NCBI GenBank assembly: GCA_037074765.1
Contig: JBAMDO010000022.1
Location: forward strand, 124,001 to 188,000
Direction: 5' to 3'
From: Mansonella perstans
Lineage: Eukaryota; Nematoda; Chromadorea; Rhabditida; Onchocercidae
Length of the DNA: 64,000 nucleotides
Under the pieces are notes generated by a model. It saw nothing but the letters and a program-made list of their open reading frames with translations. It had not been told where the DNA came from and searched no databases. Each line of letters opens with the position of its first letter. The stretch's first letter is position 1. Of this stretch, positions 1-64,000 are shown one piece after another. The translations under genes and the position numbers were made by a program.

Positions 1-479
1 TTCCCTCTTAAAAAGCTTTTTTATTATTGGCTTATAAAATAAGCAGGACGAAACTTCTTTTCATTGTATTATGTGTATATGCATGCATTTGTGTTTCATT
101 ATCTTTTTTTTTTGTAATATTTGATTTTCAGTACTGATTTAACGTTCATCCTTTTATCGGCTTCACTTTCATTTAATATTTAAATTTGTTACCAAAAAAG
201 AAGAAAAAAATTCCATTGCTTTTCGAATTGATTTCATTGCTGAGAAATTTGAATAATAAAATTCAAAATTTAAATTTTGATTTACAACAACAATTTGTTA
301 ACGCAATAACATTGTGTAAATGATTTCTTCGCCTGGATAAATGAATTTTTGAAAAACTATCAGATCTCGGGTGATTCTGTGACAGCAAAAATATTTCCTA
401 AAATGATTTATTAAGCGGAGAATGTGACATATTGTTAAATTCATTTTATCTTTTAGCTCTACAAAAAAAATTTATAGGA

Positions 480-602
480 TTTCAATTTTTGATTTGATGA
501 AGTACTTTCATTTTTTATTAAAATACTTTGATTAATTTCAAGTTTTTTTGATTTCATGAAGTATTTTCACTTTTTATTAAATTATTTCAATTGATCTTAG
601 GT
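480..602. repeat. imperfect tandem duplication, about 63 bp
   Basis: The phrase TTTTTGATTTGATGAAGTAC followed by a T-rich stretch and TTTTTATTAAA recurs about 63 bp further on, with TTTCATGAAGTATTTTCAC in the second copy. The copies differ at several positions, so the duplication is not recent. Confidence 0.55.
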
Positions 603-1834
603 TTTTCATTTTTTAATTACCCATTAAATTTTTTTTTTGTGATTTTAAGAAGTAGAATAAAAACTCTTTCAAACTTCTCCGTTCTGGATTTTTATAGTAG
701 CAGTAGTTCTTTTTTTCAATTTTCATAAAGATATTTTTTTATCGTGCTATACTATCATTAAAATATTTCCGGTAAGATATTTCAGAGTGCAAATTTTAAA
801 TTGTATTTCTTTCCTGCTTTTTATCCATTATCTCAAAATTGCTATATAGGAAATATTTTCTCTTCAAATTCCATAGATTTCGGATTAATATCGATTTAAA
901 AAAAAAAATTTAACTATATTAGTTTAAAATATGCTTTCAATTGAAATAATTTGAGAAAAAAGATTATTAAATTTGATAGCTATATCAAATTTGAATATTT
1001 TTCAATTAGTGAATGAAAAAAAATGAGCGTTAAAATTTGTTGGTTTTGAAAAAGAGGTAAGAAAAAGAGTAGACGAGATTTGAAATTAATCCTGAATCCA
1101 AAATGATTTACTCTATCTGTCTGTTTGAAAGAAAATTTCAATTACTTTTTTTTTTGTTCATTTCCTCCTTCGATATTTACATTTATATTTTCAATGAATT
1201 GCGTTACGATGCATTTGTCTTGAATTACTGATAATACATTCTTATTTAAAATTTTTGGCCATGAGAAAATTTTAAAGAAATTTTCCAAAATTTCGGAAAA
1301 TCATTTTGACAGTTGAAAAAAGTTTGAATGATCAAAAAGTTAGTTTTGTAAAAGCATCTCATCCCTAAATATGCACACACATCATTTGCAAGATATCATG
1401 AATGACCACCACATTGATGACCATCACCACCCGATCGGGCGGAGCTTTTTAATAAAATCCAATGCAATCCCTTTTTGGTCTCTTCTGTCCCATTTCTCAT
1501 CCATCTTTCCTTTTTGTCCTTCCGCAAATGCCATAAAGCCACAAATCATATGAAGAGTGCTTCATTTTCTTCCTTGAACCTTTACCTCTTTCTCCTATCC
1601 ATGCCTAAATTGTCATGTATCCCAATCAAATTCATAGATTCAATTTACTTGACCTTCTCAAATCACAAAACAGTCTTTTCCCGCATTTTCATTTCTTATT
1701 GTTTTTTTCATTTCAAAAAAATCACTGTTACTAATCTTATTACACAAATGAAGGATTGTGATTTCTGTGTGAAAATAATCTTTCTCGTTGAACTTTGAAT
1801 ATTTGGCATTCCTGCATTTTCATTACTGTCATTT

Positions 1835-1868
1835 TTGTTGTTGTTGTTGTTGTTGCTGTTGTTGTCAT
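1835..1868. repeat. TTG/GTT triplet microsatellite
   Basis: About eleven nearly perfect TTG units lie here, flanked by TTG-rich sequence up to about 2,420. The poly-Leu frame through it is a by-product of the repeat and not a gene. Confidence 0.8.
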
Positions 1869-2129
1869 CATTGTTATCAAATCACCCATTAAACGGTCCT
1901 CAATTCTTACCCTTCGATCATCTACTACTTCGATCATCAGCTAAATCATGCCTTTTTCATCCTGTTGTATTTAATACTCTCCAATTATTCGAACCGAATG
2001 TTATTGTTGCTACTATTATTGCTACTGTTGTTTTGCTGTTGTTCTCGTTGTTTTTATTTGTTGTTGTTGTTTACTATCATTGCTTGTTAATGTTGCTTAT
2101 TGTTCTTGTTATTGCTTGTTAAGTTAGTT

Positions 2130-2515
2130 TATTGTTCTTACTATTGCTTATTGTTATTGTTGCTCATGATTAATGTGGTTTTATTCATGATTATATTTAA
2201 AATGACTTCATTAAAGCAACTTTATTCTCTAATCTCTAATCTATTTTATTTATTTCTACCCATTAACATTTCCACAAATTAATCAAATAGTTGTTTTTGC
2301 TTGTTTTTTTACTTTTTTTACTTGCTGTTATTGCTTACTATTATTGCTTTTCAATATTGCTTATTGTCCTTGTTATTGCTTATTGTTGTTACTTGTGATT
2401 AATGTTAGTTTTACTCATGATTATATTTAAAATGGCTTATTAAAACAATTTTATTCTCTAATCTCCAATCCATTTTATTTCTTTCTACTCATTAATATTT
2501 CATAAATTAATTCAT
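2130..2515. repeat. imperfect direct duplication, unit about 155 bp, offset 230 bp
   Basis: A block starting near 2,130 is repeated from about 2,360. Both contain CATGATTATATTTAAAATG (at 2,186 and 2,416) followed by TTTATTCTCTAATCTC. Roughly 80-85 percent of positions appear to match by eye. The two copies are separated by a TTG/TTA-rich spacer. Confidence 0.75.
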
Positions 2516-3650
2516 CATTCAATCATACAATTTATTTTTCACAAAGTCTTTTTTTTCTTTCCAGTTAATATTCAATTACATATTGCAAGCAGAAGTTGTA
2601 GGCATATTTAGTTGACTTCATCAAAATTCTAAACTTGCTTAGTTTGAGCTTATTTTGTCATTTCCTTGGCTTGTCCAGTTGTTTACTTATAAATTCAGTT
2701 AATTATTTGCTAGCTTACTTGCTTCACTTTGACGCTTTATTATTTGATGCGAAATGTACTTCAAATTCAAAATTGACTTATTGTTCAATTCGCATCCCTG
2801 TTGTATAAATTTATATATTTACTCTGCTGCAAGAAAAATACACTGAAAAATTTAATCAACGAATTTTGCTCTTTTAAATTAAGAACTGAAAAAAAAAGTT
2901 GTCATTGAATATTCAGAAAAAAATAGGTGCGAAAAAATCAAATTCAGGTATAAGTGCGAAAAGATCAGATTGAAGTCTGGAACCTAAAAGCAAACCTAAA
3001 GAGTAGATTATCTAGAAAATAAATATACATTTTTAGTGGGGGAGAGAGTGGGGGGTTAAGTCAAGATTATAGCGAATAAGCGGAAGAAATTATTTGCCTG
3101 TTAGCTGATTGCTTAATTAAATAACCTTTTCTCTGTCCACCATATCAAGTGCATTAGACGAGGAATAGGTGAATTAAATTTTTAGATGACACTTTTTTCA
3201 AAAAATTTAAGAATTTCTCCCAAAAGTTTGAATTTTTTAATTTTTTTCACAAATTCATTTGTATTTTAGTGAAATTTAAAAAAAATTAGTCTTTTCAAAT
3301 TTGTATTTTTTTTATTCAATTTTTTTTCAGTAAGATTATTTACCCTAAAAAAGCCATTTGATCTAGGAAGCATTGGAATTTGCCTAAATGGGCTTAAAGC
3401 TAACTAATAGTATCCATAATGTCATTAAAAGAGACATTCCATTCTTTCGTTTTTTTTCTCCAATTTTGTGTATATATGTAAATTTACGCGTAATCTCAGG
3501 AGAATTTGATTGTATGTATATCCATTTTCTTACCTTATGCATGAATATTTTGTGAACGCTAAATTCATCTGTCATTTTTGCCATTTATTTGCTCAACACA
3601 TTTGATTTTCTTTATTCATCACATTTTTAAAATATTTCATTTCATGATCA

Positions 3651-3990
3651 AACTTGAAAAAATGATTGCAGAATGGAAATATGTATCCACATACATATCA
3701 TTCATATGATAATTAGCCAAGTTGTCATATCACCATGATTTTTTCTTATCAGTTGAACAATTAGAAATGATAATTTGAAACTTGAAAAAATGACTACAGA
3801 ATGAAAATATGTACCCATATACTATTCAAGTCATCATACCATCATTATTCTTTCTTATCAATTGAACAATTATAAATTATCAGTTGAACAATTACAAAGG
3901 ATAGTTTGAAATTCTCATCAGTTCCACAATAATAAATGATAGTTTGAAATTTGACAAAAATAATGCAAAACGAAAATGATCATTCACTTT
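3651..3990. repeat. tandem duplication, unit about 128 bp, with a partial third copy
   Basis: Copies start at 3,651 and 3,779 with AACTTGAAAAAATGA and run through CTTATCAGTTGAACAATTA. A shortened, more diverged third copy starts near 3,947. The element is not coding. Confidence 0.7.
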
Positions 3991-6860
3991 ACTTATTGCT
4001 AATTTATTATTGATGAAATATTATTACATTAGAAATAAGTGAGTAGAATAAAGTATGTTTAATCTATTCGATTAAAAAAAAAATACAGCATGAATTTTTA
4101 AATTAATTTCAGCAAATATTATCGTTAAAAATTGTTTGATTAAAAATGTAAATTTGTTGCTATGGCAGAAAGAGAAAGTTGGCAAAAAAAAAGCTATAAA
4201 TTAAAAATTGAAAGGAATGAACGAATTTTCACAAGTCATTAAAATCCAATAATTAATGAAAAACACAAACAGCTGAGGAGATGAAACAGTTATTAGATCA
4301 TCTATTAACTCTTTAGAAGAATTACCGTATCATTTCGGATTCCCCTCCAAAAAAACCCTTTCTGCAATTTCATTTTTCAAAATTTCTCAACAATAATTTG
4401 TTGCAATTTTTGTAAAGTAATAATTGTGATGTTATTTCCTCTTCCTATCGTATCGTATTTTCATTCATTCAATACGATACGATCAATTCCTTTCAATCAG
4501 ATTGCCATTTTGTTTCCCTTTCGAAAAAGTGATACACAACGATCCGATCGCGCTTGTTGTTTAATTTTTTTTTTGTTTTCCCACCAATGCTAACAAATGC
4601 CAGTAATGCTTTGAATGTTTTTGTTATCGTCGTTAGATTTGTTGCTGCTGACAAAATAGCACAGTGTTTAATTTTAAGCAAATTCAGTCATAGTTTGTAT
4701 AATTTTGTAAATTAGGGTTTTTATTCAATTTAATTAAATCAAAACTAAGTTGTATAATTCTGTAAATTAATGCTTTTATTCAGTTTAATTAAATTAAAAT
4801 TTGAATAAAACTTTTCAGTTTTTCATATCGTTAGATGATTAATGCTTTTCTTGGCTAATGAAATGAAATTTCATTTGAATTATTATTATTATGAGTAAAT
4901 AGTGATATGTGCGATCTTTGTCGTATGCTTTACTTCACATAACAAATTTTATGACATTTTTTTTTCCATTTTTATCAAAGTAACTAAGTCTAAATAATGC
5001 TTTTCATTTTGTTCAATGCAAACATTAAAAATCCTCGAAGGAATACTTAATCTTTTGCAGTATTGCCTTTTTTATTTTTTTTTCCTTCAAAATTATACTA
5101 ATCTAACTTTTATATAGTAAGCTTAGTTTGTTCAAATCCTAAAAATCTATTTTATGGATCTTTTTCTGCACTTCAAAAAAAAAAAAAAAATATGGTTTTA
5201 AACCAAAAATTCTATAGCTAGTGCATTTATCAGAACTACAAAAAGTATCACAAAATTTTTTGCATTGAAATAATTAAGGAATTTTAGCATTAAAGTAAAA
5301 GAGACCGGAAATTAAGAAAAAAAAGGAAGGAAGAGACTGGGCACTTTGAATTAAGTTAGAACTAGTTTGTGAATTAGTTATTGATTTTCATTCTCATAGG
5401 TCCTGGATTAAAAATCCAGTTCCCGATAAGTGATGAATGTTTCTGGAGAATTTTCACTGCACATTTTGCTGAACTTCCAAGCTTATTTGCATCTTTTAAC
5501 TTATAGTCAGAATTACTTTAAGCTTTGCATAGACTATAATTAATTTTTGAAAATTAAATTAGTTAATAAGTAATTTAATAAATTTAGTTGAATGTCTGTG
5601 AATAGATTAATTGTATTTGCGAAAAGAAAATTAATTTAGATAGGGTAATGATAATTGATTAATAATGGTAATTTGAACGTGTATTTTATGACTTTCAGGC
5701 TAGAGATAGTAATCTAATTGCAATCGCATAATTAATTAATCAATTTAAAATGAAAGTTTTCACTTTTGAATGTTCACTACAAAATAAAAGAGTTTAAAAG
5801 TAGCACTGTTTGTTTTCTATGATATGTGTAAAAATTTAAATGAATTGAAAATTGAAATTAACATAATCACATAGAGGACATTAGCTACTTCCCGAAGCAA
5901 TCATACTGTTAATGCCTTCCATATGGAGGGATTTGGTATAATTAATGAATTATTAATCCATTTTATGTTGTGCACAACCTAAGCAATATTTATTCACACA
6001 CAAACTGTTTGCACCATTGACTTTTCCTATGCAAACAGATGTTCGCTTGTTAATTAATACAGCTTAGTTATCGTCTGTCCAGTCGTTTTTAAGTTAAATG
6101 GAAAAGACTGAAATTGAAAACATACAAAGATTAACGCTTAAGGAATTATTATGCTTTGAAAACTTGCACAATTCATTAATTAGCTAATATTAATACCTAA
6201 AAGTAGTGATTGATAACTTAAAAAATGATTAATAAGCTAATTAATAACTTAAATAAGACACTAACTAATTACAATATTAATTAACTAATAACAATTACTT
6301 AAATAAAGCTAATTTATTCCAATCATTAAATTGATTTAAAAAAAAAGGGTGAAAATATTATTTTGCCACTGATTAGGAAACTAATCAATATCAACGATAT
6401 TGATTACTTTCGATTAATGCTATTGCAATGATTGGGAAGAAATTTTTTGAAGATAATAGAATGGATGAAGTTTATTTAAGTATTTCCTTGCATGATAAAA
6501 TTACATTATAGAAATATAGTAATATTAATTGATTTTCGCTGATAAATAATTTCTCCCGGGTGATAATGGATATGATATCTGAGAGAAAGGATGGATATTA
6601 TCATCAAGATTACTTGGAATAAGATAAGGATCTCATTAAGCTTGCCTATGGAGAGGAATGGAATCCGGGCAGAAGAAAAGGCAAAAGGATATCATTATTC
6701 GAGAAAAAAAAATGAAAGAAAGGAAAGGGAAATCAAAAAAGATTCATTGGTTTTTTTTTCCTACAGGTTCATATTAGGCATTGCTATCGATTGGGGTGAC
6801 AATAAAAAAATGACAAAAAAGTGAAATTATGCGTATCGTTCCTTTTTTTTTTTGGTCAGT

Positions 6861-6952
6861 ATGATGAAATTGATTTCCGGATTTGCTTTAACATGATGAA
6901 ATTGATTTCCGGATTTGCTTTAATATGATGAAATTGACTTCCGGAGATTTAC
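6861..6952. repeat. 32-bp tandem repeat, three copies
   Basis: ATGATGAAATTGATTTCCGG starts at 6,861, 6,893 and 6,925 with exact 32-bp spacing. The first two copies are almost identical and the third has diverged at its end. Confidence 0.9.
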
Positions 6953-9398
6953 TTCCAAACTGGAATAACTTTAAAATAAAATGAATTGGTTTTTTCTTTA
7001 GAATGATATTCTCTTGAGTTACTTGAAATTTTTTTTTCACCCATTTTTTTTACTTATTGACCGTAATATTAATGATTCTGTGGGGATTTTTAAAAAGGTT
7101 AACTGGTTGGCAGATCAATATTAAATTACAAAATAAAATGATCACATTGATGATGTTTGTTACTGCGCACCTTTGATTGAATATAAATTGTTGAAAATTT
7201 TCACGAAAACAAGCAGTTCTCTTTACACGTTTAGACATTTACACTTTATATACACTTACACGATTATACGTTTATATACATTATACGTTTGCACGTATAT
7301 GTTTACAAGTATATTTACACGTATATAACGTATATTTTGTTTTTTTTTTCACAATAGATCATATCCGCTGTTATCTTTTCATTTTCTTTTCTTTTTTTTG
7401 TTGAAATTAAATTGTATAAGTTTAGAAATAGTTTTGATGTGAGGAGAGGAATGGCAAATGTAAGAAAGAATGAGAAAAAATAATTTGTGAAAGTGTTTGA
7501 GCTCAAAAATATTTTTTCTAATTTTCTAATTTTTTTTTTCATTTTTGACTTGTCACTTTTCAAAATTTCTTTGATTTTTTAAATTCCATTTAAATAAATG
7601 GATTCAAAAAAAGAGACAATTGTCAAACTTTTCCATATTATTAATAGCTTTCTTTTGAAGGATGTAAGATTAAGAAAGATTAAAGTGAAAAATGAAGTAC
7701 CTAATAATCAAACTCTTTTTTAATTCCATTTCAAATCAATATCACCATGTACAAGTGGTTTCTATTGCAATCAGTATTTGTAATATTCATTATTGTAACA
7801 TACGATGCTTTTTGATGCCGAAGCATTCATTCTGTATAATTATGCAAATCTTCCGGAAGATTTGTTGAGTTTTCATTTTAGTAAAAAGAGGATTTAAGGT
7901 TTTAAATGGAACATTTCGGCTTTTAACGTCAACGCTTCAACAAATTTATTGACATATTCAACATTGGCAACTCTCAATGGAATTCCATAGTCTTCTTCTT
8001 TTCTTTTTTTTCACCATCATTGTTTTAAATTTACATAACTTTTTATTTACTAAGTTCTAATATTCTTTTTTTTTTTACAAGCTTAAGCACTAGAAATTTA
8101 ATTTATTAATTGCCTTTGCAAAACTAGAACCTCATTTCATCCTCTTTTTTTTGAGGAAAAAATTCCGGATTAATTTGGGATGAAATGATAAAAAATAAAA
8201 AAAAAAAAGTTATACTCATTAGTAAGCAAAGCAGAAATTTCACAGATAGATAATTTGTGAATTTTTTTTCTTTCGGAAATTTCATTGAATTTTCCAGCTG
8301 AATGAAATCAATTCCTTTGAGGAATGTAATTGATCCTCTGAAATTATTAATATCCTTCAGAAAAATTTAAAAAAAACTTTTCTCCTTATTATTGATATAT
8401 GTGCATAAATAGTTCTAATGGATGGTTCAAAATTTTTCTCAAAAATTTTGTAATTAAAGATTGTTTAAAATTTTAGATTTTTGAAAAGTATTATTAATTT
8501 TTTGAAATGGAGCGAAAACACTTGAATTGAGCTATGACCTACTTTTAACTTTTAACGCAGGATATTTGTCATTTATTGTCAATTATCCACTATTTTTTTT
8601 TTGAAAAATTAAATTTGAAAATATTAAAAAATTGTGTCATTTGTTTAAAAAAAAAAACGATCCCTTAATTACTTTTTGACAATTAACATTTGAACGAATA
8701 GTTTCATCGATGGAAATTAAAAAAAAAAGGCACTTTCATAAATTTGTTTATATTCTCCAAAAAAAATTTCATCAAATTGTTATTTTCAACATATCACGTA
8801 ATAATTTTATATAATACGTCAAATGTCACACCAAAAAAAGGAAAATAAAAGTTAAGCATTAAAATAGATTTAATATGCTAACTTTTTCTAGAGCTTGAAA
8901 AAACTAAATAGTTATAAAACTTAGCTGTTAGTATTATAAGTTAATTTAGTAATTTACCAATAGCAATTACTGGGACTGCAAATGGAATTTTCTGACTGAA
9001 CAAGTGTTTATTACCTTATATTAACTATATGAATCATGAGTAAATAAGCTTGGCTTACTTTTCGAGTGATAAAATACTTTGAAAGGATATTGCAAAGTTT
9101 GCCTAACTTTATCCTAATTCTTCAAAATTATTATTGTGCTCTTTATCAACAATGAAACAATAATATAGATAAGAATAGCATTATTGGTTGATTGTACTAA
9201 TCGATTCCTGATATTTTAAGCACTAAATTTTAATGCGAACCATAAAATTTTTACTTCATTTGAGTAAGTAATTTTTGAGTAATACAGATAGAAGATGACA
9301 ATTGACAGATGATAGTGATAATGAGGTTGTTATTGAAGAAACAACTTCTAGTAACAAAATCTTCTAGCATGTCTGCATAGCAAGACTTACTGTCTACG

Positions 9399-9628
9399 GT
9401 GATGATAATGATGATGATGATGATGATAATGGTGATAATGATGGTAATGATGGTAATAATGATGTGTTCATGGTGGTGATGATGGTGATGATGATGATGA
9501 TGGTAATGATGGTGGTAATGATGGTAATGATAGTGATGATGGTAATGATGGTAATGATGATGGTGATGATGGTGATGATGATGATGATAGTGATGATGAT
9601 GGTAATGATGGTGATGATGATGGTAATA
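9399..9628. repeat. GAT/GGT triplet array
   Basis: About 230 bp of nearly uninterrupted GATGAT and GGTAATGAT units. The strand is purine-rich with T at every third base. Both strands show artificial open frames (Met/Val or Ile/Thr strings) produced by the array; neither has any other protein character. Confidence 0.9.
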
Positions 9629-9984
9629 ACAGATCGAAAATTTTGTATATTTGTTTTGGCTGCTGTTAAAGAAATTTGGTATCGTGCTGTTCCACTTTGT
9701 TGAATTCTTTTAATTTTCATTCGATTTCAGTTAAATTTACACATTTCCATCGTTTACTTACAAAGTTAAACATTGAAATTTAACTCTTTCTACATACAGC
9801 AATTGTTAACAATCATTCTGTACGACATTTCGAGAATTTCATCGATAAATTTCTACAAGATCTTTTTTTCTTTACACATCTTTCACTATTATTGGATACG
9901 TACAATGGTAAGACATGACTCTGTGCCTCATTCGATCATTCGAAAAGTTCGGCATCCCAGTCAACTGATCATTACCATCATCAT

Positions 9985-10095
9985 CGTTTCGGTATCTTGA
10001 GTTATAATCATGTAATCATTTATCATTTCAATATCCTGAATTATAATCACATAATCGTTTAATAATTTGTTATCCTGGGTTAATCACCTCGATAT
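9985..10095. repeat. imperfect repeat, about 38 bp, three copies
   Basis: The phrase TATC(T/C)TGA(G/A)TTATAATCA followed by (T)AATC(A/G)TTTA recurs at about 9,990 and 10,029. A more diverged TATCCTGGGTTAATCAC follows near 10,070. It lies about 1 kb upstream of the latrophilin start. Confidence 0.5.
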
Positions 10096-10739
10096 CCTTA
10101 CAGTCATTTGATCATTTCGCCAATTCGGCTGTGATCTCAGATCATTTACAATTCGTTACATTAAACCATTTACTGCTTGTTATTTGAAAATAACTTAAGT
10201 GTTTTTTTTTTAATTTGTAATATTTGAAATTTCCTTTTTTTGTTATTTGTTTCAGATAAATGCCTAATTTAAAAATTGAGCTGTTAAAGTAAGAATTATG
10301 GTATATTCTTTGTATAATTTAAAAATGTAAATTAATGCGAAAATGATTTCATTTACCATATTATCATATTAGGCATTTACACTTTTTTTTAAAATAATTA
10401 TTGATTGTTATCATCGGTAGGCTATTTTTTTATTATTCACATAGGCCATTGTTATCACTCATACAAATATTGCCTTTTTTGGACATTTTTTGTAATTTCC
10501 TTGATAGAAGACTAATGCCTTTGGTTCTACTGCAATCATCCGAAAAAGTCTGGAAATAACCTCTTGCTCGCGCAAATGCAAACTTCATCATACATTCATA
10601 TATGTATTGCATTCTTCTCGTCTAACTTACTACGAACATTTATATAGTCAAGAATTGTATGTTTAAGCTTAAAAGGCTAGAAAGATATTCGATATACCGG
10701 ATTAACTAATAAAGTTAGGACTATATTCGATAATAGCCT

Positions 10740-11052
10740 CATTCGTCGCGCTCCGCCCTGCTGCGCATACATATATAATGGATAAAAGAAATCCCTCCTA
10801 CAATTTTGTTTACCTTTTTCTAGATTTTCATTCATTTCGAGCGGAAGAGCAGAAAAAGGACCTGATCCGCATTACTAATCACCAACCGTTCCGTTAGCAG
10901 CTGATAATTCGATTTTCGATTTATTGTCCGTAGCAACAAATCGTCTGTTGTCTTTACTGCATTCCGCATTCATTTGCAAATTATCAAAGTAATCGAATTT
11001 TTGCTAATTACAAATTGATGATGTTCAATTCCGGTAAATTATCGTTGTGGTC
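10740..11052 (+). promoter_or_regulatory. candidate promoter and 5' leader of the latrophilin gene
   Basis: This stretch is visibly richer in G and C than its surroundings (for example GTCGCGCTCCGCCCTGCTGCG near 10,745). It includes ATATATAATGG near 10,771 and an E-box-like CAGCTG near 10,899, and it ends at the first ATG at 11,053. Its position fits a core promoter plus 5' UTR, but no transcription start can be read from sequence. No clear trans-splice acceptor of TTTCAG type precedes the ATG. Further 5' non-coding exons cannot be excluded. Confidence 0.35.
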
Positions 11053-11218
11053 ATGCTAGAAGTTAAACTATTGATTCTATTTCTAACATCGTTCGTGACT
11101 CAGTCGAAATCGGAAATAGTATTACCATCATTACAACAAGCATCATCACAATTACCATCCGCTACAATAACAACGATAACAGCAACAACAACAGTAACAA
11201 CAACAACAGCTGATCCTG
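11053..11218 (+). other. lat-1: lat-1 exon 1: signal peptide and Thr-rich linker
   Basis: The exon encodes MLEVKLLILFLTSFVTQSKS, a typical signal peptide. A Ser/Thr-rich stretch with runs of ACA/ACG codons follows, likely mucin-type O-glycosylated. It ends at GATCCTG|GTAAGT in phase 1. An in-frame GTG GTC precedes the ATG but cannot start translation in an animal gene. Confidence 0.85.
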
Positions 11219-14200
11219 GTAAGTTCTGTCTTTCTAATAAAAAGCTTTTTTTTTTTGTTAATATACATTCAATGATATTCCCGATTGTAGTTCTATTACT
11301 TACACTAAAAATTTTTCATCAGTAAAATCTGAATAATTAATATGAAACTTATTAGAACTGAAAATAAATATTCAATATCTGGCTAAATATAAAACACTAT
11401 TTCCTGTATTCGAATTCTATAATAATTTATTGAAGTATTCGTAATGTTTTAATCCTTTATCTGAATAATTAGAGATATTTAGACTATTTTGTCAGCAAAG
11501 TCAGAAAATTTAATTACTCAATTTTATGATTTGATTGAATAATTGTTGAATTTAATCATAAATTCAATTAATTCCATAATTCGATCATTAATGATTGCTG
11601 CTTTATTCTAACAATTCCGTGATCATTACTAATGATTAATTAAAGTTTTAGTGAGGGATGAGGGATAATTCCCATAAGGGCATTTAATCATGTAAAACGC
11701 TACCAGCTATTCAATTTTTTGAAATTAATTTCTCGCTCTGTCAAATTTTTCTGTTGCAAAAAAAAAATTAAACCCCCTTTGCAAACGTTCTAGAGTAATT
11801 AAATAAAATTTTTTACAATTCTTCAAATATTTCCATCTAATTAATAGTAAACTAACTAATGCTTTGATTTTTTAATGAAAATTTTTGTATTAAAAATTAA
11901 TGCAATTTTATGTAATATTTTACAATAACAAATGTTTTTTGCACTTATATTTTGCAGACAAATTTTTTATAAATTTTAATTAATTTCAGTTGATCGATAA
12001 ATTAATTTTCGTTATAGTAAGAGTGAAAACAATCATTTTGTTCTAATAAACTCTATTTCCGAAAGATTTTTTTTCTTTACCATTTTCCCATACCGATTTA
12101 CCAACGATATCACCACAAATCTTAGATTTAATCATACAGATCCTTCCGTTACCATAATCCTCACTTGGTTTACTGATATTAAATAATATCATTGATTGAT
12201 CGATGAATTAGTAATTCTCATTACAATACGGCTAAACTGATAGATGAGTTTTTTTCTTCGAGATTGATAGTACGATAAAACGGAAGCGAATATTCGGTAA
12301 ATGAATTGCTTTTTTTTGCAAAAAAAAAATTTGTTGAAAAAAATTTTTTCTATGACCAAATCGCATGTATATACGTGATTTGCGTGCGAAGTAAGTTTTA
12401 TGTCGGGCAGTACTTAGAGAACTTTTAACTTTTTCAACTTTGCAATAAAGACTTGGTGATGCCAGCTTTTGCATTTTCCTGCTTGTCCATTTATTTTTTG
12501 GTACGCCATTCTCTTAAGGGATTGGCGATTTTGGAACTTCTGATTGTGATACTGTGATCTTAGGTCACTCGATAAGAATTCATAAGATTAAATTAGCTTT
12601 AATTACTATTACGATATGTTTTAAATCATATCGTAATAGTAATTAAAGCATATGATTGCGATACTACGATCCTTATTACACTGCACATATCTACACTCCA
12701 CATATGAACACAGGTAACCTTCGGATCTATTGCTAAAAAGCAATAGATTTAGTGACATTGTTTAATTAATTATGAACTAATGAACTAACTAGATTAGGCT
12801 ATGAAATAGTATCCGGAAACTATGGATCAAATTAAAATATATAAGTCTTTAAATGTAGTTTTTGTATCTTCATAAAAAATACGGAAATAAAAATTAGAAT
12901 GTCACTGCATTGCGCAGGAAATATTGTTGTTTTTCCGGTTTTGATTTTTCCAATAGATGACATTTTGACCTTGAAATTGTAGCTATTCAATTTTAACTTT
13001 ATCATTATCAACCTTGAAAATGATTTGGATTATTTAAATGATTTTTCCACTCACTGCTTTTTATATGATTGACAAGTTGTTTTAAATCTGCATAAATTTA
13101 AATTCAGAAATATGATCTGTTGAGAGAAGGATAAGTTTTTACATCATTACGCTTAAATGATGAATTGAGAAAGATTTGATATGACAGCAGACTTCACTTA
13201 AAATTACTCAAACTGACCACACTGACTACTGAATGGTAAGGGGAGAGACGAAATGATAATATCAAATTAAACAAATTCTTAAAATTTTGATGAGAAGTAA
13301 TGATTTGAAAGAAATTTGCATAAGCTTATGATTTGTGGACAGGTTAAAGGGATAGATAAATTCTCTCTGAAGAAATAAAAAGTAAGAGAGAGAGAGAGAT
13401 AAGAAAAAGATAAGGATATTTAATGATGGAAATTCATTCATAGTTTCATTTTTCTCATCTTTATCTATGCTATTGATCAACAACGTTGGAATAAGAGGCT
13501 GTAAATGAAATTATTTAATCAATCTTGTTGAAATGACCAATAACAGATGACCAGAAGAAACTATGGAGAAATTAATTCACTGAGAATTACTAACTCATTA
13601 CTTATCGTTGGTAACAATAAATAAGTTTGTTAAAGATTTCTTACATGATAAATACCGAATGGTACTAATATTTAAGGATTTGAGACTGCACAAAATTGAA
13701 AATTTGTTCAAAGCAAAAGCTAATAGTGATTTTTTTGAAATTTCAAATTCAATTCGTATTATTAATTATATTAGCATATAAGAGTTATTTCATTTAATGC
13801 AATTAAATTATTATTTTTTTGTAAAATATTTCATTACTCTTAATTGAATTATTAATTTGAATTTTTTTTTTTGAAACGAAAAAATAATCTAAGCAACTTA
13901 TTTTTGCTCAAATAAATTATTACCAGTAAAATATAACCTACATTTTGTAAGTTAATTAATTAGTCAAAAAATTTGTTATTAGTAAACGAAATGTTAAATT
14001 AAATTTATTTAAGTTTCCAAGTGAAATTATTGATTAAAGAAATGTTCAGAGCAAGGATAAACTAAATCATTATGAACCTGAAGTTAAGCCTCATCATTGT
14101 TCTTAAAAAGGCAAATATGCGAATGAGCAAGCGAAAGTGAATAATATTTCAAAATTTTGATGAAACTGTGAGCGTTTATCCAACTCCTAATGGCCCAATA

Positions 14201-17200
14201 ATTTTATTGACAATTTTGGCTTCCTTTAAATGAAATTAAACCTTGGCTATTGCTTCATCTTGGCATAGAAATAAATTTTCTTGGCCAAATGAAAGCTTTC
14301 TGCATCACACAAATTCTTTCTTATTTCTCTACTAAATTTTAGATAATTAAATATTGTAGTTGGAAGAATTTCAACTTTCTTTAACTTTCATTTTGCTTTT
14401 TTCGCTAACTTTTCTAAACGATTTCAAAAAAAAAAACGGAAAAAAATTTACGTCAGAAAAAAATAGCTGACGAATATTTCTGGATAAACAAAAGCAAAAT
14501 CGTAGAGCTGACAAATATTTCTGGATAAGCGAAAACAAAAACAAAATCACACAGCTGACAGATAGTTGACAGGAAATCCTGGATGCCAAAATGTATTAGT
14601 CGCATTTTTTTTTGCTTGGTTTTATTTTTTTACTTTTTTTCTTAACTTTTACTGAAAGCTTCTGATTATTTGAAAATAAAAAAAATCTTTGTTTGTGTTC
14701 TAAATAATAGTAATGACAATAACTGCAATAAATTTTCAAGCATCCTTATGTTAATCATTTGGTTCATCGGAAATTTCAAATTTATAAATTAGAAAAATTG
14801 AAAAGAAATTAATTTGGAAAATTGTATGAATAAATTCAATTCTCTTTTTTTAGAAAAAAATAATATACCAAGAGTTGCGTGGACAAATTCATTTCGGAAA
14901 TATATCTTTAATAGTTATCAAGTGAAGAATTAATTAATGCTTTTAATTAAACCTTTAGAGTTGTTGCTTAAATTTTAGTATTGTTATATTTTAGTAGTGG
15001 TATATTCCCGGGTGCGTGTGTAATTAATAGTTATTTTATAAGAAAACTGATAAAATTGTAATTAAATAGAGAGGATAATTGTTTGAAATTCTCTCATTGA
15101 AATTTGAATTACTTTAAATTTGAAATAAATTATATAAGTGAAAATTGAATGAGATAACAATCATTGAACAATCTTCTTTAGGACCTTTTAAGCCAAATTA
15201 TCGATGCTTTCACAAAAGCAAATTCCTTTTCCTTTCCTTTTCGTATTTAAATTATTATTTACGTTATACATTATCCTTCAAATAAAATGATTCAATCATA
15301 AATTCTGAAAAATTTCGTAGAAAATGCTTTCTAATGAAGAAAACAACTAAAAAGAAATTAAAACTATTCCAAATAAGTTTTTTTCTATAAACAGAAAATA
15401 CACGCGAATGATAATCGAATGATAACTGGATAATGATTGTCGGAAATAGCAGTAGCAGTAGTAGTAGCATGATGAAAAATCATCATTAATGAAGCTATGC
15501 TTGATTTAATTAGCTGTATTGATAAACATTCAAATGAATCTTTTCAGTTTTGCCTTTATTGTACTTGAAATTTTAAAATTTTAACAAATGCAAAATATTT
15601 CTCAAATTTTTTTTTTTTTGGACAGAAATATTCGCAAACAAATTTTTAAAAATGCTTTAATATTGGTTTTAATAAATATTTCTTTTTTTAAATATTTGAA
15701 TCTCACAGTTTTTTTTCCCGTAAGATAAGTATTTTTATATTATTTCTGCATGATCTTTTTTCTTTTCCTTTTTTATAGATGCTTCGGCAAATATTTAAAA
15801 ACTTCCATATTCATTTCATAATTAAATAACAGTTCATTAATTATGATTAGTAATGATTTTGGTACTAATGATACTGTTGAATAATCGGTAGTAGAAATAG
15901 TAGTAGTGATAGTAGTAGTAGTAATAGTAGTGGTAGTAGTACTTCAATATGAATAGAATTATTTGGGATGATTACTTTTGCAAATCATTGCTAAGCATTT
16001 TGAAGAATGTTCGGGAATAATGTTGAATTTAGGAAATAGGCCTAGAAGTAGGAATGGCTTTTCAAAAGCAGCGCTAATGAACCTTTTGTCCATAAGAACT
16101 TTCCAGTGGATTTGGAAAAATTTTTCTCTTCCTCCAAACAATAATAAGAAGTGATTAATTTTCGGGAACAAAATGAAATTTCATATTAAAGTAAAATTTC
16201 TGAAAACAAAAAGCAATTTTGAATGAAATTTTTTATTATGCTTATTTTGAATGAAAAATTTTTTAATGTTTAAATTATCTGTTAAAATAACTTTCTGATT
16301 TCAGATGTAAAAATGTTTCAATGCATTTCATTTACTTCATTGGAAATTTTGAACAATTAGGAAATTTTCAATAAAAAAGTAAATAATCATAAAAATTAAT
16401 TTTGTTGACAAATTTGAAATTTTTTACCAATTAAAAATGTCATTCATTTTTAAAATAAAATTTATGCTCAAATTTTTGCTTGTACTATTTATCTGATTAT
16501 CGAACATTCCCAATCGTTTAATGCTACAAGGCATTATCATAAGATCGATAAATGAATTTGATTTATTATATGCACCATTATCATTTATTTGGTTTTAATT
16601 TAATTAATCAGCTCAATTAATGCTTAAAATTTTTTCGAATATTTTTAAAATTTCATTAGTAATTCATGAATTAAAATACAGACTAAAATTTAAGAATTTA
16701 AGAAAAGAATTTTAAACTATAAATTGGTAAAGTAAGGATTAAAAGTATAAATTGATAAAGATAAAAATATCAAAAATGAATAATTAATGAAGAAAGACCC
16801 AGAAAAAAATAGATAAAAGTGATAGCTATGAGTAAATCGACGAGTTAATAATTTATTCTCTCAGGGTCATCATTCATCTCTTAAACTCTTAGTTATCTCA
16901 AACGATCAGATCAAATCTGTCCTGCATCATTACGTGATTACAGATTTACTTCAGACATTTTGGGACAGGAGATAGGAGACAATAGGCAACAGGCAGTAGG
17001 AATGTTATTGTGCGCTTTGTACAAAAGGAATTGTTTGATAATAAACAGGGTACAATTAGAGGACAGCACCGCAAAGGTATCTATTGTATAATCTGAGCAT
17101 CTTCTGAGATATCTACAACAATTTTAGTCGAATTTAGAATGACATTTAGAATGCTGTCATATCGGGTATTCAAATACTTTTGCAATATAAGGACAAACAG

Positions 17201-20200
17201 GTGCCATACCGGATCCGTTTCCCACTTATACTTTGCGTAATTACCCACACATTTTATTTTTTTGCCTTTTATTATAATTTCACCGCTACTGATGATGTGA
17301 AAATTGTTGAGCTAACATTTAATACTTGTAACTGATACTGCTACTAATACTGCTATCATGATTCATTCCATCAGCTAAAATTCATTAGAGAATTGTGAAA
17401 TTTTAATTAAATTCACAATTTGCATTTTGCTTATCAAATCTCAAATTGAATTTAAAAGAAAAAAGACGGGAAAGGGAAAGGAATTTAATTCAACGACGTA
17501 ATTAGAAAGGAAGTCAGGCAAATGTGGGAAAGGAAAAAATTGGTGTCAATTTTAAAATAGCTTCTAACTTGGCAAAAAAAAAATTTTTAAAAAGTTTTTT
17601 TGAAATTGTCAAATTAAAATAGCTTCAAAATTTGTGTGTTGTTTTATTCTTGTTAATATTAGATTAAATTTTGAATTTTATAGTATGTTTAATTAAAATA
17701 AGCAAACTAATGAATTTTTTAATTTTTTCCTTTTTTTCTGGTATGAATTTGTGATTTTTTTTTTTGCTTCCATAAATTAACATTTCATAAGCTTCAGTTA
17801 TGTGAAAATAACAAAGATTTCTCGGGAAGAAATGGTGCATTTCATTTAGTGCAAGTCAGTCATTAAGTGATCAATTAGTGTCAACAGTTGGTAATAGCAA
17901 TTCAAAAGTTAGATAGGGGATAAAAGCGGTAAAGATGAAAGGAGAGTCGGTAAAAATTTCTTTTTGCTCAAAGGTTAAACAAATCCCGATGAGATTCCTG
18001 TTGTGAGGAAAATTTTTGACATCTGTATAGTATTTATTTGGTGATCGGATTAAGTGAGCTAAGAATAGAGAATAGAAATATTCTTCTGTTTCCATGATTG
18101 ACATAATCGATCGATCAATCTATTAATTTTGTTATTAGTATAAAAAATAACTTCCGTAAATGCTATTTTTTGTTTGATGTTACTAAATTTAAAAGGAATT
18201 GAAATTTAAAAGAGAGAGCAGAAAGATTCATATAATTTTCAAATGATATGAACAGACTAGGAAAATATAGATCAAACTGATAAGTGTGTGTAACGGTGGA
18301 AAAGAAAAAAGGGGAAATGAATTTGATTATAATTAAATTCTTGATTCAAAAACTTTTATTTTGAAATTTTCATGAAAAAAAAAAGCAAACATAAGGACTA
18401 TTTTATTATTTAATAACTATAACTTAGTTAATACTTAATCTAACTTAGTAGCCTTATTGAATTCTTAATTTTTAATCTTAGTTTTTTTTATCTTCTTTAA
18501 ATTTCAAATTTTTCCATTTTACCTCTTGTTTATTACATTTATGTAAAATTCAATTTAAACTTAGCTTGTCTTTTTTTTTTATATCAATTTGAAATTTAAT
18601 CTTTGCTCCTTTAGCATATTTCAATTTAGCAATTGTAAATGGAAAAATAATTCCTTCTATTTATGGACTGATACAAATCTTAAATCCTGAAATGATAATT
18701 TCAAATTAGTTTTCTTTTCATTGAATTAAAAAATAAATTTTGAATGATATTTCTCATTTATGTCTTCCACTCATGTCTTCTCAATTTCAATTTCATTAAT
18801 AATAAAAACGAAAAATTTTTATTGTCATACTAAACGGTTAAAAAAAAGAAAAAAAAGCGGTAAAAAAGAAAAAGAATTCAATTAATTTTCCTCCTTTTTT
18901 ATTATAATAAATTAACGGAAATGAAATGAAGAAAAAAACTGAAAATTTTGGTAATGACGACGAGGGTTGATAGTGATAGTAATGTGATACTTTTTCATTC
19001 TTTCAAAATATCAAAAAAATAGATGAGGAGGAAGAAAAAAACTCTCCATAGACAATACAAAAAAGAGAAAAAAGACGAAGAAGGATAGAAGGAAAAGGGA
19101 AAAAGAGAGATTTCCGAATCAGAAAAATGCAAAATTTAAGACAAAGTTTGAAATTTCTTTCGATAAGTTAAAGTCAATGAAAAGTAAGCCTAAATTTTTC
19201 TCAAACTGTGTATTAGTTTGTACATTCGAAATTTTTGCTAATTTCTGAAAAAATTCAAAGAGCAAAATATGATTGCAGTATTTCAAGTCTTGAGAGTAAG
19301 TAAATACGGTAAAAGTATACGGATTAACAGTAAACGGATAACAGTATCCTTGGTTAATATATCCCCTGTAATTGTATTCAAATAAATCATTCTGTTTAGA
19401 AATTTTTGATAGAAAATTTTTAAATTGAAAAAAATAAATAAATTATGATGTGCAATTGCATACATACAATATGCAATTAGTTTTGATGTTATTCAGTAGC
19501 ATTTGATAAAATATTTACATTCAGGAAATGCTATAGTACAAGATGATATAATTGAATTGTTCGTTGTTGAAGTACCCGAAGGTACGAAAATGATGATAGA
19601 TAGGTTGTAATTTTATTTTTGAGGAAGGGTATTCCATTCGGCTGTTTGTTAAATGTAATGATTACTGTGTAAATAAAATTATGTGGATTATTCAGATGTT
19701 TTACCTTTCAGCTATTCAGCTAAACTAACAGGACATTTTTTTTAACGTAATAAAAAAAAAAATTGATGAATGATCGAGAAATATTTGTTTTCTGAATATC
19801 ATTCACAGAAATATTTGCTTTCTGGATATCCTATCATTTATTTAGGGGATTGGTTAGTATGAAATACGATAAAGAAATAAAGATGATAGTAATAGAAATA
19901 AAAAATAAATGAAATTATATGAATTAAATTTAATTTTAAAAAAAAGATTAAATTAAAATATATATGGAGAAATAAAAAATAAAACAAAAATATTTGAAAA
20001 TTTATCACAAGCAATATTAGTTATTCATTTTTTTAAGTAATTAATTTAAATAAGGAAGAATAAAAATTTTTGATGCGATAAATAATTCGGAAATGTGTCA
20101 TTTTTTTTTTTGAGGGTATTTTCTTGCTCCTATTTTTTTTTTTTTTTTAATTTCATTCTGAAGAATATTTAAATTTAAGATTAAATGCTTTTATTTGGAA

Positions 20201-23200
20201 GTAGAGAAGAGAAATGAAAAAAAATATAGCTAAAAGAGAAGAAGCAAGCAATTGACAAGAGAATTCTTCTTTTTCTATTTTACCACTTTCGAGCTCTCAT
20301 TCTTTTAAGTGGTATCCAACAGGGAGAGGATCAACTAAAAAACTATTTCTGGTAGTAAAAATTGACGAAATACGATGATGAATGAAAGAATGTTGATTTT
20401 GCGGGGGAGATTGTAAATAGAAAGAAAGTCAAGTTGAGGTCATCATCGTCATCATCATGTTTAGCATTTAGCTATTTGGCTTGTCTTGGATTTGATTATA
20501 TTCTTTTTTTTTGTTCGACTAATGGATCTAAGCAAGCAGTCAATAACACATATGTATTCCAATTATGCCACATGCATTAAGATGAAAGAAAATTCCGAAT
20601 TAATGTTCAATTAATTAGCAAATGAACAAAAAGAGTAGTTAATTAACAAATTAAAATTAACATGATGCTCGTTTTGTTACTTGGTATCAAAATGTCAATT
20701 AAAAATTTGCAAAATAAATTATCATTGATTTTTTCAATAGCTTAAAGAAAGTGTAGCATTTAAACGTATTTATGCAATATGAAAATATCGCAATCAATCA
20801 ATATTTTTGTAAATTTGAATGAAATTAATTAGTTAGTTCAATTTCAGAGATTATAAAAAACTAATTTATTGGAAATAAATAAATACTTGAAAAAAAAAAG
20901 AAATGAAATATCATAGACAAAAACTGATTAATATTTGCAAGATTGCTTATGAAACTATCGTTGATTAATTCAATTAGAATTTTTAATTAATTTCCAACAT
21001 GAACTTGCAAAAAATAAAATATGAAATATCTGATTCTGAATGCAATTATGTATTAAAAACTATATTGATCATTGTAATATTTCATAAATTACTTGTTTTA
21101 TTGAAAATTAAGAAATCAAAATGATCAAAATTGCGATACTGATTCGATTTACTTGTAAATACATTCACTTTTCAATTAATTCCTTTTTTTAACTTTTTCA
21201 ATTCATTTTTTATTTTTGCAGAAATAGCAATCCAAAAAATATTTTGTGAAGGTGAAGAGGCAAATCTGGAATGTCCAATTGGACGTTACATCGATATACA
21301 ATTGGCAAACTATGGACGTTTCACTTTAAGCCTTTGTAATCCAACTCATCGTACTGATTTAACGACCACATGTCAAAATGATCGAACATTGGCTATAATG
21401 AAATTAAGGTTAGTTTCACTTTTTTTTTTATTTTTTTCTGACTGAAATTTTTAGATTAATCTTTTTTAAGTTATTATTTGTAATAACTGAATGAAAAATG
21501 ACAAAGTTTTTACTAATGATTTTTTTCCTTTTTTATAAATTAATTGGTAAATAACTGAAATCATTTTGGATTTGGATTGTTTTAATTTTTCCTTGCTAAT
21601 GTTTAATAAATTTTTTTTTTATCTTTCTTTCCTTCTTTAAAATGATAAATAATTCAGGCGAAGTTTCAGAATTTTTTCATCAAAAGAATACTGTAAATGA
21701 GAATGTATAAATGTTGTGTTTTTCTTTGAATAAATTAAATTCATAATAATTTAAAAAAGAATTAAAAAATTGTTTCTAGAAAATATGTAGAAAACATCAT
21801 TTTATATCTTTTTTTGCAGTCTATTCTAGTACTTTTCAAATATTTCACTTGATAAATCAATCATTAAATAGCTGAATTGAATTGAAATTGAAATTGGCTT
21901 TATTTGAGTTATAGTATATATTACTTGTTCATGCCATTTGCAATCTAGTTTAGCACATTTGAAATATTTCATTTAATAAATAAACTACCAGACAGTTGAA
22001 TTTGAATTGAAATTGAAATTGGTTATATTTTTTGGGCGACATTTTAGCTGATATATTTATTGCTTCAATTTCTAAATTCATAGCTTCTTTTTTTTTCTTT
22101 CATTTATTATTTATAACAAAGCTTAGAGCATAGGAAAACTGAAATCATTTGCAAAACTTCCTGAATTATTTTCTTCCTCTCTTTTTTCTCTTTTATTTTT
22201 TTAAAATGATTCTCATATTTTAATAAATAATTGTTAGCAATAAAATTTCATTTTTTCATCTTCTATCTCTCTGACTCTCTCTCTCTCTCTGCTCTCTCTA
22301 TCTCTCTGACTACCTTATTTTTTGTAAAATTGCCTTTTTTATTTTCAAATATTTTAATATTTAATAAGTTATTTTAATAGCTAAGAGATTTTATAAACTT
22401 ACACTACAATTTTCTTTCTCCCTCTCTCTCTCTCTCTGTCTCTATATCTCTCTCAGTCTCTCTGACTCTCTGACCGCTTCATTTTTTATAAAATTGTCTT
22501 TTTCATTTTGAAGCATTTTAATATTTAATAAATTATGCATAATTTAAAGCTAAGAAATTTTATAAACTTGCATTAAAATTTTTACAAAACGAAGCAAAAG
22601 CAAAAAGGCAATAGTAAAATTATTTTTTATAAAATTTTGTTTAAAAAAAATTTTTTGAATTTTTTTTTTTGGAAAGACTAATCTTACGAATAATAAAATG
22701 TAAACACACAACACACATACACATTGATATGTGTACCAGAATTTATCCATCATGAAATGAATCCATCGTTGATTAGTTTTCTTTTAAAGTATGATATTAC
22801 CCATTGAAAAGGTAAACATATCAGTTTACAAATTCGTGCAACTTTAGCTTGCTTCCTTTTTCTCTCTTAATTACTTTAAAAAAATTACTTGGTGAATGAG
22901 TTTTCATTTCCATTAAAGATAAATTAATTGAACTTTGAACATTTGCACCAGTTAAATGAGAGAAATAATCCAAACAGTGGGAAGTTTTAATCAAATTTAT
23001 AACTGTCCAAAGTCTTGAGAAATTTTTATTTTTCTTTATAAACTTTTATTCTTAACTAATTATTTTAAAAGTTTTGAAAACTCTTAACTTTAATTCCTTC
23101 AGTTCTAAAAATAGGAAATTTTAACTTGAATGCATCAAGCAAAGCCTACCCATTGAATGTGAGCAAATTTAGTTAAATATATAAAATATGGGATTGGAAA

Positions 23201-26200
23201 AGTATGGATAGATAAATGACACGGACTGATTAAGTTTATTAATTTTAGAGACAGTTAAAAAAAATGCGGGAATGTATTAATTTGTCAGGTTTAAAAACTT
23301 GGTTAAATTAGTAAACTAATCGTCTATAACTTTGTTCACTTATTTAACTGACCTCAACTTTGCCCTTCATATATATGTCCACTTAATTTATTATAAAGCG
23401 GATGATGCTTGATCGTAAACATTTAAGAAGATATAAGTCATCGACTTATCGTAATTTCTCGTTATTTGATCCGTTTGCTGAGGTTAGGGTCAACAGCTGT
23501 TGTTGCTTACTGTATGTTAAAGCAAATATATATCATCTATCTAAGGCAAAAGATAAGTTACTGTAAAAAAATTAGTAAATTTGAAATAAAATGTCATAGG
23601 ATTGACTGGATTAGCTATATAAATTTTTAAAAATTCCTGTTTTTAAACAAATATGATCAAAAATACATCAAAATTTATGCAAAATCATTCTAATTCAATT
23701 GCTTTATTTTCAAGTATTTCGATACATATATTGATTATTTAAACAGATTTAAATGAACTGTTCTTAGTGTTTAGTTCAAATGATACTGAACTGATCTTCA
23801 TGTTTAGCTCAATCAATTAAAAACTTGGCCTCTTGGCTTCTATGTAAAATACAAAAAAAAGAAGTTTTTTTTTTGCTAGATTTGTTTATAAAATGAAAAA
23901 TTCTTTTGGATTTAGAAAAAAAAGTTATAATCTTTTCATAAACATACATGAAAGGCAAATGAATACAATGAAGCCTGATTGTTAAAAAAAAAGCCAAGTA
24001 AGTAAAAGAACCCTAAGCCTGAATGTTAAATTGAAATAACAATTCAATGTTCGCATTTTAAATGGGCTAAAAATTTGAATTTTTTAGCAAAGTAAGAGTT
24101 GGTTTTCAATAAATTATTTATTACTTATTTAACTCAATAATAATTTATTTCAATGTACTTATTTAAAATGTCACTTTTTTACTTGCAATCAATAAGCTTT
24201 TTTAACGTAACTTTGCGTTAGCAATTAAGCATTAAGCTTATTGTTAATGATATATTTATAGGGATTATAACTCTCTAGAAAAAATCATTTATAACAGAGC
24301 AGGTGTTTACATTGGTATATTTCAATCTTAGAATCACCTTGGACCAGATACAAAGCCATGTACTTATAGTGATGACAATAGCATGAAGCCTTAGAAAAAA
24401 GAAAAAAGCCGCCAAGAAAGCTTAGCTATATTTTGTGCTATATTGCTAAGAGATTATTGATGCATGAAATTAAAGTAGTTTTTTTTACTTCCAATTCAAT
24501 CCTCTTATTTCTCTTCATCCTAAGTATTTGGATATATATTTGTTTGATAATTATATGTTTAATAGTTATTCTTTTCTTTTTATAACAAATATCATTCAAT
24601 GATAAAAATGAATGAAATGGAATAAAAAAAGAAGATGAAAAAAAGCAAAATAATATTAAGCAAATGGAAATTCTTTTTTTCTTCTCCTTCTCTGTCCCTC
24701 TCTCTCTCTCTTTCGTTGTTTATATATTCAAAAAATTTTAATTTGGTTTCATTAATTATAAAAACTTTCAATTCCGGAATTGAAAAACAGGAAAAGTGAT
24801 CAATAAACGATCGATAATAAAGCAGATGACCGATGACCGGTGACCTTTTCCTTTCTCTCTCTCTCTCTCTGTTTCTTCAAAAATTATAAAATTATCAAAT
24901 TTTTTTTTTTTTTTGGTTTTTTTCAAGACTTTTTAATTATATTATTTAAGTTTTGTCCCAGAAAATTTAAAATTTTATTTGTAATTTTTTTTTTTTGTTT
25001 TTTCTTTTTGCAGCTAATTATTTATTTACAATTAATAGATTATGTCGTTTTGGGGAGGCCACTCACTGAATGGTCATTTACTGAATGACAATTATTCTGT
25101 GAAAATTGTCACCAAAATTTAACAAGACTATTGTTAGACACATAAATAATGTGACTATGCTTTCCGTTTGAATAAGTCGTTAATTATGGTTTCATCCATG
25201 GAATAATGAGATGTCCTAAATGCAATAAAAAAAATAGAAAAAAAAGAAAGAAAATTATCGTCTCATATTACAAACTGAAATTGACGACAATTAACATTTC
25301 ACTACAATTGCTACTTTTGCTCTTCATACAGGCGCTGAAATTCATTCACTCAATGCCACCGCAATTCTTGTTGATGTCCTGTTGAGTAGAACATTAAAAT
25401 TGAATCAAATTGAGGGAAGGAATCATTTTTTAATTATATTCAAAGATCATTTAATTTATCTAACTTTTCTAACTACTCTACTAATTAATATTCTTTAAAT
25501 TAATTAATTTGAATGATTAATTAACATTTAAATTCTTATCATTTCTATCAAACTGAATATTTGTTATAAATGATTATAATTTAATCAAGACAGATATGGT
25601 TATTTTGTGAAATTTAATTTCATTTGTAATTTTTCATCTGCAATGACTTTAAATATTAACATCATTTTTGCATGAATTAAACATTTTGCGAAATTCTTGT
25701 ATAGTTTTGAATCAATTTTTTTTATCACACAAATCTTTTAAAAATGAATTGACTGACAATTTGAAATGATCAGTCAACGTTTTAAATTTGTACCTATGTT
25801 AAATTCATATCGAAATGATCGGTCAACGTTTTAAATTTACGCCCACGTTAAATTTATTAAATTATCTGTGTATAATTTTATGATTTAAACATACAATGAA
25901 TTTCAATTATTCATATTTTTTTTTGAATTTATTTTTATATGATTTCTAAATTTTGCAAATCAAATGTTATTCGTAATTTTAATACTTATACTTGATTGTG
26001 CACAGATTAAAATTTTAAATGCATTTAAAAATACTGGCTTCATTGCATTTAGGAAATTCAATTAATTATAATTTCATTCTCTTATTTCATTAAATTTTAG
26101 CAATCTTTCAGATGAAAATTTTTAATTAAAAACACAGTTCAATTGCAATTGATGGATAAATTAATCTCTAAAGACATACACATTCATACACATACACATA

Positions 26201-29200
26201 CACGTACACATACACACACATAGATATAATATATAAACATATATATAAATATCAATTACACACACACACACATACATATAAACATCAACACACATATAAA
26301 TATCAATCTGAATTGTTTCATTGGAGGACAGTAAAGAAGACAAGAAAATATGTATTGTCGTTGTAATTTTTAAAAAAAAAAAAAAAAAAAAACGAAAATG
26401 AATAGATGCATTGGCTAATTATACGGTATTCACTGATATTTTTGACGAATTTATGCGCAATTTTTCTTTTTTAAAAAATCACTCAAATAAAAAATAGCAA
26501 TGAATGATTCGAATTATTTGAAGGATTATTTTTTTCTTTTTTTAGCATCTAAAAAAGAGACGAAAGAGATTACAGAAAAGAAAAAAGTGAAATGTTAAAG
26601 AATTTAAAATTAAAATAGAAAGAGACAATTATCATTTTTTGATAAAGGACAATGAAAATATGTGTGAAAATTGAAGAGATGAAAGATAAAAAAATTTTTT
26701 TTTTTTTTTTTGTGCAATCCTAATATTTATTAAAAAGTTTAAAAGAGAATTTATTGGTTTTTTTATTTTCAAATTTTTTATTAGAAAAAAAATTAAAAAA
26801 GAATTTTTCATTTTGTTTCATTCCGAAATTTTTTTTTTTTTTATTTGTCACATTGTTAAATTTTAAACAATTGTGAAATAATTTCAAACGGAACGAGAAG
26901 GGCTCAAAATTTCATGGGTTGATGATTTGTACGACGCCAAATCGTCTAACAATTGAGGTTGAAAAAAAAAAAAAAAAAAAAAACAATGAAAAATAAAAAG
27001 AAAAGAAATAGAAGAAAGGTGTGGAAAACACCAATACCTGTATATACTTGTTGAAGGACAATTTTATGCTTTTTTTTTCTTACTTTTTTGTCTTTTCGTT
27101 TCTTTTTTTATTTTCCATCTAACAGATATTTTCCGCTTTCTCAGATTTTTTTTCCTTTTTTTTTTGACAATGTGAATTTCAATTGAGTGGCATCTATCGT
27201 TTCCTTCCTCTCCTCTTTTGCTTTCTCTCTCTCTCTCTCTCTTGTTCAATTTTCTTCTTTGCATTAAATGAAAATGAAAAATGAAAGGGAAAAGGAAAAA
27301 AGAAAAAGTGAAAGTGATGAATAAATTTTTTAATTTTGAAAAAAGAAATTGAAAAAATTGATTTATAGCAGAATGAAAATTATTTGTAAAAATTATTCAG
27401 GTAATTTAACAGTGTTACACACACACAATACACTGTAATGCAATGATAATGATGATTAATTTAATTGCATGAATTATGCTAATTATTATTAAATTTTATG
27501 TTATTTCTGTTCTTTCATATTTTTTTTCTAACTAATCTTAAATTTAAAAATGGATTATTTTTTAATTTGAATTTCTTACATTAAAATATTTGAGATTACT
27601 TTGAATAAATAATTAGACTTTTAAAAAAAGTCATAGATTTTTGAAATTGGAATATTTCACTTTTTAATTTATTTTTTTCAGTAGATATAAACTCTTTGAT
27701 GTAAAATTTTGAATTATTTGATAGATAAAACAAATTTGAAATAACTGAACAAATATTTTGGTCACTGCTTCTCTCATCTGCTCATTAATTAGCAAGATTA
27801 TTGCATTGCATTAATTAGCGCCTAGCATTTTAAATTTGCTAATAAACCGAGAGTTCTTTTCATAATTTTTAAATTATTTAAAAAATTTGAAATTGTTAGA
27901 TTTAATATTTCTCATTGCAATGCCAAAGCATTGTAATATAGAATTAGCAATCATATAATGATTGCAAATATCTGTCATCAAATCAATACACAAATTTAAT
28001 CATTATGCATTTCCTAACTAAAATAAAATAACAAAATTGGCCAATAAAATGCTTTTGTCTCTGGAAATAGCCTAGCGGAGGCTTTTAATATTTTTTTGTC
28101 ATTGCTGTCACCAAGCAATATTAGCAAATAACCTTGCAACAATAAAATGAATTGAAAGAATTAAATTTGTTCACATAAAACAAATTGAAAATGGAAAAAA
28201 TTTTTAGAATGTAATTGAAATTGGGAGAAGGAAGAAAATTCTTTTTTTTTTTTGCTCCGTTGGGAATTTTGCTATTTAATTATTACACATTTAATCATTT
28301 GTAAGATTGTGAAAGGATTTTTTAGGTCTGAATTTATGAGTTGAAAAAAAGAAGAAGCAAATCTTGCATCAGATTTTTTTCTTTATCCACTGATCATAGC
28401 AGAAATAAGAAAATGATCAAAATTCTTCGGTGGAAAGAATGAAAGAGTATTTTCGAAAAATTTGAATCAAAAAATTTTGAAAATCAAATTTATTTTATAA
28501 TGAACATAATTTAAAGAATAGTATTGAATTTTTATTTATGAAAAGTTTTTCCCTTTTGAAATACTACAGTATGTTTAATTTGTAGTTCTGGTTAAAAATT
28601 TTTTTTGTAAAATGCAATTTATCGGTTTAGCTGTAACGATAAGCAGAGATGTTTGTTTGTTGTGGAAACGAATCGTTTTGGTTTGGATTCATGTCCTGGG
28701 GAACCAAAATATTTGGAAATTGTTTATGCGTGCACGGAAGGTATACAAAAAGTGAATTCATAAATTTTAATTAAAATCATTTTATGCATTGCGTGTTTTT
28801 TTTTTTTTTTTTTTTTTTTTGTGCCGTACTCTAATCATCCACATTGATGTTGGTTGGTCATTTTGCAAATTGTTTTTTTGCAATCAAAAGTGTGCTTATT
28901 ATTGTGTGCTTTGTTTTACTGTTTATTTACCGGAATGCTTACTTGAAAAAAAAAACTAATTAGAAGTCGCCGAGCTAATTTTGTTTCCTTTTTTTGCTTA
29001 TTAGACAGTCAGATTTTATTGTTCAATTTTTCTCTTTCCATTATTTTAATTGCAGTTTAGCTTTCAAAAGTTCTTAAAAAATTTTTGAAAAAATATTTAT
29101 GAAAAGAGAATAACCGAGAATTCTTTGCACTTTAAGAATTTAGTAGTAAAAAAAAGAAATAATTCGGAAATTTGTTGTTTTATTTGATGGCATAATTTCA

Positions 29201-32200
29201 TTGATATGCCAGTTGAGAATATCCGGTGATAAGCGTAAGTGATGATGTAAAAGCTATGGTATTATTAGATACTAAGATTTCTACAAAACGATAATACAGA
29301 TGGGCAAATCTATTTGCACAAAGCTTCATTACCCTTAGCTACGGGAAGGATATTTTTCAAATATAAATAATCAGCTTCTATAAATATCTGTTCAATCTAA
29401 AATTTTAACTTCTTTCCAGACTTCCTCTAAATTCATTCAGTGAATGATTAAATAATTATGAGAATTTTTTTCAACAAGCTCAATTAATTAATTATTTAAT
29501 TAATTGACACAGCACATTTTTTCATTTTTTTTTCATTTATTTGTTAATTTCTTTTTTGTTTCTTAGTTTATTTTTATTTCCTTGTTTACACCTTATTTTC
29601 ATTTTGCTTGCTTTTTTCTTTTTGTGCAGATGTAATGGCCATATACGGTGTAGCATTCCGGTAAACAACAAACAATTTGGTAACACATGCCCGGAGACAG
29701 AAAAATATCTGGATGTGGAATACAAATGCAGTGAAAAGCTCAATATTGGTAATCAGTAAAAAATGTATTACAACTGAAAGCATTTTAAAATTCTGAAAAA
29801 GCCATTTCTTATCATAAAATTCATTTTGGGGAAAAAATGCTTGAAAGGAAGTAAAAGTTAGAATGAAAATGATCATCATATTACATGAAAAATATAGTAA
29901 ACATTTGAGTTTTACCTCTTTTTCAAAAGTGAAATTTTAGTTTTTTTCACAAAAGTTATCTTAAACTAGACAAGAATTCAAAAACCATCTATAAATATAT
30001 TTCCGTGAAAATCATGATTCTTAAAATATCAAATTAAAAAAATGAAATTTAATTTTTGAAAATTAAATAATTCAAGAAAAAACGATTATGCTTTATACTT
30101 GTATTTTAAATTTAATTTTTTATGCGTTGTCATTGTCCCTCGAGCTTTTGTTTTGCATTTTCGTAAAGTATTTTGTTATAATTTTTGCACTTAAGTAATT
30201 CTTTTTTTTTTTGTTTTTATAATTTTTGCACTTAAGTAATTCTTTTTTTTTTGTTTTTCTTAATTTAATATTTTCTGTTTAAATTTTTTTTCATTTAATT
30301 GATAAAAATTATTTTTGAAATTACAAAAAAAAGAGACGATGAAATTTTGCAGTAAAAACAACAACAAGTACAACAGCAATGACAACAACATTCAGTACAA
30401 CAACAGCTATCAGTAATCGGACATTACTGATAACTGATTTAATCAAATCATCAATAGAAACCGAATTTAAAACGTAAGTAATTGTTGGTCAAGTTTTTTT
30501 TTTCTTTTAAACTTTAAAATCAATTTAAATAGGAATTTTATATGGTTTAGAATACATGTGTTCTAAATGAATGTGTATCAAAATTAATTTAAATTTTATA
30601 GGAATGAACTGTTAGACAATGATGATGATAATGATGGTAAACAGTTTTTCTGTGATATGATAACAAAACGTGACATAGATTGGCCAAAGACAGAATTTGG
30701 CATGATAGCTCGTATGCCATGTCCAATTGGATCGACAGGTTATGCTGAATGGATATGTGGATCAGATGGAAGATGGGAATTAAGTGGACCGGATTTATCA
30801 CGTTGTGTTAGCACGTGGAGTAAAGGGTAGAAAATATTTGTCGTTTTAATTATCTCTTACGTATTTTTTATCCAATTAGATATCTAATCATCTATATGTT
30901 ATCATTATTAACAAGCTTTTATTTTTGTTTAATATTAATTAAATTTTTAAGATTACTTATTGATGCAGAAGAAGAAGTGGATGGTTCATTGGATCGATTG
31001 GAATTTCTACACGAAATTCAACAACGTACACGACGTGAACCATTACTTGGTGGTGATCTCATCACTCTTTCACGTGCACTAAAATTGCTCATTCCAACTA
31101 CAATATATGACAATGATGCGGATAAATTTGTTGAAGTACCGTGTACTCTTATCTAATTATCTAATTTCTATTTGTAATGATTAATCATAACAATATCAAT
31201 TAGTGAAATTTTTTATTAATTTAATTTTATATGAAAAATTACTAAATGGAATGTTAATTTTTATAGCTAGTTGTTGAAAGTGTTAATAATTTGGCGAAAG
31301 AATCACAAAAATCGGCATGGGACGATTTGAAAGGTGTTAAACAACGTATGACAGCTGATCAATTGATGAGTGTTGTGGATCAAGTTTCCATCACGATCAG
31401 TGCATTAATTACTCCGGATACGCCACGTATTATCATGAAACCTAATACTGGTATCATATCATATCACTTCTGCATATATTAATTTTCTCTATCAATCAAA
31501 TTTCAAATAAAAAAATTATAATTCATACTTGGCAAAATTTGACGACAATGTATGTTATGAATTTAGGCTATCGTATTTTTTATACGATTAAGCAGTTAGA
31601 GTTGCGACTATGGTAGCGTGTTGATATAATGATTAAGATGATATGATGATTTATGAGTGATGATGCTAAATTTGAAAATAAAAACGAGAATGGGTCGAAT
31701 TTCGCGATTCATGACCCACTGTAACTTTCAGATCTTGAGCTTGAAATATCAACTGTTCGGATATATGATTACGTTCCTTTTCCAAGTACAAGTTTGTATC
31801 GTACAACTGATGATACGGTTAATATTCCACGTGAAGCATTAACCCTACGCAATGATGCTATAGGTTTGTTTACAATTATCACTTTTTATTTATCGTTATC
31901 GTAATTAATTGCTAATAGAATTGCTATGATCATAATTTTTTAGCATGCAATCATTCATTTGGAATAAATTTAAATTTAGAGTTTTCATAAATTTCAGGTT
32001 TTACTGGTCCACTTTGAAAGTACAATTTATAAAAAGTACAATTTTTTTTTCAAAAAATTTTATTTACTAGTAACTTTATAGTAATAGTAGTTGAAAAATT
32101 AAATTTTACAGATGAAGCTAAAATTCTTTATGTGGCCTATTCATCAATGGGTAAACATTTGCAACCTGAAGCATATCAAGATGCAAATGGTGCTATGATA

Positions 32201-35200
32201 TCACGACAAATTGCATCAAAAATAATTTCCATCTCTGTAATAAATAGCAATAACAAGATTGAAAGCATCAATCATCTTCGTAAACCAATCATTATTACAT
32301 TTTCAACAGAGGTATGTGACATTAGCACTCAAACACTATTATAGATCATAATTTCAGATTATATCAGAGATCAGATAATTTTGTTAAAAATGACTAGCAA
32401 AATGATTGGTAATTAAAAGAATTGTTGCAGGAATTAATGAATTGATTTCCAGTAATGAGTAAGCAAAAAAGATTTCACAGTTTTTCAATTTAAATCATAA
32501 ATTAAAAGTTTGTAAAGGTGCCTAAAAATCACTAAACTCAACAACAATAGTAATTTTTAAGTTTTCATTTCATAGTAATTTCTTAAACAAATTGTCGATT
32601 CTATTCAAATTTATTTCAAGTGAAACACTTTCACTTTATTAGCACTGAAGTGTTAAATTTGTAATTTCAAAAGATTTAGCAAATTCAAACAAAGAAAAAG
32701 AAAACATTTTAATTTTAAATAATGAAAATTATAATAAGTAGACGAAAAAACTAATAACCAATCATAATTAAATAAAGGAAATTATGCTAATTAATCATAG
32801 CTAAATAACTATTATATTTAAATTAATAAATTTTTTCTTAGAATCGAGTAAATCTTTCCACGCCTCAATGTGTATGGTGGAATCGTACTGGCTTACAGTG
32901 GTCATCGTATGGTTGTATGGTCAATTTACATAATACAACGCATACCGTTTGTCACTGCAATCATTTGACATATTTTGCTGTTCTCATGGATATACATTAT
33001 CAAGAGGTATGTAAGACCATCATTTTAATCTACCAAAATATCTTTCAATGAAATCTTTGAGCTTTAAATTAAGTTTAGAAAAAAATTTGTATGGATATTA
33101 CTTAAAGATCAATTAACACGAAATATCGATTATTGACTTATCGACATTTTAATTTAAGAAATTATTAGTTTACTTTGTTCATTAGTCTTAAAAAGTTTAC
33201 ATAAACATTATATGTAAAATCAATGAGCATGAAATTATGTAAAAAAAGTTGATTATTGATTTATCAATATTTAATATGGCACACTGAATCAATCAATTAA
33301 TAGTTTACTTTATTATTTCGGGTTACAATATATTTTGATTGTAAATTTCATTTAATCAAAATAGAAGAGTGAAATTAAAATTTGAAAAGTTTTAAAAATA
33401 TTTTATAACTGACAGAGAAAGGGAATACCTATAGTAGTTTTATTTGAGTAAATGGAAGAACTCCTCTATACTAGATTATCATTTAGCAATTATTATTAAT
33501 TGAACATTTTATTTTGTTTTTTTAAAAGTGCTGTATTTAAATTTGAAATGTCAAAAATTTAATTCGATAATTTACAGCTTTCCATTGGACATAATATAGC
33601 ACTGACATTCATAACTTATGTTGGCTGTACAATATCAATAATATGTCTAGTCATATCACTATTGGCATTTCAATGTTTTGGCAGCAGTGGCGGTGATCGA
33701 ATTTTCATTCATAAAAATCTCTGTTTCACATTACTAATAGCTGAAATTGTCTTTCTTGGTGGGATTTGGCAGACAAAAAATTCCGTAAGGATTTTATGGC
33801 CTTAATAAATCATCATTTTTTCATGATCTTAACAAATCATTATTTTTTCAAGTTATTTAATATAAACCGCTGAAAATTGCATCATTTAAATTTCATATTA
33901 CTTTTATGTATTTTCATAATATCATAAAAAAACTTAAAACTGATCAACCTGATGTTTCTATCATAAAATTAAAAAATGAAATAAATATTTATTTACAAAA
34001 AAAGAAAAGAAAAGAAAAAACGAAAAATTATGAAGAAAGTTTGTGATATCATTGTCAATTATTGGCCATGTAAAATTGATATTGTTATCAATTATTGATT
34101 ATCCGGAGTTGATATTGCTATTAGTTATTGATCATAGTTTAAAATCTTAATTTAAATTATAATTTAGCATACATTTTCGCAATCAAATTTTTATCATTTA
34201 CATGAAAACTTGAAAAAACTTCTTTGTTGATTTTTCATATTTTTTATTAAATTTATGAAAAATTCTTATTTTAATTTTTCAGTTTTGCTGTGGTATCATA
34301 GCCGGTGTATTGCATTATTTCTTCCTTGCTGCTTTTTCTTGGATGTTATTGGAAGGTTTTGAGCTTTACTATATGCTTGTTGAAATATTCCAATCGAAGG
34401 ATTCCAAAAGATCATACATATTATTGTTTGGTTACGGTGTGGTACTTTTACATTTTTGAAATTTATTTTTCATAAAAAAATTCAACAATTTTTCCGGATT
34501 GATAATTTTTATATTTGAAATTTATTACTGTACTTATGTTATTATTAATTTTAAAAAAATTTTTTTTTATTGTTAACCGTATGTTATAAGTCATTATATC
34601 TCAAATAACCGAATTTGCTCAACTTGGAAATATTGAAATATTACTTTTACATTTCACTTCGTTCATCGTTTCAGGATTTCCATTATCAGTTATTATTATG
34701 TCGATGTGGTTCGATCGATATAGCTACGGTACAGAGCAATACTGTTGGCTAAGATCCGACAATTACTTTATTCTAGCATTCGTTGGACCGGTAGCTATTA
34801 TCCTACTTTGTAATACGGTTTTTCTTGTAATGACTTTATTTATTGTATGCAGTCATTCCAGTATCGGTTATACACCATGCAAACAGGATCGTGATGCATT
34901 GAAAAATGTTCGGTAAGAATTTATTTGTTTTTTAGAAACAAGCAAATTATTGTTTCATCAGTAATCATAATAAATTTCTTTTCACGCCTAGCCAATATTA
35001 TTAGCTGGGCTTATTATAGCTGGGTTACAATTTATACTTGGAAAATTTACTTATCAGTTTTTTCTTTCTAGTAAAAGTTTTTCACCGTTCGAAAGTATAC
35101 TACTATACTACTAAATGATACTGTGCTACTAAATGATACTGTACTACTAAATGATACTGTGCTACTAATGATATTTTACTACTAAATGATATTGTGCTAC

Positions 35201-38200
35201 TAAATGATCTCATTTAAAATTTCCAACTATTTTAAATATATTTTGGAATATATTCAGGAATTGGTTAAAAGGATCAATAGCATTAGTGACCATATTGGGT
35301 CTCACTTGGACTTTTGGTCTTTTATGGATTGATGAACAATCAATTTTTATGGCTTATGCATTTACTATTATGAATTCTCTTCAAGGATTATTTATATTTC
35401 TGTTTCATGTTGCTTTCAACGATCGAGTTTGTCATTTTTCTATCTTTAGTTTCATTTGTTACTGTGAACTGTTTCATTTCATCTGTTCCAATATTATTAC
35501 AGTAATCTGTTAATTTGAGAATTTTAACTCTCTTTAATTCTTTATCCAAAAATTTCTCTGGTAAATGTGTAATATTGAGATAATCAAGTTCCGATTTTGT
35601 TAAATTCAATGGCTGCTAAATGTTTTCAATTAATTAACAGTTTATGTGAAACTACTAATTAAAACAACAGCATTGCTTATAAATCTTTCTTCCAGTTGCA
35701 CAAAGATTACCTTAAATGGGTTAAACATACATCCTGGATACCGGATTGCATCCGTAATGACTCAACTCATACGTCACGTACGATGCCATATTTGCCTACA
35801 AATAGCACGAGCAAGAGCGGTCGAGCAGTCAGTTCTAGTTCATCAACAGGTTCTGAATTATTAGTAAGTGTAAAGATTTTTTTTGCTTAATTAATTTGAT
35901 CACAATGGTATAAATGTCTGTGTTAGTTATACATTCGGTCAACATTTAACAATCACGGAATAGATCCACTGTTTCACGTCTGCGATATACTTTTATGAAC
36001 GAAAACATATGGAGATATGAAAGTAACTGCAGAGAAGGCATCGCCTATAAGTATTTAAATGTCCGTCATTCAGTTAATTTTTCACAAGTCGTATGTGAAA
36101 ATTCTCACCGTTCTCGCAAAAAAAGTGTGAAGAAAATATGACGTATAATTAATTATTAGTGAATTGCTGCACAAATATTTTGCTGTAATTAATATTAATT
36201 ATATACATATTAATTAATGCTGCACAAATATTTTACTTAAATTAAAACTAATTATATTACAATTCTTTACAATCATTCTTGTGTTCTTTCCCCTTAATTC
36301 AAAAGGAAATATTTTAGTAATTAAAAAGTAATGCTATCATTTATTTGAATTGTCGTTAAATTTTTATTAGTATCATCAACATTTAGTGTGTAAAATAATT
36401 AAATGTTAATTTAATTATTATTTAAAATAAATCAGTCATTTTTTAAAATGCATAAAGATTATTCCAATAAGATAGCATGAAAAGGAAAATTTTAAACTTT
36501 TTCTAAACTTAATTTTGCACTTTTTCTTTCATAAACTATACTACTTCTTGTTAAATGATAACAATGATAACTTTCTGTCGATTAATTAGCTTTATCAATC
36601 TTTACTTTCGTTATCACAAATTTACGACTATCTGTTTTGTTATCACTGTAAAAACGAATCGTTATCATTAGTAACAGATCTTTATTTTCGTTATCACAAA
36701 TGCACAATTGTTTTGTTATCTGTTTTATGGTCAGTAACCAATCATTATCATTTTCAATTGACTTTTTTTTAAAATTTTATCATTTGAAGAGATTTTTTAA
36801 ATATTTTGAATGCAAAAGCGGTATTTATTCACCGTTATCAAAGGGATATTTTAACTGATGAATAAATCTATGTAAGGTGAGATTCCTCAATGCTCTTATC
36901 ATTCATCTATCACTTGTTATCACACATTTCTCTTCCTACCTTACAAATTATATATATTTCACTGAACATTTCAAATAATTTTTATAAGACAAGCTGAAAA
37001 AGCTTTATTGTGAAATTAAATTAAAATACAAATTTGGAATTTATTCTTTTCATATTTATAACATTTTCTTCTCTTAGTATTAATGAAATCAATTAATTAG
37101 TTTGTTTATCAGAAATATTCATTAGATCAGTTACAAATAAAATCATACATAGGCACAGACATACATATACATTATAACATTTGTATAGATGAATTGTTTT
37201 TATAACAATGTAATATTGTTTTATGATCATAATAAGGTAGATTGCGGTAATGGATTTATCTGTTACAATAGTTGCGGCACACAGGTCAAATAAAAAAAAT
37301 TAAATTAAGTTACTAATTAGCTATGCTTTTAGTAATCGCATATATTTATCTTTATTAATTATATTTCAAAAGTTTCAATTCCTTTTACCTTTGTGAAACT
37401 AATTATATTTCCAATATTTTTTTCCATCCTTTCACTAATACTTTCCATTTTTCTTTTTTTCTTTTCCACATTAATAATTTGATATTTTGCAATTTATTAG
37501 TTAAGATCATGGATTAAATAAAAAATTAAATTTTTGTTTTAAATTCGAAAAATTATAAATTTATTTTATTATACAAAAATTTTTAAACATTTAGAATTAT
37601 ACAAAGGAATATCCACCGGCACGTGAATTAATATTCTTCAATTGCGCTACCGATATTATGTTATAGATATGTAAATTTTTTTTTTTCAAATATTTTCTTG
37701 CTTTATGCTCTCTTATGGTATGGAATAATCATAAATTGATTTCTCTAGGACTATTAATTAACTTTCCATCTAGACTTCTTAATTACTAAAAGTTTTTTTT
37801 TTCTATTTAATATTTAATACGCACTAATTTAACAATGATTGATTGTATTGCGGGTGCTTTACTTATATTCGATGATCTGTCACCGTGCTGTCAAGTGAAA
37901 GACTCGTATAAAGCATTGCATCTGTCATCTATGAATATCTCTAGCAATAAATTCTCGAATGGCAATCATTTCACAGAAATGTTTTGATAGAGCTTTTGAA
38001 TTAAAATCAAACATGAATATGATGAACATTTTTGAGACCTTTGGAACTCCACGTGTAGCCCAGCTAGTATGTGCTGTGCTAGTTGTGCCGTTGGGGACAT
38101 CTTGCTGTTGCCAACAACTTCACACATAACCTTTCGGCTTGTACCTTCTGATTTTTTAACTTCTATTCTGCCTTCAATTATTTATGATTGCTATGCCTGA

Positions 38201-39910
38201 AGAATCGCAACCCCTGTATTCCAATTTCTGCCACCCGGCTAGCTTTAAAGTTAGTATTAGTGAAATTGACCGCGACTTACTACACTAAGTTATTACTCTC
38301 GAGATATTTATCGTCGTACTTCGAGTTGTACCATTTGCACTTCTATTTTCCCTTTTCTGGTTTTTTAAAAGTTATTTGAATTACAATGAAATCCTTTCAT
38401 TTGTTCATCGATAAATTACTGCAATTGAATCGCTTTTTTTTGCATGGCTGAAAATTTTAATTGATTACTTCATCAATTGCTAAAATATTTGCTTTTGCAA
38501 AAAAAAAATTTACATAAAGGTTTTTCGATTAAAATTTTTTAGTTTTATTCAAATTTTAAATTTACTAAAAAGTTTATAAAGTTTTCTGATTTAAATTCAA
38601 AATTTAAATTTATCAAATGATCAGCAGATAACGAGCAAAATAATTATCACTTTAAAATTTTTGCATGTTTACTGCTATTTTCTTTTAACTATGAAATCTT
38701 TTTTTTGTTCATTTCTGCTAAAATTGAAATTAATTTGTTTAAATCTTTTACAGTATCCTTCAATGAACGATAAATATCCTGCAATAACAACATCATCATG
38801 TATGATTGCTGCAATTGATCCACGTTACAATAATTCGGTACAAATGCTTTTATCACGACAGCGATGTAATCAAAATGGTAAATTATGTATATTAAGTCTA
38901 ATTAATAATACAGGAATGAATTTGAAATCGTTTCACAGAAATGAAGTTTTAATTGAAGAAGTTAAATTTCGCATTCTTTCTATTCAATCAATATTTCTAC
39001 AAACAAACAATATATTTATATGTACCGCGCACTAATTGAGTTTTAATTTAATTTAAAAAACGTCAATTTCAATTCATCAATTCATTAGATATATTTATGA
39101 TGTTTTTTTTTCTTTTTTTTTTTATACAACCTAAATTAATAGAATGGTGGAAATTTACACTTTTATCTGTCACATATCTTTTAGTTTTCGTTTTGTTTTT
39201 ATCTAAAGAAAAAATGAATCAAAATGAATTTCACATATATTTTAACTTGCACATGATCATTTACGTGCGTGTATATATATGATGTAAGTAAATTTACTTT
39301 ATTTACATACTCATCTTTTACCGCTACCACTACTTGCTTATTAATGAAATTCAACATAAAGCATTAAAGCATTAAATTCATTAATAAAAAATTTGGGTTG
39401 AATAAATGAGAAATATGAAATGTTTAAAGATTATTGATTAATAGAAAATATCGCGTTATTTTATGTTTATAGTTTCTTTTTTTTTTTTCAGGGTTATGCG
39501 ACTATGCAACGATTAGCTACGATGATCTCTGCAACTCGTCATCTAATTATTATCAACAATCACAGCAGCAAAATCAACACTATTTCAATTATATGCCACA
39601 TGCAACAACAACATTTGTACCCAACCATAATTTATCTCCTGTTATTAGGCCTCAATTAGGGACACATTTTAGACCACCACCTAATTTTCCACCACCACCA
39701 CCACCACCACCACCACAACTTGCTGGTGGCCATCACTCAAGTACACCATTCTCTGTTGCTTCAACCGCTCGGGTTTCGGATGATTCGGCATATAGCGACA
39801 GTTCCGCATCAACCCTACAATATCATGGTGAAGTGATAACAAATAAGTCTGCAATGTTGCTACGTATGGATTTATCCAAAAATCCGCCCGTTTTTGTTCA
39901 AGGTTTATAA
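11053..39910 (+). CDS. lat-1: latrophilin-like adhesion G-protein-coupled receptor (LAT-1 type), 17 exons, 1,053 aa
   Basis: This is a plasma-membrane adhesion GPCR. Exons by eye: 11053-11218, 21222-21408, 29630-29748, 30353-30473, 30602-30826, 30952-31135, 31267-31450, 31732-31863, 32112-32311, 32842-33006, 33578-33784, 34283-34436, 34675-34912, 35258-35426, 35696-35863, 38754-38877, 39492-39910. All phases join and the frame closes at TAA 39908. Domains in order: signal peptide (1 to about 22), Thr-rich linker, SUEL/RBL lectin (about 56-153), a second Thr-rich linker, HormR (about 213-270), GAIN (about 274-555) with GPS cleavage motif, seven membrane helices (about 567-815), and a 236-residue tail with nine consecutive prolines. 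No olfactomedin domain is present, as expected for invertebrate latrophilins. The length matches C. elegans LAT-1 (roughly 1,000 residues). LAT-1 in worms acts in oriented cell division and tissue polarity; that role here is inferred. ATG 11053 is chosen because a signal peptide follows directly. AATAAA at 40001 is the likely polyadenylation signal. Confidence 0.92.
12596..12649. repeat. near-perfect 54-bp palindrome (23-bp arms)
   Basis: Arms 12,596-12,618 and 12,627-12,649 are exact reverse complements over 23 bp (GCTTTAATTACTATTACG... against its complement). The 8-bp centre is itself palindromic (TTTAAA) with a single T/T mismatch. The flanks carry a related direct repeat, TGATTGTGATACTGTGATC near 12,540 and TGATTGCGATACTACGATC near 12,653. 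It could form a cruciform or be the remnant of a foldback or MITE-like element. Confidence 0.9.
12725..12748. repeat. 10-bp inverted repeat with a 4-base loop
   Basis: ATCTATTGCT, then AAAA, then AGCAATAGAT. It forms a perfect short hairpin about 75 bp after the 54-bp palindrome. No T-run or gene end is next to it, so it is not a terminator. Confidence 0.7.
15887..15941. repeat. TAG/GTA triplet microsatellite
   Basis: About 55 bp of TAG/GTA units with occasional AAT or TGG interruptions, inside lat-1 intron 1. Confidence 0.8.
21838..22035. repeat. imperfect tandem duplication, unit about 125 bp
   Basis: GAATTGAAATTGAAATTGG appears near 21,879 and again near 22,004. Each is preceded by a matching ATATTTCA(C/T)TT(G/A)ATAAAT stretch. 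It lies in lat-1 intron 2. Confidence 0.65.
22262..22600. repeat. tandem duplication, unit about 169 bp, each with a CT microsatellite
   Basis: Both copies run from a (CT)n tract through CTCTCTGAC, then a T/A-rich stretch with ATTTTAATATTTAATAA, then GCTAAGA(G/A)ATTTTATAAACTT. The GCTAAGA anchors are at 22,380 and 22,549. The copies differ at many bases. Confidence 0.75.
25763..25858. repeat. 49-bp tandem duplication
   Basis: GAAATGATC(A/G)GTCAACG followed by TTTTAAATTT occurs at 25,763 and 25,812, each copy continuing to (T/C)GTTAAATT. It lies in lat-1 intron 2. Confidence 0.8.
26165..26312. repeat. CA/TA dinucleotide microsatellite
   Basis: About 150 bp of ACACAT, ATATAA and ACACAC units. 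The Cys/Tyr/Val-rich frame on the minus strand is a repeat artefact. Confidence 0.85.
28796..28820. repeat. 25-base T homopolymer
   Basis: An uninterrupted T run between GCGTG and GTGCC. Its length in the assembly is likely to be uncertain. Confidence 0.9.
30177..30258. repeat. 41-bp perfect tandem duplication
   Basis: The unit TATAATTTTTGCACTTAAGT, followed by AATTC and a T-rich end, occurs twice with 41-bp spacing (TATA at 30,177 and 30,218). The copies are essentially identical, which suggests a recent event. It lies in lat-1 intron 3. Confidence 0.9.
30353..30473 (+). other. lat-1: lat-1 exon 4: Thr-rich mucin-like linker
   Basis: The exon encodes a run beginning VKTTTSTTAMTTTFSTTT, followed by a helical stretch. 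It links the lectin to HormR. The region is low-complexity and dense in likely O-glycosylation sites. Confidence 0.85.
30602..30826 (+). other. lat-1: lat-1 exon 5: hormone-receptor (HormR) domain
   Basis: Residues about 213-270 contain four cysteines (215, 238, 250, 266) and conserved tryptophans in the order C...DW...CP.G..G.A.W.C..DG.W...PDLS.C. This is the standard HormR pattern. An Asp/Asn-rich patch precedes it. It ends AAAGG|GTAG in phase 2. Confidence 0.9.
30952..33006 (+). other. lat-1: lat-1 exons 6-10: GAIN domain with GPS autoproteolysis motif
   Basis: Exons 30952-31135, 31267-31450, 31732-31863, 32112-32311 and 32842-33006 encode residues about 273-561. The GPS has the canonical cysteines and tryptophans (C516-V-W-W, C531, C543-H-C545). 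The cleavage triad is H547-L548-T549, so self-cleavage before T549 is expected. The released tethered agonist would begin TYFAVLMD. Together with the lectin, HormR and 7TM parts this places the protein firmly in the latrophilin subfamily. Confidence 0.92.
33578..35426 (+). other. lat-1: lat-1 exons 11-14: seven-transmembrane region
   Basis: Exons 33578-33784, 34283-34436, 34675-34912 and 35258-35426 encode TM1-TM7 (residues about 567-815). Family landmarks include HYFFLAAFSWMLLEG in TM3, GYGFP at the TM4 start, CWL in extracellular loop 2, FVGPVAIILLCN in TM5, LGLTWTFGLLW in TM6 and MNSLQGLFIFLFH in TM7. The exon 11/12 junction follows TM2. Exon 12 must end at GGTTACG (34436), which uses a GTGTGG donor; the alternative GTACTT donor 5 bp further would break the frame and lose GYGFP. 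Confidence 0.93.
35101..35212. repeat. 18-bp minisatellite, about six copies
   Basis: CTACTAAATGATACTGTG is repeated with an exact 18-bp period for three copies, then degenerates over three more. It lies in the intron before the last transmembrane exon. Confidence 0.88.
36599..36750. repeat. imperfect tandem duplication, unit 80 bp
   Basis: TCTTTA(C/T)TTTCGTTATCACAAAT occurs at 36,599 and 36,679. Each is followed by TGTTTTGTTATC or a similar phrase. It lies in lat-1 intron 15. Confidence 0.7.
37595..37666 (+). other. lat-1: candidate alternative terminal exon of lat-1
   Basis: After a plausible acceptor (AAACATTTAG) the frame that continues exon 15 (phase 0) reads NYTKEYPPARELIFFNCATD plus three residues, then TAG at 37664. 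Use of this exon would cut the tail from 236 to about 79 residues and remove the polyproline segment. The frame match and the protein-like composition are the only evidence. The open frame is only 24 codons, so it could be chance. Confidence 0.3.
38036..38340 (-). pseudogene. glmS: degraded bacterial-type glmS (glucosamine-6-phosphate synthase) fragment, candidate nuclear Wolbachia insertion
   Basis: The minus strand encodes pieces of the N-terminal glutaminase domain of GlmS, split over two frames. In order: SNNLV near 38,290; QKLEYRGCDSSGIAIIN (38,180-38,235), which matches the conserved LEYRGYDSxGIA motif; then, shifted, GRIEVKKSEG (about 38,150-38,180) and CEVVGNSKMS (about 38,095-38,125); then, back in the first frame, GTTSTAHTSWATRG (38,045-38,085), which matches GTTGIAHTRWATHG. 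Stops and frameshifts show it is dead. It lacks the insertion typical of animal GFAT between these motifs, so a bacterial source is favoured. It lies antisense in lat-1 intron 15, in a patch clearly richer in G and C than the intron around it. The transferred segment may extend to about 37,850. Wolbachia as donor is an inference. Confidence 0.72.
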
Positions 39911-40000
39911 AATAATTTATTAGAGTTGCTTATTGGTCATTTTTACCAACACATAATAACAACAGATTAAGCTAATTAATGTCAATTACGATAAAAAGGC

Positions 40001-40006
40001 AATAAA
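40001..40006 (+). promoter_or_regulatory. lat-1: polyadenylation signal AATAAA of lat-1
   Basis: This is a canonical hexamer 91 bases past the lat-1 stop codon. It is the first perfect one in the expected range. Confidence 0.5.
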
Positions 40007-40518
40007 TTGTACACTATAAACTTTCAATCTATATGAGAGTTAATTGTTTATTGATATATGTAAAATGTTAAATGAATACCAGCTAGAAATTAACAAGTAA
40101 TCACAGTAAGTAACTCTATTACACTTTGAATGAAGTAATCGCAAGAAGTAACTCTATCTTACTTTGAATAAAGTGATCATAAAAATTAACTCTATGTTAC
40201 TTTGACTTTTTTTTGCTTACTGTTAATAATTTTTGCGGTACACAATATCGGGTTCGGAAATTTTCCATCTTGTTCAAGATTTAATCGAATATTTAAAAAA
40301 TTTTTTTGTACTATATGAACATTTCTAAAAAGTACATAATGTTGTGAAGAGAAAAAAAGCAGTTCGAATTATTTTTTCCTTCTTATATAAAATAATTATC
40401 ATATGACCTTTCTCATTATTTTCCTTTCTTCAAATTATTTTCGTTGACAAAAAAAGAAATAGTTTGACTTCTGATGGCAATGTGAATTAATCAAATGTTA
40501 AATTAAACTAAAAAAAAA

Positions 40519-40820
40519 TGAGAAATTTCAATTGCATTAGCTACAAATATATTTGTTGAAATGCTATTGATATAATCAATCCGGATTCCTATTTCGATGA
40601 TTACAAATGTGTTTGTTAAAATGCTATTGATGTAGTAAATCCGGATTCCCATTGCATCAATTACAAATGTGTTTATTGGGATGGTATTAATTAGTCCGGA
40701 TTTTGATTGCATTAATTACAAATATATTTGTTTGAATGCTATTGATGCAATCAATCCGGATTTCTATTGCATTGATTACAAATATGTTTATTAATATGAT
40801 ATTGATATAATCAAGCCGGT
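40519..40820. repeat. 60-bp minisatellite, five copies
   Basis: The anchor CCGG occurs at 40,581, 40,641, 40,696, 40,756 and 40,816, giving a 60-bp period with one 55-bp unit. Each unit contains ATTACAAAT(A/G)T(A/G)TTT followed by TGCTATTGATATAATCAATCC or a variant. Because 60 is a multiple of three, the minus strand shows an open frame with 20-residue periodicity. I regard that frame as a by-product. Confidence 0.88.
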
Positions 40821-41254
40821 TAAATACGACAGGAGGACAAAAAAAAAAAAAAAAGTGGTACGTATATAAATAATCTTATTCAGCAATCTCAAAATGATGT
40901 TAAAGTAATTAAAATTTCAAGTGTAACATCATTTTAGCACTGGTAAATTGAAAAATCCTTTTTTCCGCAAATGATCGATGCTTATCTGGAAAATTTGCAT
41001 ATTTTAAAAGTGACCGATTTCAGTTTTTGGAAGTAATCGAAATATTCGTTCAAATTTCGGGAAGTGATTCAAATATTCTTATTATCGGGAATAATCAAAA
41101 TTTTTTTTTAGGATAAATGAAATTTTGCAAGTTTTAAAATTAGAAACGTCCATTTTTTTTTTTTTTTTTTGTAAACTTTCATTTGTAAGAAATATTTCCA
41201 ATACTATCCTGTCTTCTTTTTTTATATTCTTATTCGATTTATTCATTTCAAATT

Positions 41255-41325
41255 TATCATGATAATTTCTTTGACTGTTATTGACTGATCACTGTATATT
41301 TCTTGACTGATCACTGTATCTCTAT
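41255..41325. repeat. direct repeat of about 24 bp, two copies
   Basis: TTGACTGATCACTGTAT is repeated with about 25-bp spacing, preceded by a partial third copy (TTGACTGTTA). Confidence 0.7.
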
Positions 41326-41840
41326 GTTATGCATATATATATGTGGCATCGTTGTATTTGTAATCATGCAATCATAAAAAAAAGTTTGAAAATATTCAAA
41401 TTTGTTAATAACTTTTGCAGGTATTGGTGATTTTCATTTTTTTTTTGCAGTAAAATTTGTTTTTGTTAGTTATATATCACAAATTAATGTACGTTTGATG
41501 TCTAAATTAAACTATTTGTTGATATAGAGAAATGATATAAAATTAATATGTTAGAATTACGATAACTAATTTTCAGTAATAATGCCATAATTGTTAAATC
41601 GTATTCTTTTGTATAAGCCAATCAATTTCATGCCTTATTATGTATTATTGCGTACTATGCTATAATATATAAACATTGCAAAGCTTTATGTTAAATCAAT
41701 TCCGAATACATTTAGAATACAGACAGAAACAGATGTATTATTATACTTGTTAGAAAGTAAATTAGTTGCCCAAAGATTTTAATTATCTTAATTATTTTGC
41801 AACAATGATTCAATTTGTTTTAAATTTCAAAAAAAAAAAT

Positions 41841-42045
41841 TGCTTGCTGCCATAAGCTAGTTAGTTATCTGTGTGGTAATGTTTCTGATACCTCATGTAG
41901 AAACCTTCTAAGAAATTCAAAAGGATCGATAGGCCACGCTTTCGCGGTCTGTATTCGTACAAATCAAGAAAAATCAAAATCATGCAAGCTTTTGCCCTTT
42001 TATGCTACGAGAGATTTCTGTCTTCTCTGAGTTAACGGACCTTTG
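41841..42045 (-). pseudogene. degraded 28S rRNA fragment
   Basis: Read on the minus strand, the segment holds hallmarks of the conserved 3' part of eukaryotic large-subunit rRNA, in the right order. CTCAGAGAAGACAGAAATCT comes first. AAAAGGGCAAAAGCTTGCAT, TGATTTTGATTTT and GTACGAATACAGACCGCGAA follow. Then come AGCGTGGCCTATCGATCCTT, AGGTATCAGAAAC and TACCACACAGATAACTAACT. Point changes and small indels are scattered through it, and it stops abruptly at an A/T-rich edge (41,840). It is a partial, non-functional copy, about 205 bp long, in the orientation opposite to its neighbour genes. Confidence 0.85.
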
Positions 42046-42788
42046 TTGAATTTCTTGCCGAAATTTTAATTGTATTGCGCAGCAACCATGCCACGGCTAA
42101 CCGGAAATTAAATTGCCTGTTCTATTATGTTTAAAAACATAGGAAAATTAGAGAGGATAAAAGTTGTAACATACTATCAAATATTATCAAACTAAAAGCA
42201 GCTAATGGAAATAAAGAAGGGAAACGAGATATTGACTGAAAAGATGAGTCAATTAGCCAAAGAATTGAATGAATTACAGGAAAAAAAACTTTAGAGAAAA
42301 ATCCAGAGCGTAAATTAAAATACTTTCCAATTAATAATATTAAGAAGTTGATGTGCAAAGTTCAAAAATCTAAAATTTAGATTACTTTAAAAAAATAAAA
42401 TTGCTAAAAGAATTCATTTTCTAAAAATGAAAAATGTAAAAGAAGTCTATTAAAATATGCGATTAAAATTCTCAAAGTTATAGAAAGAAATAGAAAAAAG
42501 AAAACAAAAGAACTGCTCGCAGCAGAGAGAGGAAGAAAGAGAGATATTCACAATTAATGTATTATAGTAAGTTGCAAAATTTAAAACAAAATTTTTAAAA
42601 ATTAAAACAGCCAAAAAAAGAAAAGAATAAGGAGAACATTATTTAATAACAGCTTGTAAACAGTAATTTAAACTAATCGACAAAGAAGCAAATGACTACT
42701 TCCTTTATTTCCTTTCATTCCTTTGAATTTATTTGTCTGATACATTTCCTAAAATCAAACTTATTTATTGTGAACCGCATGATAAACT

Positions 42789-42900
42789 GTCACATTTGGT
42801 ATTTCCCGAAATAATGGTATCGAATTTTATAATTTCCGCACATTTGGTAGTTCTCGGAAGAATGGTATCACATTTGATATTTTCTGGAAGAATGGTAGTG
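42789..42900. repeat. imperfect tandem repeat, about 37-45 bp, three copies
   Basis: The phrase CACATTTGGTA(T/G)TT(C/T)(C/T)C followed by GAA(A/G)(T/G)AATGGTA recurs three times. The short open frame across it is explained by the repeat. Confidence 0.7.
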
Positions 42901-45900
42901 CTTGTTACAACGCCTTATATCCATTATAAATTAGAGTCCAATCAACAATTTCTGTTGTAAATACGGAATTATCGGGAAATTTATGGCTTATGTCACATGC
43001 TAATGATAGATCATTATATTACTCAATATTACTAGTTTATAAAAAGTATGAAAAAATGGGCATAAATAACGCAATAAATTAGTAAATTAGTAAACAGGTA
43101 TAAGTTGCACAATAAACAAAGAATATATCATTAGTTTCAATAAACAAATATCCGTTATCATTCCATTAATAGGTTCTTAATGAAGTTCTTTTTTAATACA
43201 CTTGATATATTTCCGGCAGTCAAACTGAGAAAAAATGCTGCTGGAAAAAAATCAATTATAGCAGAAATGATCAGTTTTGAATAACAAACCTCTGTCGCCA
43301 CTTTAATTAGTTATAGGTAATTGACATTTCGTTAATAGGTTCCCAATTGGTGGTAAATGCCTCGTTTAACTCGAAAAATATACTGCAGTGAACATATCAA
43401 ATATAAAAGTATGAGAAAAGGATAATATAGCTTTACGGTCGAAATGATGTCAGATGACCGAAATTTAGCTTTTCTGCAGTTTGAACTCTTTCATAGCTTT
43501 TGCAAAATACTGTCAATTAATATATGTTATGGATTTAGTGGAAAGCTTTACTTACGATCATCATAGACATTATAATCTGATCATTTGCATGATTTGTCGT
43601 GTTTATTTCAAACGATTTTCGCAGCCATAACAAACATAACAATCTCTTTGTGACTATTGCTAGCTTATACCTTCTCACTGCCTCAATTTTATATCATTTC
43701 AATTGCATCCAATCATTCTATCCATAATTATCATTTTGGTAATCCGGAAAGCCATCAAAAATTTGTTGAGAAAAGAAAGAAAAGCAGCAACTGATTGTCC
43801 AATAAAAGTAAAATAAAGTCAAGAGGACGTATTTTTTGGCTATTTCTTGGCTATTATTCTTATTTATTTTTTTGAATTTTTTTTAGCAAATATTAAGACT
43901 TCTTTTTTACATTAATTTGTTCATATAATAATTTTTGTTTCTTTATTGTTTATTTTAGTCATTTATAAATTTTGTTTTCAATTTGGCTGTAAAAGAAACC
44001 AATTTTATCACTGTTGTCTTTTTTAATGCACTTTTCCAATTTTTTTTTCTTCATATAACAATTGTAAACAAATAGACAAAAAGTTCGGGATGAATTTATT
44101 CATATCGGATAGATTTGACTTTTTCTAAATCTGCTATTGCAGACATTTACATTCGTGTAAGTTTGACACTTGTCCTTCATTATTAGTCAAAAAAATTTTC
44201 AATATAACTATAGGTTCGCTGAATTCATCGAGAACTGTGAAAACAAGTAATCGGGATTGATCGGAATCTCCAATTCCTTGAAACCGGTGAAGTTTTAAAC
44301 TCTTTTAAGTGTCTGCTTCATCCGAGTAGAATTTATTAATTATCCCATATGACGGTGCGAATTCTTGCCATAAACTTCAAATCAGATATTTGTCGAAAGA
44401 TAATATGATGAGAATTAATCAAGAATGATGATTAAGCAAATTTGGCAAATTGGATACAATTGTGTTGTTTATTAATTAATATTGATTTTTTGTTGTTCAA
44501 TCAGTAAATTAGAAAAAAAATTATGCAGAAAAAACAATCAAAAATCAACATAAAAGAAATTAAAATGATGAAAAAAAAAATTATTTTACATTTAAAGAAA
44601 TTTCTTCACATTTACTGAAATATTTTTCCATTACTGATGTAATATATTGAATACTGTAACAAAGTACTCATTGTACCAGTTAGGATAAATTAACAGTGTG
44701 ATGGAAACATTGTTTGTTTTAAATAATGAAAACGGAAGTGCTGTTTCAATTTATTTGACGTTCTTCAATGTTCTACATTGTTTTTTGTTTCTCTTGGCGT
44801 AATATTTCTAGGAATGAAATTTTTAAATGTAAAATTTACAATGACTTCAACATTTGTTAAAATTGAAATTTTAGTATTACCTTAACCAATAAAGCAAATA
44901 AAATGATGTTGAAAGAATGAAGCAAACTTTTTGTTATAATGCTACGAAAATAATTGTATTAATATCACTTACAATTTAAATAACTACAAATTTCGGGGAT
45001 GAGTTTCCGACTTTGAATTAAATTAAATTTCGGAAAAAAGAAAACCTAAATGCTATGAGTTGGCAAATTTATTTCATTGTTAATCTGTTTCAATTGTTTC
45101 ATTACTGCTGGGAATTCTTTTTTAATTTCTAATTATGATTGGCTTATTTTAAATTACATTTTCTGGCTGCTTTAGAACATCAGAATTTTATGCTTTACTT
45201 TGCAAATGAATTACTGAAATGAAATTTAGAAGTGAAAGAATTGAAAGAAAATTTGCTTGCTTATTTAATTTAAAAATAAACGCTCATTTTGTATATGTTT
45301 TTGTTCTGAGAAAAAAATTTTAGTTACTTTTTTAAGATTTTCTTTTTAGATGAATTTTTGCAATGCCTTTTTTTCTCCAATTAATTTTCCCTTTCAAACT
45401 AATTAATGCTATTTTTTTATTGCAATAATAACAAATTAAATTTGCTACTGATACCATTACAATGATATAAATTATTAACTGTAATTAGTGCTAATACTAT
45501 CAATAATACCACTTGCGTATAAAACAAGTGTTCTAGAAAAAAGTAGGCGGAAAAATGGTTTTTTTTTTAAACTAGGTCAAAATTTGAAATTTGAAAGAAA
45601 AAAATTGTCATCATTCTACAAACAGCCGTTGTTGCATCACCGATCAAAGTTTAACAGTTTACCATCATCATATGTGTTTGATAGTATTACCTGTCTTAAT
45701 CTAACCAAATGTTAAATCGTTGACATACAATTAACTTTGACTCACTTTTTTATTCCCAGATATCCAGACTGACAATTAGAAAATATCCCAGAAATCTAGA
45801 CTGATATTTGGAAAATATCGGTGATAAAAAGATAGCATAACACTGCAGTATCATGTTTTCACAAAATTCCCATTCTTAATTCTCTTATATGTTTGCTTTT

Positions 45901-46170
45901 TTTTCCTGCTGTAAAATATTTTATAATATCACTGATTTTTATCATTAGCGTTATCTTACGCGAAATTTTCTTGTCATTTTCATAATTCTATGCTGATTAT
46001 TTTTTTTTTTTTGAATAAAAGTCACCAGTATAATCACCCACATATGAGTAACTAATTATTCGTTAATTACTTATTCTAACTTCAAAAATTTTCAGCAAAG
46101 TAATGATGATAAATTGTATAGTGTTCTAACAATATCAAAGTTTCTTTTTATCAATACTATTATCACTGTT

Positions 46171-46175
46171 ATCAG
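46171..46175 (+). promoter_or_regulatory. possible spliced-leader acceptor before the secreted-protein gene
   Basis: ATCAG, preceded by TATCACTGTT, lies 28 bases before the ATG. Nematode mRNAs are often trans-spliced at such AG sites. The pyrimidine content is only moderate, so this is tentative. Confidence 0.25.
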
Positions 46176-46203
46176 CAATCAAATAACAAAGAAAAAATAA
46201 ACA

Positions 46204-49200
46204 ATGAAAAATGCAATTTACTTCATTTCTATCATTTCTAATTTAATACTTGCATGTACTTCGATTACTTTAGTAAGTTTTTTTCTATAATTGTCAAATT
46301 TTATGAAACTACTTAATTTCATAAAAAACAATATTAGAGTTTCTTCTTATCACTGTCATCGACTATAGCAATTTTTTTTGGCAAATTAATAACTTGATAA
46401 ATTACCGTAACTTGATAAATTAATTATTATCCGAAAAAATAAGAAATGAAAATCATATTTACAGAATGATTCGATATCATATTGTGAGTATTTGGGTGAA
46501 TGTGGAATAATTTCGCATCTACAAGAAAAACTTTGTTTATGGGATAGTATATTGACACCGTATTGGCTACCATCTCATGATTCAGTTGGTCAACAATGTT
46601 ACATTCAACTTCGAAGTCGTTATCAATCGGTGGTTCTTTAACAATTTTTTTTTTTCACGACTAAAAATTCTACCGATGAAGAAACTTTTCGTATTAATTA
46701 TGCAATTAATTATACTAGTTATCAATTATGAGTTATTAATTAATTATCAAAGAATAATAATGAATGATAGATAGATCGATTAATGCATGAGCTCAGTAAT
46801 TTATGAAGAAAAAACTTTCGTATTAATTATGCCATCAATTATACCAATTATTAATTGTTAAAAAATACAATACTTCAGAATGGTTAATAATATGAAAAAA
46901 CCATCGTATTATTTATTCTATTAATTATCAAAAAATATTAATGAAAATAATAATGATTTACTTTATAAATAGATCGATTAATGCGCAATATAATGCCAAT
47001 GGCTATGATAAAAGAATTTTCGCATTAATTATACTAATTACTGATTGTTAGAAATTAACAATGATGTTACTTTATAGTTAGATCGATTAAGACACGAAGC
47101 CAATAGTTTATTATTTATGTGTATGGCTGAACGTTCAGAGCCAATGAGCGAAGATCAGGTTCAATTTATACCATTCTTCTGCGCTATAATTCATTTTTTT
47201 ATGTGCTAATTAAATTCAATTTAATGAAATTAAATAATTTTGCTTATGATTAACATTAGATGAATTAACAAAATTCAAAGTTTCTTAAATTTAATTTTTG
47301 TGTCTTTTTTTAAAGTTTTATTTCAATTTAGGTATAAAACTGTTTGTGAATAATACTAAAAGTTCGTTCGGTGCTCGAATTAAATTTTATGATAGAATAT
47401 TAGAATTGGTTGGAAAAGAATATACAAAGCTTTTTTTAGTTTAAAATTTTGAATTCGAGTAAATTTTGATTAGAAAGAAGATGAACAGAGAAAGAGAACA
47501 GAAGAATGTTAGGAAAGGAATTAATTAGAAATTGTAAGGAAATGAAGAATGAAAAGACGAAATAGAAAAAGGTCAAATTTGTTTTACTAAAAATTTGACA
47601 CTGATTATGGCAAAATTACAAAGAAAAGCTTCGAAAAATTTTAATTAAAATCGTGACAATTATGGCCAAACTTTTTCAATTTCAATCAAGATATATTTGA
47701 AAGAAAGAATTAATTTGAAATTCTTGTAAAAGTTTTTCGCAATTTTTAAATTTTTTCAAAAATACTTTGAATCGATGCCTGTTGCAGAAGCAACACTGTG
47801 ATCAGTCGTTATTTGAAGTGATCAATGGATTGAGGGATATGAATGGTAGGCCAATGTTAACTAATTGTTTTCAAGGCAGTAAACGATTCGAACGACAATG
47901 CGGTCCATTACTTTATTGTTGTAGTGCCTATGATGGGTTAATTTTTTGTTTCAAAAATTCTTTAAAAAAAAAAAGAAGATGCGCAATTTGCATATAGTGA
48001 CAGAACATGGCACAATTGTTATAAATACTTTAAAATGTTTTTCTATTAAGGAAAATAATGATAGCTTTCTCCTATTTATATTTTCTGCATTTTATAATCT
48101 ATTATAGGTCAAAAAAAAAAATAATGAAGTATTTTTTTCCACACTTGTTTCAATGATAATTTCTGACAAGATCTTTAACTGATAATGAGAAAGTCTTTTT
48201 ATCGCTGCTATCGCTATTGAAAATTATTAGTCGTATAAGTACTGTTAAATTACTAACCATATAAGTACTATTAAATTACTAACCAAGTACGATTAATTTA
48301 CTAATCATATAAGTGGCTGTTAAATTACTAATCATATAAGTACTGTTAAATCTTATTGCCTCAACAAATGAAATCTTTTTGGTCGTTGTACGTTTCATCA
48401 ATTTCTAATCAATTTTTGATGGAAACGCTGTAAGAATTCAGTACTAAATGACCTATTTAAAAAAAAAAATCACCATTTACGTTCGAGGTCAGCACAGTTA
48501 GGTCATAACAATCAAGTTTTTGCGTCTTCAAAAAATCTTTTTTTATGCGCAGATTAATGTCTTGTGATTGTTTAACATGACATTTTGTCAGTAATTTTTC
48601 ATTGCTTGATTAAAACAAAAATTCAATGAATTAATTAAAGCAATTAACTTTTGCTCTAATTTTTTAATTTAAATAAAAAATTTTTGGTTTTTTTAATTAA
48701 AAAAGTTTTTTATTTAATAAAATTAGAGTTAAACATAAGTTAATTTCTAGATGCAAAGAACTCGTAAAACAATCGCACATAACGAAACAAATGCAAATTT
48801 TGATTAGTGAAATTCAGTTGGCTGCAAAAGAATGTGAAGTAAGTGTGATTTAATGCTTAGATTGGTAGTTGAGAAATTTAATTAGTTTACTGATAATGCA
48901 AGGTAAGTGCAGTTAGTGATTTCGATGATAAATTAGGAGTGTAATCAGTTTGGTGATATGGTTTGGTGATAACTTTCAAATCACTAACTAATTAAATTAA
49001 ATTTTCAATTAAATTTTTAGGAAGGTATTTATCAATCAGATAATGTTGTAACATCAACAGCCAATGCAGCAATCATCTCTGAAGATTCCTCATCAAACTT
49101 AATTACTTTTGCAAATGATAATAAGAGCGATGATTTGTTGGAAAGTTTTCGGCGAAATCCCTGGTGCTTAAAATATTCATTAATATTAATGAGTTCTATT

Positions 49201-51425
49201 CATATTTCACATTGAATATTTACAGTCTAAAAAATCAATATTTTCTATTTCATTTTCCATATCAATCAATGATTTACTTGGCTAAAAAAAGTTTTCATTT
49301 GCTCTAACCTTCATTTTTTCTCTACCACTGAGTAATTTATTTTTGAAAAAAAAGCCATTAAAATAAATTTGAAAATTTTTTCGCATTCTATTTGCAAAAA
49401 TTGAATCTCGAAACTTATAATCTGAATTGCTAATTTCATACATTTTCACACATAATTTCGTATTTTGCCAATTTCATACATTTCATATATTTTCATGCTA
49501 ATTTTATACATTTCATACAATTGTTATTTTATAAATTTGCGTTAATTAACTTTAGGCAAAAGTTTTTGGGGAACATACTTATCAGAGAAACCGAGCATTT
49601 ATCAATTTTTCGAGGGCATAATACCGCGTCATATTATGGCTCTACCACAGCTGATAAAGATGATGGTAATTACCAATCACTGCCAAATCCAACAGGTAAA
49701 TAATATAATGAATTTCTGAAACTGAATAGAAAAAAAAACAATGTTAGCAAATTAAATATATCACGATTGTTGCAGTGATCTTTGGAAGTCTAATTTTTTA
49801 ATCTTTGAAGTTTAACTTTAATCTCTCTCATAAAATTCAATCAATACTAATATCCTTAAGCATTGCTTTTCAAAAATTTAATTGTATCATTTTATCACTG
49901 CTTAACAGTTTCAGCTGATAGAGAAAGGCAGACGCTGAAGACGGATTTCCAAACACCTCCGGAAGAAATCCAAAAGTTGAACAATACGGAATATAGGAAA
50001 GGTATTGAGCAATATCAAGCTGGAAAGGTACATGAAAAGAATTTTAAACATATTCGAGTTGAAATATTTTATTAAATTTTGGTAATATTCTTTTTTGTTA
50101 AATTTTTTAAAACGAAGAAAAAATTGAATTCCTAAAAAATGACTTTTGCTTTCAGGAAGAATTCAACGAAAATTTCTGTAACGGTTATATACAATGTCGC
50201 AGACAAGTATGCATTGCTATTTAATTTTACTGAGAATCCTTAAAATTCTTTTGCGGTCTGATGAAAAAAAGTCGATAGTTATCTAATTCACCAAATTAGT
50301 ATTGATTGTATAAAACAACACCATGAAGTTATCGCCGTATTGATATGATCATTTTCGAGATTTTATTATTTAACTATTACAAGGTGGAAAAAAGTATGGA
50401 TCATTGTCAAATGCTTTGGCATAATGTAAATCGGATATCAGTATTATCAAGCGTAACATTACTCGAAATGGGCAATCGTTGCATTGATCACGATGATAAT
50501 AGCTTTAATGAATTTTACAAATTAGTTGTTGAACGTGATAATGTGCTTCATGAATGTCTGGATCACAATCAGGTGAACATAATATTATCGTATCGCTTAA
50601 CTGTATTACCTTATCGTATTTATTTTTTACTTTATTATTTGCTTTACTGCATTTATTTATTAACCTTATAACTTAAATGTGGCATTCTTCAATATTTCCT
50701 TTTTAACTATAAAAAAAGTTTCCTTAATTTTTATATTATCATTTTGCGCAAAATAAAACAATATCAATTAAATGAAAAAAAGCTTTAAATTTCAATTTAA
50801 ATCTCAGATTAATAAGTCGATAATTTGTTCTAATTCAAATAAGTATAAAATTTATATTTATTTGAAATGTTGGGCAAAAAAAATATGAATTGAGATAAAT
50901 GAAAAAAAATTATGTTACATTTTAGATCAATGAATCATTAACTTGTTCTACAAATCAAATTGATTTGGAATGGGCATTAATCAATTGGAACAATATATAC
51001 AATGCAACAAAAAGCGCTGATTGCTTGGCTGAAGTAAACTTAATGCAATTAAAATGTGCTCAATTACGCAAATGTTGCTCAAATTTTTACAGGTAAATAA
51101 TTTTTGTTTTTACAGATAAGTAGTTATTTGCATTATATAATTATCTGATTAAATTAATTTATAATTTAATCACTCTTTTGACTAAAAATATAAATTAACT
51201 TCCTTGTTTGCTTGCATAATTAATTTATCATTTGACAAATTATTTAATTAATTAATTCGATTTTTTTTTCTAATAAGGTGTAAGCTCTATAGTATGTTGT
51301 TTTTCAGATGTCGAAATGAAACTTTTGATGCGAAAGCCGAATTACGAATAGCTTTACTTACAGCAAATTTGATCACGGAACATTATGAATGTTTGCGGCG
51401 TCAATTGATAAGAATGATTGATTGA
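46204..51425 (+). CDS. secreted cysteine-rich protein with two homologous 12-cysteine units, 12 exons, 492 aa, function unknown
   Basis: I do not recognise the family. Exons by eye: 46204-46272, 46465-46629, 47078-47158, 47788-47936, 48751-48838, 49021-49163, 49556-49695, 49909-50027, 50156-50206, 50384-50572, 50926-51092, 51308-51425. All phases join and the frame closes at TGA 51423. Residues 1-23 form a signal peptide (MKNAIYFISIISNLILACTS). Unit 1 (about 24-184) and unit 2 (about 319-492) each have 12 cysteines with almost the same spacing, joined by a polar linker of about 130 residues. No membrane helix follows, so the protein is probably secreted and disulphide-stabilised. It could belong to one of the nematode DUF19- or CPG4-like secreted families, but I cannot show this. 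It is convergent with the INSC gene, whose end is 1.4 kb away. AATAAA at 51600 is the likely polyadenylation signal. The least certain boundaries are the exon 6 donor (CTG|GTGCTT) and the exon 8 acceptor. Confidence 0.83.
46655..47130. repeat. repeated unit in intron 2 that includes copies of the start of exon 3
   Basis: GATCGATTAA occurs at 46,774, 46,972 and 47,081. Each is preceded by a related block with TTCG(T/C)ATTAATTATGC or a variant and TAATGAT. The third copy is the beginning of coding exon 3 (TTAGATCGATTAAGACACG). The two upstream copies have no long open frame. Confidence 0.65.
47078..47158 (+). other. small exon 3 of the secreted-protein gene
   Basis: This 27-codon exon (LDRLRHEANSLLFMCMAERS and seven more residues) lies between TTTATAG and GTTCAA. 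It was added because both sides are phase 0 and because its Cys (residue 93) is needed to make the 12-cysteine pattern of unit 1 match unit 2. The donor GTTCAA is weak. Confidence 0.7.
48233..48357. repeat. 26-bp minisatellite, about five copies
   Basis: ATATAAGTACTGTTAAATTA followed by CTAA(C/T)C recurs about five times, with changes such as ATAAGTGGCTG. It lies in an intron of the secreted-protein gene. Confidence 0.85.
50156..51425 (+). other. cysteine unit 2 (exons 9-12)
   Basis: Cysteines fall at residues 326, 332, 343, 368, 393, 405, 431, 442, 448, 449, 455 and 482. The intervals are 6, 11, 25, 25, 12, 26, 11, 6, 1, 6 and 27. Seven of the eleven intervals equal those of unit 1 in order, and a further one is also conserved as the 1-residue CC step. 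The core motif is CAQLRKCCSNFYRC, again cut by a phase-2 intron just before its last Cys. Confidence 0.87.
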
Positions 51426-51894
51426 TAATTGTCAACTGATAATATCGATGAAACAAAATTCTGATAAATGTAATATTTGTTCAAAAATAATTTATTCTAC
51501 TGGAGTATTAATTCAATTGTACAATTATAAATCTTATCAATATATAATTTTTGTTTCCTTTTGTTTTTTGATATATATTTATAGTTATAAACAATGAGTA
51601 ATAAATGGATTAATATAGGAACAGGAAGATGTGAATTTTACCGTTAGGAATAAAATTAAATTGAAATATGTCTGATTGATTGATTAATTACAAACTGCAA
51701 ATTTTTCATTTCATTTTTAACCTTAATTATGTATATCACTTGCATCTTAAATAATAACACAAATTGTTTTTTCTTTTGCAAATACATAAAATTAATTTTA
51801 ATGCAGTGAACATTTTACTAAATGCACGATAAAAAAAAAATTTGCATCAAAAATTATTGCAAATTTGTTACATGTCACCAATGTCAACGATACT

Positions 51895-51975
51895 ATTTAC
51901 ATTTTTACGTATAGGATATTTACGTACTATTTACGTATGAGCTATTACATATTTACGTATTATTTACATATAAGC
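51895..51975. repeat. TTTACGTA-type short repeats
   Basis: The phrase (A)TTTACGTA(T/C) recurs about five times over 80 bp, with the palindromic core TACGTA. Confidence 0.6.
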
Positions 51976-52806
51976 ATAAATTAGCAATAATAACAATTAA
52001 ACCTCATTTTATTTTAATATTTCAAGCCTTAATAATAACAAAATCTTTGTTTTCAAAGAGCCAATAAAATTGAATTCGTACTTGGCATTGAAAAATTTTT
52101 ACAATTCAAATGTTAATTTAAAAGCTCATATGCATATTTTTTCAAAATTGTAAATTACAGTAATCTATTGTCCACTGTTCATTCATAAGGAGAAATTCAA
52201 TTTGAGAAATTTAATAAAGTTCAGAAAAAAATTTGAAATGAGTTTTAATATTCACCTGTACATTGAGAAATTTTATTGGTGTGAAAATAAAATAATGATA
52301 TGGACAACGTACGTGGGGATACGTACGTAGGGCAAAGAATTTTATTCACAAATATCAAGCAATGCGTGCTTTCTAATTGCAATTAAAATAAAACACTTAG
52401 GCAACTCAAAATTATTCGTTATTTGAGAAAATATCACAGCAACGTTTTACGTAGGGTTCACGCAAAATGTTTTACTCAATCAAATTCTTTTCCCCATTTT
52501 TTAAAAAAAAAAATTATTTAAAAGCACAATTTTTTAGCTTAAAACTTATTTGACAATTGATAATTGAAGTAATTTTTTATCAAAAAGTTGTATTTGTAAA
52601 ATTTTGCGGAAGATTAGATAAAACTTGAATAAGCTAATTTATTAGTCTAGCTACTAATAGAAGCTAGAACTGAGCCTTGATTTTTTTTGTCATAATTCTC
52701 CTGATTCATACTTTTCATGGCCTATTTGCTTAACTTAAGCAAGAATTACTAGGATGAATTGGAAAAGTTTTTTTTTTTGAAAATGAGCTAAAATTAGCGT
52801 GAAATT

Positions 52807-52812
52807 TTTATT
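52807..52812 (-). promoter_or_regulatory. insc: polyadenylation signal of the INSC gene
   Basis: AATAAA on the minus strand lies only about seven bases past the TAA at 52,821-52,819. A very short 3' UTR would be unusual but is possible. Further signals downstream may be used instead. Confidence 0.4.
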
Positions 52813-52818
52813 GCAACA

Positions 52819-55210
52819 TTATACAGCACTTTCTAACTGATACTTTTGCTCTAACTGTTCCGTTATCCACCACAAAGTATTTTTTGCATCCATTGGTATA
52901 CTATCACTTTCTATTGCTTTCAGTATTCTTGCATAACCTAAAAATTAATTGTCTTAATAAAATTATTCAATTTTAACAGTTGATTTTGGATTCAGTTCAG
53001 TGGTTCAATTCAAAAAAGAAGAATAAATTGTAAGCATCTACAAAACATCATTAGAAATTGTTTTGAAGTCAAGAACTAATTAATTATTTAAAATAGCTTA
53101 AACTTTTAAAATCTGATTTAAATCAAAAATTTGAAATTTTTCCGTTGATTTTTGTTCACACATATATTGTTTATAGCTGAAATTAATCAATGAGACAAAG
53201 TTGAAGTCCAAAAAAAAAAATTCCATTTATAAATTTTTAATTAAAATGACAAAATCTGAAACTATTCACCATCTGCTTCATGTATAGCCTTAAGGCCAAT
53301 CCCATGATCAGCTATCGTTCGTAAGCATTGCGTAACACGTATATGAATCCTCCTACAGCAATTTACATGTATCCAATTACGTGTTTGTAAAAATGAAAGC
53401 AAAAGTTCAATTGCACCTTGTCCAATTAATGCTTCAATATAAGCACCATTTGCAAGGCAGATAAAAATTGTCACCAACTGAAATTGCAATTAAATAAAAA
53501 TTCCTAAAATATAAAGGAATTTCAAAAAAAAAATACCTTAAGAAAAAAACTTTAATAGAATAGCTGAAAATGTTATCCGGTCATCCGGTCTAATCTGGTT
53601 TACCTGATCTTCAATGAAGACATTGCGACATTTTGGTTGTTTATATGCTTGAACAAAACGTTTAATAGCGTTATGCTGGTACAGAATATCAATAGTTCCA
53701 ATTTCTTGAACCGTTATATTTGCTAGTGCGGCCAATGCTAACAATAAGGATTCTGCTGCTTTACTTTTATCAACAATTTCTGAAATTTAAAATTTAAATA
53801 ACTAGAGAATTATTGATCAGAAGTGGATAAATATTAAAGTAATAGGAAAGTAATTGACTGCTTGATGGGAAGAATCTTACATATTAGGAAAGTAATTGAC
53901 TGCTAGTTGAAAAGCAAGAATCTATCCAGGTTTTCAATCCATAAGCAACCGTATCATAGAAATCTTTTGCAAAATCCTACGCTAAAATAGTAATGTGAGA
54001 ATTTTGAGGTATTGTCATTCGGAATTTTTTGACTTAGAATTGGAAGATTAAATATGAATCATTGAGGTGAAATGAAATTAAATACCGAGAATTCGTATAG
54101 CAACACTTGGCATCAAAGAACCAAGACGAACATAATTTTGATTAGGATTTGTTAGTTGAGTTAATACACCAGCTGCTTCTGCTGAGCAAGTTATTGTTGA
54201 GGTGAATAGCAATTGAATAATTAAGTCAAATTTGTTAAGCTGAAAAAAGTTCTGCATAAAATTGAAAATATTTCAAATCGTCTTTTTATTTTGTACATCT
54301 GAAATTCATTAATTATAATTCTAATCATATCATTGCATATAAAGGTATCTATTCTACCTTTAAAACTTATTACTAAAGTGTTCATGCATAAATGAAAGAA
54401 AATAAATTTAATCAGTTAATCTTGCCATCTTATCAAATTTCAGAGCAAAATTTAATCTAATAAAATAAGTTGGAGATTTTTATCAAATTTATAGCAACCG
54501 ATGAAATTTCTGCTTTGCCGAATATAAATTAGGAAAAATGCTGTAACATTCCCGAAATGCTCAAATATCAAATATGCTTGTCAAATACTGCAAAATGTCA
54601 TCACTTACAGCTAAAAGTTTCATTGCACCTTGACAGTTACCGCATAGGATTGCTAGACCTCGAAGTATCAGTCCAAGTGTACCATTTGAAATGGATGGTA
54701 TCTCACAAAAATATAACAACGAATCCAAACCACCACACTGAATTAATTAGCAAAAAATAATTTGTCCAGAAATAAAAATTTCCTAATATGTTCAGAGAAA
54801 AAATTAATTAATTAACATGACTAGCATTTAAAATATGGATAATATCTTTTCTTGACATTCATCTTGAACTTAGTAAAAAAATTCAATAATTTATATTATT
54901 TTCAAATTAAGAGCTTAATGAAAACTTTATTTAAAAAAAAAGTCAATTTTATCACCTGGATGATAATGTCACAAATTTTGTCATCAAAAAGCATCAAACT
55001 TAGAAGATGTTCAAGTGCAGTGATCAAGAATCGATCGCGATTGGTACATTCAGCCAAATATGCTGATACTATTTGTGCAAAGATAACTAAAATTTCATAA
55101 ATCATCTTCTGTAACAGAGTAACCAGGAAATTAGATGTATCAATAAGCTTTTCCGTGCAATCTTGTTCCGATTCCAAATCAGAAACCACTCGTCGTATTG
55201 TAGCTAAATC
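52819..55210 (-). other. insc: INSC armadillo-like repeat region (exons 7-12)
   Basis: Exons 55210-54956, 54737-54609, 54239-54086, 53779-53604, 53477-53270 and 52937-52819 encode residues 512-857, a series of amphipathic helices with Leu/Ala/Ile cores. Blocks such as CGGLDSLLYFCEIP, AEAAGVLTQLTNPNQNYV, HNAIKRFVQAYKQ and HEADGYARILKAIESD are typical of INSC repeats. In other animals this region binds Par-3. The protein ends ESAV, and a class I-like C-terminal PDZ ligand is not obvious. Confidence 0.9.
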
Positions 55211-58200
55211 CTTAAATGGAATAATTTTAAATTTTTAAAAAAGTATGAAATAAATGGAAACAATAAATATCATAGCTAATATATAAACTACTAATACTTA
55301 AACATTTATTGAAGACATTATCTATATAGGTGAAATTAATAAATTTACATAATTTTCAAACAGTCAATGAACTTCTAGTAGGACGTGAAAGTCTCAAGCA
55401 CGTGAAAAATCTGTAAAATATAGAAATTAATATACTTACGTGAGTGGAAAAAAACATAAGGAATTGTGAGCATTGTATTGTAGCAATCAATAGTTTCGCG
55501 TGACAAATTAAATTACTGGTCCACTTTTTATTAATATGATTTTTTAGTGTAGCGTAAAATACGTTACATGCACGTAACACGGAATCAATTGTATCTTGAA
55601 AATTTTTCATTTTAATTACATTGCTATAAACTAATTACGAAAGTATTTGATGTTAGAGATGGACCGTTTAAATTTTAAAAAATTTAACAAAAAATTAACA
55701 GCCTATGATTAACGTAAGACAGTTGACAGCATATGATTAACTTACAACAGTTGACATCATCAGATTACCAAAACTTTTTACTCAAACAAATCAACTTTTG
55801 TCGCTTCATTTGATTAAATCTAACAATGGAAAAAATTTCATATTTTTTGTTGAAAAAAGATTTCTAAACTTACTGGCTACTTGAGGATAATTTGGTAAAG
55901 CCTTTCCTACAACTGCCTTATCGCCATTAAATGACTCCTTGGGCGACCAGTTTTGAGAACTTAATTCTGCTGATTCTTTTCCGGAATCTACGCTACTATT
56001 AGTACTTGAATCAATCGTTTCATATGCTGCTGATGTTGTTACTTCATTTGACGTTGATCTTAATAATGATCCTTTATCAGTGTTATAAACCAAAGTATTT
56101 GCATTAAATTAAAATAAACTAATTGATAATTTCATCAAATCATTTATACTTTTATAAATTATCACCTTGGAACGTTTGTAATCAATTTCATCACTTGTGA
56201 ACTTGGGGATTCATCAAGTTGTACCTATAATATTACATATCAAGTACAATTTAATCTTCAGGATTCGTTAATTGCATCATTATTATTCATTCATTAGCAT
56301 CATTATTGTTTATTCATTGTTTATTCATTATTATTTTCACAGTCTCGTTAATTATCATCATATTACAATCTTTCCTGCGATAATTTTGTTTATCATACAT
56401 GAACCAATAAACAATGATGGTATTTGTTTCCTATTAAATTTACCTGCTCCGGAATGCGATGATTGTTTAAAACTTGATTTCGGTTATAATCATCCGTTGA
56501 AATAGATTTCTTGAAATAAATTTGCTTCAATTTTTTCTAAAATTTTTCCATTTTTTCTTTTCAAATGAATATTTGAAAAGTTTGCATGAAAAATCACTTA
56601 ACAAATTGATATTTCGAAAGTAAAAAAAACGGAAACTGGAAACTGGAAATACTGAAAAGCTAATATAGAATTCTGCTAAAAAAACCGGGAATGTTGAAAA
56701 GCTAATATAGGATTCTCTTAAAAGAACCGGAAATGTTGAAAAGCTGATATAATTTCAAAAAGCTGTTAATTAATTTCAAAATCTACAAGAATATAATACA
56801 AAATAGACCTGCATTGAAAGCGTTTTTCTTGGTTGCTTCCTAAATTTTGTGGAAGTTGTCACATTTGATTGTGAATTGTTTTCTTGAACGTTGCAAGAAT
56901 TTCTCAATTCATCATTATTGTAATTCTGGGAGCAATCATTTTGCTTCAAACAAGTTCTTTGACATTTATCTGGATCATTGTTGATGTCCGTGTTAGTATT
57001 TGATAACAATTGATTGATCGTTTCACATCTATTCCAATCATTGTTGCTGTACGTGCTGTTATTTGTTAGCGACGATTGATTAAATGAATTCGATCGATAA
57101 TTTGTTGAGCAAGTTCGTTCACAAGTTCGTACACTTTGTTCACTTACACAATGCCTTAATGTTGTTGCTATTTGGTCATTTAGCTTCTGATCACTCTGAT
57201 CACTCTCAATCATTTCATTCTTGCATTGTTTTTGCTGTTGCTGAAATTCTGTTTGGTATAATTGCTTCTGTGATTTACGACGTAATTTACATCTAAAACC
57301 GTATCCTTTGGTGGAAATCTTTGGTGTAAGTGATCGTTTCAATTGCGTGAAATTTGTTTTTGCATTATATCTGCGTGACACTGCTGATGCATCATAAGAT
57401 GCGTTTGATGGTAAATCATTTGTAACAGAATCATTTTCTGATTCCAACTCATCCGTTTTCTTCTTGTCATCAGAATGCATGGAAGAAGATTTCACGCGAA
57501 TAACTGTTGATACTGGTACCGGATTGCATCTTGAACAAATAAATTATTGAAAGATTGAAATTTTTTTAAGAAACGAAGTTTGCTTTATCATATTTTAAAG
57601 GACAATTTCAATACTTTTTTTCTCTTAAAACCAACTTTGCAGCAGTAAATTTGCCATTTTCATCAAGCTGATAACACATAGTAGTATGATATTTTTTCTC
57701 AACATTCACTCCGGGTGATTCTGATGCTGAGGCACTTGTCATTTGTCCTGCTGATGATGTTGATGACATCATTCGAGCAATACGTCGTTTTGGTTTTATG
57801 GATGTTGTTGGTAAACTGCAATTTACAAAACGTTGATTTCAACATTTGGAAATTGAAATTTTAGAATATGTTATCTCTTTAATAAAAATTACTAATTGCA
57901 TTTGCAATTGGAAGAACCGTGTACAAAATTAATTTCTACTTTATTTAACATTATTACTTAATTTTATAATTCCAGTAGAAGAAATTATAAATTACTTTCC
58001 AGTCATGATTTGCCCTACACATATGGCTCATTAATAATTAGTTTATTTTGATGTTTTTATCTAATGCTAATCAAACAATAATAAAATTGAGAAAAATTGA
58101 AATTTTTTTTTGAACTCGAAAAATTTTTGACAACTGATAATTTTTCAGCTCTTGCAGTTTATTAATCGGTACTTAAAGAGAGAAGAAAATTAGCAGATTA

Positions 58201-58806
58201 ATGATAAATGTAGCCAGAAGTTCAAAAGAAATATAATAACCGAAAATTCAAAACTTTTTTTGTTCCTAATTGACCCTGTAATCTAATCAATGCTAAGAAT
58301 GAATGATATAAAATGGACAACAAAATGGACAGCAAAGAAGCAATCTGTTTTGTCAACATATTGATAATATTGATTAGAATGCTAATTTCTTTCAGCATTA
58401 CTTTTTGTTATTTTTTTTTTTTAATTGTAAATCTCCAAATATAATTTCCATTTCATGCAACCAACCAATTTATTAATATTTGATATGACGATTTCAAATT
58501 ATATAATAAATAGATTTGGAATGAAATCAGAAATTTAATTGCCAATTAAAAACAGATGTAAATTTAAATAATTAAAGTGTTAGGCGCAAAATACTTTGCA
58601 TTATTTAAATTTTGATCCTCGCAATGATTCGATGTTGTTGATGATAGTGGATGTTGCTGGTCGGTGACATTTAAAAATGATTTAGCATATAAAACGAAGA
58701 TACATTCCGGTTCACTGGTCACCATTAATTCCGTAAGCCATTCTTGAATACTGCGTGATGTTTCACTGCACAAAGCATTAAGTGCTCTAATGGGCACTGA
58801 GACCAT
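52819..58806 (-). CDS. insc: Inscuteable (INSC) homologue, 12 exons, 857 aa
   Basis: INSC is an adaptor that links the cortical polarity complex (Par-3) to LGN/Pins and so orients the mitotic spindle. Exons in order of transcription: 58806-58595, 57815-57615, 57529-56809, 56224-56166, 56058-55874, 55594-55440, 55210-54956, 54737-54609, 54239-54086, 53779-53604, 53477-53270, 52937-52819. All phases join. Residues 19-43 (SIQEWLTELMVTSEPECIFV and on) match the LGN-binding segment of animal INSC, including an EPE motif. Residues about 138-460 are a polar, Ser/Asn/Gln/Cys-rich, probably disordered region. Residues 512-857 are helical armadillo-like repeats; SAEAAGVLTQLTNP, LALAALANITVQE and EDQLVTIFICLANG match conserved INSC blocks. 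The length is close to Drosophila Insc and longer than mammalian INSC. A likely spliced-leader acceptor (TTCATTTAG) lies 10 bases before the ATG. The weakest joins are the exon 2 donor (AAA|GTATTG) and the exon 5 acceptor (TTATTAAG). Confidence 0.9.
53842..53920. repeat. 42-bp imperfect direct repeat
   Basis: TAGGAAAGTAATTGACTGCT occurs at about 53,842 and 53,884. Each copy is followed by an AAGAATCT phrase. It lies in an INSC intron. Confidence 0.75.
55688..55756. repeat. imperfect direct repeat, about 36 bp, two copies
   Basis: TATGATTAAC(G/T)TA followed by (A/C)GACAGTTGACA or ACAACAGTTGACA is repeated. It lies in INSC intron 5. Confidence 0.6.
56625..56755. repeat. tandem repeat, about 45 bp, three copies
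   Basis: The phrase CGGGAATGTTGAAAAGCTAA, or CGGAAATGTTGAAAAGCTGA in another copy, is followed by TATAG(A/G)ATTCT and A-rich sequence. It recurs three times, with a GGAAACT doublet at the start. It lies in INSC intron 3. Confidence 0.75.
56809..57529 (-). other. insc: INSC large low-complexity exon 3
   Basis: This 721-base exon encodes residues about 138-378. It starts CNPVPVSTVIRVKSSSMHSD and continues through Lys/Arg-rich and Gln/Asn/Ser-rich sequence with many scattered cysteines. It shows no domain I recognise. Mammalian INSC has no counterpart of this size, whereas Drosophila Insc also has a long non-conserved part. The acceptor (GTTCAAG) is non-consensus but gives the only phase-compatible join. 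Confidence 0.75.
58595..58806 (-). other. insc: INSC first coding exon with LGN/Pins-binding segment
   Basis: The ATG at 58,806 begins MVSVPIRALNALCSETS. The helix SIQEWLTELMVTSEPECIFV (residues 19-38) contains E32-P33-E34, the EPE motif used by INSC and NuMA to bind the LGN TPR repeats. The exon ends GCAAA|GTATTT in phase 2. Confidence 0.88.
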
Positions 58807-58816
58807 TTATTTACTT

Positions 58817-58825
58817 CTAAATGAA
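58817..58825 (-). promoter_or_regulatory. insc: candidate spliced-leader acceptor of the INSC gene
   Basis: TTCATTTAG on the minus strand sits 10 bases before the start codon. This is a typical place and sequence for nematode trans-splicing, and no in-frame coding exon upstream of it was found. Confidence 0.45.
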
Positions 58826-59327
58826 TGAATTGTTGAAATTTTATTACAATTAATATTTGCAGAAATTTTACGACATGTATTTCACTAACAATCATTTCGT
58901 TCAACCGGGTAAGTTTATCTGATTGAACAGGATGCAATTACGACTATCATTAATGGATTCATTTGATTGAAGAACAATTCTGATTAACAGTATTGCTTAT
59001 AATATGTCAATCATATTCAGTTCAAGTATATTCAATATGGTCAATGGTAATCATATTTAATTCAAAGAAAGTCAAAAAAAAAAAAAAGAAAAACAATAAA
59101 ATGTGCCAAAGTATAATTCAACAAAAAAAAAAATTTTTACATAGAAGATTTCTTTGCAATTTAGACAAAAAATTTTTTTTAAAAAAAAATCTGTTTTTCA
59201 TAGCTTCAACACAAACATGCAAAAGTTTACTTACTTACTCCTTTAGCCCAAAGAAATGATATCAAGAAGGAAAGGATGTTTCGCCTATTTTCAAAGAAAG
59301 TGTTTCAAAGAAACTGCACGGATGATC

Positions 59328-59630
59328 GAAATGAATTATTTTGTACAGTGCTCCAAAAAAATTTTTTCTAATTAAAAAGACAAATTGTTTTGGCTTCCAA
59401 ATTAAATTCCAAAAAAATTTGCAAAAACTAACTTGAAAAATAAAACATTAAAATATTTTTTCACACATTTTTCCCCACCACTTATTTTCTCGCAATTTTC
59501 TCAATAGAAATGAATTATTTGATACTGTGCTCTAAGAAAATTTTTCTAATTAAAAAGACAAATTGCAATTAAATTTCAAAAAAATTTGCAAAGATTAAAT
59601 TGAAAAAGATAAAATATTAGAATTTTATGT
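59328..59630. repeat. direct duplication, unit about 130 bp, offset about 180 bp
   Basis: GAAATGAATTATTT followed by (T)GTACAGTGCTC or GATACTGTGCTC, then TTTTTCTAATTAAAAAGACA and AAATTTGCAAA, occurs at 59,328 and 59,509. The match is about 80 percent by eye. Confidence 0.75.
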
Positions 59631-60780
59631 CCATTCATTATTTCATGTATTTTCTCGTATGTTCTAAATATTTTGAACGAATCAAGCAATAGATGGAATA
59701 AATTTCAAATTTAATTGTTTCATTGAAAAATTTTAATCTATAGTTAGAACAACAAGTTTGAAATATATTCGACAATTGCTGAAGCGAAATGAGCTATTGG
59801 AAATTTTTTAGCTAACGAAAAGCTTTCAACAGTTATCATTTTGCAAGTTCACTGATAATTAGGCGTCAACTTTGATAGATGTGTATAGTCCTAATCATTG
59901 CTATTAGAAGAAATTGGCTGAGCATACAATTTTTAATGTATCATCCTAATTATGCTGTAGATATAGATGACTTCCTGCTTTCTGCTTCGATTAACGAACC
60001 AAATATGTGATTGATTTAATCGGTTGATCGAAAATGATGGAAATTATTTATTGAAGATGAAAAAATTATGAAAGGCAATTCTGTTATCTTTTTTCTGAAG
60101 TATTTGGGCAAAATAGAAAGGGAGAGAGAGGGAAGAGAGGAAACTATAACTTATGAAAAAAAAGAAAAATATGAAAAAAAATGAAAATTTCGAGAGAAAT
60201 GAAATGAAAATGATAGATATTGTTTTAAGAAATTTGCCTACTTCAAGGAATTTACCTGTTTCAAGAAATCTACCTACTATCATTGGATTATGTTTATATG
60301 TGAGAAGAAAAAGTTAATTAAATTAATTGGAACTCTTTTTTACGTTATGCTTGAACAATGTCTTATATCACTCACATATCTTTTTTTACGTCTTACCTAT
60401 AATTGATTCATACAGAAAAAGTTCAATAAATGGTTGAAAATTCAAAATCATTTTTTATTTAAGGCGAAGTCATAGAAATTACATGATTCGTATTGATTGT
60501 TATATTGCATTTAATTGATAGGGTTGATTTAGATTATATTTTAACTTAGATTTTTTTTCGTAAACCAATTACATATAGCTAGAAATCATGGCCAGATTGA
60601 TTCAGAACGATAATTTCATTGCTAGCATTTGGTTAAGTTATTTGAACAGGATCGTGAAAGGATGATAATGACATGGAATTTTATTGGATTGCTGGCTATA
60701 TGCTTGATTAAGTGAAAAAGAAAGAAACAAATAATTAAGTATTGTCGAAATTAGACAAAACTTATGTATCCATGTATATG

Positions 60781-60862
60781 TTTGTGTATATATATATATG
60801 TGTATGTATATATATATAGATATGTGTGTGTGTTGTGTATGTTCGTGTGTCTGTGTGTGTTT
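60781..60862. repeat. TA/TG dinucleotide microsatellite
   Basis: About 80 bp of TATATA and TGTGTG units, open on the minus strand only because of the repeat. Confidence 0.88.
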
Positions 60863-60924
60863 GTATTGAAATGATAAACAGTGGCCGGCAAGTTTAATTT
60901 TAATGATTGCAAGACAGATTAACA

Positions 60925-61249
60925 ATGACAACAATAACAAAGGAGGATATTATAATAGAAGGGACAATAACTGGTTCCAATGAAGATGAGATACTGAATG
61001 GCACTGCGATAAACACTGCAATCTGCTATCAGTTGCGATACCATTGCCATATTATTATCAATTACGGTAATTAATTCGGGCATATTAAGTTGAACTTGAT
61101 ATTTTTATGAATGCGGATGAACAGAGGAGATTTGACGATACATATGTCAAAGTTTATTTCGGATACATTTATTATAAAATATAAACGAATTTACCGGTTT
61201 TTGGAATTACTGCATGAACTATTATCAATTGTTAGTAAAAAACAGCGCG
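60925..61249 (+). other. candidate 5' exon(s) of an unrecognised plus-strand gene
   Basis: An ATG at 60,925 opens 49 codons of varied composition (MTTITKEDIIIEGTITGSNE and on) to a TAA at 61,072. A possible donor, TACG|GTAATT, lies just before the stop. A second frame from ATG 61,111 or 61,117 ends at a strong CGCG|GTAAGT donor (61,249/61,250). An overlapping frame starts at ATG 61,107. The segment is GC-richer than its flanks. I could not join these pieces into one model or match them to any family, and the rest of such a gene would have to lie beyond 61.3 kb. Confidence 0.2.
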
Positions 61250-61334
61250 GTAAGTACCAAACAATCATGATAACAATTGGTCGATCCCAGCTACTACCAA
61301 TAGATATAGCTGATATTGCATGTCCAACATAATA

Positions 61335-64000
61335 TCATGATAAGTATTTAAGGCAAATTAAATTTCAGGATACATCTATATGATTTTTTTTTGACTTTAA
61401 TAATGGTAATGATAATTTGAATTTAACAGTGAAAATGTAAGTTGAATTGATAAACGGCAGCAATAAAGTAGATTTAAACAGCAATAGTATTAGATGATGT
61501 AGAATTGATTCAATGATGTACTAATCATGAAATAGCTCTATATATAATAGGTTCTTAGGTCAAGATAAACGGACCTTAATGATAAAATATAGGTGGCAAT
61601 GATAAACGGAAATAATCTCTAAACTAGTTTTAATTAACACACTTCAACATATATCATAGATATTTTGCGGCATTATCCTTGTATAACTATCATCATGATC
61701 AATCTAATTGTTGCAAACATAATTCATCTTGTCCCAAATATCATTTAATTGATAGTAATTCAATAAATCACAAATTACTTTTTAATTTAGAATAGATAAT
61801 TGGTTCTTTCGTATGTGCACTTTATATATGATACACTGGTATATATGGATGAATAAGTGAAATCATAAAAAAAAAAAAAAGAAACAAAGATACTGATGAA
61901 TCCTACTCAAGGTTCTGATTACCTCATTTTTTTCACTTCTCTACTTTCCTCAAACGTAAATTCCTTAAAACATAAACGTAAACGTAAATTCCTTCTCAGA
62001 TGCTTATTCTCTGTTGAAGATGTAGTTTTGGAAAATGATTAGAAGAATTAAATTCATTTTGTGGAAAAATTTAATACCTAACATCGCTGGAATAATTTTG
62101 TCCTTTTTTCCATTAATGAATCATTTCGAACTATTAATCCTCTGCTTATATTCTTGAAAAAAAAATTTAAAATTATATGAATCAAATTTTTCCATATTTA
62201 ATTAAATTTAATCATTTTTTTTTTTGATGATTTTTTGATAAACAAATAATCAAAAACTTTTGTAAATTTCAACTTCCAAAGTCATGAGTGTGATGCTTAT
62301 GAAATTTTTAACTGCAACATTATCACTTTATCAAATGATTGGTTTATTTTCAGGGTATGCAAAAATAAATGCAATAATTTGATAAATCATTTTTCCATTT
62401 AAAATACATTACTTTCAAGGTTAAATGGAGCTCAATAGCAACAACATCATTTGGAGTCTTGCTTTACATTTCACATAAAATTTATACCGTTTGTATTTGA
62501 TTGCGTTAAAGAGTTCAATGATCTTAACAAAATGAACTGAAATTGAAATGAACGAAATAAAACTTACGATTTACAAAAGAAGTAGAAGAATTTTGATAAT
62601 GGTATGAATGAATGAGATTTCAATTTAATTTTCTCATGAAAGTTTTTAACTGAAATCATTCATCCTATGGTATATATGGCACTCATTCTCATTTACTTGA
62701 TATATTCACGATTCACAACAACAATTTTACAGTCAACAATCAATGTCACATTAATTTCATATATTACCAATAATGATAATAACCCAATAGTAAATACAAT
62801 CATTGCCATCTATCAGAATTTTAATTAATCTTTCATCAATTTATGCAGTCAGAACTGATTTTAATTTTCTCATAAAAGAAATTTTTTTTTCTTTTTTTTG
62901 TTTAAATGTGTTTAAATTTGTTTAAAAATTCTAATTTTTTTCCTTTTTTGTTTGTTTAAATTTCAATTCGAACTCCTCTATTCATACGAACATCGAAAAT
63001 GAAAATAATATTTCAAAAAAAAAAAAAAATTCATTCTGAAAAGAATGCCTTATTTTTTAACTTTATAAATAAATAAAGAAAGGAAAAAATACGAGGATCA
63101 ATTATAAATTACAGTAAGTTATCACTGAAACATTTGCTGCAAAAATCACAATAATAATGATGAAAATAATAGTAATAAAATAGTAATAGAGAAAGTAATT
63201 GGTGATAATGGAAATAACAATAATGATCATAAAAAAAATAGTAATATTAGCAACAATAATAATAATAAACAATAATAGCAATAGTAATAATAATAATAGT
63301 AATAAATTAGTAACAACAGTGAGAAAATGATGATAAAATATTGAGTATGCTAAATCACAAAAAGTGAAAGGAAATAAAGTTGAATATCACTGCTCATCAA
63401 TCGAAGATTACATATTTTAATTATCTCAGCTAATTACAACAATCGTGGGACTTGTTGTTACGGTTGTTACTGAAATGAAGATGCAGAAGTTAAGATGATA
63501 GTGATGATGATGATGAAAGAAGTGATTGTAATATCGCAAATGATAAAAGATAGCTAAACGAAAGATATTTGTCTGGTCATTTATGAGGATTTGAATTTGG
63601 GAAATTTTTGTGAAATTTGATCTTTCCACTAATTCATTTTTTATCTATTCATAACCAATGAAAGCTTTTTGGTATTGTTAAATAAATGGTGGTAAAATTG
63701 CAAGGAGAATTTGAATTGAGAACTATTTATTAGCTATTCCAAAATGTTTTCGATCTAAATTTTTTCAATTTTCTTTTTTGTTCAAAACTATAAGAAGCAA
63801 TAATTTAAGAATTGATGAAATACTGGCAAATGTAACAGTGCAACAACATAAATGATTCATACATTTGAATATTTTCAAATATTTTTTGAAAAATTTGAAT
63901 GATTGGAGAAAAAGTTTTGAATAATTTGATCAGGATACTCAGTCATCATTGTGCGTTATTCCGGAAGTTATCCTTTTGAAGTGAATGAAATTCAAAGGAA
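61335..64000. other. AT-rich right end without a recognisable gene
   Basis: Only low-complexity open frames are seen. It includes an ATA/ATG triplet-rich stretch at about 63,140-63,320 and several A runs. Confidence 0.55.
63140..63320. repeat. AAT/ATG/ATA triplet-rich tract
   Basis: Degenerate AATAAT, AGTAAT and GATAAT units run over about 180 bp. Confidence 0.75.

What the first reader, a model, noticed from the sequence alone, without database searches (positions are those of the whole stretch)
38036..38340. Dead bacterial-type glmS fragment inside an intron of lat-1
Antisense to lat-1, three ordered blocks of the GlmS glutaminase domain are readable (QKLEYRGCDSSGIAIIN, then GRIEVKKSEG and CEVVGNSKMS one frame over, then GTTSTAHTSWATRG). 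Frameshifts and stops separate them, and the patch is clearly richer in G and C than the intron. The spacing and the EVKKSEG-type block fit bacterial GlmS and not animal GFAT. Filarial nuclear genomes are known to carry Wolbachia fragments, so a lateral transfer from Wolbachia is the simplest reading. The true edges are probably wider (possibly about 37,850-38,345).
Basis: partly seen in the sequence, partly recalled or inferred. Interest (0 to 1): 0.85.

Follow-up and report, generated by a model that had tools for sequence, protein, structure and literature searches.

The report
Decayed Wolbachia gene fragment in worm intron
A filarial worm carries, inside an intron of one of its receptor genes, a 278-base dead scrap of a gene from Wolbachia bacteria; it is a real trace of an old infection, but of a kind already known to be common in these worms.

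Summary
Window 38,013-38,290 (minus strand) matches codons about 5-94 of Wolbachia glmS: E=1.3e-55 with a DNA profile of 35 Wolbachia glmS genes, scaled to the host genome. Gaps aside, it is 88-89% identical to wOc (supergroup F) and to an unnamed F-clade strain; the other 33 sequences reach 70-84%. In a tree it joins these two and wMmer, split 100/100 from all 32 others.

It is dead: seven insertions (13 bases), no deletion, and differences flat over codon positions (8/12/8), whereas the two F strains differ mostly at third positions (1/1/6). The flanks do not continue into Wolbachia. It lies in a 2.6-2.9-kb intron of a latrophilin (lat-1) gene. The presumed GFAT gene is on contig 43.

So it is a NUWT (nuclear Wolbachia transfer), ordinary for a filarial genome: 20 kb of F-clade Wolbachia finds 30 matches in this assembly, 15 in sequence of near-single copy. 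With my profile it would pass the 1e-30 threshold of a published screen of 22 filariae. Nothing indicates a function. Host species was not determined.

The parts
38013..38290 (-). NUWT: decayed fragment of Wolbachia glmS (codons about 5-94, glutaminase domain), supergroup-F clade origin
   Evidence: blastn 85% including gaps to G023 and wOc; nhmmer E=1.3e-55; tree
36150..38753 (+). intron of the lat-1 orthologue that holds the fragment (left limit uncertain, could be as early as about 35,866; right limit a TTTTACAG acceptor)
   Evidence: read from the sequence; upstream 7TM exons and downstream open frame
29625..35865 (+). lat-1 orthologue exons upstream: second half of SUEL lectin, HRM, GAIN, GPS, 7tm_2 (partial exon model)
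   Evidence: Pfam hits (GAIN below its cut-off in each frame); 7TM exon 80-91% identical to 12 nematode proteins, best Dirofilaria immitis latrophilin-2
38754..39910 (+). probable 3' exons of lat-1 (cytoplasmic tail); not verified by homology
   Evidence: open frames 38,595-39,035 and 39,473-39,910; no Pfam domain above cut-off

Best explanation
The patch is a NUWT: a short piece of the glmS gene of a supergroup-F (or immediately related) Wolbachia that was inserted into an intron of the worm's lat-1 gene in the germ line, most likely by non-homologous end joining during break repair (inferred), and has since decayed without detectable selection (shown). Spliced out with the intron, it most likely does nothing for the host (inferred).
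For: DNA match E=1.3e-55 at genome scale. Grouped with wOc, G023 and wMmer at 100/100 against the other 32 Wolbachia sequences. Flat codon-position spectrum 8/12/8 (of 88/88/89) against 1/1/6 between G023 and wOc in the same columns; at columns invariant in all 35 Wolbachia the fragment differs at 4 of 48, 8 of 56 and 0 of 10 for positions 1, 2, 3. Seven insertions, none shared with the broken glmS of G010. Neighbouring sequence unrelated to the Wolbachia neighbours. Lat-1 domains on the same contig. No intact glmS in the assembly (11 of 11 candidates scored). A partial 16S on contig 52 is 93% identical to both F-clade genomes, 90% to the Litomosoides (D) strain, 88% to J. Many other short Wolbachia-like fragments.
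Against: No reads, PCR or second worm genome could be examined. Order within the F clade is unresolved (54.7/69 and 0/42), and wMmer, a fast branch of that clade, is only 77.7% identical. 6 of 38 alignments, all to non-F strains, run past the right edge to 38,321-38,377 at low identity. 7 insertions to 0 deletions is an odd ratio for a neutral pseudogene. The 16S search scored only 5 of 271 candidates, so absence of a Wolbachia chromosome rests mainly on glmS. The end-joining route rests on general knowledge.
Confidence: 0.95

Rival explanations
1. Decayed copy of the worm's own GFAT gene.
For: GFAT and GlmS share the glutaminase domain and its motifs (recalled); GFAT1 chains do appear in the PDB listing, at E=0.38.
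Against: E=6.8e-7 to bacterial GlmS; DNA identity 88-89% without gaps to two F-clade Wolbachia; the presumed host GFAT sits on contig 43.
Confidence: 0.01
2. Assembly chimera or contaminating live-Wolbachia sequence joined into the worm contig.
For: Reads not available; published NUWT work had to remove likely live-symbiont contigs (PMC12693587, methods part 1 read).
Against: A live gene would be intact. Both sides are AT-rich intron of one gene. No intact glmS in the assembly. The 30 matches lie on 24 contigs.
Confidence: 0.02
3. The glmS copy was already a pseudogene in the Wolbachia before transfer, so part of the decay is bacterial.
For: G010, a Wolbachia with a 957,990-bp chromosome (wOo by recall of that length), has a broken glmS, and G027 and G029, whose purF-like gene (label recalled) is 95% identical to that of wOc, gave no glmS match above purF level.
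Against: 0 of 7 insertions shared with the G010 pseudogene; wOc, wMmer and G023 keep open full-length genes.
Confidence: 0.1
4. The fragment has been co-opted (lat-1 intronic regulator, or source of small RNA).
For: Transcripts of Wolbachia-like pseudogenes are reported in A. viteae and O. flexuosa, and RNA interference is discussed (PMC2882956, passages seen).
Against: No Rfam match at gathering threshold in 36,000-40,000; no constraint by codon position. Promoters, expression and small RNA were not examined.
Confidence: 0.02

Closest known systems
NUWTs of filarial nematodes (Vancaester et al. 2025, PMC12693587)
   Same: Short, decayed Wolbachia gene fragments in worm nuclear DNA; NUWTs assigned to supergroup F in nearly all genomes screened; average length 434 bp for C-origin NUWTs in Onchocerca.
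   Different: This locus is not named in that main text (glmS 0, glucosamine 0, intron 0 occurrences); supplementary tables were not open to me, so it may be listed there.
Wolbachia-like sequences of Wolbachia-free Acanthocheilonema viteae and Onchocerca flexuosa (PMC2882956)
   Same: Truncated, frameshifted Wolbachia-like fragments in filarial DNA (passages).
   Different: Other worms; about half of the expressed ones there appear to be pseudogene transcripts; glmS 0 occurrences.
Wolbachia fossils in the lungworm Dictyocaulus viviparus (PMC4046930)
   Same: Dead Wolbachia fragments recording a past infection (passages); PMC12693587 states that they are attributable to supergroup F.
   Different: A strongyloidean nematode with nearly 1 Mb of Wolbachia-like sequence (abstract in the listing).
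Wolbachia glmS of strain wOc (Osmia caerulescens, supergroup F)
   Same: 233 of 265 aligned positions identical.
   Different: Intact 608-residue reading frame.

Membership tests
NUWT (nuclear Wolbachia transfer) | Sequence nests within Wolbachia diversity | tested here: met
   IQ-TREE on the glmS codon alignment, 35 Wolbachia sequences plus the fragment; no outgroup. One search adds that the one non-Wolbachia locus found matched at 46% against 59-71%
NUWT (nuclear Wolbachia transfer) | Flanked by nematode nuclear DNA | tested here: met
   lat-1 domains upstream, acceptor and open frames downstream on the same contig; flanks do not match Wolbachia
NUWT (nuclear Wolbachia transfer) | Not a live-symbiont contig | tested here: met
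   Fragment frameshifted and inside a worm gene; no intact glmS in the assembly; only partial 16S found, with 5 of 271 candidates scored
NUWT (nuclear Wolbachia transfer) | Neutral decay | tested here: met
   8/12/8 mismatches by codon position; 7 insertions
NUWT (nuclear Wolbachia transfer) | Present in independent reads or related worms | not testable with these tools
   No reads and no other nematode genomes held
Supergroup-F Wolbachia origin | Groups with F strains to the exclusion of the other Wolbachia tested | tested here: met
   Split 100/100 (SH-aLRT/UFBoot) from 32 sequences; order inside the clade unresolved; of the clade only wOc is labelled F by a paper seen here, G023 and wMmer by their place in the tree
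Animal GFAT paralogue | Closest to animal GFAT | tested here: not met
lat-1/latrophilin host gene | SUEL lectin, HRM, GAIN, GPS and 7tm_2 in order on one strand | tested here: met
   (GAIN below its cut-off in each frame, being split over exons; SUEL mainly its second half); 7TM exon best match Dirofilaria immitis latrophilin-2, 91% over a 61-residue query

The most novel reading that the evidence does not exclude
The worm's nucleus keeps a fossil of a gene that its own symbiont lineage has since lost: glmS is broken in one Wolbachia (957,990-bp chromosome, G010) and was not found in two F-like Wolbachia assemblies (G027, G029), so NUWTs could help to date gene losses in the symbiont.
Probability: 0.15. 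Interest if true: 0.4.

Novelty: new member of a known kind. Interest (0 to 1): 0.2.

Why it matters
It is one more trace of supergroup-F Wolbachia in a filarial lineage. Sitting in an intron between fixed exons, it could serve as a clean presence/absence marker for when the insertion happened. By itself it changes no view of the symbiosis.

Tried and rejected
Searches for the region in E. coli genomes and in phages: no match. Wider edges: 37,400-38,012 against four Wolbachia genomes gave weak hits only (best E 0.006), and 300-base flanks aligned to the expected G023 neighbours no better than shuffles (59 and 142 of 200 shuffles as good or better). Pfam on the flanks gave nothing above a cut-off and Rfam nothing. 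The G+C-richer stretch 37,840-38,012 (0.347) stays unexplained. A second Wolbachia-like stretch, 42,190-42,301 (E=3.6e-11 at sensitive settings; reversed-window best 1.0e-4), matches a coiled-coil-like segment and was left undecided. Species identification through COX1 failed: 20 partial matches, 12 of them with TAA or TAG inside. An insertion-only rule for NUWTs was rejected: other fragments show insertions and deletions. Scaling up to about a thousand fragments (15 near-single-copy hits of 30 in 20 kb) is crude: the 20 kb was chosen to contain glmS, and two of the 15 are the same 35 bases on two contigs. In the purF tree one sequence (G029b, 50% to wOc) was probably in the wrong orientation and its branch is meaningless. 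The DNA look for glmS remnants in six genomes lacking a full gene showed rows inside glmS for G010 only, but its list was cut and in five of the six genomes only 40 candidates were scored, so it settles nothing. In the 16S comparison the Dirofilaria strain gave no match, which must be a miss of the tool, since the gene is universal (recalled).

Full report
Observation. DNA alignment gives the extent: 38,013-38,290 matches 265 bases of Wolbachia glmS, codons about 5-94, with 28 mismatches and 7 gaps to the best genome, G023. A DNA profile built from 35 Wolbachia glmS genes finds this one place in the window, and none in the reversed window, with E=1.3e-55 when scaled to the host genome. BLAST of the whole 64-kb window against the G023 genome gives this as the only hit at standard settings and none for the reversed window; at sensitive settings five weaker hits appear in the window and three in the reversed one.

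Origin. A scan of genome contigs (one genome for each of 84,980 species) with exact peptide patterns from the fragment matched 102 stretches, of which 5 were confirmed: four Wolbachia (wOc 71%, wMmer 64%, the Dirofilaria immitis strain 62%, the Dipetalonema caudispina strain 59%) and one Clostridia (46%). Of 41 Wolbachia genomes searched for the glmS family, 35 had a full-length gene above the cut-off. Ungapped identity of the fragment is 235/265 to G023 and 233/265 to wOc (supergroup F: PMC10195089 table), then at most 222/265; 209 for the Litomosoides strain (D), 206 for wMmer, 203 and 202 for J and C, and 185 at the bottom of the 35. The tree places the fragment with wOc, G023 and wMmer, split from the other 32 at 100/100; order inside that clade is unresolved. 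Strain labels for unnamed loci come from protein identity to named records; supergroup letters for J, C, D and E are recalled. The presumed GFAT gene of the worm lies on contig 43, and GFAT1 chains match at E=0.38, below chance gelsolin hits, against 6.8e-7 for bacterial GlmS.

State. Against G023 the differences fall 8, 12 and 8 on codon positions 1, 2 and 3 (of 88, 88 and 89), while G023 and wOc differ 1, 1 and 6 in the same columns: the fragment has drifted without visible constraint. Its branch is 0.138 substitutions per site against 0.019 and 0.018 for wOc and G023, though the live but fast wMmer has 0.27, so branch length alone proves nothing; it looks old, and I did not calibrate an age. 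All seven indels are insertions in the worm copy (13 bases). None is shared with the broken glmS of G010. Other fragments in this genome show both insertions and deletions, so the one-sidedness is a curiosity of this locus.

Setting. Upstream on the plus strand lie SUEL lectin (second half), HRM, GAIN, GPS and 7tm_2 segments in latrophilin order. A 61-residue piece of a 7TM exon is 91% identical to Dirofilaria immitis latrophilin-2 and 80-91% to the 12 nematode proteins among 27 accepted of 50 candidates. An acceptor ending at 38,753 precedes an open frame. The intron has G+C 0.231, the fragment 0.414, its bacterial homologue 0.423. The flanks do not continue into Wolbachia sequence by the tests; 6 of 38 alignments, all to non-F strains, run on past the right edge at 67-74% identity, which I take for chance AT-rich matching. 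The host is a filarial worm by its latrophilin, with a 75.7-Mb assembly in 539 contigs. The exon is not identical to that of any named species listed. Mansonella ozzardi or Cruorifilaria would fit the size (table in PMC12693587), but this was not settled.

Context. The assembly holds no intact bacterial glmS. The bacterial 16S model gave 4 partial matches, 3 above cut-off, with only 5 of 271 candidates scored. The best is 93% identical to both F-clade genomes, 90% to the Litomosoides strain and 88% to the J strain; the fifth genome tested returned nothing, presumably a miss. Twelve kilobases around glmS in wOc give 28 matches in the worm genome. Twenty kilobases of G023 give 30 on 24 contigs; 15 of these lie in sequence of copy number below 2 and most of the others in repeats that are many-fold in G023. 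The longest listed row is under 400 bases. This is the pattern described for NUWTs in 22 filarial genomes (PMC12693587: abstract, methods part 1 of 2, results, discussion part 1 of 2 and passages seen), where NUWTs assigned to F occur in nearly all species and hits were collected below 1e-30; with my own profile this fragment passes that.

Mechanism. Shown: Wolbachia origin, position inside a worm gene, decay. Inferred: insertion by end joining during break repair in the germ line, tolerated because it fell in an intron, then neutral drift. I found no sign of constraint; promoters and transcripts were not examined.

Print. Searches for glmS with Wolbachia, nuclear and filarial (all 5 papers listed, none on this by title) and for Mansonella, nuwt and intron (8 of 29 listed), besides (20 of 44 listed), showed no report of this locus by title or start of abstract; supplementary tables were not readable. 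The finding is a new member of a well-known kind, or already listed there.

Noticed in passing
window 42190-42301: A second possible Wolbachia-like stretch (72% over 118 columns to G023, E=3.6e-11 at sensitive settings) matching a coiled-coil-like segment; NUWT or purine-rich coincidence.
   Followed up: partly
window 37840-38012: Stretch beside the fragment is G+C-richer (0.347) than the rest of the intron but matches neither the Wolbachia genomes tried nor Pfam.
   Followed up: partly
L052 (G010, 957,990-bp Wolbachia chromosome): glmS is broken here; five more of the 41 Wolbachia genomes (G022, G025, G027, G028, G029) had no full-length glmS, two of them (G027, G029) 95% identical to wOc in a purF-like gene.
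   Followed up: partly
L053-L056 and other contigs of the host genome: Twenty partial COX1-like matches, 12 with TAA or TAG inside: apparently many nuclear mitochondrial fragments.
   Followed up: no
L065 (host contig 52: 220299-220802): Partial bacterial 16S rRNA in the worm genome, 93% identical to F-clade Wolbachia: a further likely NUWT.
   Followed up: partly
L077 and L078: Two Wolbachia-like pieces that lie about 2 kb and 6 kb apart in wOc sit within about 160 bases of each other, as if joined at insertion; in L078 one piece is a Wolbachia repeat, which weakens this.
   Followed up: no
L031 and L126 (G023): F-clade Wolbachia carry short intergenic repeats in dozens to over a hundred copies, and several of the worm's Wolbachia-like fragments derive from them.
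   Followed up: partly
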